Source: a bacterium
GTDB taxonomy: Bacteria > Bacteroidota > Ignavibacteria > Kapaibacteriales > UBA7675
Direction: 5' to 3'
Assembly: GCA_030430495.1 (NCBI GenBank)
Contig: JAUIKM010000011.1
Span: 62,001-126,000 of the forward strand
DNA: 64,000 nt
The translations under genes were made by a program, and so were the position numbers. This document shows, one piece after another, positions 1 through 64,000 of the stretch; within the stretch, counting starts at the first letter, position 1, and each line of letters opens with the position of its first letter. The notes beneath the pieces are model-generated. The model saw only the letters and a program-made list of their open reading frames with translations, had not been told where the DNA came from and did not search any database.

Positions 1-799
1 GTCCCGGCTCGGTCATGCCCATTTCACTCAGAAACATCTCGCGGTCTTCATCGCCCAGTTCTATCAACTGCGACTCAATATCGGCGCAGATAGGCACAAA
101 AGCCGCGCCCTGACTTTCGGCGTGTTGTTTAACTTTTTCAAGCATGGCGTTGCCGTCGCGCACACCGGCTTCGTCGGTGTTGGCAACGTACATGACCGGC
201 TTGGCGGTTAACAAATGATATTCGCTCATAAAAGCTTTTTCTTTGTCGTCGGCTTCGAAGTTTTTGGCGAGTTTGCCGTCGGCCAGAAACGCACTTAAAC
301 GGTCGAGCAACGCAATTTCTTCTTTGGCGGCTTTTTCGTTGGCTTTCAGGCGTTTGGAAACGGTTTCCCTGCGTTTTTCAACCGTATCGAGGTCGCGCAA
401 AATCAACTCGGTTTCAATCACTTCTATGTCGCGCAGCGGGTCGACGTCGCCGTGCACGTGGATGACGTTGTCGTTTTGAAAACAGCGCACCACGTGGGCA
501 ATGGCCTGCACGTTGCGGATATTCGCCAGAAACTGGTTGCCGAGCCCTTCGCCCTGCGCCGCACCTTTAACAAGACCGGCGATATCGACGAATTCCATGG
601 TCGTGGGGACCACTTTAACGGACTGCGTAATCTTAGAAATTCTATCCAGGCGCGGATCCGGCACATTGACGATGCCGACATTGGGATCGATGGTGCAAAA
701 TGGATAATTGGACGCTTCGACGCCGCTTTCGGTCAGCGCATTAAAAAGGGTGCTTTTCCCCACGTTCGGCAGCCCGACGATACCACACGAAAAACCCAT
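1..799 (-). CDS. ychF: Redox-regulated ATPase YchF (Obg-family P-loop NTPase), 3'-truncated by window edge
   Basis: The minus-strand reading frame is open from an ATG at 797-799 to the window edge and gives 266 residues, so roughly the last 100 (most of the TGS domain) lie outside. The N-terminus MGFSCGIVGLPNVGKSTLFN carries the P-loop GLPNVGKST. It is followed by the YPFCTIDPN segment typical of YchF and by the G3-like FVDIAGLVKGA. The visible end, AFVPICADIESQLIEL, is the region before the TGS domain. YchF/Ola1 is a translation-associated ATPase that binds ribosomes and is linked to oxidative stress responses. Nothing looks damaged; the truncation is only the window boundary. The start is the natural N-terminus of the family, immediately before the P-loop. 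Confidence 0.96.
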   Translation of the reverse strand, partial: MGFSCGIVGLPNVGKSTLFNALTESGVEASNYPFCTIDPNVGIVNVPDPRLDRISKITQSVKVVPTTMEFVDIAGLVKGAAQGEGLGNQFLANIRNVQAIAHVVRCFQNDNVIHVHGDVDPLRDIEVIETELILRDLDTVEKRRETVSKRLKANEKAAKEEIALLDRLSAFLADGKLAKNFEADDKEKAFMSEYHLLTAKPVMYVANTDEAGVRDGNAMLEKVKQHAESQGAAFVPICADIESQLIELGDEDREMFLSEMGMTEPG

Positions 800-933
800 G
801 ATTCAACCCGTACCAGAAATATTTTCGGAGAAAATGTTCGAATTGACGCCGGCGGCAGCTGCTGACGGCTGATATGACAAACTTTCAAATTACGATTATT
901 CGGCGGGGTGCGCAAAGGGAACTCTGCCGGGCC

Positions 934-1006
934 TGAGCGCTTCGCCCCTCCCGCCTCCGGCTTGGCGGCTTGCTTTTTGCTTTTGTTTGTCAGCGGGGTT
1001 GAAGTT
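934..1006 (-). repeat. Dispersed intergenic repeat, type D, copy 1
   Basis: Read on the minus strand, 983-1006 matches 27777-27800 at 23 of 24 positions (segment ending CCGCTGACAAACAA). The following part, with GCAAGCCGC and then GGCGAAGCGCTCA at 934-946, is shared with 36409-36464. It is non-coding in all three places. It may be the remnant of a non-autonomous mobile element or an interspersed regulatory repeat. Confidence 0.6.
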
Positions 1007-1146
1007 GTGAGCCGGAAATGCATCGCGGCAAACAATCCGGCTGCGAACGATTGCCGCTTACAGTAAGTTCATGGCCTTTCGGCTTGAGATTGGGGACGTT
1101 TGTCAGGATTTCAATTTTGAGGCAGGAGTTTGTTGCCAATCCGGAG

Positions 1147-1224
1147 TTTCTGGCACGCAAGATTTTTGAGCTGTGGGCCCTAAGGGCACACTGCTCCAAA
1201 ACTCATCGTGCCAAAAACCAGAAA
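1147..1224. repeat. Long imperfect hairpin with conserved apical core, copy 1
   Basis: Outer arms pair as GGCACG (1152-1157) with CGTGCC (1207-1212), and TTTCTGG (1147-1153) with CCAGAAA (1218-1224). The apical part at 1168-1196 holds CTGTG, then GCCCTAAGGGC, then a CACTG-like arm. The same apical core occurs at 21072-21096 with quite different outer arms. Confidence 0.65.
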
Positions 1225-1287
1225 AATGACGACCAGGCCAAAAAATACGCAAAACTACCTGGTAGCTGTGCGCCCCCCCCCCGGGAC

Positions 1288-3114
1288 TCACAATTCGTGT
1301 GCCACAGGCAAGCCCTCCTGCCGCATGATTTCCAGCGCATTGGTCGTCGGGCAGGGCCCCGGACGCAGTGTGTAGTCAAAGTGCATGCGGCCGTCCGCGA
1401 TGTGCTCCCTGAAGTGAAAGTTGTGAATCTTCGAACTCAAAGTCTCAAGCGAGGTCAGCTCCAGGTCGTGCGTGGTGACGAGGCCCAGACCGGGTTTGTC
1501 AATCAGCGCGGCGATGGTCGACTTGCTGCCGATCAGCCGCTCGCGGTTGTTCGTGCCGCGGAAAATCTCGTCGATAAAGTACAACAGCGGATGCGCGTGC
1601 TCCGCATCCAGTGCGGTCAGCAGCGCGCGCAGACGCCGCACCTCCGCATAAAAACTCGAGATGCCGTCGAGCACCGAATCGCCCACGCGGATGCAGGTGA
1701 ACATGCGCAGCGGCGTGCAGCGCATCGAACGCGCCAGAACCGGCGCGCCGGCATAGGCAAGCGCCAGGTTGATGCCGATTGTACGCAGGAAAGTGCTCTT
1801 GCCCGACATATTCGAACCGGTCAGCACTATGATCGTGCCCGTCCCACTGATGTCGACGTCGTTGGCGACGCGCTGCTCGCGTTTGATCAGAACGTGCCCG
1901 AGGGCTTCGGCCTGAATGACAGGTTCGCCGGAAGCGTCGAGCAGGTCCGGGAAATGCGCCGCCGGATGCAGCCAGGCGAAGTTGGCCAGAGAAATGAGCG
2001 CTTCGATCCGATACAGGCGGTCCATCCAGTCGTCAATGTTCGCGCCGATATTCATCTGCACTTCGCGCAGCCGCCGCGCCGCGCTCATGTCCCAGGGAAA
2101 CAGTCCGTTTAGAATGCCGAAGACCACGACGTTTTCGCGGACGGAAATGGCGTTCAGGACGCCGTCCAGTTGCTCGATCAAACGGGCGGGACGAGGATCG
2201 GTGTAAAAAGGCCGGCACAGTTCCGCCAGCTCGGGTTTGCCGCTGTAGTTAAACGATTCAAGACGTTTAAACAAACCGCGCAAAGCGCGCAACCTGTCGT
2301 GAAGCTCGCGGCCCGACGCAAAACTGCGCTTGATCTTTTTCTGCATAAACAGCGCCAGAAAAATCTGCGCCAAAGCCAGACCGTACCACAACTGGTTTTC
2401 CACACCGCTGAACAGCGCGATTAACGCGGCGATCGTCGCTACGCTCAGCAGACGTCCGCCCCACAGAGCCGCGGCCGGAATTTCTTCCATCTGGTTGTGT
2501 ACAAACCACCGACTGATTTCCTCGCCGTTGAGGCGTTTGCTGCTGACGAGCCGCGCATCCAGATTGAGCCGGTCGCGCAAATGTGTTAACGGTTTGAGTT
2601 CGCGAACGAGGCGCTGACGGCGGCGCGAAACCTCAAGATCCACGTCCGGAGCCTGAAGCCACTCAGCCAGGCGTCGGGAACCGCCGTCGGAAACAGATGT
2701 GTCGATGAGCTGAAGCAAAGAGCGTTCGCCGCTCAGATCCAGGTCGTTGTCGAACGGGTGATCAGCCGAAGCGCGCGCAAGTGCCGGCGCGGCAAGTTCG
2801 TCCCAGTCCAGCAGGATGCGCGCGCGCTGACGCCGATTGAGATCGCGCATCAGCTCCGAGCGTTTCAACGAGCGCGCACAACGCTGGTGCCGCAGCGCCA
2901 CAAAAACAAACAGCGAGCCGAAAAACAGCAGTGAGACCGCGCCGTACAGCGGATCCCTGAGCGCCAGAACGGCGGTCGTAACCAGTCCGCCGAAAAACAG
3001 CAACAGGCGAATGATTGCAAGTCGACTGTAAACAGTTCCAAGCCGACGCTCAAATGCAAGCAGGTGATATTCGCGGCGGTCAAAAAAGCGCAGCAATGCG
3101 TCCTGTGTATTCAT
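1288..3114 (-). CDS. Membrane-associated MutS family ATPase (MutS domain V only)
   Basis: A 608-residue protein whose C-terminal third is the MutS ATPase. It has Walker A GSNMSGKST at 433-441, Walker B LLYFIDEIFRGTN around 510-522, and VTTHD at 546-550. The MutS mismatch-recognition domains I and II are missing. In their place are hydrophobic segments near 32-50, 57-74 and 220-256, so it is probably anchored in the inner membrane. Such MutS-like proteins are common in Bacteroidetes and their role is not established; mismatch repair by this protein should not be assumed. It lies 14 bp downstream of the FG-GAP gene on the same strand and may be co-transcribed with it. Confidence 0.88.
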   Translation of the reverse strand: MNTQDALLRFFDRREYHLLAFERRLGTVYSRLAIIRLLLFFGGLVTTAVLALRDPLYGAVSLLFFGSLFVFVALRHQRCARSLKRSELMRDLNRRQRARILLDWDELAAPALARASADHPFDNDLDLSGERSLLQLIDTSVSDGGSRRLAEWLQAPDVDLEVSRRRQRLVRELKPLTHLRDRLNLDARLVSSKRLNGEEISRWFVHNQMEEIPAAALWGGRLLSVATIAALIALFSGVENQLWYGLALAQIFLALFMQKKIKRSFASGRELHDRLRALRGLFKRLESFNYSGKPELAELCRPFYTDPRPARLIEQLDGVLNAISVRENVVVFGILNGLFPWDMSAARRLREVQMNIGANIDDWMDRLYRIEALISLANFAWLHPAAHFPDLLDASGEPVIQAEALGHVLIKREQRVANDVDISGTGTIIVLTGSNMSGKSTFLRTIGINLALAYAGAPVLARSMRCTPLRMFTCIRVGDSVLDGISSFYAEVRRLRALLTALDAEHAHPLLYFIDEIFRGTNNRERLIGSKSTIAALIDKPGLGLVTTHDLELTSLETLSSKIHNFHFREHIADGRMHFDYTLRPGPCPTTNALEIMRQEGLPVAHEL

Positions 3115-3128
3115 CCGGATGAGGACGC

Positions 3129-5300
3129 CTAAGGCAGGACAATCGTTGAAGTCTGCGCCAGAATTTGGCCGTCGTGGCCGATGAGGCGCAAATAGAGCGG
3201 CCCGGCAATCGAGACGCCGGACGCCGGGGACAGCTCCGCCAGGTTAAACAGCCGGCTGCCGGTTTGCAGACGTATGTCGCGACGCCACAGCAGACGACCG
3301 GTCATGTCGGAAAGCTGTAATCCAATATCTGTACGCGCCCCGCCGCCGTTGATTATCTCAAGCGTCAGTTGTTCAAGTCTGGCCGGCTGCGGCCGCACGT
3401 GCATGATTATGTCGCTTTTGAACTTCTCTCCCGAACCGTCCTCCGCCACGCCGACAACCACGTCGTTGCGGTAGAGAATCATGCCGCCGTTGGACGTCCC
3501 GACCATCACGTCCTGATCGCCGTCGCCGTCTATATCGCCGATTGCCGGAGCGCTCAAGCTGTGAATTTCAAATTGATAACTTTCATCCCGCACCAGGTCC
3601 TCAAATCCGCCGCCATTGTTGCGGTACACCAGAACGCCGTCGGAACCGGTTCCAATCAGCAAATCCAGATCATTGTCGTTGTCGATGTCTCCGAATGCCG
3701 GGTGTGAACTGGTACCTATATCCAGGCCGAGATATTGTTCGTCAACGAGTTCAAATTGCGGAGTTGACGCGTCGCCGATATTGCGGAGCAGCGCGAGGGC
3801 GCCGTTCAGCGCGCCGACAACGAGGTCGTAGTCTTCATCGCCGTCAACGTCCACGGCAAAGGGCGCGGCATAAGTTCCCAGGTCAATTCCCGCCAGCAGA
3901 TCGCTCTCCTCAAAAAATGGCTGCGCGGGATTGCCGATGTTAACAAAGTGCGTCATTTTGCCGTCCCAATGGCCGACGACCATGTCCAGATCGTCGTCGC
4001 CGTCCAGATCGGCAAAAGTCGGTTTGAGGTTGTTGCCGACGTCCACGCCAAAATAGTCGTTGTTAATTACCCGCAGCACGCCTTCGGACTGCTCCATATA
4101 AGTCAGGGTGCCGCGTTCGATTGTTCCGGGAATTGTTTCGTTGCCGACGATGAGTTCCGGGAGACCGTTGCCGTTCAGGTCGGCAAATGCGGGAGCGGCG
4201 GCTTCGCCGAAATCCAGCGTGCGAATGAGCTGCGCCGTACGCTCAACAAACTCCGGCGCCTGTGCCGATCCGACATTTTCAAGGTAGTACAACAGTCCGG
4301 GACCGGCGTCGGCCGAGCCGAATACACCGTCGAGAATTCCGACAAGCATATCCTGGTCGCCGTCGTTGTCGACGTCGCCGAAGCGCGGAATGTTAAACGC
4401 CTCGGTATTGAGGGGGTTGTTCCGCGGAAAACGGACATCGCCGTTGCTGAATTCGGGATCTTCACAATTGCCGGTGTTTTCAAACAGCAGCAGCCCGCCG
4501 GCAAAAAAGTCGCCCCAGATAAAATCCTGGTCGTTGTCGCCGTCGATGTCCACAAACGTCAATACGTTTTCACCGTGTTTGCCGCCGCCGGCTATTTCGT
4601 CCTTGTCATCGCCTTTTTGTGCTCCGGCGGTGATGATAAACAGCTGTTCAAAACGATTGGTGACGAGGTCGTAGCGCGGCAGGAGCTCGGCGTCAAGGCC
4701 TATGTGTTCGTAGAAGGTTATGGTGCCGTCAACATCGCCCATGAACAGGTCCTCGTCGCCGTCGCAGTCGATGTCCGCCCAGGCCGGAACGGATTGCAAT
4801 CCACCCGGCGAAATGACCAGTTGGTCCGTGTCGAGCAACTGGTCCGTCGCAAGTTCCAGCACGACCTGCTGCGGCGAGCCGACGTTGCGGTACAGACGGA
4901 ATCCGCGCTCCTCCCCGGCGCACACCAGGTCGATGTCCTGATCGTTGTCAAAGTCGACAAAGTTGTACCAGTTGCCGATGTTTATATCCATCCAGTTGGA
5001 TGTGCGCCACTGCCACTCGTCCTCCACTCGTTCAAAGAACTCCAGGCGGCGCGCGTTTAACTGCAAAAAGAGATCCAGGTCGCCATCCCCGTCGATATCG
5101 ACCAGTTCCGGCCGCGGGCTTTTCATTCCGCCGATAAACGGATATTTCAATTGCCGGCCTTCAATGTCGACAACCTGGGCTTCATCGACAATCCGGGTGA
5201 ATTGAGCCTTCAGGTGCGCCGGCAAACAGAAGAAAATCAGAAGAGCGCCGCCAAAAGCGGCAGCGATATCAAGGATCGGTCGCGGTGTATACGTTTTCAT
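3129..5300 (-). CDS. Secreted FG-GAP/VCBS repeat protein with T9SS-like C-terminal domain
   Basis: From the ATG at 5300 the product is 723 residues and begins with a signal peptide (MKTYTPRPILDIAAAFGGAL and on to a cleavage site after HLKAQ). An upstream in-frame ATG at 5336 would put 12 charged residues before the signal, so it is less likely. Ten Asp-rich calcium-loop motifs follow (forms of DIDGDGDLDLF, DVDNDGDQDMLVG, DLDGDDDLDMVVG), which predicts a beta-propeller of the FG-GAP/integrin-alpha type. The last 85 residues resemble a T9SS sorting domain, with an Arg/Pro start, DMTGRLLWR and a hydrophobic end TIVLP. It is expected on the outer surface; its ligand is unknown. Confidence 0.85.
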   Translation of the reverse strand: MKTYTPRPILDIAAAFGGALLIFFCLPAHLKAQFTRIVDEAQVVDIEGRQLKYPFIGGMKSPRPELVDIDGDGDLDLFLQLNARRLEFFERVEDEWQWRTSNWMDINIGNWYNFVDFDNDQDIDLVCAGEERGFRLYRNVGSPQQVVLELATDQLLDTDQLVISPGGLQSVPAWADIDCDGDEDLFMGDVDGTITFYEHIGLDAELLPRYDLVTNRFEQLFIITAGAQKGDDKDEIAGGGKHGENVLTFVDIDGDNDQDFIWGDFFAGGLLLFENTGNCEDPEFSNGDVRFPRNNPLNTEAFNIPRFGDVDNDGDQDMLVGILDGVFGSADAGPGLLYYLENVGSAQAPEFVERTAQLIRTLDFGEAAAPAFADLNGNGLPELIVGNETIPGTIERGTLTYMEQSEGVLRVINNDYFGVDVGNNLKPTFADLDGDDDLDMVVGHWDGKMTHFVNIGNPAQPFFEESDLLAGIDLGTYAAPFAVDVDGDEDYDLVVGALNGALALLRNIGDASTPQFELVDEQYLGLDIGTSSHPAFGDIDNDNDLDLLIGTGSDGVLVYRNNGGGFEDLVRDESYQFEIHSLSAPAIGDIDGDGDQDVMVGTSNGGMILYRNDVVVGVAEDGSGEKFKSDIIMHVRPQPARLEQLTLEIINGGGARTDIGLQLSDMTGRLLWRRDIRLQTGSRLFNLAELSPASGVSIAGPLYLRLIGHDGQILAQTSTIVLP

Positions 5301-5462
5301 CCTGGCCCCTCTTTCAATCCATTCGTATTGCAACAAACATTGCGCCCAATAAACATTGCCTGCGGCGTATTAAACAGAACGCCCATCGATTCTGCGACCG
5401 CGGGCGTTCCCTTGATGTGTTTGTACGAGTTCGCGGCACACGGCCCCGAACTCCTGGTATTG

Positions 5463-6881
5463 TTAACGCGCGATGTTAACACCTGTGGGCAGAGCCGCCA
5501 GTTCCAGCACTTTGACAATCTGGCTGTCAAAGGTGGAAATCACGACCAGCGTGCCGTCGAATTCGTTGTCGCCAAAATCGTGACGCGGCGTATAACTGCC
5601 GTCCTTGTTGCGGTTGGAAACGTAGACGTATTTTCCGTCGGGCGAAACAGCCACGCCATGCGGCATCGCCAGACCGTTGCCCTGCACCATGGCGCGTATG
5701 GTATTGTCCGCGCTGTTAACAACCGCCACTCTGTTGTCGCCATTCAGCGCCACGTAGAGCAACTGACCGTCAGCCGAAAAGTCCATGTGCCAGGGTTTGG
5801 AGCCGAGCTCAATCGAGCCGGCAGCCTCGGGATCCTCGCTGCCGTTAATGTTAAATGCGTAGAGTTTGCCGTCGGCCTGGCCCGTGTAAAACAAGCGCGT
5901 GCCGTCGGGACTCAATTCAGCTTCCAGCGGACCGCTGCCCTGCGCAATTGTGCCGCTGGTTAAATCTTCGCTTTGTGTGTCGTAGCGCATAAAAGCACCC
6001 TGAACCAGACTACCCGTGTAGAGGTAACGGCCCGTGGCGTCCAGTTCCAGCGCGTGCGGCAGTTCAAACTGCATCGGAATTTCACCGTCGGTATCACCGG
6101 TAACCGGCAGCATGGTGGCGCGGTCGATAACGCCGATAGTGCTGATATCTTCCGGTGCGGTCATCGAGCGCGAAATGTACAGCAGATTGCTGTTGGGGTC
6201 TGTTTCAAGCAGGCCGGGTTTAATGATCGAAATGTCGGTGACGACTTCATTGCGCGGGTTCAACTTGACCACGCGGTTGTCGCCGATGAGGCTGACGTAC
6301 CAGTAGGAGCCGTCGGGTTCCACAGCGACGTGGTGCGGTTTACAATCCGACGAATACCCCAGTTCAACAAAATCGACGATGCGGATGACGTTATTGCTCG
6401 CCATGTCGACAATGCGTACCTGAGCGGCGTCCTGACAGCAGACGTAAAGCAGATCGCTTGCATTCTGATAGGGATTTTCTTTAGCGTCGTTAATTGCGCC
6501 TTCATCGATCCAGCGCGCCAGGAAGGTTTGTTCGGACGGCAGCAGCACGGCGGAACCAACTTCGGCGGGATGCGGTCCACCGACGAGTTTGCTCAGCATC
6601 TGCACGATGCGCGAATCGGCGGACTTAAACGCAATCAGCGCTTCGCCATTGTCCGACCCCTTGACGATATTGTCCCAGGAATCCAGGCGCAGTCCGGCTT
6701 CGGCCAGGTTGGCGCCATGACATTTTGTACACGAGGCCGAAAAGATCGGCTGGACGTGTTGTGAATAGGAAATCAGATCAATCGCATCATAGTCGATGAC
6801 CGAGTTTCCACCCTCGTCGTCATCACAAGCGGTAAACAATCCAAGCGGCAGAAGACAGAGCAAATACAATGCACGACGCAT
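5463..6881 (-). CDS. Lipoprotein with c-type heme motif fused to a YVTN-type beta-propeller
   Basis: The start at 6881 is chosen because GGAGGG lies seven bases upstream and gives a clean lipoprotein signal, MRRALYLLCLLPLGLFTAC, with the lipid-modified Cys at 19. A longer frame from 6968 adds 29 residues with no signal character. Near the N-terminus CTKCH (51-55) is a c-type heme motif. It is followed by the sequence of a cytochrome-like domain with LARWIDEGA. Residues from about 140 to the end are YVTN-type propeller repeats (VEPDGSYWYVS, SPDGTRLFYTG, SADGQLLYVA, SPDGKYVYVS). I infer a periplasmic or surface redox or sensory lipoprotein. It is followed on the same strand by the FG-GAP gene after 162 bp. 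Confidence 0.82.
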   Translation of the reverse strand: MRRALYLLCLLPLGLFTACDDDEGGNSVIDYDAIDLISYSQHVQPIFSASCTKCHGANLAEAGLRLDSWDNIVKGSDNGEALIAFKSADSRIVQMLSKLVGGPHPAEVGSAVLLPSEQTFLARWIDEGAINDAKENPYQNASDLLYVCCQDAAQVRIVDMASNNVIRIVDFVELGYSSDCKPHHVAVEPDGSYWYVSLIGDNRVVKLNPRNEVVTDISIIKPGLLETDPNSNLLYISRSMTAPEDISTIGVIDRATMLPVTGDTDGEIPMQFELPHALELDATGRYLYTGSLVQGAFMRYDTQSEDLTSGTIAQGSGPLEAELSPDGTRLFYTGQADGKLYAFNINGSEDPEAAGSIELGSKPWHMDFSADGQLLYVALNGDNRVAVVNSADNTIRAMVQGNGLAMPHGVAVSPDGKYVYVSNRNKDGSYTPRHDFGDNEFDGTLVVISTFDSQIVKVLELAALPTGVNIAR

Positions 6882-6964
6882 TGGGAATCCCTCCAGATAA
6901 AACATCAAACTCCGGCACGGACGCCTGCATTTTTCAGGGTCCATCTGCCTGGATACAGCACCGA

Positions 6965-9421
6965 TCAACGATTAACGATCAGAATGCGTGTTTGCGAGGG
7001 CCCGCCCGGCCGGCCCACTTCAACAAAATAGAGTCCGGGAGCAAACTGCCTGAGGTCGACTTCGCGGAGCGGATCCCCGGCGGAGAGAGATGCACGCAGC
7101 ATTTCGCGGCCTGCAACATCGCTGATAGTCAGGATGTTCCCCTCCGGCGTATCAGCGTGTGAAACATCAATAAACATGCGCCCACCGGCCGGATTGGGGA
7201 ACATGTTAAACACGGGCGGCGCAGCGGCCGTGAGTTCCTCCTGTCCAACATCGCTGATCACTTCCTGCGAAACGATAATCACCTCGTCGAGACCGGCGTA
7301 CACGGGCCGACGCACGCGAATGCTGTTGCGGTTCTCGCGGTCGCCCTCCACCAGTTCAAAGCGCAGTTTCATCGTTTCCGTCGGCTGAATTACTTCATCC
7401 AGACGCAGTTTGACCAGGCGCCATTCTTCGTCCTGCACGTCGGTAAACGGCGTGACGATTTTCCAGGATTCGCCGTCGTCGTTGGATATCCAGACGATCA
7501 GCGAGTCGTCGGCGGCCTCGTTGTTCTCGTATTCCGGCGCGTTGTACCAACGGCGGAAGGACAGCACAGGATTGTTAATGTTACTCGCATTAAACGTCGG
7601 CGAGGTCAGGGGTGCGCTGCCGCGCAGGGCGCGCGCAAAGATGTAGATGCCGTTGCCGCGATCCCGGAAATCGACTTTGGGCAGAACGCGGTCCAATTCC
7701 TGTTTTTCTGCAAGCACCAAGGTCCAGGTGTCGGCCGAATCGGCTTCATCGTAGGTCTGCCAGCCCTCGGCCGGCCAGAAAGGTTCGTAATAGCCGCGTT
7801 CCACGATAAACTCAATGGTATTGACCTCGTCCTCTTTGTCGATGTCAAATCGCATCTGGCGCGGCAGGAATCCCCATTGGTTGACGGAGATCGTGTAGTT
7901 GTCGAACAGCATGGTGCGCATGATGTCCCCGCGCTGATCGGACTCGGCGTCGAAACTGAAGTCAAAGACATTGGATTCGACGTGCACCTTGACGCCGCGC
8001 ACGGGATCGCCGTAGCGGTCGCGCACCTGAATGGTAACCGGTCCGGTGGGAATCTTGGTCAGGGTGACGTCGAGCGCCTGATCTGCTTCGCTCTTAAATT
8101 CGACGTCTTCCACCACGAGCGGCTCAAAGCCGTACTTGTAGTAACGCACGCGGTACGTGCCGGCTTTGTTGCCGATGACGTAGCGGCCTTCAAGGTCGCT
8201 GGACTTGATGCTCGTGCCGCCGTAGATCGGCTGATCGAGGACTTTGACTTCGGCGTCGGGAATTGCGGAGTTGTCGCGGCCGTCGCTAATCACGCCGCGC
8301 AGGTAGGCTGCGGCTTCGCGGTTGTGGCGCAGGACAAAGAGCCCGTATTTCATGTCCGACACAATAATGTTGCCGGACGGCAGGTTCGGATAGACGCCCC
8401 AGGCGCCGTTGAAACCGCGCCCGCGACCGAATTCGTCGTCGGGATAGGTGTCGTAGTGCGCCACTTCCACCGGCGCTTCGCGGCGGCTCAGATCGAATAT
8501 TTTGAGCCCGTCCCAGTAATAGGACACGTAGGCAAAATCGCCCAGAACGTGCGCATTGTGCGCTACGGCCTGACCGGGCAGATCGTATCTGGCGACCTGT
8601 TCGGGTTCGAGCGGATTGGATATGTCCCAGAAGCGCAAAGGAGCGCCGTTGCGCTCGTCCGTCACCACCAGATAGAGGTTGTCGGCCGTCGGCCACATAT
8701 TGTGCGTAAAATTGCCGGGATAACCTGTCAGGGAAATTTCCCGCAGGTCGGCCGGATCGGTCCCGTCCATCAGGTGGATGCCCTTGTCCAGCGCCGAACC
8801 GAACACCATGCCGTTGTTGACAACCACATCGTGCCAATAGGGATCGGAATAGGTCGCCACGATCTGCGGTTCATCCGGAGAAGTGAGATCGAGCACGATG
8901 AGCTGGTCGTTTTCGCGCGCACCGGTAATCCATGCGTAGTGCCCGTCGATGTAGATGTTGTGCGCCACGCCGCTGGGCATCTGCTCGCTGAAGGTGTTGA
9001 CCAGCGTGACGTCTTGCGGCAGGTTTGACAGATCGATTATCTGAATGCCGGGTTTGTCGAAACCGTTTTCGTTTGCGTCGTGCGTGACGTAGGCGTACTC
9101 ACCGTAGGTTTTGATGTCGCGCCAGACGGAGCGCGCCCCGCCGACAAAATCGACGACTTCGGGATTGCGCGGATCGGTGACATCTATAAAATACGTTCCG
9201 TCGAAGGCTCCGACGATGGCGTACTCGCGTCCGTCGGAAACGTAGCCCCAGATGTCGTTGTAGTTGAACTTGTCGTTGCTACGCGGGCTGATCGAGGACA
9301 GCAACTCGATGTTGTCGCTCAGATCGGCTTCATCCTGACCTGCGGCCGGCAACGCGGCGACAAACAAGAGAATCAGGCAAAAAACGGCATTCAAGGGATG
9401 TCTGAGCGGTAGAAGGTCCAA
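6965..9421 (-). CDS. Choice-of-anchor B (LVIVD repeat) T9SS surface protein, paralogue 1
   Basis: The reading frame extends to an ATG at 9538, but the signal peptide (LNAVFCLILLFVAALPAAGQ) begins much later. A TTG at 9419-9421 has CGGAG seven bases upstream, so I use it; the product is then 818 residues. Tandem LVIVD-type propeller units (DVTDPRNPEVVDFVGG, DISNPLEPEQVARYD, YVSYYWDGLKIFDL) fill about the first 380 residues. Two carboxypeptidase-regulatory-like beta-sandwich domains follow, then a jelly-roll-like region with FRRWYNAPEYENN. The end is a T9SS sorting domain (MFPNPAGGRMFIDV through GLYFVEVG to ILIVNR). It is a close paralogue of the next gene upstream. Function is unknown beyond surface display. 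Confidence 0.82.
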   Translation of the reverse strand: MDLLPLRHPLNAVFCLILLFVAALPAAGQDEADLSDNIELLSSISPRSNDKFNYNDIWGYVSDGREYAIVGAFDGTYFIDVTDPRNPEVVDFVGGARSVWRDIKTYGEYAYVTHDANENGFDKPGIQIIDLSNLPQDVTLVNTFSEQMPSGVAHNIYIDGHYAWITGARENDQLIVLDLTSPDEPQIVATYSDPYWHDVVVNNGMVFGSALDKGIHLMDGTDPADLREISLTGYPGNFTHNMWPTADNLYLVVTDERNGAPLRFWDISNPLEPEQVARYDLPGQAVAHNAHVLGDFAYVSYYWDGLKIFDLSRREAPVEVAHYDTYPDDEFGRGRGFNGAWGVYPNLPSGNIIVSDMKYGLFVLRHNREAAAYLRGVISDGRDNSAIPDAEVKVLDQPIYGGTSIKSSDLEGRYVIGNKAGTYRVRYYKYGFEPLVVEDVEFKSEADQALDVTLTKIPTGPVTIQVRDRYGDPVRGVKVHVESNVFDFSFDAESDQRGDIMRTMLFDNYTISVNQWGFLPRQMRFDIDKEDEVNTIEFIVERGYYEPFWPAEGWQTYDEADSADTWTLVLAEKQELDRVLPKVDFRDRGNGIYIFARALRGSAPLTSPTFNASNINNPVLSFRRWYNAPEYENNEAADDSLIVWISNDDGESWKIVTPFTDVQDEEWRLVKLRLDEVIQPTETMKLRFELVEGDRENRNSIRVRRPVYAGLDEVIIVSQEVISDVGQEELTAAAPPVFNMFPNPAGGRMFIDVSHADTPEGNILTISDVAGREMLRASLSAGDPLREVDLRQFAPGLYFVEVGRPGGPSQTRILIVNR

Positions 9422-9612
9422 GCCAACACTCCGGAGTGCGCTGCAGGGAGAGCAGCAATCAGATTGTACAGAAAGCGACCAGTAACGAGCCCCGATGTCG
9501 CAAAGGCGCAGAGGATGCGCCGCGGTTAAGAACACCAAGATAAGAATAAGGACGCAGATTTGGGTGAACAGGCGCTGACCGGAGTGTCGAAGTCGCGCAG
9601 TTCGCCCCGGCC

Positions 9613-12078
9613 TCAGCGGCTGATTTGCAGGGCCTGAACGTCCTGCATTCGTCCGTCTTCCAACGTCATGCGCACGTAGTACGCACCCGGCGGCAGGCCT
9701 GCGACGTCTGCACGCAACGGAGCCGAGTCGAGCGCGTCAAACGCCAGGTCGACGACTTTGCGCCCACGCACGTCGATGATTTCGCAGAGACCGGATTGGC
9801 CCAAAGCGGCGGCGGGCACGATCTCGATGAATGAGTTTGCAGGATTGGGACGTAGGGAAAAAAGTTCAACCTGCAAATTTGGTTCGTTTGTGGTTTCGAC
9901 AGATGAGATGACGTTCAGATCAGCGGGAGCAATGATAATCTCGTCAATGGCGGCATAGACAAAGGACCGGATACTCTTGTCATTTTTGTTGTTCCTGTCG
10001 CCTTCTACCAAATCGAATCTGACGTGCATATTTTCGGTTGATGTCACCAAATCGCCAATGTTGTAGCGCATTTGTCGCCATACACTGTCCTGAACGTCTG
10101 TGTATTGATCAATCAATGTCCATTCATCACCATTTCCCAACCAGACCTGAAGAGTATCATCTGCATTCGCATGTTTGCCATATCTGGGTGCGTTGTACCA
10201 AACCCTGAATTGGAGTATTGGGTTGTCCAACTCGATCAAGCTGAATGCCGGTGTTTGCAAACTTGCGGTTCCCAATTGAGCAACTGCTTCCGCAAAATAG
10301 CCGGCTTGTTGTCCTCGATAATCTGCGTCAGGTAAAACGGTGTTTCTTCGTTGATCCGCGCCCTTGCGGTGTTTCCACTTTTCACCAGCATTACTGTTGG
10401 TACCCAGTTTCCAATCATTGCCTGGATTGAATTTATGGTGGTATCCTGCAACTGCCGGAAAGCGAATCACAGTCAGTTCCTCGCTGTCAACCACAAAGGT
10501 CGTATCAGGTAGAATGTATCCCCAATGGCTGACACTTGCGACGTACTCACCCAGCAGGAGCTGTCGGTAAACAAATCCGGTATTGTCAGTAGTTTTTTTA
10601 AACTTGATATCTCTTTGCAAGGAGCGGACCAACAGCTCAACGCCGGGTACCGGCTGGTTGAATTTGTCGACGACCATCAGTGCCACAGGACCTGCAATAT
10701 TGCTGAGCATGTTAACATCAATTATGGTTTCCCCACCGGCCGCAAGACCTTCCAACTCATACTTAACTGACTCGTATCCCGGTTTGTCGAATCGCAGCAC
10801 GTGCTTCGAATCTCTGTGACTGCCGACGAAACTGCCATCAACCGCGCTGCTAATGAAGGTTGACTTGCTTCCGGTTCGCGAGTCTACTGTTTTGACAGTA
10901 ACATTCGGAATGACTTTGTTGGTTAAACTATCCCGAATAACTCCTCGGACATAACCGACACGAGAATTATTAAATTCAAGCACCAGAAGACCGGCACTAA
11001 TGTCTGAGACTAAAATATTTCCAGATGGCAAGTCTGGATACACGCCCCAGGCGCCTTCAAAAGGATTATCCAGGACCGGGTTCACAACTCTTTGGCCTGG
11101 ATTGGTCCACGGATATGTATCATAATAGGCAACTTCTGAAGGTGCACGACGATTGTGGAGGTCGAAAATCTTCAGTCCGTCGAAATAATAACTGACGTAT
11201 GCGTAGTCGCCGCGAATATGGGCATTGTGAGGCACGGCTACATCATCGATCACATATTTCAGAACTTCTTCCGGATTATCGAGATCGCTGATATCCCAGA
11301 ATCGCATTGCCGCTCCATGGTGCTCTTCGGAGATAGCTATGAAGTTGTTGTCGTCTGTCATCCAAATGTTGTGAAGATACACATCGGGAAGCTCAAATTG
11401 CTGCATGTCGTCAATCTGTCCGGGTACATTTGTCGTTGCAGCGTAGAACCCATTGCGGATTGCCGATCCAAAAATCATGTTCTTGTTGACTACTACATCG
11501 TGCCAATAAACATCTGAAAAAACGTTAAGTATCTGCGGTTCTCTCGGATTAACCAGATTCATTGTTATTAACATTTCATGTGGGTTGCTACCAGCCAGAT
11601 ATGCCACTCCACTATCGATATACAGGTTGTGCGCTGTACCGTTCTTCATCTCCTGATCAAAAATTCCAACCAATTCTACTTTTTCCGGCAATCCGGACAT
11701 ATCAATGATGTAAAGGCCGGTCTTCAATTCGGATGAAGGCCTGATTGCATCGTGGACCACATATGCGTATTGCTCATGTGTTTTGATATCACGCCAGGTG
11801 GAATGCGGCCCAGCCACAAAATCGACGGTGACGGGATTGCGCGGATCGGTCACGTCGATAAACCAGACTCCGTTCACAGCTCCCATAATTGCGTACTCGC
11901 GTCCGCCGGCTGCATATCCCCAAATGTCGTTATAGTCAAAGCCCGATTCCAAACCCGGATTGAACTGCGCGAGCAACTCAATGTTTTTGCTCGTCGGCCC
12001 ATTGTCCTGCGCGGCGGCGGGCGCAACAAATAGAACCAATAGTACCAGGCACACTCGAAGAATGATCGGGTAAGACAT
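9613..12078 (-). CDS. Choice-of-anchor B (LVIVD repeat) T9SS surface protein, paralogue 2
   Basis: The start at 12078 gives a signal peptide MSYPIILRVCLVLLVLFVAP ending at AAAQ; an upstream ATG at 12159 adds 27 residues without signal character. The 821-residue product has the same domain order as its downstream neighbour: LVIVD propeller (DVTDPRNPVTVDFVAG, YVSYYFDGLKIFDLHNR), two carboxypeptidase-regulatory-like domains, a FRVWYNAPRYG region and a T9SS tail (LRPNPANSFIEIVP through PPGAYYVRM). The middle of the gene is clearly more AT-rich than the window (the 60 bases from 10561 have 20 G/C), while both ends are ordinary. The pair arose by tandem duplication, followed by divergence or partial replacement. 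Confidence 0.82.
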   Translation of the reverse strand: MSYPIILRVCLVLLVLFVAPAAAQDNGPTSKNIELLAQFNPGLESGFDYNDIWGYAAGGREYAIMGAVNGVWFIDVTDPRNPVTVDFVAGPHSTWRDIKTHEQYAYVVHDAIRPSSELKTGLYIIDMSGLPEKVELVGIFDQEMKNGTAHNLYIDSGVAYLAGSNPHEMLITMNLVNPREPQILNVFSDVYWHDVVVNKNMIFGSAIRNGFYAATTNVPGQIDDMQQFELPDVYLHNIWMTDDNNFIAISEEHHGAAMRFWDISDLDNPEEVLKYVIDDVAVPHNAHIRGDYAYVSYYFDGLKIFDLHNRRAPSEVAYYDTYPWTNPGQRVVNPVLDNPFEGAWGVYPDLPSGNILVSDISAGLLVLEFNNSRVGYVRGVIRDSLTNKVIPNVTVKTVDSRTGSKSTFISSAVDGSFVGSHRDSKHVLRFDKPGYESVKYELEGLAAGGETIIDVNMLSNIAGPVALMVVDKFNQPVPGVELLVRSLQRDIKFKKTTDNTGFVYRQLLLGEYVASVSHWGYILPDTTFVVDSEELTVIRFPAVAGYHHKFNPGNDWKLGTNSNAGEKWKHRKGADQRRNTVLPDADYRGQQAGYFAEAVAQLGTASLQTPAFSLIELDNPILQFRVWYNAPRYGKHANADDTLQVWLGNGDEWTLIDQYTDVQDSVWRQMRYNIGDLVTSTENMHVRFDLVEGDRNNKNDKSIRSFVYAAIDEIIIAPADLNVISSVETTNEPNLQVELFSLRPNPANSFIEIVPAAALGQSGLCEIIDVRGRKVVDLAFDALDSAPLRADVAGLPPGAYYVRMTLEDGRMQDVQALQISR

Positions 12079-12502
12079 GTAAAATCCGGGCTTGGGTTTA
12101 TGATCGCTCAGAGAATCTGGTCCGTGACCAATGGAGTTTTTTCGGCAAAGGCTTGCCAAAACCGTATGCCGGGCTGAGTCTGACAGAAAGATGGGAATGC
12201 AGAATCAATCCAGCAGTCTGCAATTTACACGCAATACTTCAAATATCAATCACATTTGTCCTGGGCGTCCACGCGCCGCCACACACTGCGGCACGCTTGT
12301 CTGCAAATTCCGCCCGCTCACCCGCGAGATTCCGCCCGGTTAATTTTTTACGCCTGTTTTTCAGCGCATTTGATTGCACCTTGTGCGTGTTGCGAAGCGA
12401 TCTGCGGACTGACCCGCAACAGTCCGCTTCACGACGCCCACGCACTATTGAAGCGCCAAAACAGTCTACAGCGTTTTATCGGAAATTTAGCGCGATTTGG
12501 AC
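12079..12502. other. Divergent intergenic region upstream of mfd
   Basis: It separates the minus-strand LVIVD gene from plus-strand mfd and must hold both promoters. No gene-like frame, strong hairpin or clear promoter consensus was recognised; a TTAATTTTTTA patch at 12341-12351 is the most AT-rich part. Confidence 0.4.
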
Positions 12503-15500
12503 ATGACTGATTCTGCCGCAAAACGGCGACGCAAAAAATCCGCTCTGGAACTGGACGAGAGCCTGCGCAGTCGCCTCGACGCCAAACTGGCCTCCTCCAA
12601 ACGGGTCTCGATCAAGACGCTGACCGGTTCAATGCAGGCCATGCTGGCCGCCGACCTGTTTGCGCGGCGCGACGGCAATCTGCTGGTCGTTTGCGGCGAC
12701 AAGGCGCAGGCCGAGACCGTCTTCGGCGACCTCAACGTTTTCATAGACGACCAGGACCACCTCTGCCTCTACGCCGAGGGCCGCAAACATCTGGCGCTGG
12801 AGCTGGAACAACTCGACACGCGCTTCATCGGCTTGACGGCGGGCATCAACGTGCTGAGCACGCAAAAACGCGCTCTGGTGGTGGCGGACGCGGAAGCTCT
12901 GGGCTTCAAGATCCCCTCGCCCGACAGCGTGCACAGCAACCTGATGACGGTGCGGCGCGAGGAAGAACTCTCGTTTGAGGACTTCACCGGCATCCTGGCG
13001 CTCAACGGCTTCGACCGCAAGGACTTCGTGGAAATCGTGGGCGACGTGGCGGTGCGCGGCGGCATCGTGGACGTCTACCCGCCCGGCGCGGACAACCCTT
13101 ACCGCATCGAATTTTTCGGCGACGAGGTCGACTCGATTCGCGAATTCGACCCGCTCTCGCAGCGCAGTATTCGCGAATTCAACGACATCACCTTCATAGG
13201 CAGCATGTTCACCGGCGACGAGGCCGAGCAAACCTCCACCATATTCGACTACCTCGACAAAAATACCCTCTTGTTTATCATCGAGCCTGAAGACATTGAA
13301 GCGCGATTGACGCAACTGGCGCAGGCCGATAAACCCTCGATCGAACCGGCGCGACTGGACGCCTATAAACAGGTGCGCGTCAATCCGCTGGGGCGCGTGA
13401 CGCTGCCGGTCGATTCAAGCCCGCAGCCGGCCACAAACGCTTCAATCAAAAAACTCTGCCACGAGCTGCGGCGACTGACGGCGCTGGAATACCGCATCAT
13501 TCTGACCGCCGACGGCAAAGACCAGTTGCAGCGCCTGCTCGACCTGATCGAGTCCGCCTTTGAGGTCGACGACGATGAACTGGACGGTCTCGGACAACTC
13601 GAAGAAAATCACCCGGAGACAAACAAGAATGGCTTTGTCGGGGTTGGGGAAGACCATCTGGCCGATGTGGATGAAACGCTGCAACGCCTGACCAGCCTGC
13701 CCATCGTGCTGTCGGAGGGATTTGTCTATCACGACGACCGCCTGGCCGTGCTGACCGAGCACCAGATTTTTGAGCGGCGGCGCGCCAAACGCAGTCGCGG
13801 CAGCAGCAAGAACGTCGGCTTTACCGTGCGCGAGTTGCAGCAACTGCGGCCCGGAGATTTTGTGGTGCACGTGGACAAAGGCGTGGCCCGGTTCGACGGC
13901 CTGGAGACGATTACCGTCGGCGGCACACAGCAGGACTGCGTGCGGCTGATTTTCAACGGCGGCGACAAGATGTTCGTGCACCTGAACTACATCAACCGCC
14001 TGCAGATGTATTCGGCGCAGGAAGGCATCGCGCCCAAGCTCAGCAAACTGGGCGGCAAAGAGTGGGAACGCAAAAAGGCGCGCGCCAAGAGCAAGCTCAA
14101 AGACATCGCGCGCGACCTGATCAAGCTCTACGCCGAACGCAAGATGAAACCGGGCATGGCTTTTCCGCCCGATACGCTGTGGCAGAAAGAAATGGAAGCC
14201 TCGTTTATGTACGAGGATACGCCCGACCAGGCCAAAACAACGGCCGAACTCAAACGGGACATGGAGCGCTCCGAGCCGATGGACCGCCTCGTCTGCGGCG
14301 ACGTGGGATTCGGCAAAACCGAAGTGGCCATCCGCGCGGCGTTTAAGGCGGTGCAGGCCGGTAAACAGGTGGCGGTACTGGTGCCCACGACCATTCTGGC
14401 GCAGCAGCACTTTGAGACGTTCCGCGACCGGCTGGGCCGCTATGCCGTCAACGTCGAGGTGATTTCGCGTTTCCGCACGCGCGCCGAGCAACGCACCATC
14501 CTGGAGAACCTCAAAAAAGGCGTGGTGGATATTCTGATCGGCACACACCGGATTCTGAGCAAGGACATTGAATTCCGCTCGCTCGGCCTGCTGATCATCG
14601 ATGAAGAGCAGCGTTTCGGCGTCGGGGCCAAAGAAAAACTGCGACAGGCGCGTGCGGCCATCGACACGCTGACGCTGACGGCCACGCCGATCCCGCGGAC
14701 GCTGAACTTCTCGCTGCTCGGCGCGCGCGACATTTCCGTCATCGCCACGGCCCCGCGCAACCGCATTCCCATCCACACGGAAATCATGCCATGGAACGGC
14801 GACGTGCTGCGCGAGGCGATCCAGGCCGAACTGGACCGCGGCGGCCAGGTGTTCATGGTGAACGACCGCATCGGCAACCTGGAGGATCTGGCGGATCAAC
14901 TGCGCGAGCTGGTGCCGGACCTGCGCATCAGCGTGGCGCACGGCCAGATGGAAGGCTCCCAGCTGGAACGCATTATGAGCGACTTCATCGAGCGCAAAGC
15001 CGATGTATTGATCGCGACAAAAATCATCGAATCCGGCATCGACATTCCGAACGTCAACACAATGCTGATCAACCGCGCCGACCGCTTTGGACTGGCCGAG
15101 CTGTATCAGTTGCGCGGCCGCGTGGGCCGTTCCAACATTCAGGCGCATTGTTACCTGCTGATTCCCCCGCCGCATTCGATTTCGCGCAAAGCCCTGCGGC
15201 GTCTGCAGGCGCTGGAGGAATTCACCGAACTGGGCAGCGGTTTTAACCTGGCCATGCGCGACCTTGAGATTCGCGGCGCGGGCAACCTGCTCGGCGCGGA
15301 ACAGAGTGGATTTATCGCCGACATCGGTTTTGAGATGTATCAGAAAATCGTCGATGAAGCGGTGGCGGAGATCAAAGAAGAAGAATTTGCCGACCTGTTC
15401 AAGGAACAGCTTGACGTCGGCAGAAAGCGGCCCAAACTGGCGCCCAACCGCGATATTACGATTGAAATCGAGGGCGACGCGCTGCTCGACAAAGACTACA

Positions 15501-15940
15501 TCTCGATCGACGTGGACCGCTATGAATTCTACAAACGCCTGTACACGCTGGAAAAAGAAGAAGATCTGATGCAGATCATCGACGAGATGCGCGACCGTTT
15601 CGGCAGCCCGCCGGAAAAAGCGCAGCGCCTGTTTGCGGTGATCAGACTGCGGATTGCTTCGATGCCGCTCGGATTTGAAAGCGTGACCTGGAAACACGGC
15701 GTATTAAAGGCGGAGCTGCCACCCAACGACCGCAAAGAGTTTTACGATCGCGTGTTTCAATCGCTCATTACAACGGTCACGAATGATCCGGACGTGAAAA
15801 TGGCGCCGAAAGGCCCGAAGATATTTGTGCACGTCAAGACGCCTTCGATCGAAGCGGCGGTGTTGTACCTGCGTCGCCTGGCCGACCAGACGCTGCGCAA
15901 CATGGCGGAACACATGGCCGCGGCGGCGGCGGAAGTGTGA
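12503..15940 (+). CDS. mfd: Transcription-repair coupling factor Mfd
   Basis: The product is 1,145 residues, the usual family length. It removes RNA polymerase stalled at DNA lesions and recruits UvrA. The N-terminal third is UvrB-like, with GDVAVRGGIVDVYPPG and NPYRIEFFGDEVDSIREFDP. A CarD-like RNA polymerase interaction domain (RPGDFVVHVDKGVARFDG) lies at about 447-505. The SF2 translocase has Walker A GDVGFGKTEVA near 600, the DEEQ box near 699, TLTATPIPRTL, and the motif VI region QLRGRVGRS. The C-terminal domain D7 follows at about 975-1120. An in-frame TTG lies two codons upstream of the chosen ATG; neither has an obvious Shine-Dalgarno. It ends 4 bp from the convergent lipoprotein gene. 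Confidence 0.97.
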   Translation: MTDSAAKRRRKKSALELDESLRSRLDAKLASSKRVSIKTLTGSMQAMLAADLFARRDGNLLVVCGDKAQAETVFGDLNVFIDDQDHLCLYAEGRKHLALELEQLDTRFIGLTAGINVLSTQKRALVVADAEALGFKIPSPDSVHSNLMTVRREEELSFEDFTGILALNGFDRKDFVEIVGDVAVRGGIVDVYPPGADNPYRIEFFGDEVDSIREFDPLSQRSIREFNDITFIGSMFTGDEAEQTSTIFDYLDKNTLLFIIEPEDIEARLTQLAQADKPSIEPARLDAYKQVRVNPLGRVTLPVDSSPQPATNASIKKLCHELRRLTALEYRIILTADGKDQLQRLLDLIESAFEVDDDELDGLGQLEENHPETNKNGFVGVGEDHLADVDETLQRLTSLPIVLSEGFVYHDDRLAVLTEHQIFERRRAKRSRGSSKNVGFTVRELQQLRPGDFVVHVDKGVARFDGLETITVGGTQQDCVRLIFNGGDKMFVHLNYINRLQMYSAQEGIAPKLSKLGGKEWERKKARAKSKLKDIARDLIKLYAERKMKPGMAFPPDTLWQKEMEASFMYEDTPDQAKTTAELKRDMERSEPMDRLVCGDVGFGKTEVAIRAAFKAVQAGKQVAVLVPTTILAQQHFETFRDRLGRYAVNVEVISRFRTRAEQRTILENLKKGVVDILIGTHRILSKDIEFRSLGLLIIDEEQRFGVGAKEKLRQARAAIDTLTLTATPIPRTLNFSLLGARDISVIATAPRNRIPIHTEIMPWNGDVLREAIQAELDRGGQVFMVNDRIGNLEDLADQLRELVPDLRISVAHGQMEGSQLERIMSDFIERKADVLIATKIIESGIDIPNVNTMLINRADRFGLAELYQLRGRVGRSNIQAHCYLLIPPPHSISRKALRRLQALEEFTELGSGFNLAMRDLEIRGAGNLLGAEQSGFIADIGFEMYQKIVDEAVAEIKEEEFADLFKEQLDVGRKRPKLAPNRDITIEIEGDALLDKDYISIDVDRYEFYKRLYTLEKEEDLMQIIDEMRDRFGSPPEKAQRLFAVIRLRIASMPLGFESVTWKHGVLKAELPPNDRKEFYDRVFQSLITTVTNDPDVKMAPKGPKIFVHVKTPSIEAAVLYLRRLADQTLRNMAEHMAAAAAEV

Positions 15941-15944
15941 GGCG

Positions 15945-16595
15945 TCAGCGCAAAACGCGCGCCATTTCCTCGATAAACTGATCGACCACATTGCCCGCCG
16001 CGACGCTCACGGCCGGAGCGATTGACGAGATACTTGTGTTGGGACGCGGCGCGGCATACTCGTAGATGCGCTGCAGCACAACATCGCGGCTGCTGCGCTC
16101 GGCGTCGATGCGCACCAGACTGAAATGCACGCGCACTCTGGCCCAGCCGCGCACGCGCTCACTTGTCTCTTCCAGCTCCGGCGGACGCCCCTCACCCGCT
16201 ATCAATTCCATAACGCGCCCTTCCACAAAGTAATCGGGTAAAACCTGCGAGGCGCCCTGAACAACTCCGCCCTGGAACAGTTCTGATTCCAGGCAGCGCT
16301 GCACAAGCATATCGCTAATGAGCGTTGCAGGCTCGTCGACCCAACGGTGATAATAGAGCCGGTCAATGTTGTTGTTGCCGCGATCGACCAGCACGTTTTC
16401 ACCGGAATACTCGGCATGGCTCAGGAACTGACGCACGAGCAGGACGCCGTCCAGCGTATGTTTAATCGGCTGCGCCGGCTGAATCGGCTGCAGGTTGTAG
16501 TAGTGTATTTCCGGGTACTCGGACTTGAGCGAAATACAGGAACTTAAACAACACAGCAGCAGCGCCGCCGCGGAAAAAATGGTCATTCGTCGCAT
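15945..16595 (-). CDS. ABC-type transport auxiliary lipoprotein (PqiC/DUF330-like) of an Mla/MCE system
   Basis: A 216-residue lipoprotein with signal MRRMTIFSAAALLLCCLSSC and an acceptor Cys at 20. The mature part has the family's opening HYYNLQPIQPAQP, then VLLVRQFLSHAEYSGENVLVD and a WVDEPATLISDMLVQRC segment, as in PqiC/YmbA-type auxiliary lipoproteins. It probably anchors in the outer membrane and couples the MCE protein to it. The start codon overlaps the mlaD stop as TGATG, with GGAGG just upstream, so translation is coupled. It is the last gene of the mla-like operon. Confidence 0.82.
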   Translation of the reverse strand: MRRMTIFSAAALLLCCLSSCISLKSEYPEIHYYNLQPIQPAQPIKHTLDGVLLVRQFLSHAEYSGENVLVDRGNNNIDRLYYHRWVDEPATLISDMLVQRCLESELFQGGVVQGASQVLPDYFVEGRVMELIAGEGRPPELEETSERVRGWARVRVHFSLVRIDAERSSRDVVLQRIYEYAAPRPNTSISSIAPAVSVAAGNVVDQFIEEMARVLR

Positions 16596-17575
16596 CAGTC
16601 CTCCGTTGGCGGGGGTTCGCTCAGGAGCATTTGGGAAGGGTTGTCGTTTAACATCTGGAGCGTGCGGCGCAGCTCGCGGCTGGTGGCGTGCAGTTCTGCG
16701 ACTATCTCCGCCACCTGAAAGCTTATGGACTCGGCGCGGTGACCGGCCATTGCAACCGTGCGGTTCGACAGAGTCATGAGCGAGTCAAAACGCGCGTTGA
16801 TGCGCTCCACGCGGCGGTCCAGTTCAAGCGCCGACACCTGTTTACCGAGCGTGTCGACCGCGTCGACAACCAGCTCGGACGAGTAAGCAAGATTATCGCC
16901 GATGCGCTGGACATTTTCGATCATGCGGGTAGAATCCAGGCGCTGCATGAAACGGCCGACCTGCCCAAGGTTCCGATCGAGTTTGGCCAGCACGGCGCGC
17001 AATGTGTCGTTGCCAGCCAGGCGACGCCCCTCCTCCAGAAAAGCCGTCAGAGCGTCGGAAATGCCCTTGGTATCGATTTTGTTAACGTTGTTAACGGCCT
17101 CCGTAAGCGCCAGGCCCAGCTGTTTAAGTCCGCCCGGCGCCGACGGCACCACGGGATATTCCGGATTAAAGTTCAGCGCGGGATGATCGTCGATCAGATC
17201 CTGCTCATCGACATCGGGGAAAAATCCCTCCAGATACTTTTTACCGGTAATGCCGAGGTATTCGGCACGCACGCGCATTGAGGGACGAATCTCTGCACCG
17301 GGTTCAATCTGCATTATCACTTCTACGAGCACGCCGTCGGGCGCCACGCGCACTGCCTGAATCGTGCCGATGGGCACCCCCTGGTACTTGACGGGATTGC
17401 CGGGTTCCAGGCCCTCAACCGACGCGTCAAAATAGGTCGCATAGAGACTGGGTTTTTCGAAAAAATCGACCGCGCCGACGTAGATGATGGTCGCGGCCAT
17501 TCCCAGCACGCCGACAATCACAAACAGACCAATGAGGAAGGTCTGGTTGTCGCGTCTGGTGGGAATCTCAGCCAT
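16595..17575 (-). CDS. mlaD: MlaD family (MCE domain) lipid-binding protein
   Basis: A 326-residue protein with one N-terminal membrane segment (FLIGLFVIVGVLGMAATIIY, residues 13-32). The MCE domain follows at about 38-118, including GLEPGNPVKYQGVPIGTI and a GKKYLEGFFP-type end. A long, partly helical C-terminal region (LNKIDTKGISDALTAFLEEG and on to DNPSQMLLS) probably forms the periplasmic needle or coiled coil seen in long MCE proteins. It is expected to form a hexamer and carry phospholipids across the periplasm for the MlaEF permease-ATPase encoded upstream. It overlaps the lipoprotein gene by one base. Confidence 0.92.
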   Translation of the reverse strand: MAEIPTRRDNQTFLIGLFVIVGVLGMAATIIYVGAVDFFEKPSLYATYFDASVEGLEPGNPVKYQGVPIGTIQAVRVAPDGVLVEVIMQIEPGAEIRPSMRVRAEYLGITGKKYLEGFFPDVDEQDLIDDHPALNFNPEYPVVPSAPGGLKQLGLALTEAVNNVNKIDTKGISDALTAFLEEGRRLAGNDTLRAVLAKLDRNLGQVGRFMQRLDSTRMIENVQRIGDNLAYSSELVVDAVDTLGKQVSALELDRRVERINARFDSLMTLSNRTVAMAGHRAESISFQVAEIVAELHATSRELRRTLQMLNDNPSQMLLSEPPPTED

Positions 17576-17633
17576 GATTGCTTTTCTCCTCAGCCTGATT
17601 TTTTGCTTGTCGCCGGGTTGGGGCGCTCAAATC

Positions 17634-18386
17634 TCAGGACCTGTTGCGATGAAAAAAGGCACGAACGCGCGGGTCCCGGGAATGCTTGCGCAATTCGTGC
17701 GGGCTGCCTTCGGCAATGATGCCGTGCGTCGATTTGTCCAGCATGATGACGCGTTGCGCGATGTTAAAAATGCTGTCCAGTTCGTGCGTCACCACGAGCA
17801 TGGTTGTATTCAGGATTTCGTTCAGTTCAATGATAAGCGTGTCCAGCGCCGCCGAGGTAACCGGATCGAGACCGGCCGAGGGCTCGTCGAAGCCGAGAAT
17901 CTGCGGATCGAGCGCCATGGCGCGTGCCAGACCGGCGCGTTTTTTCATGCCGCCGCTGATTTCCGAAGGTAAAAATCCGGCGTAACCGCTCAGGCCCACG
18001 GAGGCCAGTTTGACGTCGATCAGGGAGCGAATCTCAGGTGTGTCCAGCGACGTGTAGGTTTCGAGCGGCAGCGCGATGTTTTCAGCCAGCGTCATCGATG
18101 CAAACAGTCCGCTCGATTGGAACAGCACGCCGAACTTGCGCAGGATGCGCAGCCGTGCGGCGCGGTTCGCTTTGGTAAAGTCCTCACCCTCTATCAGCAC
18201 CGTTCCGCTGGTCGGCTCCAGCAAACCGACAATGCAACGCATGAGCGTGCTTTTGCCGCTGCCGCTGCCGCCCAGAATGACAAAACGCTCGCCGCGATTG
18301 ACGCGGAACGACACATCGTGCAGCACCTGCAGATCGCCGAAACGAACGCTCAGATTGCGCACTTCTATGAGGGGGACTTCACTCAT
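17634..18386 (-). CDS. mlaF: MlaF-type ABC transporter ATP-binding protein
   Basis: I take the ATG at 18386, with GGAG six bases upstream; the open frame runs 18 codons further. The product is 250 residues. It has Walker A GGSGSGKST at about 39-47, the ABC signature SGGMKKRAGLARAMA, Walker B ILGFDEPSAGLDP, and the switch histidine in VVTHELDSIF. The GGMKKRAGLARA form of the signature is characteristic of MlaF. It powers lipid movement through MlaE. The gene begins 13 bp after the mlaE stop and ends 58 bp before mlaD. Confidence 0.94.
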   Translation of the reverse strand: MSEVPLIEVRNLSVRFGDLQVLHDVSFRVNRGERFVILGGSGSGKSTLMRCIVGLLEPTSGTVLIEGEDFTKANRAARLRILRKFGVLFQSSGLFASMTLAENIALPLETYTSLDTPEIRSLIDVKLASVGLSGYAGFLPSEISGGMKKRAGLARAMALDPQILGFDEPSAGLDPVTSAALDTLIIELNEILNTTMLVVTHELDSIFNIAQRVIMLDKSTHGIIAEGSPHELRKHSRDPRVRAFFHRNRS

Positions 18387-18399
18387 GGTCGGCTCCGGG

Positions 18400-19545
18400 T
18401 CAGATGTTAAGCGCTTCAAATATGAAGGCAAACACGGCATCCGACAAGATGATAAGGAAGATTGCCGTCACAACGGCCGAGGTCGTGACCTTGCCGACGC
18501 TCTCCGCCCCGCCGTACACCTGCATGCCTTTGAAACAACCAACGGCGGCAATCAGGAAACCAAACGCAAGGCTCTTGAACAATCCGGTGAACACGTGCGC
18601 AAAGGTCAACGCTTTTTTCAGCTGGGTCAGGTAGACGGTCGACGACAGTTCCAGCGTGAACTCACCGGCGAGCAGACCACCGATAACACCGGCGAAATCG
18701 GCCATGAGCGTCAGTACTGGCACGACCAGAACGACGGCGGCGATGCGCGGCAGCACCAGATAGGGCGTCACGTCAAAACCGAGCGAATGCAAGGCGTCGA
18801 GCTCGTCGGAAACCTTCATCGTGCCGATTTCCGCGGCATAGGACGCGCCCGAGCGCCCCGCCACGATAATGGCGGTCATCAAGGGTCCAAGTTCGCGTGT
18901 AATCGAGATTCCGGTCAGGTTGGCCAGGTAGACGTCCGCGCCGAATTGTTTGAGTTGCAACGCGCCCTGATAACCGATGATCATGCCGACCAGAAACCCG
19001 ATCAGGGTGACGATCGGCACGGCGGAGACGCCGGCGCGGGCAAAGAGAAATGGCAAATCTTTCCAGCGGAAATCGCCGGGACGGCGCAGCAGGGCGAGCC
19101 CCTTGATGGTGATCTCGCCGAAAAAAGCCACAAACGCACGCCATTCTTCAAAGGACGCTCCGGCGGACTTTCCGATAGTTTCAACGCGGCGTCTGAAAGC
19201 CGAAACGCGGGCCCGGGGCGCTTCGTCCGCGGGCCGTTGCAGCAAATCCAGAAAGCGGCGCATCGTCGGCGAAACGCCCTGCAAATCCAGCTCCACGTTG
19301 TGCTGATCGGTGGAATCACGCAGTGTACCGACCAGCACGGACAGGTATGAGTCGTAGTGTTTGACGTCGGACAGATCGATTTCCAGCCGTTTGATCTCCG
19401 GCCAGCGACCGGCCAGCTGTGCGACCAGCGCCTTGCCTGCCTGCGGCGAATACACACTCACAGTTCCGTGGAGTCGAACGCGGGCGCGCCCGTTCTCCAC
19501 GGAGAACTCGAGGTCTTCGGCTTGGCCGACTGAAGTGTTTTTCAT
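18400..19545 (-). CDS. mlaE: MlaE-type permease with N-terminal STAS domain
   Basis: The 381-residue product is a fusion. Residues 10-105 resemble a STAS domain (ARVRLHGTVSVYSPQAGKAL, then EIDLSDVKHYDSYLSVLVGTL). Residues 130-381 form the MlaE permease with five or so membrane segments, the TRELGPLMTAIIVAGRSGAS motif and the coupling helix region GTMKVSDELDALHSLGFD. In Proteobacteria the STAS role is played by the separate MlaB, which stabilises the complex. Here it is built into the permease, as known in several other phyla, and no separate mlaB is present. It is the first gene of the mlaE-F-D-lipoprotein operon. Confidence 0.93.
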   Translation of the reverse strand: MKNTSVGQAEDLEFSVENGRARVRLHGTVSVYSPQAGKALVAQLAGRWPEIKRLEIDLSDVKHYDSYLSVLVGTLRDSTDQHNVELDLQGVSPTMRRFLDLLQRPADEAPRARVSAFRRRVETIGKSAGASFEEWRAFVAFFGEITIKGLALLRRPGDFRWKDLPFLFARAGVSAVPIVTLIGFLVGMIIGYQGALQLKQFGADVYLANLTGISITRELGPLMTAIIVAGRSGASYAAEIGTMKVSDELDALHSLGFDVTPYLVLPRIAAVVLVVPVLTLMADFAGVIGGLLAGEFTLELSSTVYLTQLKKALTFAHVFTGLFKSLAFGFLIAAVGCFKGMQVYGGAESVGKVTTSAVVTAIFLIILSDAVFAFIFEALNI

Positions 19546-19576
19546 GTGCCGGGATCAATGACCAACAAAAGCCGGC

Positions 19577-20878
19577 TTATCCGTTCTGGTTGAAGTTGTT
19601 CTTCAGGTCCTGCCAGCAAGTGTAATAATCGTGCTGACGTTCGGCGCTGTCGATTGCGTGTTTTGTGGGCCGCACGGCGAAGCGCGTTTCGAACATAAAG
19701 GCCATCGTTTTGCCCTGGTAGACCGGTTTAAGCTCTTCGTTGGACGCCTTTTCAAAGGTCGCGGCATCGGGACCGTGGCCGGCCATGCAGTTGTGCAGCG
19801 AGGCGCCGCCGGGCACAAATCCCTCGGCTTTGGCATCGTACTGCCCTGTAACGAGCCCCATGAACTCGCTCATGAAGTTGCGATGGAACCAGGGCGGACG
19901 GAAGGTGTGCTCCATTACCATCCAGCGCGGCGGGAAAATCACAAAATCACAATTGGCCGTTCCGGGTGTATCGGAGGGCGCGGTCAGCACGGTGTAGATC
20001 GACGGATCGGGGTGATCAAACGTGACGCTGTTGATGCAGTTGAATGTCGTAAGATCGTATTTGTATGGCGCGTAGTTGCCGTGCCAGCCGACGACGTCAA
20101 GCGGCGAGTGACCAATTTCGGCCTGCCACAGATTGCCCTGGAACTTTGTCAGCAGGCGGAAGTCGCCTTCGCGCTCTTCATAGGCGGCAACCGGCGTCAG
20201 GAAGTCGCGCGGGTTGGCCAGACCGTTGGCGCCGATCGGGCCGAGGTCGGGCAGCTTGAACTGCGCGCCGTAATTTTCGCAGATATAGCCGCGGGCTTCG
20301 CCGCCGGGCAGCTCAACGCGGAACTTGACGCCGCGCGGAATAACACAGATTTCCTGCGCTCCGACTTCGATGAAGCCCATTTCGGTTTTGATCAGCAGAC
20401 GGCCCAGCTGCGGCACGATCAGCATTTCACCATCGGAATTGTAAAAGAAGCGATCGGTCATGTCCTTGTTGGCTGCATAGACATGAATCCCCACGCCGCT
20501 GTGCGACGCGGCATCGCCATTACCGCCCATGCTGATGATACCGTCGATGAAGTCGGTCGGCGTCTCGGGCAGCGGTTGCGGGCTCCAGCGCAGCTGGCTG
20601 GGCGTCGGCGGCACATCGTTGAACGGCGTACTGAGGAAAGTAGGATGGCCCAGGAATTCAAAGGGTTTGTGCACGACGGAAGGGCGAATCCTGTAGAGCC
20701 AGGAGCGTTTATTGGCGCCGCGCGGCATGGTAAACGCCGTTCCGCTGAGTTGTTCGGCGTAGAGCCCAAAATTGACTTTCTGGGGCGAATTCTGTCCTTG
20801 CGGCAGTGTACCGGGGAGCGCTTCGGTCGCGCATTCGTTGCCAAAGCCGGACATGTAGTGCAGTTCCTGATCGGCCAT
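19577..20878 (-). CDS. hmgA: Homogentisate 1,2-dioxygenase
   Basis: The product of 433 residues matches the family length and is recognisable throughout: [19 protein letters not shown] at the start, then [15 protein letters not shown] and WLYRIRPSV. The iron ligands are visible in [13 protein letters not shown] (His and Glu, around 331-337) and in [10 protein letters not shown]. The [12 protein letters not shown] segment supplies the active-site histidine. The enzyme opens the ring of homogentisate to maleylacetoacetate in tyrosine and phenylalanine breakdown. GGGAGAG precedes the ATG. No other gene of the pathway is in the window, so it appears to be a stand-alone unit. Confidence 0.97.
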
Positions 20879-21204
20879 CTTCTTACTCTCCCGCTATTTT
20901 CGTTCAAAGGCCAAAGAAGCAGTTACAATGCTGCAAATGTACAAAAAAACGTCGCGCCGGAAGCTGACATGCTGCCGCGGAAAATGCAAGATGTTGGAGG
21001 GCAATGTTGGGCGCGCCGATTGAAACCCGCACGAGGACAACAATCCTGCCACCACGTGGAAATACGGATGAACTGTGAGCCCTGAGGGCACACAGCTCAT
21101 CCGTATTTCCACGTAATTTTGGGATTTTGTGCGATTTGCCTGAACGCTCAGCGACGAATTCGCAGCGTTCAACCGGAATGGCAGAACAGCCGCGCAACGG
21201 CCGA
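20879..21204. other. Intergenic region with a perfect 18-bp-arm hairpin
   Basis: It holds no gene-like frame. Its main feature is the 61-nt hairpin at 21054-21114. The promoter of hmgA must lie in the part near 20880-20990; no consensus was recognised. Confidence 0.5.
21054..21114. repeat. Long hairpin with conserved apical core, copy 2
   Basis: Arms 21054-21071 (ACGTGGAAATACGGATGA) and 21097-21114 are perfectly complementary over 18 bp. The 25-nt apex has CTGTG/CACAG and GCCCT-G-AGGGC as nested inverted repeats. The apex is nearly the same as at 1171-1194, whereas the arms are unrelated in sequence, which points to conservation of structure. No T-run follows, so a simple terminator is not indicated. 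Confidence 0.75.
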
Positions 21205-23997
21205 TCAACGCAGGACGGTCAGAGCTTTAGCCCTTTTCTGTCCGTCGGCTTCGAGTAAAACATAGTAGCGGCCGGGGGCCATGTTGTAGCGCGCCGTGCT
21301 CAGATTAAAACTGTGGCGACCGGCGTGCAGTTCGCGATTGTTAAACATTTCGGCGACGACGCGGCCCTGAAGATCGACAATTTTCAGATTGGCGCGGATG
21401 GTGCGCTCGGCCCGCAGCGCCACCGTGGTTTGAGACTCCACCGGATTCGGGTAAGGTTCTTCAAGTTCAAAAATTGAAGTAACAAGTTGCTCGCGCCCTT
21501 CAACATCCGATGAAACGTTGGTGCTGTACATGCCGCCGCCGTGTGTGGCGACCGCGATGTAACCGTCGCTCGGGCGCGAAGTGATCATCGTTACAACCGT
21601 GTTGCCGATGAGATCCGGCGCTTCGCGCGCCCAGACGGTATTGTCGCCATCGACAAAAGAGGTAGAATAGAGGCCGGTGGAAGTGGCCACAAAGTAGAAG
21701 GTGTCCTCGCCGTCGTGTACAATCTCCGCCCAGCGCGTGGACGGACCGGCGCCGCTGCCGTCGGGATTTTCTTCCAGATTGCCGGAAATGGATTGCCAGG
21801 TCTCCCCCGCATCCCAGGTGGCCCACAGGCTGCGGATGCCGTAGCTGGTGTAAACAAGCACAACGTGATCGCCATCCTGCGGATCAACGGCTATGCATTG
21901 CAGGAATGATGCACCGGCGGGCAGACCTTTGCCCGCACCGATATTTTCAAACTCGGCGTCGTTCTGATCGGCGTTGTCCACGCGCAGGACCGCTCCGTTA
22001 AGCGCCCCGGCATAGATCCGGTTGGCGGGCGTCGCTGCGACGGCAATGGCCGTGTAACGACCGTCAACATTGGAGTTTTCGAGTCTGTGCCAGTTGACGG
22101 GCGTCGCGTTGCGATTGCCGTTGGGAATTTCCGAGAGGTTGTCGTTGCGCCAGATGAATTCACCCGCCAGCACGTACATGATGCGATCGTCGTTGGGATC
22201 CATCGCGAAAGGATTGATAAACAAATAGTCGCGGCCGCCGATGGGATCAACCCGAGCCGTGTCGGTCGGGAATCCGTTTTCATCGAGACGGTAGCGGTAC
22301 ATCGGGCCCTGTTGAATCGATGTGTAGAAGGCCGTGCCGTTTTCGGCCACAGCCTGGAAGGCGCCGTCGGCGCCGCGCATGCGCAGCCAGGGAGCATTGC
22401 CGTCGCCTTCAAAGGTGTACCAGGAACCACGGTCCTGAAGACCGCCCATCAGGAAGTTCGAACCGGGCGTCGACTTGTCGATTGCCAGCGTGTAGAACTG
22501 GGTCGTTGTCAATCCGTTGTTCAGGTTTTCCCATTCGTGCGGCTGCGCCAGGTTGTTTTCACTGCGCCAGACGCCGGCGTCGTTGGAACTTAACATCCGG
22601 TTCGGATTGTCGGGATAAAACTTCAGGTTGTGCTGATCGGCGTGGTGGTTGGGATAGTCGATGTACTGCCCCAGCGTCGCACCAAAACCGCCGATGCGCG
22701 TCGTGTTGTTCAGCGAGGTAAATCCATCCGTCGAGCGGAACAGCGCCGTTCCACCGATATAAACCGTGTTAACATCGTTGGGATGCGAGCGCACGATCAT
22801 GTTGTAGGAGGTCTGGGTGTTAAGCGTTCCACGGCCTGCAAGTGCGGGCAGGTTTTGCCAGCGCTCTTCCCACACGCCGTTCTCACCGCTGCCGTCGCCG
22901 CCCAGGTAGGTGTACTTCAGGAATGTCACGTCGCGGAAACCGTAGCCGGGCGTGTTGGCATAGAAATACACCACGTTTTCGTCGGCGGGAGCAATGTCGA
23001 GCACGATGCGGCGCACCGTGTGCGGCCCGAGCAGAACGTCCGGCGAAATATCCGTCCAGTTAACGCCGTCCGTCGAGCGGAATACGCCGTCGGTTGCGCC
23101 TTCGGAACTGAAAGTGGCGTAAAACACGCCGGTCGGACTGACGGCAATATCTGTGAACTGAGAACTGCCCAGTTGATCGCCGAGGACCTGAGTCCAGGAT
23201 GCGCCGCCGTCCGTGCTGCGCTGTATGCCGCTGTGCGTTGCGACGTAGAGTTCGGCGGGGCCATCCGCCACGGGATTGACAACAATGCGCCAGCAGATAT
23301 CAAAAGGCGAGTCAAAAACAACGGAGCTGGCGCCCGCCGTCGATTCGAGTCGATTCCAGGATCGGCCGCCGTTTTCGGACTTGAACACACCGGCGCCGAA
23401 GTAGAACGACACAGCGCCGGAACTGCTGGAAGCGGAGTTGCCGACGAGCTCGCCGCTGCAGTAATACCACTCTTGCCGGTGTCCGGGCCGCGTGTCCTGC
23501 GTGAGGTCGGTCACGCTGTGAATCTGGTTCGGCTCGGTTGTTTTGGTCCAGGATGCGCCTCCGTCTTCGGAGCGCCACAAACCGCCCGATACTGCGCCGG
23601 CAATCAGCACGTCGGGATTACTCACATCGATGCCGATGGCGCGGGTCCGGCCGGACACATTAAACGGACCGCGTTTGGTCCAGTTGAAGATCGGCTCGCC
23701 GGAAACGATGTCCCCCACTTTGGCCAGTGATTTGACCGGCAAGGTTGCGGCGAAGGTGCGTTCGCGCACGGCAATATTGGGCGGAAAATCGCCTGTGTTC
23801 GGATCGCGCAGCTGCAACCACTCAAAGTCGGCGCGGGCATAGGGATTGTCCTCCGTGCCGATGCTCGGTCCGCGGTCTTCCACGTCGGGAAGCTCGGGCG
23901 CCGGAGCAAATTGCCGCAGGAGCAGCGCCGCCACGACCATACTTAACATAATGGTCGGTTGCAGCAGAGACAGGTTTCTGGTTTGAGCGCTCTTCAT
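21205..23997 (-). CDS. Sortilin/BNR-repeat (VPS10-like) T9SS surface protein
   Basis: A 930-residue protein with an N-terminal hydrophobic signal or anchor (TIMLSMVVAALLLRQFAPAP). It has multiple BNR/Asp-box motifs (SEDGGASWTK, SENGGRSWNR, STDGGASWTQVLG, STDGVNWTDI, TWDAGETWQS). These build a ten-bladed sortilin-like propeller, usually annotated as a glycosyl hydrolase-like or VPS10 domain protein. The C-terminus is a T9SS sorting domain (EPYPNPVESQTTVALRAE through LQGRVVAEMF to KALTVLR). No catalytic residues can be assigned, so an enzymatic role is not claimed. It is separated from the next T9SS gene upstream by 111 bp. Confidence 0.86.
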   Translation of the reverse strand: MKSAQTRNLSLLQPTIMLSMVVAALLLRQFAPAPELPDVEDRGPSIGTEDNPYARADFEWLQLRDPNTGDFPPNIAVRERTFAATLPVKSLAKVGDIVSGEPIFNWTKRGPFNVSGRTRAIGIDVSNPDVLIAGAVSGGLWRSEDGGASWTKTTEPNQIHSVTDLTQDTRPGHRQEWYYCSGELVGNSASSSSGAVSFYFGAGVFKSENGGRSWNRLESTAGASSVVFDSPFDICWRIVVNPVADGPAELYVATHSGIQRSTDGGASWTQVLGDQLGSSQFTDIAVSPTGVFYATFSSEGATDGVFRSTDGVNWTDISPDVLLGPHTVRRIVLDIAPADENVVYFYANTPGYGFRDVTFLKYTYLGGDGSGENGVWEERWQNLPALAGRGTLNTQTSYNMIVRSHPNDVNTVYIGGTALFRSTDGFTSLNNTTRIGGFGATLGQYIDYPNHHADQHNLKFYPDNPNRMLSSNDAGVWRSENNLAQPHEWENLNNGLTTTQFYTLAIDKSTPGSNFLMGGLQDRGSWYTFEGDGNAPWLRMRGADGAFQAVAENGTAFYTSIQQGPMYRYRLDENGFPTDTARVDPIGGRDYLFINPFAMDPNDDRIMYVLAGEFIWRNDNLSEIPNGNRNATPVNWHRLENSNVDGRYTAIAVAATPANRIYAGALNGAVLRVDNADQNDAEFENIGAGKGLPAGASFLQCIAVDPQDGDHVVLVYTSYGIRSLWATWDAGETWQSISGNLEENPDGSGAGPSTRWAEIVHDGEDTFYFVATSTGLYSTSFVDGDNTVWAREAPDLIGNTVVTMITSRPSDGYIAVATHGGGMYSTNVSSDVEGREQLVTSIFELEEPYPNPVESQTTVALRAERTIRANLKIVDLQGRVVAEMFNNRELHAGRHSFNLSTARYNMAPGRYYVLLEADGQKRAKALTVLR

Positions 23998-24108
23998 AGT
24001 TTTGCTGTATTTGTTTAATTGTGACGTTCAACTCGATGATAAACAAGAAGGTCATGAAAAGCAGACCCCCAAAGGGGCTGCGCCGGACAGGCCGTGTCGA
24101 GGCGTTGA

Positions 24109-25917
24109 TCAGGGCGCTGCAACAACAATCGCCGCATCGTGCGACGCGCCGTTTGAGTTAACGCGCAGAAGGTATACACCCGCGGGAATGTTAACATTGT
24201 CCGCATTCAATTGCGACCATTCCAGGGAGGCCGAACCGGCTGCAAACCAGACCGCGGGACGATGTAACACCTGGCGTCCGTCGCGCGCAAAGAGGCTGAA
24301 TTCAACCTGACCGGCTGTTAACTGCGTCCACTCTATCCGCGCCGCCGAGTTTTGTGCGGCATACAGAGGATGAGGAGCAATTGTCAAATCGATTGTGTTG
24401 TTTAAGGGAGCGTCAATGGAGGTTGAGGGCGATTCTTCGATGACGTGACGGGTGTTAACCGCCATATCGTCGAGCGTCACAACGTCGCCGCTGGGAAATT
24501 CGACCGCAATGTCGGTGATACGTTCGGCGTCGCCGAGGCCAAAGCAGGCTTCCATACAGGACTGCGAGATGGGACCGGAGCGGACGGAGATAACGCGCAT
24601 CTGCTCGACCGTTTCACCGCCGATTTCGGCGCGGACGCGCACCACGGAACCAACGCCAAAACGGTTGGAGCCAAAACCGCGCAGGGCGACTTTCACCCAG
24701 TTGTTGCCGTTGCCCTGGTTGCGATAGAGTTCGTTGTTTTCGCCGTTGCGATTGCTGATATAGAGATCGAGAAAACCATCGTTGTCGATATCCGCCCATG
24801 CTATGCCGGTGGACTCACCGACGTTCTGCGTCATCGGTTCGTCGGTAACGCGCGTAAACGTGCCGGCGTCGTTGCGATAGAGAAAGTTGCGATCGCCGGT
24901 ATTGCTGATGATAAGGTCCAGGTCGGCATCGTTGTCGTAGTCGCCCCAGGCGGCGCTTACACAGGCGCCGCCCTCATTGCTGGGCAGTGCTTCACTTTCC
25001 CAGGCGAAAAAGCCGCTACCAACGTTGCGATAGAGAATATTGTATTCATTGCTGTGAACGAGCAGCGCATCGATGCGACCATCGTTATTGTAGTCGCCCC
25101 AGGCTACGCCTTTAGCGCGACCCTGAATCAGCGGTAGAGCTCCTCCGAGGCGGCGCGTCCAGTCTTTGCGGTTGTTGCGATACATAATATTGGCTTCGCG
25201 GTCATTGAACACGTACAAATCGAGGTCGCCGTCGGAATCGACGTCGATCCAGGAACAACCGCGGCTTTCGCTGCGATCTTCGGTGATTTCAATGCCCTGA
25301 ACGCGGGTAAAACCCTCGCCGCGACTGTTGTGGAACAGGAAGTTGCGCTCGTTGTCGCGATTGACGACTATCAGGTCGAGATAACCATCGAGGTCGTAAT
25401 CGCCGATGTCGCCGTCGAGCGAACTGCCGGCAAACACGCTCTCGTCAATACCGTCATTGACATGCGGTCCGGAGTTGACTTCCTGGAACACTGTAGCCGT
25501 TTCGGGGCCGATATTGATGAAGAAGAAGTTGTGCTGGTAGTCGCGGTTGACGACGTAGAGATCGAGGAAGCCGTCATTGTTCATGTCGGCCCAGAGCCCG
25601 CTCTGAGACATGCCCGGCCGCTCGGTAATGGCAAAGCCGTCGGCATCGATAAAATTGCCGGAGCCGTCGTTGATATAAAAGAAGTTGCGCTCGGGCGCGG
25701 CGGTTGTTCCTTCATTGGAGATGTAGAGGTCCGGGTAACCGTCGTTGTTGACGTCGACCAGGCTACAACCATAGGAATCGCCGCCGTCCTGCACGGAGGG
25801 GTCGTCGAGGTCGCGCACAAACATCTGCGCCGCGGCGTCGGGCGCCACAAGACCGGCAAACACAAGTACGAGCAGGCCGCGCACGATGCCGGCCATTGAT
25901 TTCTGCGCAATATTCAT
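24109..25917 (-). CDS. CRTAC1-like FG-GAP protein with UnbV/ASPIC domain and T9SS tail
   Basis: The product is 602 residues with a signal peptide (GIVRGLLVLVFAGLVAPDAA, cleavage near AAAQ). Seven FG-GAP motifs follow (DVNNDGYPDLYISN, DMNNDGFLDLYVVN, DYDLDGYLDLIVVN, DVDSDGDLDLYVF, DYNNDGRIDALLV, DYDNDADLDLIIS, DIDNDGFLDLYIS). Then comes the UnbV/ASPIC domain (NNWVKVALRGFGSNRFGVGS through ITDIAVEFPSGDVV, about 395-495). The last 80 residues resemble a T9SS sorting domain ending IPAGVYLLRVNSNG. This order is a well-known secreted architecture of unknown biochemical role, predicted to bind calcium. Confidence 0.87.
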   Translation of the reverse strand: MNIAQKSMAGIVRGLLVLVFAGLVAPDAAAQMFVRDLDDPSVQDGGDSYGCSLVDVNNDGYPDLYISNEGTTAAPERNFFYINDGSGNFIDADGFAITERPGMSQSGLWADMNNDGFLDLYVVNRDYQHNFFFINIGPETATVFQEVNSGPHVNDGIDESVFAGSSLDGDIGDYDLDGYLDLIVVNRDNERNFLFHNSRGEGFTRVQGIEITEDRSESRGCSWIDVDSDGDLDLYVFNDREANIMYRNNRKDWTRRLGGALPLIQGRAKGVAWGDYNNDGRIDALLVHSNEYNILYRNVGSGFFAWESEALPSNEGGACVSAAWGDYDNDADLDLIISNTGDRNFLYRNDAGTFTRVTDEPMTQNVGESTGIAWADIDNDGFLDLYISNRNGENNELYRNQGNGNNWVKVALRGFGSNRFGVGSVVRVRAEIGGETVEQMRVISVRSGPISQSCMEACFGLGDAERITDIAVEFPSGDVVTLDDMAVNTRHVIEESPSTSIDAPLNNTIDLTIAPHPLYAAQNSAARIEWTQLTAGQVEFSLFARDGRQVLHRPAVWFAAGSASLEWSQLNADNVNIPAGVYLLRVNSNGASHDAAIVVAAP

Positions 25918-26314
25918 TCAGAATCCCGATAGACGTGCTGAAAAACACCGGCGGTCGCGAGGTTTCGCGTCCTTACAGGGCCCCGCACCGACCCGAAGCG
26001 CGGAATTTACAAATTAATTCGAGCTTCGCCATATGGCCGGCGGCCGGACGCGGACCGGAGTAAACAACGGACTGGCGGGGGCTGGAAGACCGGGTTCGGA
26101 CGGGCGCGGTTCCCGGCGCGGTGCGTGGCAACGACACATGGTGTGATGCATGCCGGGCGGCGAACCTGCAAGGACGGAAGTAACCAAACGGCCGCCTTCG
26201 ACATAATCGGACAGGAAAGTTTCTCAATCTTGACGACGGATGATAAATTGGGCATCCGGTTGCAATCAGGACCCATTATCGGGACAGACTTAAATGACAT
26301 TTAGCGACGCATAT
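25918..26314. other. Divergent intergenic region
   Basis: It lies between the minus-strand CRTAC1-like gene and the plus-strand head-GIN gene and must contain promoters for both. I see no gene-like frame, repeat or recognisable promoter consensus in it. Confidence 0.4.
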
Positions 26315-27055
26315 ATGACCGACTTAAAACGCACTTTTCGCTTCCCGGCGCTTTTGATGACTTGTTGTTTGTTGGCGGGATTTTCCGTCGCATGTGAAAC
26401 CGAGGACGACGACTGCTACGAGGGCAGCGGCATTCTGCAGACCTACGAGGTGGAACTGGAGGATTTTACGGAATTGCGCATCAGCGGAAGCGCGGACGTA
26501 ATTATCCGCCAGAGCGACACGACTTCGCTGCGCGTGACGACCGACGATAATTTGTTCAGGCGCTACACATTCAAGTACAAGAAGGACGAGTTGCACATTA
26601 CCAACGAAGGCTGCATCAATACGAGTCAGCCGCTGCGGGTTATGCTGACGATTGACGATCTGGACCTGATCACGCTGACGGGTTCGAGCTCGCTGACTTC
26701 GATCGACACGCTGAAGTTTGACGACCTGCAACTGGTGGTTACGGGCACGGCGGACATCAATGTCGACATGATCAACGACGAGCTGGAGTCGACGGTCAGC
26801 GGCAACGCCGACGTGGCGCTGAGGGGCGAATGCGGACTTCACACGGTCCGCGTGCGCGGCAACGCCAGCATCAATGCGGAAGACTACGAAACGGAGCGCA
26901 CGATTATCGACATCTCGGGCAACGCCAACTGCCGCGTCTGGGCGACCGACGAGCTGGACGTCAAGATCTCGGGCACGGGCAACGTGGCATACCGCGGCAA
27001 CCCGCAGGTCGACAGCGACATCAGCGGCGTGGGCAATCTGACGCGCATCCCCTGA
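26315..27055 (+). CDS. Head GIN domain (DUF2807) lipoprotein
   Basis: I use the ATG at 26315; one at 26294 in the same frame adds seven residues and neither has a clear ribosome binding site. The signal (TDLKRTFRFPALLMTCCLLA) ends in a lipobox-like FSVAC. The mature protein opens with an acidic patch (ETEDDDCYEGSG). The rest is the auto-adhesive right-handed beta-helix of DUF2807: ELRISGSADVIIRQSDTTSL, ITLTGSSSLTSID, VTGTADINVD, VSGNADVALRG, VRGNASINAE, ISGNANCRVWA and ISGTGNVAYRG are successive coils of about 18-22 residues. Such proteins are outer-membrane-associated in Bacteroidetes; function is not established. A strong terminator follows 39 bp after the stop. Confidence 0.88.
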   Translation: MTDLKRTFRFPALLMTCCLLAGFSVACETEDDDCYEGSGILQTYEVELEDFTELRISGSADVIIRQSDTTSLRVTTDDNLFRRYTFKYKKDELHITNEGCINTSQPLRVMLTIDDLDLITLTGSSSLTSIDTLKFDDLQLVVTGTADINVDMINDELESTVSGNADVALRGECGLHTVRVRGNASINAEDYETERTIIDISGNANCRVWATDELDVKISGTGNVAYRGNPQVDSDISGVGNLTRIP

Positions 27056-27094
27056 GGCAGGACGGAAACAATCAAATACGGACAGAAGACATTA

Positions 27095-27135
27095 ACAAGG
27101 TCCGATCCGCCTGCGCGGATCGGACCTTGTTTTTA
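27095..27135 (+). terminator. Rho-independent terminator of the head-GIN gene
   Basis: A perfect 16-bp stem (27095-27110 with 27115-27130) containing AAGGTCCGATCCGC closes a CTGC loop. It is followed by TTTTTA. It is the clearest intrinsic terminator in the window. Confidence 0.92.
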
Positions 27136-27227
27136 TCGGACCTGGAGTGACAGAACTGGTTTGGGCTATGGGTGCGGGCCGCGTTTGTCGTGCGTGAGCG
27201 CGCGGTTAAAAGGCATTGAGTTTAAAG

Positions 27228-27475
27228 CTGGTCCCAAGGTTTGAAGCTGTTCACACACGGTGTGAAGCTGATCACAAGGTTTGAAGCTGTTCACACACGG
27301 TGTGAAGCTGGTCTCTGAGTTTGAAGCTGGTCACACACGGTGTGAAGCTGGTCTCTGAGTTTGAAGCTGGTCACACACGGTGTGAAGCTGGTCTCTGAAT
27401 TTGAAGCTGGTCACACACGGTGTGAAGCTGGTCTCTGAATTTGAAGCTGAACTCTGAATTTGAAGCTGAACTTTA
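27228..27475. repeat. Tandem repeat of a 20-bp unit with a 40-bp palindromic super-period
   Basis: The half-unit TTGAAGCTGGTC plus eight variable bases recurs about twelve times. Every second junction forms the perfect palindrome TCACACACGGTGTGA. It starts at 27251, 27291, 27331, 27371 and 27411, an exact 40-bp spacing. The flanking TTGAAGCTG half-units continue on both sides, degenerate at the ends. The array is non-coding and has no unique spacers, so it is not a CRISPR. Confidence 0.9.
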
Positions 27476-27690
27476 AAATCATTGGTTTTTTGAGTGAAAT
27501 CAAAGGGGCCCCGCCCCCATCCTCCGCCGCCTGCATTTTCACGTCAGACCAGCCTCAAACCCTCCGGCTGCGAACTCAAGGGTTCCCGGATTCGACGGCT
27601 CGAGGCCGTTGTTTTTCGCTCGCGGGTTCCCGGCACGTGCGTCCCCGCTCTGAGGCCATACTACGCACATGGCGCTTGAAAACAATGGCT

Positions 27691-27845
27691 GAAAAACTGA
27701 ACGGTGCCCGGCACGTAGTTGAGCGGGCGATTTTGGACTGTGAACGGGCAGACCGACAACAGACCTGCCGCCTGAAAACTTCAAACCCGCTGACAAACAA
27801 CATCCTCAAAAAGCGAGCGGCGCAACGGAGTGAGACGCGCTGCAA
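27691..27845 (+). repeat. Dispersed intergenic repeat, copy near the ATPase gene
   Basis: GAAAAACTGAACGGTGCC (27691-27708) corresponds to 34771-34790 and 36838-36860. The segment 27777-27800 corresponds to the minus strand of 983-1006, with 23 of 24 bases the same. So two modules that occur apart elsewhere lie together here, as they also do around 36.4-36.9 kb. Confidence 0.6.
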
Positions 27846-28019
27846 TCAGAATGTCGGGAAATACCTTGTATCCAAAACAGATGCAACAACACTGAAACGC
27901 GCGCTACGGCGTTTGTATGCGCGTTTGTGCGCCGAACCAAATTCGCTAAGTTGCGCACATCCCATCCAGATGAGTTTCCGGCCTGAACACACAGTTCGAG
28001 AAAGCAGGTTTGCCGCAGC

Positions 28020-30083
28020 GTGAGCGCCAGCGTCCAAAACGATAATGTGCACTTCATCGGTCGTGCGGCCGAGATTGCCATGTTCCGCTCCGTCCTGACG
28101 GACAAAGCCGAGCCTGTGAAAGCGCTGTACATCCACGGCCCGGGCGGCACCGGCAAAACAACCCTCCTGAAAGAATGCATCCGCGTTTGTGATGAATGCG
28201 GCGTGGACCACGCCCTGTGGGATTCGCGCGACTTTGAGCCGTCCATCAACGCCTTCCTGGAATTCCTGGGGCGCAGGCTGGACCTGGCCGAAGACGAGGA
28301 CGTGCTCGCCGCGCTGCAAACGGTCAGTCAGCGCTTTGTGCTGTTTCTGGACACCTTTGAAATGCTGCAGCCGCTGGACAACTGGATTCGCGACGAGTTT
28401 ATCGGGCGCGTGCCGGACAGCATGATGGTCGTGCTGAGCGGGCGCGCCACACCATCGACTTCCTGGCGGGCGGCTCCCGGGTGGCGACGCAACATCAAAC
28501 CGCTGGCGCTGCGCAACCTGAACTCGGATGACGGGCACAGCTACCTGAGCCTGCGCGACGTTCCCGACGATCAGCACGAATCGGTTCTGAAGTTTACGCA
28601 TGGGCATCCGCTGGCGCTGGCGCTGGTGGCCGACGCCTTTGCCCAACATCCCGGACTTGATTTTCAGCCCGAACAAACGCCGGACGTCATTCAGGCGCTG
28701 CTGGAACAATTTGTGGAGGAGACGCCCGGCCCCTCCCACCGCGCGGCGCTGGAAGCCTGCGCGCTGGTGCGCGCCACGACCGAAAGTCTGCTGAAAACGC
28801 TCCTGGCGGCGGACGATGTGCGCGAACTGTTCGACTGGCTGCGCAGCCTGACTTTTGTGGAAGCGGGACCGACGGGACTGTTCCCGCACGATCTGGCGCG
28901 CGAGGCCCTGATTGCCGACCTGCGCTGGCGCAACCCCGACCGCTATGTCGAGCTGCACGGACGCGCGCGCAGCTACTACCTGCAACGCCTGAAACAGACG
29001 GGCACGGGAAGACAACTGGCGCTGTTCGACTTCCTGTTTCTGCACCGCGCCAATCCAGTGATTCACTCCAATTTTGACTGGCAGACAGCGGGTATGCTGC
29101 GCCAGGACGTGATGCAGGAATCGGACCTGAACGTCGTGCTGGACATGCTGCGCCGCCACGAAGGTGAAGAGTCGGTCAAAATCGCGCAACACTGGTATCG
29201 GCGGCAGGCGCAGAACTTTTTTGTCTATCGCGACGCCTCGGGTGCGCCACAGGGATTTTTGACGGCTTTTGAGCTCAATTCGGATGACAGCTCGGAAAAG
29301 GAAATTGACCCGGCGGCCAGGGCCTGCCTGGCCTACCTGGAGAAAAGTGCGTCGCTGCGTCCCGGTGAACAGGCAACGCTGTTCCGGTTCTGGATGGATC
29401 GGACCGAGTACCAGCGCGTCTCCCCGGCTCAGGGAGCGATTTTTGCCAGTTTTCTGCGCCACTACCTGACCACGGCGCGCCTGGCTTTTACCTTTCTGCC
29501 CTGCGACGATCCGGCCTACTGGTTGGAGGGATTCTCTCACGCGGACAAAATGCGGCTGGAAGCGCTCGACTTTGACCTGAACGGGCACCGCTATGGCATG
29601 TACGGGCACGACTGGCGCAAACGACCGCCCTCCGTCTGGCTGGATCTGATGGCGCGGCTGGAGCTGTCCGGCGATGCTCGAACCGCGCCCTCGCTGCAAC
29701 CGCCGCCTCTGGTGGTGCTCAGCCGCGAGGACTTTCAGGCGGCGGTGCGCACGGCGCTGAGGACTCTCGGTTCTTTCACTGAACTGCAGACCAATCCCCT
29801 GCTCAAGTCGCGCGTCGTTGCGGACCAGATCGACAGCGACGTCAGTTTTGCCGAAAAGGCCGCCTGCCTGCAATCTTTGCTGACGGAAATGGTGGATCAG
29901 CTTAAAGAAGCGGTCAGCGATGAAGAAGTCCACAAAACAATTTACTGCACCTACATCAACCCGATCGGCACGCAGGAAGAAGTCGCCGATGCGCTCAACC
30001 TGGCGTTCAGTACCTACCGACGCCGCCTGCGCAAAGGCATCGAAGCCGTGACCGAGCTGCTGTGGCAGCGAGAAATCACCTGA
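28020..30083 (+). CDS. AAA/STAND-type ATPase with C-terminal helix-turn-helix-like tail (putative regulator)
   Basis: The start is a GTG and the product is 687 residues. The N-terminus HFIGRAAEIAMFRSVL is typical of AAA ATPases of the Orc1/STAND kind. Walker A GPGGTGKTT is at 40-48 and Walker B VLFLD at 107-111. The middle (about 230-550) is a helical region without a recognised domain. The C-terminal 40 residues (TQEEVADALNLAFSTYRRRL, then GIEAVTELLWQRE) resemble an HTH of sigma-region-4/LuxR type, found at the end of a little-studied family of ATPase regulators. I infer an ATP-dependent transcription regulator; the target is unknown. The palindromic tandem array lies about 0.6 kb upstream. 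Confidence 0.75.
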   Translation: MSASVQNDNVHFIGRAAEIAMFRSVLTDKAEPVKALYIHGPGGTGKTTLLKECIRVCDECGVDHALWDSRDFEPSINAFLEFLGRRLDLAEDEDVLAALQTVSQRFVLFLDTFEMLQPLDNWIRDEFIGRVPDSMMVVLSGRATPSTSWRAAPGWRRNIKPLALRNLNSDDGHSYLSLRDVPDDQHESVLKFTHGHPLALALVADAFAQHPGLDFQPEQTPDVIQALLEQFVEETPGPSHRAALEACALVRATTESLLKTLLAADDVRELFDWLRSLTFVEAGPTGLFPHDLAREALIADLRWRNPDRYVELHGRARSYYLQRLKQTGTGRQLALFDFLFLHRANPVIHSNFDWQTAGMLRQDVMQESDLNVVLDMLRRHEGEESVKIAQHWYRRQAQNFFVYRDASGAPQGFLTAFELNSDDSSEKEIDPAARACLAYLEKSASLRPGEQATLFRFWMDRTEYQRVSPAQGAIFASFLRHYLTTARLAFTFLPCDDPAYWLEGFSHADKMRLEALDFDLNGHRYGMYGHDWRKRPPSVWLDLMARLELSGDARTAPSLQPPPLVVLSREDFQAAVRTALRTLGSFTELQTNPLLKSRVVADQIDSDVSFAEKAACLQSLLTEMVDQLKEAVSDEEVHKTIYCTYINPIGTQEEVADALNLAFSTYRRRLRKGIEAVTELLWQREIT

Positions 30084-30649
30084 GCAAGGCCGCGCGACTC
30101 CCCTTTTACTCCGTTTTTCCCAAAAATCCCGCTCTTTTTTGCCATTGACCGCAAAGTGAACAGAAAGTGAACAGTACCTGACCTGTCGGGTGAACAGTCT
30201 CACGCCTAACTTTACCATCAAGCAACAAACGTTGATTGTGAAAGCAACCACAGCCGGCAACGGACTCGGGAGCAATACACAAAATCAACATCGACACTCA
30301 AGCTATTCGGCGACAGCCGAAAACAGTGGACCAACCAGGCGGACACGGCCAACCGGCAACTCAAGCACACTACTGATACAAAAACGGCAAGTGATAAATC
30401 GGTGGAGCGCAAAGTCTCCGCCGGAGTTCCATACATCCAGATAATGAAAGGCCGGAGTACATCCACCGGACCAAAACACTTAAACAATCCGAGAACCAGG
30501 CTGAACGCGGTGCTCTCCGTCTTGTGCTATTGACGAGAGAACACATTCGAACTGTGCTACGGTCCGGTGGATGTTTAATTGCCGACCTTTCAGCTGTCGC
30601 AGCAACAGCACAGCGTTGAAACACCTGTTAATTAACCCGAGGACAACCC
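30084..30649. other. Intergenic region with direct and inverted repeats upstream of the DUF4331 gene
   Basis: It has no gene-like frame. AAAGTGAACAG occurs at 30153-30163 and again at 30164-30174, with GGGTGAACAG at 30188-30197. Perfect 14-bp inverted arms ACATCCACCGGACC (30459-30472) and GGTCCGGTGGATGT (30561-30574) enclose 88 bp that itself contains the imperfect pair GTGCTCTC/GAGAGAACAC. The promoter and leader of the following gene are expected here. GAGGA lies upstream of its ATG. Confidence 0.55.
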
Positions 30650-32725
30650 ATGACGACATGTTATCGAGCACTGCAGCGCATCGTTTTGCCTGTATTGTTA
30701 AGTCTTGTCATCGCCGCTTCAGCCTTGGCTTCAAGCCACCGCGAAGCGCCGCTTATCAGCAACGACCCGCTGGCGGACAATACCGACCTGTACGCCTTCC
30801 GCAGCCCGGACAATCCCAATACAATCACGGTGATAGCCAATTTCATTCCGTTTGAATTGCCGGAAGGCGGACCGAATTATTATTCGTTCGGTGAAAACAT
30901 TCGCTATGAAATACACATCGACAACGATGTTAACACTCCGGGCGACGACATCATTTATCGCTTTACCTTCGAGCAGATGAACGAAGATCCGACGACCTTC
31001 TTTCGCATCCGGCTCGGCGCAGAGAACATGAAAACGACGTACACGGCTGAAAAGAGCGTGGACGGCGGACAATCCTTCACGGTCATCGTGCAGGACGGCG
31101 TCGTTCCGCCGCCGAACATCGGCGTGCGTTCAATTGAGTCGGCCGTCGGACTTAACACAAGCTACGAACAGTTGATGGCGGACGCCGTGGCCGCGGCCGG
31201 CGGCGGCGGCGGTGAGCAGATTTTCTGCGGACCGGTCGACGATCCGTTTTTTGTCGATCTGGGCGGCATCTTCGATCTCGGCGCTATTCGCAGCAACGAC
31301 GCCGAGGGCGACATGAAAGCCCGCGACGGTCTGGCCGGATTCAACTGCCACACCATCGCCCTGCAGATTCCAATTGCCACGCTGCAAAAGGACGGCAAAT
31401 CGGCCGACGAGGCCGCCAACATTCTGGACTCCGACTTCATTATCGGCGTCTGGGCTTCCGCCTCGCGCCCGCAGATAACGACGCTGCGCACGGACGGACA
31501 GAAACCCGACGTTTCAGGCGACTGGATTCAGATTTCGCGCCTCGGCATGCCGCTGACGAACGAAGCCGTGATTCCGGTCGGCGATAAAAATCTGTGGAAC
31601 GCAACTTCGCCCCACGATACCGACGGCGAGGCGATGTTCCAGCAGTACTTCGTCAACCCCGAGCTGGCGCTGTACATGGACGACAGCCAGTTCGGCGCGG
31701 CCGTACCCGGCTTTGAGCAGTTGCGCATTCAGACGAGTTCGCTCGACGCTTTTGACTTCCGCAACGGCAAGAACGGCCTTTTCGGACTGCCGGAAGAAGC
31801 CCGCATGGGGACGGCGCTCTCCGACGAACTGTTTGGCCCTTTTCTGCTGCGCGAAGGCGAGCCGCGCTCGGCGGATCTGCTGCCGATCTTCTACACCGGC
31901 GTGCCCAATCTGGCGCCCTATCAACTGGCCACCGGCAAAAGCAACGGTCCGCTCAGCGAAGGCAAACCGTTTATCAACAACTTCCTGCCGACCTTCGGCG
32001 ACGCGCTGCGCCTGAACATGGCCGTGCCGCCGACGCCGCGCGAAGATCCCGACTTCAGTTCGCTGGGATTGGTGCAGGCGGCCGTACTCGGCCTGACCGA
32101 CGCGCGGTTTAACACCAGCGCCGAGCTGCAGATGATTCCGAACATGGACGGCTTCCCCAATGGTCGCCGCCTGGAGGACGACGTGACGCGCATTGAGTTG
32201 CAGGCTGTTTCCGGCGTGGTGCTTGCCGCAGTGGGACTGTGGTACGACGACTTTGACGGTTCCAACCCGGTGACGCAGGACCTGCTCGACGTGCTGACCT
32301 TCTCGGCCGGTCCCGAAGCCAACGACCTGCCGCTGCGGGAAAACTGGCCTTTTATGGCCCCGCCGCATCGCGGCTATGATTACGATCGCGTCGTGACTTC
32401 GGTCAATCAGGAAGGCGACGGATTCGGCGGCGGCGCGCTCGGTATTCGCCCGCCGGAAGGAATGTTCATCGGTGAAAACTTCCCCAACCCGCTGACAACA
32501 TTCACGACGCTGCGTTTCCACTTAAACAACAGCGGCCGGATCATGCTGAACATCTACGATGTACGCGGCAACTTTATCGTCACCGTGCTGGATGAAAACC
32601 TGACGCGCGGCGACTATTCCTCCGAATGGCGCCCCGATCAGTCCTATGGTTCCGGCGTCTACATTGCCCAGCTCAGCGTGGACGGCCGCGCCGTCGACAG
32701 CATGAAGTTAAACGTGCTGCGTTGA
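30650..32725 (+). CDS. DUF4331 family protein with T9SS sorting domain
   Basis: The 691-residue product starts with a signal peptide (RIVLPVLLSLVIAASALA). It continues directly into the DUF4331 hallmark SSHREAPLISNDPLADNTDL (about 28-47), followed by YAFRSPDNPNTITVIANFIP. The body contains the family's asparagine/aspartate-rich segments (DGLAGFNCHTIALQIPIATL, SGDWIQISRLGMPLTNEAVI, PDFSSLGLVQAAVLGLTDAR). The last 90 residues are a T9SS sorting domain (ENFPNPLTTFTTLRFHL through YDVRGNFIVTVLDE, GSGVYIAQL and LNVLR). DUF4331 has no established function. GAGGA about ten bases upstream supports the ATG. The TPR gene follows after 96 bp, possibly in one transcript. Confidence 0.92.
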   Translation: MTTCYRALQRIVLPVLLSLVIAASALASSHREAPLISNDPLADNTDLYAFRSPDNPNTITVIANFIPFELPEGGPNYYSFGENIRYEIHIDNDVNTPGDDIIYRFTFEQMNEDPTTFFRIRLGAENMKTTYTAEKSVDGGQSFTVIVQDGVVPPPNIGVRSIESAVGLNTSYEQLMADAVAAAGGGGGEQIFCGPVDDPFFVDLGGIFDLGAIRSNDAEGDMKARDGLAGFNCHTIALQIPIATLQKDGKSADEAANILDSDFIIGVWASASRPQITTLRTDGQKPDVSGDWIQISRLGMPLTNEAVIPVGDKNLWNATSPHDTDGEAMFQQYFVNPELALYMDDSQFGAAVPGFEQLRIQTSSLDAFDFRNGKNGLFGLPEEARMGTALSDELFGPFLLREGEPRSADLLPIFYTGVPNLAPYQLATGKSNGPLSEGKPFINNFLPTFGDALRLNMAVPPTPREDPDFSSLGLVQAAVLGLTDARFNTSAELQMIPNMDGFPNGRRLEDDVTRIELQAVSGVVLAAVGLWYDDFDGSNPVTQDLLDVLTFSAGPEANDLPLRENWPFMAPPHRGYDYDRVVTSVNQEGDGFGGGALGIRPPEGMFIGENFPNPLTTFTTLRFHLNNSGRIMLNIYDVRGNFIVTVLDENLTRGDYSSEWRPDQSYGSGVYIAQLSVDGRAVDSMKLNVLR

Positions 32726-32821
32726 GCCGGCACAAGTAGATAACTGATCACCGCGGCGGGGCGCTTCCCCGGACGGCAGGCGTCCCGCCGACCTTCTCGA
32801 TTAAACCTACAGGAAAGAAGC
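32726..32821. other. Intergenic hairpin between DUF4331 and TPR genes
   Basis: A GC-rich inverted repeat pairs CGGCGGGGCGC (32752-32762) with the GGCGTCCCGCCG region ending near 32791. No T-run follows, so attenuation or mRNA processing is as likely as termination. Confidence 0.4.
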
Positions 32822-34165
32822 ATGCATTTGTACAACTCCAATCGAACGATTTCTCTTTTGTGTATGACAGCCGCTTTGTTTATCAGCTTGTCCCTCGTCG
32901 CCGACACGGCGGCAGCCGGAACGCATGCGCCGCTGAGCGATATTCCGGCACTGCTTGACCGCAGCACGGGACGTGACAATAGCGAATTTCAGCGCGTGCG
33001 GATGCGCTATGCCGAACTCAATCAGCGCCTGTTGAACAACGGCAATGACGTCGATGCATATATCGAAACGGCCCGGATTTTCATGAGCGAAGCGCGCATC
33101 ACGGGCGAACATCCTCACTACTACCCCGCCGCGCTGCAACTGTTAAACGTCGCACTTGAACTGGCCCCCATGAAATACGAAGCCCTTGTGTCGCTCGGTT
33201 CCGTTCAGATGTCGCTGCACAGATTCCGCGCCGCACATGCAACTGCGCGTCTCGCTATTGGTTCGGCGCCCGATCGCGCAACGGCTTACGGCATACTCTG
33301 CGACGCCTCACTGGAACTGGGAGACTATACCGCGGCCGTCCAGGCCTGCGACCAGATGGTACGCCTCCGTCCGGACCTGCGCTCCTACGCCCGCATCTCG
33401 TATTTGCGCGAGATACACGGCGACATGCCCGGCGCGGTCGAAGCGATGCAGATGGCTGTAAAGGCCGGTATTCCCGGCAGTGAAGAACGCGCCTGGGTGC
33501 AGACCACGCTCGGCAATCTCCACCTGAAAACGGGCAACGCAACCGCGGCGCAGCAAGCTTTTTACCGGGCTGCGCTCGAACGCGATCAGTATCCTTTCGC
33601 ACTGGCCGGTCTGGCGCGCGTACAGGCGATGCTCGGCAATACTGCGCAGGCTTTTGACCTGCTGGAAACCGCGGCGGAGATGGCTCCTGAATTTTCCTTC
33701 CTGCAACTCAGGGCCGACCTTCTGCGCGCAGCCGGTGAAAATGCCCGGGCGGATGCGCTGCTGGCGGAAATCGAATCCATGCTGGCGGAGGATGAGGCGG
33801 CCGGTCACGTCATGAACCGCGAGTTTGCCCTGATGTACACCGACCACGGAATCAAACTGGATGAAGCGGCGGCTCGGGCTTCAAAAGAACTGGCCAAACG
33901 ACCCGACAATATCGATGCGCAACATACGGCGGCAATCGTCGCGCTGCACACCGGGCGGCCCGCGGAGGCGCGCGAACTCATCCGCAAGGCGATGCGACTG
34001 GGCAGCGCCGACCCGGCCATGACGGCTCATGCCGGTTTGATCGAGGCCGCACTGGGCAATCGCGATCAGGCCCGCAAACTGCTGGAGAGCGCTGTGAGCG
34101 CCAATCCTTTCCTGCCCGTTCTACTGAAGCGGGAAGTGTTTAACACGTTAAATGCTCTTTCCTGA
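32822..34165 (+). CDS. Secreted tetratricopeptide-repeat protein
   Basis: A 447-residue protein with an N-terminal signal peptide (RTISLLCMTAALFISLSLVA, cleavage near TAAAG). About nine TPR-like helical pairs follow, for example YYPAALQLLNVALELAPMKY, AHATARLAIGSAPDRATAYG, ELGDYTAAVQACDQMVRLRP, TGNATAAQQAFYRAALERDQ and GNRDQARKLLESAVSANPF. AGGAAAG precedes the ATG by eight bases. Its position directly after the DUF4331 gene suggests that the two act together; TPR-DUF4331 neighbours are seen in other Bacteroidetes. It is probably periplasmic, since no lipobox or T9SS tail is visible. Confidence 0.85.
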   Translation: MHLYNSNRTISLLCMTAALFISLSLVADTAAAGTHAPLSDIPALLDRSTGRDNSEFQRVRMRYAELNQRLLNNGNDVDAYIETARIFMSEARITGEHPHYYPAALQLLNVALELAPMKYEALVSLGSVQMSLHRFRAAHATARLAIGSAPDRATAYGILCDASLELGDYTAAVQACDQMVRLRPDLRSYARISYLREIHGDMPGAVEAMQMAVKAGIPGSEERAWVQTTLGNLHLKTGNATAAQQAFYRAALERDQYPFALAGLARVQAMLGNTAQAFDLLETAAEMAPEFSFLQLRADLLRAAGENARADALLAEIESMLAEDEAAGHVMNREFALMYTDHGIKLDEAAARASKELAKRPDNIDAQHTAAIVALHTGRPAEARELIRKAMRLGSADPAMTAHAGLIEAALGNRDQARKLLESAVSANPFLPVLLKREVFNTLNALS

Positions 34166-34589
34166 GGTGATGCAATGCAGCCTGGTTTTCCTTCTGCGTT
34201 CCGCATTCATAACGGTGAACCTGCATTTGGTCCGGTGGTGTGCCGCGAAATTGGGAAGACAATGACGGAAGAGATAGCGGCATTCATATTCGCCGTTTCC
34301 CTGCGCGGGCGTGTGTTCAACAATGATTGACTCGGGGTTCCAGGCTCAACGCCAGGCGTCTGTTTCGCACTGCGCGGAGCAGGCGCTTGTTTGTTTCAGG
34401 TATTAAACATGTTCGGGGCGGCTTCGCCGGCGAACAGGGGCCGGGCGCTTGTCTTTTTTTGCTGCGCCGGCGCGATGGCGGCTTGATGCATGGTATTTCG
34501 AGATGCCGGGCGCAAAGTCTGCAAACTGTTGATTTTTAAGAGGTTAGGGAGGTGCTGGGTCGTAGTGCGTTGGATATTGGGCGTACTTC

Positions 34590-34830
34590 CGGCTAGATCA
34601 AGGGGACCTCCCCGCCGCCGCCACGGGTTAATACCTCCGCGTACAGGCACACTCCTCCCACCCTGCATCGTGTGCAGAATTTTTTTAAGTGCTTGAGTCG
34701 CGGTTTCCAACGCACTGCATGCCGCGCGCTGACACCACAAGCATACACAATCGATCAGGTCAAACCCAGTGTAAAAAGTTGAACGGTGCTTCCGCTGTGG
34801 TCAAGCGGGAGATATTTGCTCCTGAACGTT
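34590..34830 (+). repeat. Dispersed repeat, left copy flanking the Spy-like gene
   Basis: It aligns with about 36660-36900. ACACTCCTCCCACCCTGCA at 34649-34667 is identical to 36718-36736 (19 of 19). A T-rich patch, a CGCACTGCATGCCGCGCGC-like palindromic stretch and GTAAAAAGTTGAACGGTGCT (34771-34790) follow in the same order. The two copies are direct repeats about 2,069 bp apart. Confidence 0.75.
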
Positions 34831-34970
34831 CCGGGCAGTCGCGTCGCGAAGGCAACAATTGCTCGGTCAGTCAAACCATACTTTTCAATGGAAACACACT
34901 GGCGACCTCACCGCACTGCCATTCCAATGAAGCCGCGCACTCGGCGACGCAAACGTCGCCAATAATAAAT

Positions 34971-35006
34971 AAAACGCCCCGCCGACTGATGTCAACGGAG
35001 CGTTTT
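34971..35006 (-). terminator. Terminator of the Spy-like gene
   Basis: On the minus strand AAAACGCTCCG pairs with CGGCGGGGCGTTTT (one bulged region) around an 11-nt loop. TTTATTTATT follows. It lies 35 bp after the stop codon of the gene at 35041. Confidence 0.75.
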
Positions 35007-35040
35007 CAGGAGCAAGTCTTTGCGGCCTGTGCCGAACACT

Positions 35041-36171
35041 TTATCGCGTCAGGACAAACTGACCGCTTTGTGCGCCATTCTGTCCGACAACCCGAAAGTG
35101 ATATACGCCGCTGTTTAAGTTGTATTTGTTGCCGTCCACCGCAAACTCGTGCTCGCCCGCGCTCAGCTGCCCTTCGAACAATCGCGCTACTTCGCGGCCC
35201 GACGTGTCCAGCAGGAATATCACGACGTTGTCGCTCTGCGGCAGGTCGATGCTGATCGTCGCCTGGTTGACCGCCGGATTCGGATACACGTCGATCGCCG
35301 CGTCATCCAGCCCAAGTCCTTCGCGCAGCAATCCGTCATCTGTGGAATTGAAACCGTTCTGCTGATAATCGCCGCCGAACAGTTCCTCCGCCTGGCCGTT
35401 CCAAAAAAAGACCATCGCGAGCGCACGAGGACCCTGGAGCGATTCCAGCCCCATTCCGTGAGGACCGCCGTGATGTCTGCCGTGGCGAGGGTGGCGCATC
35501 ATCCGCCCTTCTTCAACATTAACTTCAGCTTCACATTTTTTCGGCATTTTTTCTGATCCCGCGCTGTTGCGGCATGCCGGAGCTTCGACTGATTCATCGC
35601 CGAGGCGCGCTTTCAAATGATCCAGCCGAGCTTGTGCGTGCTCGCCGGCGGCGGCAATCTCCGTCGCATGCTCGTTTTCCCAGTCTTGCACAATCGACAG
35701 CGCGCCTGCTTTCATCGCGGCTTTTTGGGATTCGCCTTCCTGTTTAATCTGCTGGACCAGATCGGGATAGCGCGCCGTGATTTCTGTTAAGTCCTTGAAA
35801 AAGGACATCATTTCACCGTGTTTGGCCCGCATTTCCTCGTGTCGTTCGCGCATTTCCTCGCGCAGTTCGCGGCGCTCTTCCTCACTCATGTTTTTGAATT
35901 CTTCCATCCGCTCTTTTCGCGCAGCCATGTGTTCAGCGGCTTGCGCGCGCATTTCGTTGAGCCTGGCCAGATCGTCGGCGGACAGGGTCGCATCAATGGT
36001 TTGTTTCCACTGATCCATCGTCGGCGCCATTTCCGTCCGCGCATACTCTCGCAGTTCATTGTGCAATTCCATAACCGCTTCCGAACGCTCGTGCGCCTGC
36101 CCCTGCACAACTGCCAGTAATGCCAGCACAAATCCCGTCACAACTCGAATCGACATTGATGCTACCTTCAT
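35041..36171 (-). CDS. Spy/CpxP-like helical protein with His-rich linker and T9SS sorting domain
   Basis: The 376-residue product has a signal peptide (SIRVVTGFVLALLAVVQGQA) preceded by GGAGTGGAGAG, which fixes the start. Residues 30-190 are strongly helical and charged (MSEEERRELREEMRERHEEM), with a periodicity like Spy/CpxP periplasmic chaperones. A Cys/Lys segment (ACRNSAGSEKMPKKCEAEVN) and a His-rich stretch (MRHPRHGRHHGGPHGMG) follow and could bind metal. The end is a T9SS sorting domain (VYPNPAVNQATISIDLPQSD through LDTSGREVARLFEG to GQFVLTR). The Spy-T9SS combination is unusual. The gene lies between two direct copies of a dispersed repeat. Confidence 0.8.
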   Translation of the reverse strand: MKVASMSIRVVTGFVLALLAVVQGQAHERSEAVMELHNELREYARTEMAPTMDQWKQTIDATLSADDLARLNEMRAQAAEHMAARKERMEEFKNMSEEERRELREEMRERHEEMRAKHGEMMSFFKDLTEITARYPDLVQQIKQEGESQKAAMKAGALSIVQDWENEHATEIAAAGEHAQARLDHLKARLGDESVEAPACRNSAGSEKMPKKCEAEVNVEEGRMMRHPRHGRHHGGPHGMGLESLQGPRALAMVFFWNGQAEELFGGDYQQNGFNSTDDGLLREGLGLDDAAIDVYPNPAVNQATISIDLPQSDNVVIFLLDTSGREVARLFEGQLSAGEHEFAVDGNKYNLNSGVYHFRVVGQNGAQSGQFVLTR

Positions 36172-36408
36172 TTCTCTCCACTCCGGAATGATGAATCACT
36201 GCTTTTGATAGAACAGCTACTTAGAGCATCGCGGCAGGCCATTGGTTTAATCTCAATTCAAGTTTTTCACATTTTTTACGCGGCCTGCTTCTGATCGCTT
36301 TGAGCTCCGCGCTTGCGCTTCTCGCTCAGGCTCTCTTGACATTTTTGCTTGTCATCGAGATCGAATCACTTCAGCGCCATGCCGGCCGCCAGATTGTGAT
36401 GCACAATT

Positions 36409-36464
36409 CACAACCCGGCGACAAACAAGAGAAACAAGCAAGCCGCAACGCGGCGAAGCGCTCA
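36409..36464 (+). repeat. Dispersed intergenic repeat, type D, copy 3
   Basis: CACAACCCGGCGACAAACAA and the following AAGCAAGCCGC and GGCGAAGCGCTCA (36452-36464) match the minus strand of 934-1010 in the same order, with a shorter middle. Confidence 0.6.
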
Positions 36465-36659
36465 TCGGCCAAACAGGCGCGTTCTCAGCCCCTCAGCCTC
36501 CGATCAGGCATGAGAAACGACCGTTTGTGCAACACAAAAAAGTTGACAGCCTGTTACAGCGACAAGTGTAAACGCAAGCAACCTCGCCAGCATAAGTCAT
36601 TGATAATAAAGAAGATAAGGATTTCACACGGCTACATGGGTGACCTGTGGACGCACCTC

Positions 36660-36900
36660 TCCCTTGATCTGGGGCCCACCCCGCCTCCTCCTCGAGACGA
36701 CGATTTTAGCGCTCAACACACTCCTCCCACCCTGCAATCTTCGCAAGTCTTTTTTGAGTGAATCTTCAACGCCTGCCACGCGCCGCATGCTGCGCGCCGT
36801 CATTGCCCAGTCTAACTCTTCTTCCCATTCTTTCCACGTGTAAAAAACTGAACGTAGCCCGAAACGTGGATGAACGCCGCAGTTCAGCCGCTGAACGGAT
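36660..36900 (+). repeat. Dispersed repeat, right copy flanking the Spy-like gene
   Basis: It aligns with 34590-34830, including a 19-base identical block at 36718-36736, a T-rich patch, a GCATGC-centred palindromic stretch, and GTAAAAAACTGAACG near 36840. The last module also occurs at 27691. Confidence 0.75.
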
Positions 36901-37080
36901 GTTTAAAGTGAAAAGTCAATGCGCGAAGCGTACGACGCAAGTCGCTCATCTTAATCAGTATGCCAGAATGCCGGAGTTTAACGGTGGCGACTAAAATCAA
37001 TTCACACAAATGCTGCGGCGGTATAATCCGAACAGTGTAATCCCGCAGCCGGGTTCGTTCAACAAATCCTTTTAAACCAG

Positions 37081-37107
37081 CACGGGCCCCCTCATTGAAG
37101 GCCCGTG
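37081..37107 (-). terminator. Possible terminator downstream of the thioredoxin-like gene
   Basis: CACGGGCC (37081-37088) pairs with GGCCCGTG (37100-37107) around an 11-nt loop, 30 bp beyond the stop codon. The minus-strand tail is only moderately T-rich, so termination is plausible but not certain. Confidence 0.5.
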
Positions 37108-37137
37108 TGTAATCCAGTGCTCGCCGGCAATTCAGGA

Positions 37138-37629
37138 TCAGTGTTGCGACGCGCCGGTCGCGACTCCAAATACCTGTTTGTCTTTTGAGATCAGATCGGA
37201 AACGAAGTCGACATAGGGCTGAGCGCCGCCTTTGCGATACCCGAAACGCGCTACCGGACGTCCCGAAGGATCGGCCAGGACAATCGTGGGGTAACCGCGG
37301 ATGCCGTAAATCTCCTGCCAGTGAGCGTTTTGACGCTTCACATCGTCGTCCAGCTGCTTCTTCTTCGGAAAGTCGAGCGACACAAGAACGAGGTTATCAT
37401 CGGCAAAGGCTTTGAATTCCTGCTGCGAAAACACTTCCTTGTCCAGCTTGATGCACCAGCCGCACCAGTCCGAACCCGTGAAGTCGATCAGCATGTATTT
37501 GCCGGAGTTGCTTGCTTCTTTGATGGCCTCGGCCATGTTGGTTCGCCACATTTCACCGCCGCCCGGCATCGTTGCGATGGCCGTCGTCGCTGCGAATAGG
37601 GATACGAAAAGAATCATCATCCTTTTCAT
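37138..37629 (-). CDS. Secreted thioredoxin-like protein with WCGWC active site
   Basis: Two ATGs lie two codons apart; AAGGAG is seven bases from the second (37629), which I use, giving 163 residues. A signal peptide (MMILFVSLFAATTAIATMPG) is followed by a thioredoxin fold with DFTGSDWCGWC; the redox cysteines are at 56 and 59. The segment KLDKEVFSQQEFKAFADDNL and the cis-Pro region RGYPTIVLADPSG are as in thioredoxin_7/DUF255-like periplasmic proteins. It is probably a periplasmic disulfide reductase or isomerase. It stands alone between kgd and a repeat-rich region. Confidence 0.88.
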   Translation of the reverse strand: MKRMMILFVSLFAATTAIATMPGGGEMWRTNMAEAIKEASNSGKYMLIDFTGSDWCGWCIKLDKEVFSQQEFKAFADDNLVLVSLDFPKKKQLDDDVKRQNAHWQEIYGIRGYPTIVLADPSGRPVARFGYRKGGAQPYVDFVSDLISKDKQVFGVATGASQH

Positions 37630-37811
37630 TTTCATTCTCCTTCCATTAACAGAGTAGTAGTTTTACATGTTGTTTTCGAGTGTAATGCGGAGCAAACACC
37701 CGCATACGCCTCCGGGTTCCGCCTGTTGCGCGGAAAACCGCCGCCGCCGGGATGTTGAGGCCGTCCGAATACCGCGACGAATTCGGGGCCGGATCGGTTC
37801 TGGTAGACCCG

Positions 37812-40800
37812 TCAGGCCAAAGCCTCGTTGATGAGCTCCGTCTGTTCGTGCTGGTGCACGCTGTTGTGGCCGGTGGCCGGACTTGCGCCGGCGCGCCGCC
37901 CGATGTACCGCAGCCTGGGTCGCTGCGGAAACTCGTCGAGCAGGTTCGCCTGAATAAAGGTCCAGGCGCCCATATTTTTCGGTTCTTCCTGGACCCAGCA
38001 GAACTCCGCATTTGAATAGCGGTCAAACAGTTCCTCCAGACGCTCCACGTGCAGCGGATACAGCTGCTCGACGCGCACGAGCGCCACGTCGTCAACCTTG
38101 CCCTTTGCACGCGCCGTTTCCAGGTCAAAATACACTTTACCGCTGCACAGACAAACGCGTCGCACGCCGGCCGCATCTTTTATCCGCACATCGTCGATAA
38201 TTTCCTGGTAGCCCTGTTTGCTGAAGTCGTCCAGCGTCGAGATCGGTCGGCGCAGGTTGGCCTTCGGCGTAAAGATGATCAACGGCTTGCGGAAAGAACG
38301 CTTGACCTGTCGTCGCACAGCGTGGAAGTAGTTGGCGGGCGTCGTGTAGTTCGCCACCACCATGTTGTCCTCCGCCGCCAGCTGCAGAAAACGCTCGATG
38401 CGCGCACTGGAATGCTCCGGCCCCTGGCCTTCGTAGCCGTGCGGCAGCAGGATCACGACGTTGGACGTCTGCCCCCACTTTTCTTCGGCCGACGCAATGA
38501 ACTGGTCGAAGATCACTTGCGCGCCGTTGGCAAAGTCGCCGAACTGCCCTTCCCAGAGTACCAGACCTTCGCGGCAAACCACTGAGTAACCATACTCAAA
38601 ACCTACCACTGCGACCTCGGACAGCGAGCTGTCGTACACCGCAAACTGCGCCTGACTTTCAGGCGCCAGGTTGTTGAGCGGATAAAACTCGCGTTCGCTT
38701 TTCTGGTCCACAAGCACCGCGTGGCGATGCGTGAAGGTTCCGCGCGCCGAGTCCTGACCGGACAGTCGCACCGGATGACCTTCCGTCACAAGCGAAGCAT
38801 ACGCCAGCGTCTCGCCAGTGCCCCAGTCGATGCCTTTGTTTTTCATCACCGAATCGTGGCGCTTCTGCAGCATGTCCGCCAGCTTGCGATGCACGCTGAA
38901 ATCCTCCGGTACAACCGTCAGCTGCGCCGAAAGTTTCTGCAGCGTCGCGGCGTCCACGCGCGTATCGACGGGGTCGAAGGCGTTGGGACGGATGCGCGGG
39001 CCGGCCTGCTTGCCGTTGTTTTTGGCTTCGTTGCGCGCCTCGTAGGCGCGGTTGAGCCCGTCGCGTTCGTTGTTGCGGATTTCCTCCGCTTCCTCTTTTG
39101 TGAGGATGCTCTCGCGCGCCAGATGCTCGGCGTAGTAGTCCGACCAGGGGCGCAGGGAGCGAATTTTCTGGTACAGCACCGGTTGCGTAAATGCCGGCTC
39201 GTCCGTTTCGTTGTGACCGTATTTGCGATAACACAGCAGGTCGATCACGACGTCCTGGTTGAACTCGGCGCGGTAGTCCATCGCAAAGATCGTGGCGCGC
39301 AGCACCGCTTCCGGATCGTCGGCATTGACGTGAATGACCGGTACCTGCAACATCTTGGCCACATCCGAGGCGTACGGCGTCGAGCGCGCGTCGTCGGGCA
39401 GCGTGGTAAAACCGATCTGGTTGTTAATGATAATGTGAATCGTTCCGCCCGTGCTGTAGCCGTTCAGGTTGGCCAGGTTGAGCGTTTCCGACACCACGCC
39501 CTGACCGGCAAAAGCCGAGTCGCCGTGAATCAGCACCGGAATCACCTTGCGGTACTTCATGTCGTCCAGCTGGTCGATGCGCGCACGCGCCATGCCTTCC
39601 ACTACGGGGTCGACCGCTTCGAGGTGACTGGGGTTCGAGGCCAGCGTGATTCGCACGCCCTGCCCCGTGCTCGAAGCCACTTCGCCTTCAGCGCCCAGGT
39701 GGTACTTCACATCGCCCGAGCCGTGGAAACTGGCATGCGGATCGTTAATGCCTTCGAATTCGCGGAAAACCTGCTCGGCCGATTTGTTTAACAGATTAAC
39801 CAGTACGTTCAGTCGACCGCGGTGCGCCATGCCCATGTACATTTCCGTGGCGCGGTGTTCCACCGCCTTGTCCACCATGGCGTGCAGCATACTGATCAGT
39901 ACTTCCGCGCCTTCCAGCGAGAAGCGCTTCTGGCCGAGGAACTTGGTGCCGAGAAAGGACTCAAAAATTTCGGCGCGCACCAACTGCCGGAACACCCTCT
40001 TTTTAGTCGCCGCGTTGAACTCGATACTGTGATAGTGCGACTCAAAGCGATTGCGTATCCAGGACTTTTTGTTCGGCTCCTGAATGTGCATGAACTCGAT
40101 GCCGATTTTGTCGCAGTAGATGTCGCGCACCATCGTGATGATGTCGCGCAGGCGCGCGCGCGTAACTCCGCCCAGTCCGCCGGTGTCGTATTCGCGCTCA
40201 AAGTCCCAGACCGTAAGTCCGTAATAACTGGGCTCCAGCTCGGGGTATTCGTACTTGGGGCCGTAGAGCGGGTTGATGTCGGCGTAGAGATGACCGCGCA
40301 CGCGATAGGCGTTGATCATCTGCAGTACTTTGCTCTCTTTTTCGACCACGTTGGCCTGGTCCACGCCGGCATAGCGATGCGCCATGTTGTCGGCTTCCCA
40401 CCGCACGGGGAAAAAGGGAATGTCGTAGTGCGAATACAGCACTTCGTAAAACTTCTCTTCGCCCAGCAGCAGCTTGTGCAGGTACTGCAGAAATACGCCG
40501 GACTCCGCGCCCTGAATGATGCGGTGGTCGTAGGTGCTCGTAATCGTCATCACCTTGCTGACCGCCATGGAGGCACGCACGTTCGGCGCTACCGCCGCAA
40601 ACTCGGGCGGGTAGTCGATCGAGCCGGTCGCCAGAATCAGCCCCTGCCCTTTCATCAGGCGCGGCATCGAAGCTACCGTGCCGATGCCGCCGGGATTTGT
40701 TAATGTGACCGAAGTACCCGTCAGGTCGTCAGGTGAGATCGACCCGGTGCGCGCCTTGCGTACGATTTCGTCGTAGGCGTCGACGAACTCCAGGAAGTTC

Positions 40801-41567
40801 ATGCTGCCGGCGTCTTTGACGCAGGGCACCATCAACATGCGCGAGCCGTCCTTGCGCTGCACGTCCACCGCCAGCCCCAGGTTGATCTGCTTGCGGCGCA
40901 CGCGATGCGGCTTGCCGTCCACCACCGTGAACGCGTCGTTCATCTGCGGGAATTTCTGCAGCGCCTTGACAATCGCCCAGGCTACGATGTGCGTGTAGCT
41001 CAGCTTGCGGCGGCCGCTCTTGACCAGGATGTGGTTAAACATCCGGCGGTTTTCATCCAGCAAGATGATCGGCAGCGTGCGCACCGAAGTCGCCGTGGGA
41101 ATCGACAGACTGTCGTCCATGTTTACGGCGATTTTGCCGGCGATGCCGCCGAGCAATTCAACGTCGTCGCCGGCGCCGACATATACGTCGGGTTTGGAAC
41201 TTTTGGCGGGAGCCGGAGCGGGAGGCGCGGCCTGTGGCTGCGGCGCTTTCGCTGCGGGTGTGGGCGGCGCAGGCTGCGGACGAGCAGCGGCGGTCTGTCC
41301 GCGACCGTTGCCCGTCGGTGCGCGGCGCGCACTGTCCCTGCTTCCATTGTCTGCCGCCGCCGGCGCGCTGCTGCGCACGGGCGCCGCAGGCGGAACCAGC
41401 ATGTCGCTTGCACCGGCGATGTCCGCGCCGCGGAAATCGGTGATCTGCGCGGTTATCTCCGCCCGGTGATCGGCAAAATAGCTGCGCCACTCCTGGCTGA
41501 CCGACTGGGGGTCGCGCAAAAATTGAAAATAGAGTTCTTCAAGATACGCGTCGTTGAGTCCTGTCAT
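37812..41567 (-). CDS. kgd: Multifunctional 2-oxoglutarate decarboxylase/dehydrogenase E1 with fused succinyltransferase domain (Kgd type)
   Basis: The start at 41567 has GGAAGG upstream and begins with the E1o N-terminal motif (LNDAYLEELYFQFLRDPQSV); the product is 1,251 residues, the length of actinobacterial Kgd. An Ala/Pro-rich linker (about 60-125) leads to an E2-type catalytic domain (PTATSVRTLPIILLDENRRM, with STYDHRIIQGAESG near 349). The thiamine diphosphate E1 part follows (MGMAHRGRLNVLVNLLNKSA near 576, LIHGDSAFAGQGVVSETLN, NNQIGFTT, YRKYGHNETDEPAFTQP). No lipoyl domain is present. It oxidatively decarboxylates 2-oxoglutarate in the TCA cycle and needs a lipoyl-bearing E2 and E3 encoded elsewhere. 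Confidence 0.95.
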   Translation of the reverse strand: MTGLNDAYLEELYFQFLRDPQSVSQEWRSYFADHRAEITAQITDFRGADIAGASDMLVPPAAPVRSSAPAAADNGSRDSARRAPTGNGRGQTAAARPQPAPPTPAAKAPQPQAAPPAPAPAKSSKPDVYVGAGDDVELLGGIAGKIAVNMDDSLSIPTATSVRTLPIILLDENRRMFNHILVKSGRRKLSYTHIVAWAIVKALQKFPQMNDAFTVVDGKPHRVRRKQINLGLAVDVQRKDGSRMLMVPCVKDAGSMNFLEFVDAYDEIVRKARTGSISPDDLTGTSVTLTNPGGIGTVASMPRLMKGQGLILATGSIDYPPEFAAVAPNVRASMAVSKVMTITSTYDHRIIQGAESGVFLQYLHKLLLGEEKFYEVLYSHYDIPFFPVRWEADNMAHRYAGVDQANVVEKESKVLQMINAYRVRGHLYADINPLYGPKYEYPELEPSYYGLTVWDFEREYDTGGLGGVTRARLRDIITMVRDIYCDKIGIEFMHIQEPNKKSWIRNRFESHYHSIEFNAATKKRVFRQLVRAEIFESFLGTKFLGQKRFSLEGAEVLISMLHAMVDKAVEHRATEMYMGMAHRGRLNVLVNLLNKSAEQVFREFEGINDPHASFHGSGDVKYHLGAEGEVASSTGQGVRITLASNPSHLEAVDPVVEGMARARIDQLDDMKYRKVIPVLIHGDSAFAGQGVVSETLNLANLNGYSTGGTIHIIINNQIGFTTLPDDARSTPYASDVAKMLQVPVIHVNADDPEAVLRATIFAMDYRAEFNQDVVIDLLCYRKYGHNETDEPAFTQPVLYQKIRSLRPWSDYYAEHLARESILTKEEAEEIRNNERDGLNRAYEARNEAKNNGKQAGPRIRPNAFDPVDTRVDAATLQKLSAQLTVVPEDFSVHRKLADMLQKRHDSVMKNKGIDWGTGETLAYASLVTEGHPVRLSGQDSARGTFTHRHAVLVDQKSEREFYPLNNLAPESQAQFAVYDSSLSEVAVVGFEYGYSVVCREGLVLWEGQFGDFANGAQVIFDQFIASAEEKWGQTSNVVILLPHGYEGQGPEHSSARIERFLQLAAEDNMVVANYTTPANYFHAVRRQVKRSFRKPLIIFTPKANLRRPISTLDDFSKQGYQEIIDDVRIKDAAGVRRVCLCSGKVYFDLETARAKGKVDDVALVRVEQLYPLHVERLEELFDRYSNAEFCWVQEEPKNMGAWTFIQANLLDEFPQRPRLRYIGRRAGASPATGHNSVHQHEQTELINEALA

Positions 41568-41926
41568 GATACCTTCCGGCTCTTCTCGGAAATGCTGCGC
41601 TGGAAATTGCCGCCTGCTTACACAGTTACACTTCGGCAAACAGAGGGCAAATTACAAAATTTAAGCGAGAGCGGCGGCCGGATGATGCTGTCTCACGCCG
41701 CCGTTTCGAATTATCGCGTAGTGACGTCAACGCCGGTCCCGCATTTTAATTTTTCACAATATTCAGCGCCGCCCCGGATCGCCTCGCACGCCGTTGCAAA
41801 ACGGACGCGCCGACGCCCGGCTTCGCATGTGATGACGAACAAAAAAATCCCCCGGGAGCGTAAAAGTTCCCGAGGGATTCAGTTTGTTGCGGCCCGTCCC
41901 TTCAGGCCGTCCGGTCGGTTGTCTGT
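41568..41926. other. Intergenic region between kgd and the YbjN-like gene
   Basis: It holds the kgd promoter side and the terminator of the upstream YbjN-like gene (41841-41879). I see no gene-like frame. Confidence 0.5.
41841..41879 (-). terminator. Rho-independent terminator of the YbjN-like gene
   Basis: On the minus strand AATCCCTCGGGAAC pairs with GCTCCCGGGGGATT around a TTTTAC loop and is followed by TTTTT. It lies 48 bp after the stop codon at 41927. Confidence 0.88.
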
Positions 41927-42412
41927 TTAAGCGTCGTCGCCGTTCCAGCCTTCCGACACCAGCGTGCCTCCGGCCATCGCCACGATTTCATCGTCGTAGT
42001 GATCGGCAATAATCGCCACCGATTCAATCGCCGTTTTCAGCTCGGACGGGTCCAGGTTGCTCGCGGGCAGCGCGTAGGAATAGCTGACGGTGTCGTCAAA
42101 GAGCAAACCGAATCCGCCGAAGTGCAGCTCCGCCGTTTTGCGCAGCAGCCAGTTCATCAGCTCGGGCGTCACGTTGGCGCCGTTGACGAGGTTCGAGACT
42201 ATTTCGACGATCGTCTCCTTGTCGGTAAACGGGCGCACGACAATCAGCACCGTAGCCGATCCGCGCTGCACCGTGAAGGAACCGTTTTCGTAGTCGATAT
42301 AATCCGGAAAATTGGCTTCGAGAATTTCTTTGACTTTGGCGCTGGTTGCGTCGATCAGTTCAGAGGGAGTCACCATTGCTTGACCCTGTTTTTGGAGATC
42401 CTGTATATCCAT
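41927..42412 (-). CDS. YbjN domain-containing protein
   Basis: A 161-residue cytoplasmic protein; GGAGCTATT precedes the ATG. The alpha/beta pattern is that of the YbjN/type III chaperone-like fold: KVKEILEANFPDYIDYENGS, TVLIVVRPFTDKETIVEIVS, PELMNWLLRKTAELHFGGFG and LKTAIESVAIIADHYDDEIV. Such proteins are proposed chaperones or stress modulators without known substrate. It lies 156 bp downstream of pspA on the same strand, so a shared envelope-stress role is possible but is inference. Confidence 0.78.
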   Translation of the reverse strand: MDIQDLQKQGQAMVTPSELIDATSAKVKEILEANFPDYIDYENGSFTVQRGSATVLIVVRPFTDKETIVEIVSNLVNGANVTPELMNWLLRKTAELHFGGFGLLFDDTVSYSYALPASNLDPSELKTAIESVAIIADHYDDEIVAMAGGTLVSEGWNGDDA

Positions 42413-42568
42413 AATAGCTCCGTTCGAATTCTGTTGAGGAAAAACTGCCAGGTCGGTCCTTGCTGCGTGCCGGCGGCTTTGCCGCGATACCCTTCAATCC
42501 GCTTTTGTTAGCCGCCGGGCGAATAAATCATCGCGCGTCGGGCCGGTCGGGAGTCGCGGCGCGTCGGA

Positions 42569-43294
42569 TCAGGCGCCGGTGTTCGGTGCGGCGGCGTCGT
42601 CGGCTTGTCCGGCCTGGTCGTCGGCTTCGGGCAGGAGCCCCATGCTGCGCTTGAGCGCCAGCAGTTCCGAATCCGCGCCGGCGCCGCTTTCGAGCTGGCG
42701 GAATTCCTGATCGAGCTGGTTTTCGTTGCCGGCCAGCTGGTCGAAGGCTTCGGCCTGGCTTTCGAGTTGTTCAACCTTGTTTTCGAATTTGTCGAACTTG
42801 GAGAATGCGTCGGAACCGACGCCGCTGAATGACTGGGCAATCTGTTTCTGGGCTTTGGCGGCCTGCGTACGCGCGATCAGCGTGTTCTGGCGCGAGCGCG
42901 CCTCTTCCAGTTTGCCTTTCAACACATCGAGCTTCTGGCGCATGTTGGAGGACGCCGCTTTGGCCTGCTCGTAGGGTGCTTCCAGATCGCGCACGGCGCG
43001 GTCGGCATTGGCTTTTTTCTCAAGCGCGGCTTTGGCCAGATCGTCGCGGCCGGCCTGCACGGCCTGCATCGCTTTCTGGTTCCAGTCCAACGCCAACTGA
43101 CGCGAGCGGCTGATTTTGCGCTCCAGCTGTTTTTCATTGGCAATGGCGTTGCCGACGGCCAGGGTGGCTTTGTTGACGGACTCCTCCATCTCCACTACCA
43201 TTTGTTTAATCATTTTTTCCGGGTCTTCGGCCTTGTCCAGTGCGTCGTTGACGTTGGCTTTGAAGATATCGGCGATGCGATTGAAAATTCCCAT
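42569..43294 (-). CDS. pspA: Phage shock protein A (PspA/IM30 family)
   Basis: A 241-residue coiled-coil protein. The N-terminal amphipathic helix MGIFNRIADIFKANVNDALD and EDPEKMIKQMVVEMEESVNK are diagnostic of PspA/Vipp1. Helical heptads continue to about 190. The C-terminal tail differs from E. coli PspA and ends in a low-complexity acidic stretch (DDQAGQADDAA). PspA is an ESCRT-III-like protein that supports damaged inner membranes. AGAGGTG lies upstream of the ATG. No pspBC or pspF is nearby. Confidence 0.93.
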   Translation of the reverse strand: MGIFNRIADIFKANVNDALDKAEDPEKMIKQMVVEMEESVNKATLAVGNAIANEKQLERKISRSRQLALDWNQKAMQAVQAGRDDLAKAALEKKANADRAVRDLEAPYEQAKAASSNMRQKLDVLKGKLEEARSRQNTLIARTQAAKAQKQIAQSFSGVGSDAFSKFDKFENKVEQLESQAEAFDQLAGNENQLDQEFRQLESGAGADSELLALKRSMGLLPEADDQAGQADDAAAPNTGA

Positions 43295-43783
43295 AGTGCA
43301 CCTCTGGTTGAAAGACGTAATGTATCCGAATTGTAAACGTTTCGCTTCTGTTTCTGAACCGTATCCGTATCGCGCGTTCAGGCGCTCAAACGGAGACCAA
43401 GGATCGAAGTTTCACGCGGCGATTCTCTCCGTGCTTCGATTGGGGGCGGACGGGCGGCCCCAAACTCACAGCCGATGCGGCTCTGTGCGGCGCGCCGTCG
43501 GCCTGTAGCGTCGGGCGGGCTCAATGCTGCAAAACTACGATTTTAAGGGGATTTTTGGAAGAATCTTGCCCGAAGCTCCAGCTAAATGCCGGTTGCCTGT
43601 ACGCGTTTAACTGTGCTGCAACACCTGTTAAACAAATGCGCGATCTCCCGCCGCCCGGCCGGAGCCGCAACAAATCGCCCCCGCCCCCGGGCTTCTCACC
43701 CTCCTCCCATTTTTCGTATATTGCCGGTTCGCGCGCGGCGGAACGGCCGCCCGCGCCGCACACTACAATTTCGGGTGGAAATT
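43295..43783. other. Divergent intergenic region between pspA and ybaB
   Basis: Promoters for pspA (minus) and ybaB (plus) are expected here. A frame that extends ybaB upstream from 43586 gives an Arg/Pro-rich, non-conserved peptide and is rejected as coding. No sigma-54 site or IHF-like consensus was recognised. Confidence 0.45.
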
Positions 43784-44110
43784 ATGTCGTTCAACATGCA
43801 GGATATTCTCAGAAAATTTCAGGAAATGCAGGCGGACGTCAAACGCGTGCAGGAAGAACTGGCCAACAAAACGCTGACGGCCGAAGCCGGCGGCGGCATG
43901 GTTAAAGCCACCGTCAACGGCAAACACGAAGTCGTTAAACTCGACATCGATCCAGCCTGCATCGTCGCCTCCGAGAAAGAAGTCCTCGAAGACATCGTCA
44001 TCGCTGCGGTCAACAAAGCCATGCGGGAAATGGCCGAAGCCGCCGCCGCCGAGATGCAGAAAGTCACGCCGCAAATGCCCAACATCCCCGGCCTCAATTT
44101 CCCCGGTTGA
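43784..44110 (+). CDS. ybaB: YbaB/EbfC family nucleoid-associated protein
   Basis: The start ATG at 43784, with GGTGGA seven bases upstream, gives a 108-residue protein typical in length. MSFNMQDILRKFQEMQADVK, AGGGMVKATVNGKHEVVKLD and ASEKEVLEDIVIAAVNKAMR are conserved YbaB features. The Gly/Pro/Met-rich end (QMPNIPGLNFPG) is also usual. It binds DNA as a dimer and is found next to recR in many bacteria, as here (28 bp apart). Confidence 0.95.
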   Translation: MSFNMQDILRKFQEMQADVKRVQEELANKTLTAEAGGGMVKATVNGKHEVVKLDIDPACIVASEKEVLEDIVIAAVNKAMREMAEAAAAEMQKVTPQMPNIPGLNFPG

Positions 44111-44138
44111 TCTATTCCGCTGAAGGACGACGCATCCC

Positions 44139-44735
44139 ATGCGCTACAGCTCCACGTCTATCGAGGCCGCAATCGAGGCGCTCAGCTCACTGCCGACGAT
44201 CGGACGCAAGTCCGCCCAACGCCTGGCCCTGCACCTGCTGCGCCAGCCGCGCGAACGCGTCGAAGCCCTGGCGCACGCCCTGCTCGACATGAAAGACCAG
44301 GTCATCCTCTGCGGCCAATGTTTTAACCTGACCGAACAAGATCCCTGCACCATCTGCAGCTCGCCCAAACGCGATAAATCCGTCGTCTGCGTCGTCGAAG
44401 AACCCAGCGACCTGCTGGCGATTGAACGCACAAACGAGTACTTTGGACTCTATCACGTGCTGCACGGCTCGCTCAACCCGCTCGACGGCATCGGTCCGGA
44501 CGAGCTGAAAATCCGCGAACTGCTGCCGCGTCTCAACGATTCCGTCCGCGAGGTGATTCTGGCGATGAATCCCAATACCGAAGGCGAAGTGACCACGCAG
44601 TACCTCATGCGCATCATGAAGTCGCTCGACGTCAAGGTCTCGCGCATCGCCCGCGGAATTCCGATCGGCAGCGATCTGGAGCTGGCCGACGACGCAACAA
44701 TCTCACGCGCGCTGCAAGGGCGCATCCAACTATGA
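44139..44735 (+). CDS. recR: Recombination protein RecR
   Basis: The 198-residue product has the N-terminal HhH region (LPTIGRKSAQRLALHLL), the C4 zinc finger (Cys 58, 61, 70, 73 in CGQCFNLTEQDPCTIC), and the TOPRIM domain from VVCVVEEPSDLLAIE to ILAMNPNTEGEVTTQYL. RecR works with RecO/RecF to load RecA at gaps. AAGGA lies eleven bases upstream. The gene overlaps the next one as ATGA, so the two are translationally coupled. Confidence 0.97.
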   Translation: MRYSSTSIEAAIEALSSLPTIGRKSAQRLALHLLRQPRERVEALAHALLDMKDQVILCGQCFNLTEQDPCTICSSPKRDKSVVCVVEEPSDLLAIERTNEYFGLYHVLHGSLNPLDGIGPDELKIRELLPRLNDSVREVILAMNPNTEGEVTTQYLMRIMKSLDVKVSRIARGIPIGSDLELADDATISRALQGRIQL

Positions 44736-45478
44736 AAATGCAAAGCGAAAATCCGCCCTGGTTTGCCGAGTGGTTCAACAGCGACCTCTATACGCGCGTG
44801 TACAAACACCGCTGCGACGACGAGGCGCACACGACCGTCCAACTGATGCTGCAAGTGCTCGACCTGCCCCCCGGCTCCCGCGTTCTGGACCTGGCCTGCG
44901 GCAACGGACGCCACACGCAGGCGCTGCACGAAGCCGGACTGGACGTCGCCGGACTCGACCTCTCCGCCACTCTGCTGCAACAGGCGCGCGAACGCCTCCC
45001 CGCCGAAGTTCCCCTGTTTAACCAGGATATGCGCGATCCGATTCCGCATGGACCCTGGGACGCCGTCGGCAACTTCTTTACGAGTTTCGGCTACTTCGAC
45101 GATCGCGATCAGGACGTCCTTGTGCTCCGGCGCGTGCACGATGCCCTGCTCGAACGGCGCGGCCACTTCTTTTTCGACTACCTCAACGCCGAACACACGC
45201 GGCGCAATCTGGTGCCGCAGGAGGAATCCACCGTCGAAGATCTGGTGATTCGCCAGGAACGACGCGCCGACGCCAGCCACGTACACAAAAAAATCAGCAT
45301 CCGCCAGGGCGAACGCGAGCACAGCTTTGTGGAACGCGTACGCCTCTACACGCTGGACGACTTTCGCGACATGTTCGCCGCCGCAGGGTTATCCATCCGA
45401 AACACATACGGCGACTATCGCGGCGCGGACTTCGGTCCGGAATCGCCGCGGCTCATCCTCGTCGCTCAGGCGGAATAA
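44732..45478 (+). CDS. Class I SAM-dependent methyltransferase
   Basis: A 248-residue protein with motif I VLDLACGNGRHTQAL near 50-64, motif II VAGLDLS, and a methyltransferase_25-like core continuing with ARERLPAEVPLFNQDMRD and GNFFTSFGYFDD. The substrate cannot be told from sequence. Its start overlaps the recR stop by four bases, so it is expressed with ybaB-recR; this recR-methyltransferase neighbourhood is seen in some Bacteroidetes. The C-terminal part (YTLDDFRDMFAAAGLSIRNT) is as in small-molecule methyltransferases. Confidence 0.88.
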   Translation: MKMQSENPPWFAEWFNSDLYTRVYKHRCDDEAHTTVQLMLQVLDLPPGSRVLDLACGNGRHTQALHEAGLDVAGLDLSATLLQQARERLPAEVPLFNQDMRDPIPHGPWDAVGNFFTSFGYFDDRDQDVLVLRRVHDALLERRGHFFFDYLNAEHTRRNLVPQEESTVEDLVIRQERRADASHVHKKISIRQGEREHSFVERVRLYTLDDFRDMFAAAGLSIRNTYGDYRGADFGPESPRLILVAQAE

Positions 45479-45496
45479 CGCTCCGGCAGGCGCACA

Positions 45497-46177
45497 ATGT
45501 TAACACAACGCTCGACTCCGCGGACCTTTCACGGTCCAAACAGCCTTTTAAAACCCCTCTTGTTTGTCAGCGCATTTGCAGCGCTCAGTCTTGCAGTCTC
45601 CGCCTGCGGCTGGCTCAACACGCGCGAGCCGGAAGAACCCGACGCCGGCAGCACCTCATTTATCCCGCCAACCTCGCCCGACATCGTTCTGTTAAACTTC
45701 ACCGCGGCCATCCGCGAGAAAAACGCCGAAAAGTTTGCGGCCTGTTTTCCCGAGGCCTCGCTGGACGAGATCAATCCCGACAACGACAAAAGTTATCTGT
45801 TTGAACCCTCCGCCGAAGCCGCGCAGCGCTTTGCCGGCGTATTTGCGGACTGGGACGTCGAGCGCGAGCGCCAGGCCTTTGTGGCGCTGATGGCGCGCGT
45901 GCCGGAGACGCGCATCCCCGCGCTGACGCTCTCGGCCGGGCTGACGCAGTTCGAAACGCAGTCGCCCGATTCCAGCCGCTACATTTCCGACTACGTATTT
46001 GTGCACGGCGCATCCGGCGAGAGTGCGCCGGACACGGTGGCCGGCACGCTCTCCTTTACGATGCAGCCGGCGGACAACGGATTCTGGTACATTCGCCGCT
46101 GGACGGACCTGGCCGAGGATGCATCCGACGCCACGCGCGAAACCTGGAGCACGCTCAAGGCGCAATTCGTCAACTGA
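45497..46177 (+). CDS. Lipoprotein, possibly NTF2-like
   Basis: A 226-residue product with signal LLFVSAFAALSLAVSAC and a lipid-acceptor Cys. The mature part starts with an acidic linker (TREPEEPDAGSTS). It then shows helix-plus-sheet features that resemble NTF2/SnoaL-like folds: DIVLLNFTAAIREKNAEKFA, FPEASLDEINPD, and a final GFWYIRRWTDL. No family is assigned with certainty. The next gene encodes a shorter lipoprotein of similar plan (helical start, ending in NWLIERWRDE), which suggests distant paralogy. Confidence 0.62.
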   Translation: MLTQRSTPRTFHGPNSLLKPLLFVSAFAALSLAVSACGWLNTREPEEPDAGSTSFIPPTSPDIVLLNFTAAIREKNAEKFAACFPEASLDEINPDNDKSYLFEPSAEAAQRFAGVFADWDVERERQAFVALMARVPETRIPALTLSAGLTQFETQSPDSSRYISDYVFVHGASGESAPDTVAGTLSFTMQPADNGFWYIRRWTDLAEDASDATRETWSTLKAQFVN

Positions 46178-46282
46178 AAGCGCGCCTGTGCGGAGGCCGC
46201 CCGGCGGCTGTTCACTCCTCACCCGGAGCGGCGCATCAAATGGTCTTTCCTCGCTGAATCAAATGTTGTAAGTTGGCGCCGC

Positions 46283-46843
46283 GTGCAAAACAAGAGCTTT
46301 CATATCGGATTGGGAAAAAAGCGCAGTCCCCTGCCCGCGATCTTGCTGTTTATTGCGGTGGTCATTGCGGTCACGGCCTGTACCAATCCTTTTGCGCCCG
46401 CGCTGGAAGAAGACGGCGGCGGACAGAACCTGCTGGGCGACCAGACGACGGTCGAAGGCGTTTTCCAGAACATGCGCTACGCCTACATCTTTAAGGACAC
46501 GCTGATTTACGGACGCCTGCTCGCGCCTGATTTCACCTTTGTCTACCGCAACTACAGCAACCTGGACACGCCAAGGGACGAGACCTGGGGGCGCGACGAG
46601 GAGATGTTCTCGACCACCGGCCTGTTCCAGACCGCGCAAAATCTGGACCTGGTGTGGAATGAGGTGATCGTCTCCATCGGCGATTCGGTGTTGGCGGATG
46701 TGTCGCGCGGGTTTAACCTGACGGTAACGCTGAGTGCGCGCGATGTTCTGCGTGTGGACGGCCGCGTTAACCTGCGGCTGCGGCGAGCGCATCCGGAAGA
46801 AAACTGGCTGATCGAGCGCTGGCGCGACGAATCCAATTTTTGA
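46283..46843 (+). CDS. Lipoprotein, possibly NTF2-like (distant paralogue of the preceding gene)
   Basis: Start is GTG at 46283 and the product is 186 residues. The signal ILLFIAVVIAVTAC gives a lipoprotein. The mature sequence has TTVEGVFQNMRYAYIFKDTL, LAPDFTFVYRNYSN, and the ending VDGRVNLRLRRAHPEENWLI ERWRDE in the form of an NTF2-like sheet. No Shine-Dalgarno is evident. It probably belongs to one operon with the lipoprotein gene 105 bp upstream. Function unknown. Confidence 0.6.
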   Translation: MQNKSFHIGLGKKRSPLPAILLFIAVVIAVTACTNPFAPALEEDGGGQNLLGDQTTVEGVFQNMRYAYIFKDTLIYGRLLAPDFTFVYRNYSNLDTPRDETWGRDEEMFSTTGLFQTAQNLDLVWNEVIVSIGDSVLADVSRGFNLTVTLSARDVLRVDGRVNLRLRRAHPEENWLIERWRDESNF

Positions 46844-46853
46844 CATCTCCCCT

Positions 46854-46872
46854 GTGTTAAACATTTTAACAC
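46854..46872. promoter_or_regulatory. Perfect AT-rich palindrome upstream of the heparinase-like gene
   Basis: GTGTTAAACATTTTAACAC is an 8-3-8 perfect inverted repeat ending 19 bp before the ATG. It is followed by GTTAAC and ATTAAAC in the leader. Its size and place fit an operator for a dimeric repressor; a weak hairpin in the leader is the alternative. Confidence 0.5.
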
Positions 46873-46891
46873 GTTAACAGATTAAACAACT

Positions 46892-48901
46892 ATGGCCGGA
46901 GAGTCCGGGCACGGCATGCAGTTCAGCGAAATTCCGCATTATATCCGCGTGGTATGGCGCCATCGCGTCCTGCCGCTGGCATGGCGCTACGGCATCGCCC
47001 TGCGCGACCCGCTGCCGACCAACGGCGACCTCCACAAACTCTTCCCCCACCTGGACCGGGAAGAATTTGCGGCTGAGTTCAGCGAGAGCATTGCGCCGCG
47101 CCTGCCTTTCGACATGCAGACGGAAACGGCGCTGCTGCGCGAAAAGATGCTGCAGATTTTCAGCGCCGAAGATATTGTTAAACAAGCCACGGCCGTCCGC
47201 CTGCACCGCTTTCAATTTCTCGAAGAAACGGAACGCCACCTGGGCGGTGAAATCGCATGGCGGCGCGACTACAAAAGCGGCGTCGACTGGCCGCAGCGCC
47301 CCGCGCACGATTTTCCTTTAACCAAACCCGGCGCGGATGTGAAGTATCCCTGGGAGCTGAGCCGCTGCCAGTGGTTAAACTGGCTCGGCATGGCCTACCT
47401 GCTGGACGAGAGCCCCGAATGGGCGCGCACCTATGAAAATCTGTTAAGCGACTGGATCAAACAGAATCCGGTGGGAATAGGCGTTAACTGGCGCATGCCG
47501 ATGGAAGTGGCTATCCGCGCCATCAACTGGATCTACGGCTGGGCTTTTTTTGCGGAAGCTTTTGAAATCAGCGATGAATTCAGGATGTCCATGCTGCGCA
47601 TGTTGCTGGCGCACGGCAGTTATCTGGAGTACAACCTTGAGTATACGCGCCACCCCGGCAATCACCTGGATGCCAACCTGGCCGGGCTGATGGCGCTGGG
47701 CGTGTTTTTTGACGACTGCAAGGTCGGCAAACGCTGGCAGAAAAAGGCGCGCGCGATGCTCGAGCGCGAGATACGACGTCAGGTCTACGACGACGGCGTC
47801 AGCTACGAAAAGTCGAGCGGCTACCACCGCCTGGTGATGGAATGTTTTACTGTTGCGCTTGCATTCGGACGCCGCGGCGGCATTGATTTCTCTCTTGAAT
47901 ACCATGAGAGGCTGGCGGCCATGGCGCGTTTCTGTGCGGCGTACACGCGTCCGGACGGCAGCACGCCCAACTTCGGCGACATGGACAACGGCCGCATTCT
48001 GCGTTTCCGCGCGGACGAGGACTTCCTGTACCACGGCGACAACCTGCAAGACACGGCGCAGCTGCTGGCGCAGCCGCAGCTTGCGGCCGGCGTACTTAAA
48101 CAATCGCCCGACCTGCTGTTTGCGGGCGGCGCGCAGAGCGGCGAGTTCGCCGATTCGTCGGAAGCGAGCTTAAACAACAGCCCCGCGGACGCCGAAGCGC
48201 TGCAGTACTTCCGGCACGGCGGTTATCTGGTGCACCGCTCCGCCGCGCATCACTTTATGATTGATCTGGGCGACTACGGCATGGACGGCTGGGGCGGCCA
48301 CGGCCACAACGACTGCCTGGCGTTCACGCTCTGGCTGCTCGGCACGGAGGTGTTCTGCGACAGCGGCACAGGCGTCTACTCGCAGGATCCGGCGCTGCGC
48401 AATCGCCTGCGCGGCACACAGGCGCACAACACCGTCGCCGCAGGCGATCTGGAACAGGTTGAATTCGGCGGTTTGTGGCGGATTAAACAGGACGAAACAG
48501 ATGTCAAAGTAATCGGGCTGGAAGGCAACCCCGCTTCACTCGACCTCTGCGCCGAGCACTCGGGCTACCTGGCGCGCCGCGGGTTTAAACATCGCCGCAG
48601 CGCGGTGCTGCGGATTTTACCCAACGGCGGCGAACTGACCATCAGCGACACAATTGAAGGCACGGACCCCGGCGACGCCCGCGCCTGGTACCACCTGCAT
48701 CCGGACCTGGAGTTCAGCGCCGCCGGTGAAGGCGTGCTGGAATGCATTCTGGCGCAGGGCCGCGCGCGGATAGAAGCCGGACAGACGATAAATTTGTTCG
48801 ACGCGCCCTGGTCTCCGGCTTACGGCCTTGTTAAACAACACAAAGTCTTCAGTCTGGCCTGCCCGGCGGTACTGCGGATCAGCTGGCAACATTCAGACTG
48901 A
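46892..48901 (+). CDS. Heparinase II/III family protein (putative polysaccharide lyase)
   Basis: The 669-residue product has the N-terminal alpha/alpha toroid of heparinase II/III enzymes (GADVKYPWELSRCQWLNWLG, NWRMPMEVAIRAINWIYGWA, RHPGNHLDANLAGLMALGVF, YEKSSGYHRLVMECF). The C-terminal beta-sandwich contains GGHGHNDCLAFTLWLLGTEV near 468. No signal peptide is visible, so it may act in the cytoplasm or in surface-polysaccharide assembly, where homologues accompany glycan loci. Substrate is unknown. The first ATG is used; an alternative lies eight codons later. Confidence 0.88.
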   Translation: MAGESGHGMQFSEIPHYIRVVWRHRVLPLAWRYGIALRDPLPTNGDLHKLFPHLDREEFAAEFSESIAPRLPFDMQTETALLREKMLQIFSAEDIVKQATAVRLHRFQFLEETERHLGGEIAWRRDYKSGVDWPQRPAHDFPLTKPGADVKYPWELSRCQWLNWLGMAYLLDESPEWARTYENLLSDWIKQNPVGIGVNWRMPMEVAIRAINWIYGWAFFAEAFEISDEFRMSMLRMLLAHGSYLEYNLEYTRHPGNHLDANLAGLMALGVFFDDCKVGKRWQKKARAMLEREIRRQVYDDGVSYEKSSGYHRLVMECFTVALAFGRRGGIDFSLEYHERLAAMARFCAAYTRPDGSTPNFGDMDNGRILRFRADEDFLYHGDNLQDTAQLLAQPQLAAGVLKQSPDLLFAGGAQSGEFADSSEASLNNSPADAEALQYFRHGGYLVHRSAAHHFMIDLGDYGMDGWGGHGHNDCLAFTLWLLGTEVFCDSGTGVYSQDPALRNRLRGTQAHNTVAAGDLEQVEFGGLWRIKQDETDVKVIGLEGNPASLDLCAEHSGYLARRGFKHRRSAVLRILPNGGELTISDTIEGTDPGDARAWYHLHPDLEFSAAGEGVLECILAQGRARIEAGQTINLFDAPWSPAYGLVKQHKVFSLACPAVLRISWQHSD

Positions 48902-49030
48902 GTACCTGCGGACCAAACACAGAAGGCCACAACACGCGGAGCGCATTGTGGCCTGAACAGGAACCCGACGATCTGTAAGCCGGCGGGTTCCATGGCACAT
49001 GACCCGGCTTGAAGCCGGGTCAGCTGGTAC
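48902..49030. terminator. Three successive hairpins between convergent genes
   Basis: AGGCCACAA/TTGTGGCCT (48924-48932 with 48946-48954), GGAACCCG/CGGGTTCC (48960-48967 with 48984-48991) and TGACCCGGCT/AGCCGGGTCA (49000-49009 with 49013-49022, loop TGA) are all perfect. None has a T-run, but the place between two stop codons suggests bidirectional termination or 3'-end protection. Confidence 0.55.
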
Positions 49031-50776
49031 TTACTCGATAATCATGAATTTGTTAAACGACACCGCGCCCTGCGGACCTGTGAGTTTAACAAAGTAGACG
49101 CCGGCATTCCAGTCGTTCGTCGCCATTTCCACGCCCGACGCGGCTGCGTCCAGATCCTCGCTCAGCAACACTTTGCCCGTGGCGTCGCTGATTTCCATGT
49201 GCGTGTACACATCGCCCTGGAACTCAAAACGCAGGGTGTTGCCGATTTTGAGCGGATTGGGGTAAGCCGCAAACTCAGCCTCGTCGCCCGGCAGTTGGGG
49301 CGACGAAACGCCACGGCGGCAGTACATGTAGACGATCGCACATTGTTCCAGATCCGCGAGGAGCACTTCCTGCGGCACGTTGGCATTGCGCGAGGTATAA
49401 CACTGGTCATAGCTGAAGATCGGAGCGATCTGATTAAACTGCGTCGTTTCCGGCGGATCCGGCAATGTTTTTTCACAACCTGTCCAACCGGCCAGGTCGG
49501 ACTGGACGTGGTAAAACTCATAGTCTCTACCGCCTATCGTCTGATCAATAAGACCGGCCATGCGTAGAGTTGCCATTTTCTGCGTCGAGCCGATTCCGGT
49601 AGCAGCGGCATAATCGATGTCGTATAAACGGTCTTCCTGCAAATCGCCATACATGTTAAACACAACGTAGGGTGGCGAAAGCGTCGGCGTGATTTCGAAC
49701 ATGTAGCTGTCCGTCAGGCTGGCAAAACCCGGCACGGTGTTCGTTTCACCGGCTACAACGAGATTGCGCGCCTGTCCAAGCCCGTTGTCGATCCCCAGAT
49801 CGATACCCCAGGCGCGATCGTCCGAACTGCCCTGCAGATCGTGATAGTGCAAAGCTCCGATGCGCGTCTGCGTGGTATTGTTGAATGCCGCCAACAGAAC
49901 GTCGTGATTGTTTGATCCCAGGGCAAGCGATGAACCGGCGCAGTAGATCCTGTTGGTACCGGCGTCATAGACCGCAGAGCGGTATTCCTGAAACCAGCCA
50001 TTTGCACCTGAAAGATTAGACCAGAGGAAAGCACCCGCACCGGTTGTAGCCAGTACCATGGCATAGGTCGTGCCATTGTTCAGGCTCAGAGCCGAACCAA
50101 CCATGATCAGGTTGCCGTTGCTGTCTTCTTCCACATCCCAGCTTTCCTCTTCGTAATTGGGAGCCGAATAGTGACCGCCCCACAACAGGACTCCGTTACT
50201 TTGCAAACGGCAGAGAAAGGCATCGCGAAAATCGGGACCTACGCCGGTGTTGTCCGCTCGACCTGTCACTATGATATCGCCGTTGACCGAAGATTCAAGC
50301 AAGCCAAAGCCGTTGTACACCCAGGTGGGATGTTGAATGCTGCAGTACACCAGTTTGGACCACAGCACGACGCCGGCCGGATCGGTACGCACAACAAGCG
50401 CTCCTTGAATACCGGAAGTCGGGTGTGTTGCGCCGCAGGTAAACACAATGTCCTGATTGGCGCAGACAATCACGTCGTAGTCGTCGGTAACACTTTGCAG
50501 ATCAAATGATTTGGTCCACTGCATAACACCCTGGTAATCTGTTTTCACCAGAGTCGGCTTGGTGTTGCCCGGAGACGAATCAAAAACCGGACCAACAAGC
50601 ACGGAAGAATTATCGGTGCCGTCGACGCTGACGGCTGCCGCCCACTCGTTTTCAGCGGGATTGGAAGATGCATACATCAATTCAAATGTATACTGGGACT
50701 GGGACTGGGCCACATACGCGCCACAACACAGAACAATGACAGCGCAGGCTGCCATGCGTTTAAGACTTGACAACAT
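49031..50776 (-). CDS. Secreted T9SS protein with SBBP/propeller-like repeats
   Basis: The start at 50776 (AGGAAC upstream) yields 581 residues with signal MAACAVIVLCCGAYVAQSQS; a longer frame to 50839 lacks signal character. Repeats of the type TDYQGVMQWTKSFDL, TDPAGVVLWSKLV, QSNGVLLWGGHYS and TGAGAFLWSNLSG recur about every 50-60 residues. Each is followed by IVTGRADN- or IMVGSALS-like strands, indicating a propeller. The tail is a T9SS sorting domain (YPNPLKIGNTLRFEFQGD, SDATGKVLLSEDL, AGVYFVKLTG, KFMIIE). Function unknown. Confidence 0.8.
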   Translation of the reverse strand: MLSSLKRMAACAVIVLCCGAYVAQSQSQYTFELMYASSNPAENEWAAAVSVDGTDNSSVLVGPVFDSSPGNTKPTLVKTDYQGVMQWTKSFDLQSVTDDYDVIVCANQDIVFTCGATHPTSGIQGALVVRTDPAGVVLWSKLVYCSIQHPTWVYNGFGLLESSVNGDIIVTGRADNTGVGPDFRDAFLCRLQSNGVLLWGGHYSAPNYEEESWDVEEDSNGNLIMVGSALSLNNGTTYAMVLATTGAGAFLWSNLSGANGWFQEYRSAVYDAGTNRIYCAGSSLALGSNNHDVLLAAFNNTTQTRIGALHYHDLQGSSDDRAWGIDLGIDNGLGQARNLVVAGETNTVPGFASLTDSYMFEITPTLSPPYVVFNMYGDLQEDRLYDIDYAAATGIGSTQKMATLRMAGLIDQTIGGRDYEFYHVQSDLAGWTGCEKTLPDPPETTQFNQIAPIFSYDQCYTSRNANVPQEVLLADLEQCAIVYMYCRRGVSSPQLPGDEAEFAAYPNPLKIGNTLRFEFQGDVYTHMEISDATGKVLLSEDLDAAASGVEMATNDWNAGVYFVKLTGPQGAVSFNKFMIIE

Positions 50777-51392
50777 TGTTAGTGTTCCTGTTAAACGTTC
50801 AAAAATGATCTCGAATCGTCGCCCTGGCTTCCTGGGCAACGCTGTTCGGCCGGTTTTGCGATCTTAAACAAATCCGGCCCGAAACACCTGTGGAATCAAC
50901 CCACTAGTGGTTAAAAAAACTCCGGTCATTCCTCAGCGGGTGTTTGCATGATCTCCGCGCAGAGAACTCACAGGCCATAATACAAAATCAACAAGCCGTT
51001 GTCCAGTAATCCGAGTGGGTATAAAAGGATGAGAAGGCACATAACTCATTGATAAAAAACAAGTTACTTGAGCAGCACCAGACGGAGGGATCTAAAAGCA
51101 GGTCAAAATATTGTTTAACGGGTCAGGTAGATCGGCGGTGGCGGATTATGCCTGCGCTTAAGCGACGACAGAACGGAAAGTTAATTGCGCCTGCATCCAA
51201 CAACCACTCTCCACTGTCAGAATCGATTGTGCCGGAGACCTGCAATTCAAAGGCAAACCAAGGGTAAAAAGCGGTCGGGCCGGAATATCGTCATTTTTCC
51301 ATTCGGCAGAAAAGTGTAGTTTCGTCCGGTTTGGACGTCTGGTCGACGGCCGCCGTCCTCTGCAGGCTCTGCTCTATCAATCGCACGCAATC
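50777..51392. other. Divergent intergenic region
   Basis: About 615 bp between the minus-strand T9SS gene and the TPR-LuxR gene. CATAACTCATTGATAAAAAACAAG near 51040 resembles CATAAGTCATTGATAATAAA near 36592, which may be a shared promoter or repeat fragment. No gene-like frame was seen; a 72-codon frame at 51049 is not protein-like. Confidence 0.4.
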
Positions 51393-53348
51393 ATGTCCGG
51401 TTCAAACAACGGCAAAACATCAAGTCGCGAATTTCTGCTGGAACAATTGGCAAGGTCACGCGGACACAAACGCGTGGAGTGTTTGCACGCGCTTGCCTCT
51501 GCGGACGATCAGGATGCAAACCTGCGCTTCCTGAATGAAGCGGCGGATTTGCTGGGTGGACATGAGATCGCCATACGCAACATCAAGTCGCGCCGTCACG
51601 CAGCTTTGATTGTCGACAATCTTTTGTTGCGAGTGGACCACGTCCGCAAAGCTCAGGGATTCGATGCCGCCCTGCCCCTGGCGCATTCGGCCCTGCTGAT
51701 CGCCACGGAATTCAGGGATACGGTCCGCCGCATCAAAACACTCATCCAGATCGGACGAACGCAATACAAACTCGGCAAAGCCCGCGAAGCGATCGACACA
51801 TTGCAGCAGTGTCGTCAGCTGAACGATGCGGAGCAGGACAAAGCGCTCAGCGCCGATATTAACCGGCACCTTGCCGAGATTCTGGCCATCCAGGGAGACA
51901 GCAAAGCCGCCCTGCAGCTGTTGGACCAGGCCATGACGATTCGATGTTCGCTGCGCGACCGTGCCGGTGAAGGTGAATTGTACAACCTGATGGGCCACGC
52001 GCATTATTTCTGCGGAGACTACGGCGCGGCCTTGCCCTGCTTCCAGCAGTACAAAACCATCTGTGCGGAACTGGGCGATGCCAACGGCGGCGCTACGGCC
52101 AACAACAACATCGGCCTGGTGTTGCAGTGGCTCGGCGATTACGGCGGAGCGCTGGAGAATTACTTTGCGGCCCTGCAGCACAGTGAGCGCGTCAACGACA
52201 TATTGGCCGTGGCTGAAATGGGACGCAATATCGGCGTGGTGTACGAGCGCATGGAGCGCCGCGAGGAGGCGCTCGAGTTTTTGTTTAAGTCATTGCACCT
52301 GGCCGAGCAGATCGACAATGATTTTGAACGAGCCGTTACCTATGCCAACATTGCCAATGTTTACAAGACGGAGAACACGCGCGACGGCAATCTGCTGGCG
52401 CTGGAGTACTATCACAAAGCGCTGGAAATAAACGTCCGCCTGGGCGAACGACGGTATGAGGCTACACAACTCGTTAACATCAGCCAGGTCTACGCTTTTC
52501 TGGAGAAATACGACGAAGCCCTGCAGTACTGCCGCCGCGCGCTGACGATGTTTGAAGAGTTCGACGACAGTTGGGGGCGCATTCTGACGTTGATCGAGTT
52601 GGCCCGCTCTGAACGCGGCTTACAACAAACAGAAGCGGCGGCCGAGCACTTGCACACGGCACTCAAGCTGGCGGAAGAGTCGCGTTCAAACGATCTGCAA
52701 TATCGCGTGCACAGCGCTTTTGTCGAATTGTATCGCCTCACCGGTGAATTCGAACGCGCCCTGACGCACTACGAGCAGTTTCACGCGTGCAAAGAGTCTC
52801 TGTTTAACGAACAGGCCGACCTGCGCACAAAAAACCTGCACATTTTGCACGACATGGAGCAGAAAGCGCGCGAACATGAACTTATCCGCCTGCAGAATGA
52901 AAAACTCGGCGCTGATATAGAAGCCAAAACAAAAGAGTTGACAACCAAAGCGATGTATCTTTCGCAAAAGAACGATATTCTCAACAAAGTAAAACGCGAC
53001 CTGAATAAATTGGCGCAGCGTGGAGATTCCGTCTCGGCCGCGCAGATCCTGGCGGTTGGCGATCAGATTGACGAGGTGATCAACGACGAGCAATCCTGGG
53101 AGGGGTTCGAGGCGCAGTTCAGTGCTTTGCATCCCGACTTTGTCCACAAACTTTCAACGGCATTTCCCGCTCTCTCCCCCACCGAAATCAAGGTTTGCAC
53201 GCTGATCATGTTGAACCTTTCCGCCAAGGAAAGCGCGCGCATCCTGAATGTCTCCGGCCGCAGCATCGGGCAATATCGCTACCGCATCCGCCAGAAGCTC
53301 GATCTGGCGCCCAGCCAGAATTTGAGCAATTTTCTGGCCGGAATCTGA
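51393..53348 (+). CDS. TPR regulator with coiled coil and C-terminal LuxR-type HTH
   Basis: The 651-residue product has no signal peptide. About ten TPR units span residues 60-470 (for example GDYGAALPCFQQYKTICAEL, GDYGGALENYFAALQHSERV, EKYDEALQYCRRALTMFEEF). A coiled coil follows (EHELIRLQNEKLGADIEAKT, then KELTTKAMYLSQKNDILNKV). The DNA-binding domain is SPTEIKVCTLIMLNLSAKES then ARILNVSGRSIGQYRYRIRQ, ending at LSNFLAGI. This architecture is a Bacteroidetes-type cytoplasmic regulator, possibly responding to peptides or partner proteins through its TPRs. It lies 209 bp upstream of the giant T9SS gene, its most obvious candidate target. Confidence 0.88.
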   Translation: MSGSNNGKTSSREFLLEQLARSRGHKRVECLHALASADDQDANLRFLNEAADLLGGHEIAIRNIKSRRHAALIVDNLLLRVDHVRKAQGFDAALPLAHSALLIATEFRDTVRRIKTLIQIGRTQYKLGKAREAIDTLQQCRQLNDAEQDKALSADINRHLAEILAIQGDSKAALQLLDQAMTIRCSLRDRAGEGELYNLMGHAHYFCGDYGAALPCFQQYKTICAELGDANGGATANNNIGLVLQWLGDYGGALENYFAALQHSERVNDILAVAEMGRNIGVVYERMERREEALEFLFKSLHLAEQIDNDFERAVTYANIANVYKTENTRDGNLLALEYYHKALEINVRLGERRYEATQLVNISQVYAFLEKYDEALQYCRRALTMFEEFDDSWGRILTLIELARSERGLQQTEAAAEHLHTALKLAEESRSNDLQYRVHSAFVELYRLTGEFERALTHYEQFHACKESLFNEQADLRTKNLHILHDMEQKAREHELIRLQNEKLGADIEAKTKELTTKAMYLSQKNDILNKVKRDLNKLAQRGDSVSAAQILAVGDQIDEVINDEQSWEGFEAQFSALHPDFVHKLSTAFPALSPTEIKVCTLIMLNLSAKESARILNVSGRSIGQYRYRIRQKLDLAPSQNLSNFLAGI

Positions 53349-53557
53349 CTCCCGGATTTGATTGTAGACATTTTGTCGTACTACCACGCAAAAAGCACGG
53401 CCACATATTGCCATCGTGATTGATTAATCAGCATGTCACGGCAGTCAACAAGCTTTCGGCACGTAGCCGGCGGCATTCGAGCGCTTCGGATCCACGGCTT
53501 CGTGCTGAGCTGACTGTCCTGAAACTACGGTAATTGTCTACACTCAGCGGATATACA

Positions 53558-56500
53558 ATGAAATTATTTATTGCCTTGTTGTCACTTGGCGCATTTGTAC
53601 TTAGCGCGCCTCACGCACTTGCTCAACCGACCGAACTCCGCATTGTTTCAAATTCAATGTCCAGTTCGCCGCTGAGCGGCGAAAGCTTCGATGTCCTGGT
53701 CCATGCAACCGACGCCGGCGGTCTGCAAAGCGCCGTCAGTTCCCCGACAGTCATCGGCCTGGACTTCGGCGCTGCAAATCTCTCGCTGTTCAGCGGCGGC
53801 ACACAGGCGACCATGAGCATCGGCAGCTCGCAGGCGACCATCAGTCTGGCGCTGCGCAACGGCAGCAACTCCGCCATTCCGACGACCGTCAGCATTTCGG
53901 TGGCATCCGGCGATGTGTTAACAGCAACATCGACAAGCGTAACTATCGGCGCCAACCGCGCCCCTGTATTGACTGTGACTTTTGCCTCTTTGACGACCAA
54001 TGAGGATATAACAACAAGTTTCAACGTGTCTTTGTTTGATCCGGATGACGCAACGGCTGACATCGTTCTTTCGGCAGCGGCGGACAATCCCATACTGGTT
54101 CCGACGGGCAATATTGTGCAGGTCGGAGGCACGGGCGCAAGCACGCAGTTTACCTTGACGCCGGGTACAAATCAGAATGTTAACAGCGAAGGCGTAGCGA
54201 CCATACAGATCAGTGCGGACGATGGTGTAAACAACCAGTCGACCTCTTTTAGCCTTACCGTCAACGCCGTCAATGATGTACCGGAATTCACGCATGGAGA
54301 GGCGCTGGGTTTTTACGAAGACAACGGGCCGGTAAATACGGCCTGGATATTGCCGGGATTCAACGACGGCGATCCCGAAGTTTCACAGAACCTGACTTTT
54401 CACGTCACGACCAACAATGCCGCCCTGTTCGACATTCAACCATCTATCAACAGCATCAACGGCGTCATTTCATTTGGAGCGCTCCCAAGCAGCAACGGCA
54501 ATGCAACGATTTTTGTCTCATTGAGCGATAACGGCGGCACAGCCCGCGGCGGCGTCAACAGCACGGCAACGGTTACTGCACTGATTGCAATTATTGCTCT
54601 GAATGATGCGCCGACATTTACAACAGGTGCAAACGTCAGCGCTACAGAAGACAGCGGGCCGTACTCTGCGGCGTTTGCCGGTTCAATCGATGACGGCGAT
54701 CCCGAGCTGAATCAGGTATTGACCTTCCACCTCGTCAGCGACAATGCCGCTTTGTTTGCCGTGCAACCCGCGATAGCCCCAACAAACGGCAACCTGAGTT
54801 TTGTACCGGCCGGTAATGCATTTGGAACGGCCCTTGTTTCGGTCAGCTTGAGCGACTCGGGACCGCCCGGCGGAGGAAGCTTTAACACCTCCGCTACGCA
54901 ACAGTTCAGAATTAACGTCAGCCCGGTCAACGATCCGCCGCAGATCAGCACGTCACAATCGCTGCTTTCAACCGATGTATCAAGGGCTATTACAACCAGC
55001 GTGCTGCTGGCGGATGTCGACACCCCGATTACCGGACTGAGTTTGTCTGTCAACTCGGATAATCCGGCGCTGCTTCCGACAAACAATATCGTGCAGCTTG
55101 GAGCAACGGCGGCGACGTCACTTTTCCGCTTCAGTCCCCTGCCTGCTACGCTCGGATCGGTGACCGTGACCATCACGGTTGATGACGGCGAATTCCAACG
55201 CTCGACAACTTTTATGCTGGATGTTTTGAGTAATGTCCCGATAGTCACCTCTGTCAGCCCGCCGGCCAACACGACGGCTTCGGCGCGCAATGCCGATATT
55301 CTGATTGACTTTATCGGAGGGATGGACACGGGCACCTTGACGACGGCAACGATGCCGACCAACGCAAATCTGATCCTCTACGGCATGCAGAGCGGACATA
55401 TCAGCACAGCTGCGACGCTGAGCTACACCAACGGCAATACGCGCGTTGTGATCGATCCGGCTGCCAAATTTCACGCGGGCGAAAAGGTCATGCTGACGGT
55501 GACCGGCGCGTCGAATATTGGAGGCTTCAGCATGACCCGGGCGCTTGTTCACGGCTTCCGCGCGGCGGCCGATCACGGTCGGGCAGTGTTCGGACATACC
55601 TTGCTGGGCGCGGGACAGAGCGGCGGACTCGCAATCGGCGATCTGGACGGCGACGGCGATCTCGATGCAATCATCGCCAACACTGTCAACGCAGGGCAGG
55701 AAATCTGGTTAAACAACGGCGATGCTACCTTTGATGTATCGTCGTTTGGCGGCGGAAACAGCACGGATGTTGCTCTGGGCGATCTGGACGGCGACGGCGA
55801 CCTGGACGCTATCGTAAGCAACACCGGCCAGGCCAATCAAATCTGGTTAAACAACGGCGACGCAAGCTTCAGCACGCAGAACATCGGCGGCAGCCTGAAC
55901 AGCCATAAAGTTTCCATTGGCGATCTGGACGGCGACGGCGATCTCGATGCCATCGTTGCCAACAATAACAATCAGGTTCAGGAGTTGTTGTTTAACCGCG
56001 GCGACGGCACGTTTACCGTTTCATCCAAGGATGCGGGTTACGTCAAATCACTCGAAATTGGCGATCTGGACGGCGACGGCGACCTCGATGTCTTTCTTGT
56101 CAATCTCAGCGGATTTCCCAATCGCGTCTGGATCAACGACGGCGCAGGCAATTTTGCCAGCGTGTTGCATGACATTGACGGGGGACAGGATGTTACTCTG
56201 GGCGATCTGGACGGCGACGGCGACCTCGATGCATTGCTGGTGAGCGATCCTCATGTTCTGCTGCGGAATAACGGCAACGCGACATTTTCCTCGTCCTATT
56301 TGCCGGCTACTCCGGGAGGTTGTGGGTCCTGCATTGCCGCTGCGCTGGGCGACGTGGACGGCGACGGCGACCTGGATGCGATCGTCGCAAACGCGGATGA
56401 CGGCAAACAACAGGGACTCTGGATCAATGACGGCAATGCCAATTTCAGCTTCCAGGCAATCGGCGCGGATCGCGGCATCGGTGTTGATTTTGGCGACCTG

Positions 56501-59500
56501 GACAATGACGGCGATCTGGATGTCATCGTCGCCGGATTTGTGAACAGCCCGCAGCAACTCCTGCGCAATCTGCCGCCCCTTCCGAGCCTTGGCGCCATGA
56601 CGCCCGTCGTCACAACCGCCAATCTCAACGCATTGGAATTGATGATCAGCGGCGCTGAGTTTGAATTCACGCAGGCGCAGATCAGCGTGCTGAATCCCGA
56701 CGGTTCACCGGCGGGCACGACCACGCTGACCATCAGCAATGCCACGCGCGGCGCACTGACGGCTCACGTGGCGCCGGGACTGCTGTCCACCGCGGGAACA
56801 CTGACCGTTACGATCGCCAATCCGGCCGGTTCGACCAGTACGACATTGACCGTGCTCAACGACAGCCCGACCATTTCCACCAGTCAGACCGCAGTCTTTG
56901 GACAGGAAGATGTTGCGCTGCTCATCAGCATGGCGGTCAACGATGTCTCTCCGGGTTTGTCCGGACTGGTGATCCTTCCGCCCGCTGCCGACCTGACTAC
57001 CGTGGCCTCAATCACACAGATCGGCGCGACGGCGGCAACGACACAATTTCTTGTCACTCCGGTCACAAATGCAAGCGGCAGCCTGCCTCTGACTTTTCAG
57101 GTCAGCGACGGCTCACTGAGCAGTTCAACGACGTTTAACATTAACTTTTTACCGGTCAACGATCCGCCGACGATTTCCATCAGCCAAACGCAGATGAACC
57201 TGGACGAGAATGAAAAAGGTGCGCTGACGGTTCAGATCGGCGATGTCGACACACCGATTCACCTGCTGCAACTCGACGCCACTTCCGCCAATCCGACTCT
57301 GCTGCCGGATGTCGGACTGGTATTGGGGGCAACGAGCGCGACGACGCTGTTGCAGGTTCAGCCGTTGTGTTTTGAACACGGCACATCGGCCGTTGTCATT
57401 AACATTTCCGATGGCGAAACCAGCCGGACAACCAGTTTTATCGTCAACGTCAGTGAAGCGGCATCACTGAGCATTTCCGGTTCCACCTGCGGCTGTCCGG
57501 ATGTGCAGCTGACTTATTCAGCGCTGCCTGCATCGACGTCCGCAACGCATCACTGGACCGTGATCGGAGGGCAAATCACGAGCGGTCAAGGCAGCGGTGC
57601 AATTCAGCTGGTCTGGGACCGCGGCGCCACGAATGCCTCGGTTTCCGTCGAGCGAACGGCCTCCGGTATGTGCACGGCCGCCACGGTGCTCAACGTCACG
57701 CCGAAGACCATCCAGGCGGTCATGGACTACCTTGCGGTGAGCACGGCGTCGGCGAGCAGCAATGTTGTTAACAATGATACAGGCGTTGGCCTCGCGGTTG
57801 CATCGGTCGACGATCCGCTCGGCGGCACGGCCTCCGTCAGCGGCGGCACGGTCATCTACACGCCGGACGCCGGCTTCAGCGGCCTGGATATGTTTAACTA
57901 CATCGTGAGCTCGCCTGATGGTTGCACCGCCACCGGCTCCATAGTTGCGGCGGTAGCGGCCGGCGAAGACACACATGTCAACATCGAACTCGTCGAGAGC
58001 CACAGAGACCGCAGCGCCGGAGTGCGCGGGCTGCGGCGTGCCGTTGCGGCAGCGCTCAGTCCCGACGGACAGTTTGTCTATGCGGCCGGCCGCAGCGATC
58101 ACTCGATTGCCATATTCTCCCGCGATACCTCCGACGGCAGTCTGCAATACATCAAGCGTGTCCGCAACGGCCGCAACGGCGTCAGCGGCCTCAAGTACGT
58201 CAATGACGTGGCCGTCAGCCCCGATGGACAATTCCTCCTTGCTGTCGGCTATGGCGACAATTCACTGGTGCTGTTTGAACGCGATGCGGGCTCCGGATTG
58301 TTAACATTTGTCGAGCGCAAAAAACAAGGTCACATGGACGGCGGCCTGGTGATAGACGGCATAAAACGGCCGCGCGGCCTGGCCGTCAGCTCCGACGGCA
58401 ATTCGGTCTACGTCAGCGGCTACGCCAACAATGGATTGGCGGCGTTTCGCCTGAACAAAACGCTCGGGAACTTGTCCTTTGTCGAGTTCTTCAAGGATGG
58501 ACATGACGGAGTGGACGGACTGCGCAAACCAATCGGCGTGAGCGTCGGCCTGGATGGACAATACGTCTATGTCGCGGGTTCGGGAGAAAGTGCGGTCAGC
58601 GTGTTTAGTCGCGACGCTCTGAGCGGTGAGTTAACGTATGTCGCCCGCTACAAAGACGGCGGCGGCGGAATCGACGGTATAAACACTGCCGTTGATGTGG
58701 CGCTGTCTCCGGACGGACGGCACGTCTACGTGGCCGGCGCCGGCGACGACGCCATCGCACTGTTCCGACGCAACTCCACCAGCGGTCTCCTCAGTTTTGT
58801 TGAAATGTTCAAAAACGGAACTCACGGTATCAGTGGACTCGACGGAATCAGTACTGTCGCCGTCTCCGCCGACGGCGGACAGGTCTGGGCCGCCGGACAA
58901 AACAGCAGTGCGGTGGTTTTGTTTAAGCGTAGCCCCGATGACGGCCGCCTGACGTTCGTGCAGAGCGTCAGCGATGGCCACGACGGATTTGACGACCTGG
59001 CCGGCACAATGATGAATGCCGTCAGCAATGACAGCCGTCATTCATATGCGCCCGGCAGTCTTGACAACGCCCTCAACGTCCTTTTCCGCAACCGCATGCC
59101 CGCGGCCCTCGACGATGCCGCCGGATCGACCGTTAAAAATTCAACGCTGGTAATCGAACCACTTGTTAACGACAACGATCTGGACGACCACATGCTGACG
59201 ATCTCAGCGAAGACGGACGGCGCACTCGGCACAGTCGCAATCACGGGCGGCGGCACAACGCTGGACTACAGCGCCGGCGCGGCAAGCGGTGTGGATCAGT
59301 TTACTTACACGATCGAAGACGGCCACGGCGGGTCTTCAACGGCGACGGTGACGGTGAGCGTCGTCAACGCCAAAAGCGGAAATGCCGAGCTGACAATTGA
59401 TTACAGAAACGCTGATCTGTTAACAGTTTCGCCGAATCCGGCGCGCGACAACATTCAAGTGTCGTTTGCACTGGATGAAACGGCGAATGTTCGCGTGCGG

Positions 59501-59695
59501 CTCACCGATGTGCGGGGACAGCGCCTGACCGGCTTCGAACTCGAAGATCTGCCGGCCGGCAACCACGTCAAAGGGCTCGACCTGTTTGCGGAGAGCGGAG
59601 CGAAACTCGCCGCCGGCATGTACTATGTCGAACTGAAAACTGTTAACACCCGGGGCGTGGAACGCACATTCACCTGTCCCCTGCTCGTCCGCTGA
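53558..59695 (+). CDS. Giant mosaic T9SS surface protein: cadherin-like, FG-GAP and propeller domains
   Basis: The ATG at 53558 starts a 2,045-residue protein with signal MKLFIALLSLGAFVLSAPHA; a TTG eight codons earlier is possible. Cadherin-like tandem units end in VNDVPEF (about 236), LNDAPTF (347) and VNDPPQI (456). An SbsA/Big_5 Ig-like domain follows (560-680). Seven FG-GAP motifs (DLDGDGDLDAIIAN and variants, 693-1004) start at 55637, 55778, 55919, 56060 and 56201, exactly 141 bp apart, then 56348 and 56492. TIG-like, cadherin-like and PKD-like domains occupy about 1009-1475. A lactonase-type propeller (SPDGQFVYAAGRSDHSIAIF) fills about 1476-1844. A cadherin-like domain and a T9SS tail (VSPNPARDNIQVSFALDE to TCPLLVR) finish it. 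It is probably a calcium-binding adhesin. Confidence 0.9.
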   Translation: MKLFIALLSLGAFVLSAPHALAQPTELRIVSNSMSSSPLSGESFDVLVHATDAGGLQSAVSSPTVIGLDFGAANLSLFSGGTQATMSIGSSQATISLALRNGSNSAIPTTVSISVASGDVLTATSTSVTIGANRAPVLTVTFASLTTNEDITTSFNVSLFDPDDATADIVLSAAADNPILVPTGNIVQVGGTGASTQFTLTPGTNQNVNSEGVATIQISADDGVNNQSTSFSLTVNAVNDVPEFTHGEALGFYEDNGPVNTAWILPGFNDGDPEVSQNLTFHVTTNNAALFDIQPSINSINGVISFGALPSSNGNATIFVSLSDNGGTARGGVNSTATVTALIAIIALNDAPTFTTGANVSATEDSGPYSAAFAGSIDDGDPELNQVLTFHLVSDNAALFAVQPAIAPTNGNLSFVPAGNAFGTALVSVSLSDSGPPGGGSFNTSATQQFRINVSPVNDPPQISTSQSLLSTDVSRAITTSVLLADVDTPITGLSLSVNSDNPALLPTNNIVQLGATAATSLFRFSPLPATLGSVTVTITVDDGEFQRSTTFMLDVLSNVPIVTSVSPPANTTASARNADILIDFIGGMDTGTLTTATMPTNANLILYGMQSGHISTAATLSYTNGNTRVVIDPAAKFHAGEKVMLTVTGASNIGGFSMTRALVHGFRAAADHGRAVFGHTLLGAGQSGGLAIGDLDGDGDLDAIIANTVNAGQEIWLNNGDATFDVSSFGGGNSTDVALGDLDGDGDLDAIVSNTGQANQIWLNNGDASFSTQNIGGSLNSHKVSIGDLDGDGDLDAIVANNNNQVQELLFNRGDGTFTVSSKDAGYVKSLEIGDLDGDGDLDVFLVNLSGFPNRVWINDGAGNFASVLHDIDGGQDVTLGDLDGDGDLDALLVSDPHVLLRNNGNATFSSSYLPATPGGCGSCIAAALGDVDGDGDLDAIVANADDGKQQGLWINDGNANFSFQAIGADRGIGVDFGDLDNDGDLDVIVAGFVNSPQQLLRNLPPLPSLGAMTPVVTTANLNALELMISGAEFEFTQAQISVLNPDGSPAGTTTLTISNATRGALTAHVAPGLLSTAGTLTVTIANPAGSTSTTLTVLNDSPTISTSQTAVFGQEDVALLISMAVNDVSPGLSGLVILPPAADLTTVASITQIGATAATTQFLVTPVTNASGSLPLTFQVSDGSLSSSTTFNINFLPVNDPPTISISQTQMNLDENEKGALTVQIGDVDTPIHLLQLDATSANPTLLPDVGLVLGATSATTLLQVQPLCFEHGTSAVVINISDGETSRTTSFIVNVSEAASLSISGSTCGCPDVQLTYSALPASTSATHHWTVIGGQITSGQGSGAIQLVWDRGATNASVSVERTASGMCTAATVLNVTPKTIQAVMDYLAVSTASASSNVVNNDTGVGLAVASVDDPLGGTASVSGGTVIYTPDAGFSGLDMFNYIVSSPDGCTATGSIVAAVAAGEDTHVNIELVESHRDRSAGVRGLRRAVAAALSPDGQFVYAAGRSDHSIAIFSRDTSDGSLQYIKRVRNGRNGVSGLKYVNDVAVSPDGQFLLAVGYGDNSLVLFERDAGSGLLTFVERKKQGHMDGGLVIDGIKRPRGLAVSSDGNSVYVSGYANNGLAAFRLNKTLGNLSFVEFFKDGHDGVDGLRKPIGVSVGLDGQYVYVAGSGESAVSVFSRDALSGELTYVARYKDGGGGIDGINTAVDVALSPDGRHVYVAGAGDDAIALFRRNSTSGLLSFVEMFKNGTHGISGLDGISTVAVSADGGQVWAAGQNSSAVVLFKRSPDDGRLTFVQSVSDGHDGFDDLAGTMMNAVSNDSRHSYAPGSLDNALNVLFRNRMPAALDDAAGSTVKNSTLVIEPLVNDNDLDDHMLTISAKTDGALGTVAITGGGTTLDYSAGAASGVDQFTYTIEDGHGGSSTATVTVSVVNAKSGNAELTIDYRNADLLTVSPNPARDNIQVSFALDETANVRVRLTDVRGQRLTGFELEDLPAGNHVKGLDLFAESGAKLAAGMYYVELKTVNTRGVERTFTCPLLVR
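55637..56523 (+). repeat. Intragenic 141-bp repeat (FG-GAP blades)
   Basis: GGCGATCTGGACGGCGACGG recurs at 55637, 55778, 55919, 56060 and 56201 (141-bp steps), with diverged copies at 56348 and 56492. The regular spacing gives 47 residues per blade and near-identical DNA in the motif, suggesting recent amplification or gene conversion. Confidence 0.9.
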
Positions 59696-59700
59696 GGAAC

Positions 59701-59727
59701 AAGACGCGGCCTGGTCCGCCGCGTCTT
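59701..59727. terminator. Bidirectional terminator-like hairpin
   Basis: AAGACGCGG (59701-59709) pairs perfectly with CCGCGTCTT (59719-59727) around a 9-nt loop, between the stop codons of the giant T9SS gene and the histidine kinase gene. The last base overlaps the kinase stop codon. Confidence 0.7.
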
Positions 59728-60965
59728 CAGCCCTCTTCTTTTGTCGGAATCTCAATCGTAAAAGTCGTGCCTTTGCCCGGCGCGCTGTCCCTGATGTAAA
59801 TGCGTCCTTTGTGATACTCTTCTATGATGCGTTTACAGAGGCTCAGTCCAAGTCCCCAGCCGCGTTTTTTGGTGGTAAAGCCGGGTTTGAATACGGAGCG
59901 TTTTAAGGCGGTCGACATGCCTTTGCCGGTGTCCGTCACGTTGATGACCGTGCGCTGCGGCTCCCGGACCATTTGCAGCGTGATGGCGCCGGCGGCCTGC
60001 TCCATCGACTCGGCCGCGTTTTTGATCAGGTTTTCAATGACCCACTCAAACAACACGGAGTTGACCTCGGCGTGAATGTCGTCGCTGAAATCGCGGATGA
60101 CTTCCACGCGTTTCCCGAGGCGCGGCAGGCGCAACTCGTAGTAACGCGAGACTTTTTCCACCAGGGCGGAAATATTCTGGTCCTCGCGGTCGGGACGCGA
60201 GCCGATCTTTGAAAATCGGTCGGCAATTTTGTTCAGTCGCTCGATGTCCACGCGCATTTCGTGGGCGGCCTGTTCCACCTGATCGCGTTTGTCGCAGTCG
60301 TACTTGAGTATCTCAATCCAGGCCATCAAACTGGAGAGCGGCGTGCCCAGCTGGTGCGCCGCCTCCTTGGCCATCCCCGCCCAGATGTTGGACTGCTCCG
60401 TGCGGCGAATGTAGTTGAAACCCACAAAACCGATGAAGATAAATCCACTGATGGCGGAGAACTGCAACAACGGGAACATCTGCAGGCGCGTGATCTGCTC
60501 GGAGTTGGAATAGTACAGCCGCTGTACCGGCTCGCCGTTGCTGTCGTGCATGACGATCGGTTCGTTCTCCGAGCCGAACTGCCGCACCAGCTCAATCAGG
60601 TAGGCCATTTGCTGTTCCGGGGTTGTGTACACGCTCGTGTCGACGACCACATTTTCCGTGCCGTACACGTAGGGCATTTGCGGCGCTCCGTTCTGATCCG
60701 TCAGGATCATCGGAAAGTGAATCTGCGGCAACAGGTTGTTCTGGAAAAAATCGATCACCGCCGTCGACGGATCGTCCAGGTTCAGCAGCAGCTCGGTGTA
60801 CTCGGCGTAGAGCGCCGCCAGGTTCTCCTCGTTCTTGCGCAGATCTTCCACCAGAGTGTTGGTGTAGATCATCACGACCGCCACAATAATCGCCGCCAGA
60901 ACCGCCAGCAGCCACTTGATGCGACCGGCCGTCGGCCTGAAAAACTTGCTGATTGCAGGATTCAT
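59727..60965 (-). CDS. Membrane sensor histidine kinase
   Basis: A 412-residue protein with membrane segments at about 17-34 and 165-184 that enclose a small periplasmic sensor region. The H box EAAHQLGTPLSSLMAWIEIL places the phospho-acceptor at His 204. The N box is ENLIKNAAES (311-320), followed by DTGKGM (345-350) and the G2 box GWGLGLSLCKRI (369-380). No response regulator gene adjoins it, so it is an orphan kinase. The AHQLGTPLSSL form of the H box is common in Bacteroidetes kinases. The signal is unknown. Confidence 0.92.
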   Translation of the reverse strand: MNPAISKFFRPTAGRIKWLLAVLAAIIVAVVMIYTNTLVEDLRKNEENLAALYAEYTELLLNLDDPSTAVIDFFQNNLLPQIHFPMILTDQNGAPQMPYVYGTENVVVDTSVYTTPEQQMAYLIELVRQFGSENEPIVMHDSNGEPVQRLYYSNSEQITRLQMFPLLQFSAISGFIFIGFVGFNYIRRTEQSNIWAGMAKEAAHQLGTPLSSLMAWIEILKYDCDKRDQVEQAAHEMRVDIERLNKIADRFSKIGSRPDREDQNISALVEKVSRYYELRLPRLGKRVEVIRDFSDDIHAEVNSVLFEWVIENLIKNAAESMEQAAGAITLQMVREPQRTVINVTDTGKGMSTALKRSVFKPGFTTKKRGWGLGLSLCKRIIEEYHKGRIYIRDSAPGKGTTFTIEIPTKEEG

Positions 60966-61035
60966 AGCTCGTATTCCCGGAGTCCGCCGCTGTGAGGACG
61001 GCTACTTTAACATCTTGATAAACAAGGACTTACCT

Positions 61036-61728
61036 CTACCCGCCAGATCTCTTGTTTGTCATTGTGGGTGCAATCTCGAGCAGGTCGCGGAGCGGAATAT
61101 CCAGAATCGGATAACTGCGCCAGTCCGCTGCGTCGTAGTGCCACCACTCGCCCCTGTACGGCAGGAAGCCGTGGCGTCGCATCACGTCGCGCAGCAACTC
61201 CCGGCGGCGGATGGCCGCGGCGGAAGCGCCGGTGTAATCGTGATGCGCGCGCTCGCTAAAATCGTCAAAGTCGCTCGGCATTTCAAGTTCGTCGCCGTCC
61301 AGCGTCACCAGCGTCAGGTCGAGCGCCGCACCGCGATTGTGGCGCGAGCCGTTGCCCGGCGTGGCGACGTACCGCGGATCGCCGACGAGTTCCCACATGC
61401 GCAGCGTCACGGCGTAGGGGCGGTAGGCGTCGAAGACTTTGAGCGCATAACCGTAGCTGCGCAGCTCCAGCCACGCGCCCTCCAGTCGCTCGGCCACCGC
61501 GCGGCGCACAAAGCAGGCCGCAGTGTCGTACAGGATTTCGCCGGTAAAATTGGCGGGCGTGGCGTAGCGGATGTCCAGGAAAATGCCGGGAATCACGCTG
61601 CGCAGCTCGACCATATCACGCGCCGCTTCCGCGGCGGAGGTCGCGGGGATGTTTACTGTCGTCATACACACAGCCGCTGTCCAGTATGCGATGCGCCGCC
61701 GCAGGCGGCCAACTCGGCGAATCGGCAT
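61036..61728 (-). CDS. D-alanyl-D-alanine dipeptidase (VanX/DdpX family)
   Basis: A 230-residue M15D peptidase with the zinc ligands His 130 and Asp 137 in SRHNRGAALD and His 197 in GEWWHY, and the catalytic Glu 194. The AYRPY segment near 101-105 supplies the conserved Arg. A basic, hydrophobic N-terminus (RIAYWTAAVCMTTVNIPATS) looks like a signal peptide, so it is probably periplasmic and recycles D-Ala-D-Ala. No vanHA genes are nearby, so a vancomycin resistance role is unlikely. It is 70 bp upstream of the histidine kinase gene on the same strand. Confidence 0.93.
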   Translation of the reverse strand: MPIRRVGRLRRRIAYWTAAVCMTTVNIPATSAAEAARDMVELRSVIPGIFLDIRYATPANFTGEILYDTAACFVRRAVAERLEGAWLELRSYGYALKVFDAYRPYAVTLRMWELVGDPRYVATPGNGSRHNRGAALDLTLVTLDGDELEMPSDFDDFSERAHHDYTGASAAAIRRRELLRDVMRRHGFLPYRGEWWHYDAADWRSYPILDIPLRDLLEIAPTMTNKRSGG

Positions 61729-61861
61729 TGTTCACCCGATGGAAAACAAAAATTTCATAAGGAGGACGCCGCGGCGGCCGATCAGATTGCCGCAGGGGTT
61801 TTGTAGTTGCCCGCCGCCGACCTAATTTCGGCCTTCGACCAGCAAAACGACGAGAACGAGA

Positions 61862-62113
61862 ATGCCCCAAACCTCCCGGCCGCGCGCCGGACGCATCTAC
61901 CTGCTGCTGACCCTGACCTGCCTTCTCAGCATTCCCTGGTGGGCCACCGAAACGCAGAACGGCATGCTCTTCGGCTATCCCTCCTGGGCCGTCTATTCCG
62001 TGCTGATGTCGGTCCTGTTCGGCCTGACAATCGCCTTTGTCATTGGACGCTTCTGGGACCGCCTGGCCGCCATCGAGCCCGAAACCGCGGAGGAGATGCA
62101 GCGTGACGCCTGA
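61862..62113 (+). CDS. Small two-helix membrane protein (DUF3311-like symporter partner)
   Basis: The 83-residue product has two membrane helices (IYLLLTLTCLLSIPWW and WAVYSVLMSVLFGLTIAFVI) and a short charged tail. Its stop lies inside the start region of the symporter gene (11-bp overlap), an arrangement known for small partner subunits of sodium:solute symporters. The family assignment rests on size, topology and position. Confidence 0.75.
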   Translation: MPQTSRPRAGRIYLLLTLTCLLSIPWWATETQNGMLFGYPSWAVYSVLMSVLFGLTIAFVIGRFWDRLAAIEPETAEEMQRDA

Positions 62114-63581
62114 TTTCAACCTGGGCGCGGGAGCGCTCTCCGTGATAGCGCTCTACCTGCTGGCGCTCGTGGGCATCGGCATCGCCGGACGTCGCAGCAG
62201 CAAAGAAAACTCGCTGGACGACTTTTACCTGGGCGGGCGCGGCATGGGTTTCCTCGTGCTGCTTCTGACGCTCTACGCCACGCAGTACAGCGGCAATACC
62301 CTGATCGGTTTTGCCGGGCGCGCCTACCGCGAGGGATTCCTCTTCCTGATGAGCGTCACCTTCATGATGGCCGTGATCGCCGTGTTTGTCGCTTATGCGC
62401 CGCGCCTGCGGACCCTGGCGGAGCGGCATCGCTTCCTGACCGTCGGCGACTACGTGCAGCAGCGCTACGGCTCTACCACGCTGACGGTACTGGTGAGCGG
62501 CCTGTCGATTTTTGCGCTGGGCAATTACATCCTGACGAATCTGAAGGCAATGGGCTCGATTGTGGAAATCGTCAGCGGCGGCGCGATTCCCTTCGCCTAC
62601 GGAATTATCGGCCTCTCGCTGATCATGGTCGTCTACGAAACGCTCGGCGGCATGCGCAGCGTGGCCTGGACGGACGTGCTGCAGGGCGTGATCCTGCTGG
62701 CGGGCTGCGTGGCCATCCTTTTTGCCGTTGAATATCTCTACGAAACCCGCGGCGGCACGGCGGCGGCCATCCACTCCGCCCGCCCCGACCTGTGGGACGC
62801 GCCGACCGGCGCACAGAAAGTCTCGTGGCTGAGCACGCTCATTCTGCTCGGCATCGGCATAGCGATGTACCCGCACGCCATTCAACGCATTTTTGCCGCC
62901 GGCAGCAGCCGCGCCCTGAAACGCTCGCTGCAGTGGATGGCCGTCCTGCCGCTGGTGACGACGCTCTTCATGGTTTACGTCGGCATCGTCGGCAACGCGC
63001 ACTTCCCCGACCTGAGCCGCCTGGAGAGCGACAACATCACACTCATGATGCTCGGCGAGCTGACGCGCGCGTTTGCGGGCATGGAGTGGCTGGTGGTCCT
63101 GTTTATCTGCGCGGCCACGGCGGCGATCATGTCCACCATCGACTCGGCGCTGCTGGCGATCTCTTCCCTGTTCACGCAGGACATGTTTCGTCGTCTGCGC
63201 CCCGCCAGCAATCAATCCGACCTGACGCGCGTCGGCAAGATCGTTTCGTGGTTGATCATGGCGGCGATGGCCTGGCTGGCGATTGAATCGCGCGAGACAA
63301 TCTGGCGGCTGTTGGAAATCAAACTCGAGATTCTGTGCCAGATAGCTCCGGCGGTCATTCTGGGCATCAACCGCGCCGCACTCGGCAAACGGGCCGTGCT
63401 CGGCGGCATTCTGGCCGGACTTCTGGCCACCTGTGTCTTGATGTTCGGCGGCGATGGCCAATGGAACAAACCGCTCGGCGTGCACGCCGGCGTCTGGGGA
63501 CTGGCGATCAACCTCCTCGTTCTGACGCTGATTCAGTCCACAACGGGAAGGCGCGCAACACAAGTACAGGTCGGCGGCTGA
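62103..63581 (+). CDS. Sodium:solute symporter family protein
   Basis: The start is GTG at 62103 with GGAGGAG upstream; an upstream ATG in the frame lies inside the preceding gene and gives a non-membrane leader. The 492-residue protein has about 13 hydrophobic helices. The SSS family features include SLDDFYLGGRGMGFLVLLLT, LYATQYSGNTLIGFAGRAYR, GGMRSVAWTDVLQGVILLAG, and a late AAIMSTIDSALLAISSLFTQ (the Na+ site helix). The substrate is not predictable. It overlaps its small partner gene, and the PIG-L gene follows in the same direction. Confidence 0.92.
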   Translation: MTPDFNLGAGALSVIALYLLALVGIGIAGRRSSKENSLDDFYLGGRGMGFLVLLLTLYATQYSGNTLIGFAGRAYREGFLFLMSVTFMMAVIAVFVAYAPRLRTLAERHRFLTVGDYVQQRYGSTTLTVLVSGLSIFALGNYILTNLKAMGSIVEIVSGGAIPFAYGIIGLSLIMVVYETLGGMRSVAWTDVLQGVILLAGCVAILFAVEYLYETRGGTAAAIHSARPDLWDAPTGAQKVSWLSTLILLGIGIAMYPHAIQRIFAAGSSRALKRSLQWMAVLPLVTTLFMVYVGIVGNAHFPDLSRLESDNITLMMLGELTRAFAGMEWLVVLFICAATAAIMSTIDSALLAISSLFTQDMFRRLRPASNQSDLTRVGKIVSWLIMAAMAWLAIESRETIWRLLEIKLEILCQIAPAVILGINRAALGKRAVLGGILAGLLATCVLMFGGDGQWNKPLGVHAGVWGLAINLLVLTLIQSTTGRRATQVQVGG

Positions 63582-63702
63582 GGCGCGTCGACCATTTGCC
63601 CGCTCTTTTTCAACAGCCTCTTCTGTTTAACATGGCAGATTGACGCGTCAAACGCGCGGGTCCGTCATCAAGCCTTTGAGCTTTCACTCTTTTAACACAG
63701 CT

Positions 63703-64000
63703 ATGCAACAGATCAGACTTTCATCGCAATCGCCGCTCGACAATCAAGCTGAAAGATTTACTTGCCGCGTGCGGCGTGCCGCGCGGATCGCGGCTATGTG
63801 CCTGGTTTTGTTCGTTTCGCCGCTGCGCGCCGGAATCGAAAACGACTCACAGCCGGGGCTGGAGGGATTTCCGCTGCTCAGTGGATACTCGCCCTCCGTG
63901 CAGTTAAACGCCGCGGAAATCCAGCTCGGGCTGCAGCGCCTGCTGACGAACAAAACCGTCATGTACATGGCCGCGCATCCCGACGACGAAAACCAGGCGG
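63703..64000 (+). CDS. PIG-L/LmbE family deacetylase, secreted, 3'-truncated by window edge
   Basis: The frame is open from ATG 63703 to the window edge (99 residues). A signal peptide (AARIAAMCLVLFVSPLRAG) is followed by about 45 residues and then the family's zinc motif in VMYMAAHPDDENQA (HPDDE). Large secreted PIG-L proteins of about 800 residues are common in Bacteroidetes and often lie beside a sodium:solute symporter, as here; the size cannot be judged from this fragment. The likely activity is de-N-acetylation of a sugar. Confidence 0.85.
   Translation, partial: MQQIRLSSQSPLDNQAERFTCRVRRAARIAAMCLVLFVSPLRAGIENDSQPGLEGFPLLSGYSPSVQLNAAEIQLGLQRLLTNKTVMYMAAHPDDENQA

Follow-up and report, generated by a model that had tools for sequence, protein, structure and literature searches.

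Do two direct copies of a non-coding repeat on either side of one gene mark a transposable cassette, a site of gene gain by recombination, or the spread of the repeat itself? The question is raised by a locus within a 64,000-nucleotide stretch of a Bacteroidota contig, here called the window, in which an earlier note had claimed aligned direct repeats about 2.07 kb apart around a single gene. We conclude, with a probability of roughly 85%, that the two copies, E1 and E2, inserted independently of each other and belong to a small interspersed repeat that is lineage-specific, non-autonomous and present in high copy number, with no functional tie to the gene. The locus has the following parts.

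34480-34873, plus strand: repeat copy E1, family A (family profile, match spanning 34460-34873, E 6.3e-82).
36528-36946, plus strand: repeat copy E2, family A, CCTCCTCCTCGAG subgroup, whose closest members by identity rank are two C58 copies (L127) (profile, E 9.8e-70).
35041-36171, minus strand: gene for a secreted protein with a T9SS type A sorting domain (TIGR04183, Por_Secre_tail; order conserved in G002).
37138-37635, minus strand: thioredoxin-like (DsbH-like) neighbour (profile matches; same order in G002).

The direct repeats are real. The 20-nt core, CACACTCCTCCCACCCTGCA, is identical at 34648-34667 and 36717-36736, a spacing of 2,069 bp, and no third match was found in the window at up to three mismatches, with 0 expected in shuffles. 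The core extends to a 44-nt block of 77% identity, a second conserved block (GTGTAAAAA..TGAACG) has the same 2,069-bp spacing, and the modules of the two copies follow in order. Only the gene at 35041-36171 lies between them. Its product scored 31.7 bits against TIGR04183 (cut-off 23) and also matched Por_Secre_tail, and a Pfam search at E 0.01 gave no Spy/LTXXQ family match; the T9SS half of the proposed Spy/T9SS architecture therefore stands and the Spy half is unconfirmed. Half of the 20 relatives (10) have proteins that match the N-terminal part of the product, with identities of 21-30%. The remark that no transposase is visible holds within the window.

The flanking of one gene by direct repeats in the same orientation speaks for a 2-kb repeat-gene-repeat unit that moves as a transposable or recombinational cassette, a reading that four lines of evidence make very improbable. 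E1 and E2 are not sister copies: they are 52% identical across some 330 nt, fall into different subgroups, and hold ranks 51 and 38 among 117 in identity to each other. The gene is single-copy in the genome. The gene order is ancestral in the family, as seen in a genome of the same family but a different genus (G002), where the gene (minus strand) is followed by the thioredoxin (63% identity) and KGD (65%) genes in the order found in the window, and further along by homologues of the window genes at 26372-27055 and 24109-25917; the gene on the other side of the bracketed gene differs between the two genomes. No repeat was found in G002 by any family profile, either genome-wide or in the gap between gene and thioredoxin, which measures 310 bp there vs 966 bp in the window, where E2 sits. 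This order without repeats suggests that the gene was present before the repeats, or at least independently of them. Lastly, the frequency of pairs matches copy density: 5 pairs lay 1.0-3.3 kb apart and 5.8 were expected from random placement of 119 copies. The same four lines, together with the diversity of the genes beside copies, argue against gene gain by recombination between E1 and E2. The outcome set beforehand as telling against a cassette was a relative with the gene and without the repeats, and G002 is such a relative. The bracketed gene is thus a resident and not part of the repeat, and the cassette lead gives way to a repeat family with an unusually clear architecture.

That this family is dispersed and non-coding and has undergone expansion here, the third of the possibilities raised at the outset, is borne out by its numbers. 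The core had 61 matches on both strands of the 5.6-Mb assembly at up to three mismatches, and a reversed control pattern had 0. E1 as a BLAST query found 44 places in the assembly, and a profile of the 3' module gave 111 matches in this genome. Joining the core and 3'-module lists gave at least 119 copies of about 320 bp each; the copy counts are lower bounds because the best candidates per genome alone were scored and because the assembly is a draft in 80 contigs. Beyond these 119 copies, a left half was seen at 16 contig ends, and some of these halves may pair with copies already counted. The members fall into many subfamilies, which share architecture more than sequence. In 40 relatives the 3'-module profile returned chance-level scores only (at most 19 bits, in two of them), and in 394 further genomes of the phylum it found none at 1e-5. 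The repeat superfamily was found only in this genome and, as far as our searches reach, the family is previously undescribed. Two divergent members in the window had been missed in the earlier note.

27495-27777, plus strand: third member, of a divergent subfamily, with 5' module GAAATCAAAGGGGCCCCGCCCCC and 3' module at 27685-27752 (3'-module profile, E 3.4e-13; sequence).
12292-12356, minus strand: fourth member, 3' module only and weak (3'-module profile, E 3.6e-7; 39.6 bits with model R1, C7:74289-74357).

Read 5' to 3', the repeat unit has first a G/C-rich hairpin module, GGGCGTACTTCC-GCTAGATC-AGGGG-NCCA-CCCC-GCCGCCGCCACGG. Downstream of this 5' module is a stem-loop, CACTC-CTCCCACCC-TGC..GCA-TTTTTTT-GAGTG, in which a C-rich strand stands opposite a T-rich strand; it is followed on its 3' side by a near-palindrome around GCATGC and then AAGCTTA. 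The 3' module consists of AAAAAACTGAACG and two further TRARCG motifs at spacings of 22 and 21 bp. In E1 and E2 these parts are placed as follows.

34602-34613, plus strand: E1 5' module hairpin, GGGG-ACCT-CCCC (sequence).
34650-34691, plus strand: E1 stem-loop, in which CACTC/AAGTG forms the outer stem and TGCA/TGCA the inner one, and the internal loop is C-rich and T-rich (27-copy consensus fold; folds of divergent copies).
34780-34828, plus strand: E1 3' module, three TRARCG-type motifs with first bases at 34780, 34802 and 34823, 22 and 21 bp apart (60-copy alignment).
36719-36760, plus strand: E2 stem-loop, CACTC/GAGTG (consensus fold; folds of divergent copies).
36849-36897, plus strand: E2 3' module, three TGAACG motifs with first bases at 36849, 36871 and 36892 (alignment).
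34680-34686 and 36750-36755: T-runs of the E1 and E2 stem-loop regions.

In many copies the 3' module can be read as a peptide, KKLNxAxxVVERxxFAAER, and in the alignment the leucine codons CTG, TTG, TTA and CTA interchange in many copies, as they would in a coding sequence. A coding role is nevertheless scarcely credible. TRARCG persists in each of the three repeats even though the first is out of codon phase with the other two (22 vs 21 bp), the variable positions track the motif rather than the reading frame, and a 1-nt indel is present in roughly one of every seven copies. We rejected the peptide KKLN..VVER..AER as an artefact, given that conservation of the motif holds across two codon phases.

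A stem-loop with a T-run after it, which the consensus fold shows to be conserved in 27 copies, is also what a host-useful element would show, whether a transcription terminator, a 3'-end stability element or a structured RNA under selection. Matching outer stems in some divergent copies point the same way: structural support comes from these few copies, in which the outer stem is kept with other sequence (ACACAGG/CCTGTGT; ATATTC/GAATAT in the C6 copy). Within family A, however, RNAalifold found almost no covariation; the pairs are invariant, and hence neither support nor oppose a structure. Rfam 15 gave 0 matches in the window at the gathering score. The absence of the repeat from the relatives searched and the tandem or IS-broken state of copies at many loci weigh further against a host-useful element. 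We consider such a function unlikely, though it is the strongest of the alternatives.

The position of copies among genes bears on the same issue. Of the 122 3'-module matches found across 823 kb of the genome, 119 are clear of called genes; with a footprint of 250 bp assumed for each match, the other three reach over the edge of a gene. Gene calls came from an in-house hexamer scorer, not a published gene finder, and expectations were computed from free intergenic length; on this basis, convergent gaps hold 29 of the 71 copies with both neighbours called (about 16 expected), co-directional gaps 34 (about 41 expected) and divergent gaps 8 (about 14 expected), a bias with a chi-square of about 13.5 at 2 degrees of freedom. 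A role as a terminator or at 3' ends could also account for the convergent-gap enrichment. In Streptococcus pneumoniae repeats, such an excess has been read as a mark of tolerated parasites (PMC3049150). No tie to a gene class was seen, a further point against a host-useful element: Por_Secre_tail was found in 4 of 70 genes beside copies vs 4 of 70 non-neighbour controls, and the adjacent proteins are diverse, without shared function. The 3' neighbour faces the copy in 43 of 55 cases, and within tandem gene pairs in 23 to 11; copy orientation relative to genes was set aside as a signal, the apparent strength of the 43 of 55 being explained by the convergent-gap excess. Intergenic space, and the gaps between convergent genes in particular, would tolerate an interspersed repeat of this kind, and selection against promoter disruption may shape where its copies persist.

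Many contigs end inside a repeat copy at the same point, and there an IS-like element is inserted, about 16 times in all and always at one exact position within the repeat. The left junctions read (G/A/C)CC/GGTATGTTAAAAAGCAAGG (n=16) and the right junctions TTTAAACATACAGTCT/(G/A/T)CC (n=16), the slash before GGTATGTTAAAAAGCAAGG and after TTTAAACATACAGTCT being the junction itself; every flank is recognisable as a family member, very divergent ones included. The insert exists as two isoforms of about 8 copies each, with the left 49 nt common to both. Examples of the junctions are given below.

Contig ends of G000, e.g. L143:1-122, L095:1-117, L114:1-92, L141:1-125, L155-L170 and L172-L187: junctions of the insert with the repeat.

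Judged from the junctions in other repeat copies (16 left, 16 right), the equivalent insertion point in E1 falls between 34619 and 34620 and is empty. Left and right flanks together rebuild an uninterrupted repeat with nothing added, indicating that no target duplication is made. The inverted ends of the insert are GTATGTT(T)AAAAA, with apparent extensions of 1 and 5 bp. The exact target in a potentially folded repeat, the subterminal inverted repeats and the lack of a target duplication are shared with IS1111-type elements, whose insertions hit a precise position within REP or attC sites (PMC11187229). Unlike the insert, IS1111-type elements have extensions of 7 (occasionally 6) and 3 bp beyond their inverted repeats (PMC11187229). 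The assembly does not contain the transposase of the insert: the search for PF02371 (DEDD/Transposase_20; IS110-type) gave no match, so an IS110-type transposase was rejected among the assembled sequences, the insert body being unassembled. For these reasons we leave the insert outside any named family. Viral contigs gave no match to the end of the insert. RNA-guided targeting would gain support from a DEDD/PF02371 transposase accompanied by a guide that matches CCCCGCCGCC and GCCACGG; if the insert is RNA-guided, its many divergent target copies would show the mismatch tolerance of the guide. The repeat family thus also gives a jumping element a well-defined place to insert, at one exact base step in about 16 places.

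As site-specific ISs are known to target attC sites (PMC11187229), the insert lends some appeal to the idea that the repeat is an integron-like attC site and the genes between copies are cassettes, and stretches resembling RYYYAAC and GTTRRRY can indeed be read in the repeat. These stretches are not mutually complementary, unlike attC arms, and copies are scattered over the genome, mostly far apart. The integron integrase model TIGR02249 had 12 matches, none above the cut-off and all at tyrosine-recombinase level, and matches of that level also occurred in 14 of 14 control genomes. We therefore regard an attC identity as highly unlikely. Two tyrosine-recombinase C-terminal fragments with identical TIGR02249 scores lie in 63-aa open frames (G000:C40:13163-13345 and G000:C1:4559-4741); one is at a contig end, and the pair may be another collapsed repeat.

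In the repeat itself, the longest inverted matches between the two ends of a copy were only as good as those between swapped ends (6.93 vs 6.97; 6.30 vs 6.29 in a second test), giving no terminal inverted repeats. Direct matches just outside the ends of 40 non-tandem copies scored 6.42 for own and 6.14 for swapped ends, giving no target-site duplication, although a short one could be missed as the ends of the repeat are not sharply defined. The Y1 transposase (RAYT) model PF01797 had no match in the assembly, with positive controls; a collapsed copy could be missing from an assembly in 80 contigs. The reverse transcriptase model PF00078 likewise had no match in the assembly. REP elements with a RAYT were rejected on the first of these results, and a retron, DGR or group II intron on the second.

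The likeliest account is that copies of the interspersed repeat would have been mobilised in trans by a recombinase or transposase that binds the TRARCG motifs, the enzyme having perhaps been lost or left unassembled; with a spacing of two helical turns, the motifs could be bound from a single face of the DNA. A fuller version holds that this is a mobile family without inverted ends, spread by a recombinase recognising the three motifs on one helix face, that the stem-loop takes part in the mechanism as RNA or as folded DNA, and that the IS-like insert exploits the same hairpin module; taken as a whole, it is quite unlikely. Local amplification may have proceeded by unequal crossing-over. Tandem copies with a 336-339-bp period occur in three places (L144:4872-5915, L109:3-805 and L133:4851-5534), and these units and other close repeats are consistent with either unequal crossing-over or duplication on the spot. 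In each of the 19 pairs of copies less than 3.3 kb apart, both copies have the same orientation; that of the 14 pairs under 0.8 kb fits tandem duplication, and that of the five pairs at 1.4-3.2 kb could hint at something beyond chance. At L127:12785-13255, a 118-bp unit with part of the 3' module stands in four tandem copies beside a full copy.

By these features the family resembles the pneumococcal BOX repeats or REP repeats, being modular, apparently stem-loop-bearing and enriched between convergent genes. Like BOX, RUP and SPRITE of S. pneumoniae, it is small, intergenic and confined to one lineage, with a convergent-gap excess and extensive secondary structure, and like BOX, whose length varies by tandem modules, it is modular (PMC3049150). 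It differs from all three in phylum and in its modules, a C-rich stem-loop and three TRARCG motifs, the comparison being one of description, not sequence. With REP/BIME it shares more than 100 copies per genome, an extragenic location and use as a precise IS target (PMC1525189, PMC2817692), whereas a REP is a short palindrome whose spread involves a Y1 transposase (RAYT) and the units here are about 320 bp, in an assembly where no Y1 transposase was found. The BrickBuilt MITE of Porphyromonas gingivalis is likewise intergenic, has a leader/tail organisation and contains direct repeats some 22-23 bp long, but has terminal inverted repeats matching an IS (PMC4596501), of which none was found in the repeat here. 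In MITE terms, the length (about 320 bp, within 50-1000 bp), the high copy number (at least 119) and the non-coding nature all agree, and the terminal inverted repeats and target-site duplication do not.

Minisatellite arrays lie beside some copies. Of the 34 intergenic arrays, 24 lie near a copy, on the 5' side of 17 copies and the 3' side of 8, an excess that is only modest since about half of all intergenic sequence falls within such near-copy zones. Several copies have an array directly 5' of them, with units of 17-41 bp and differing sequence, at these places.

Window 27225-27468; L110:4765-4948; L097:4866-4933; L119:4456-4718; L166:160-645: minisatellite arrays by copies.
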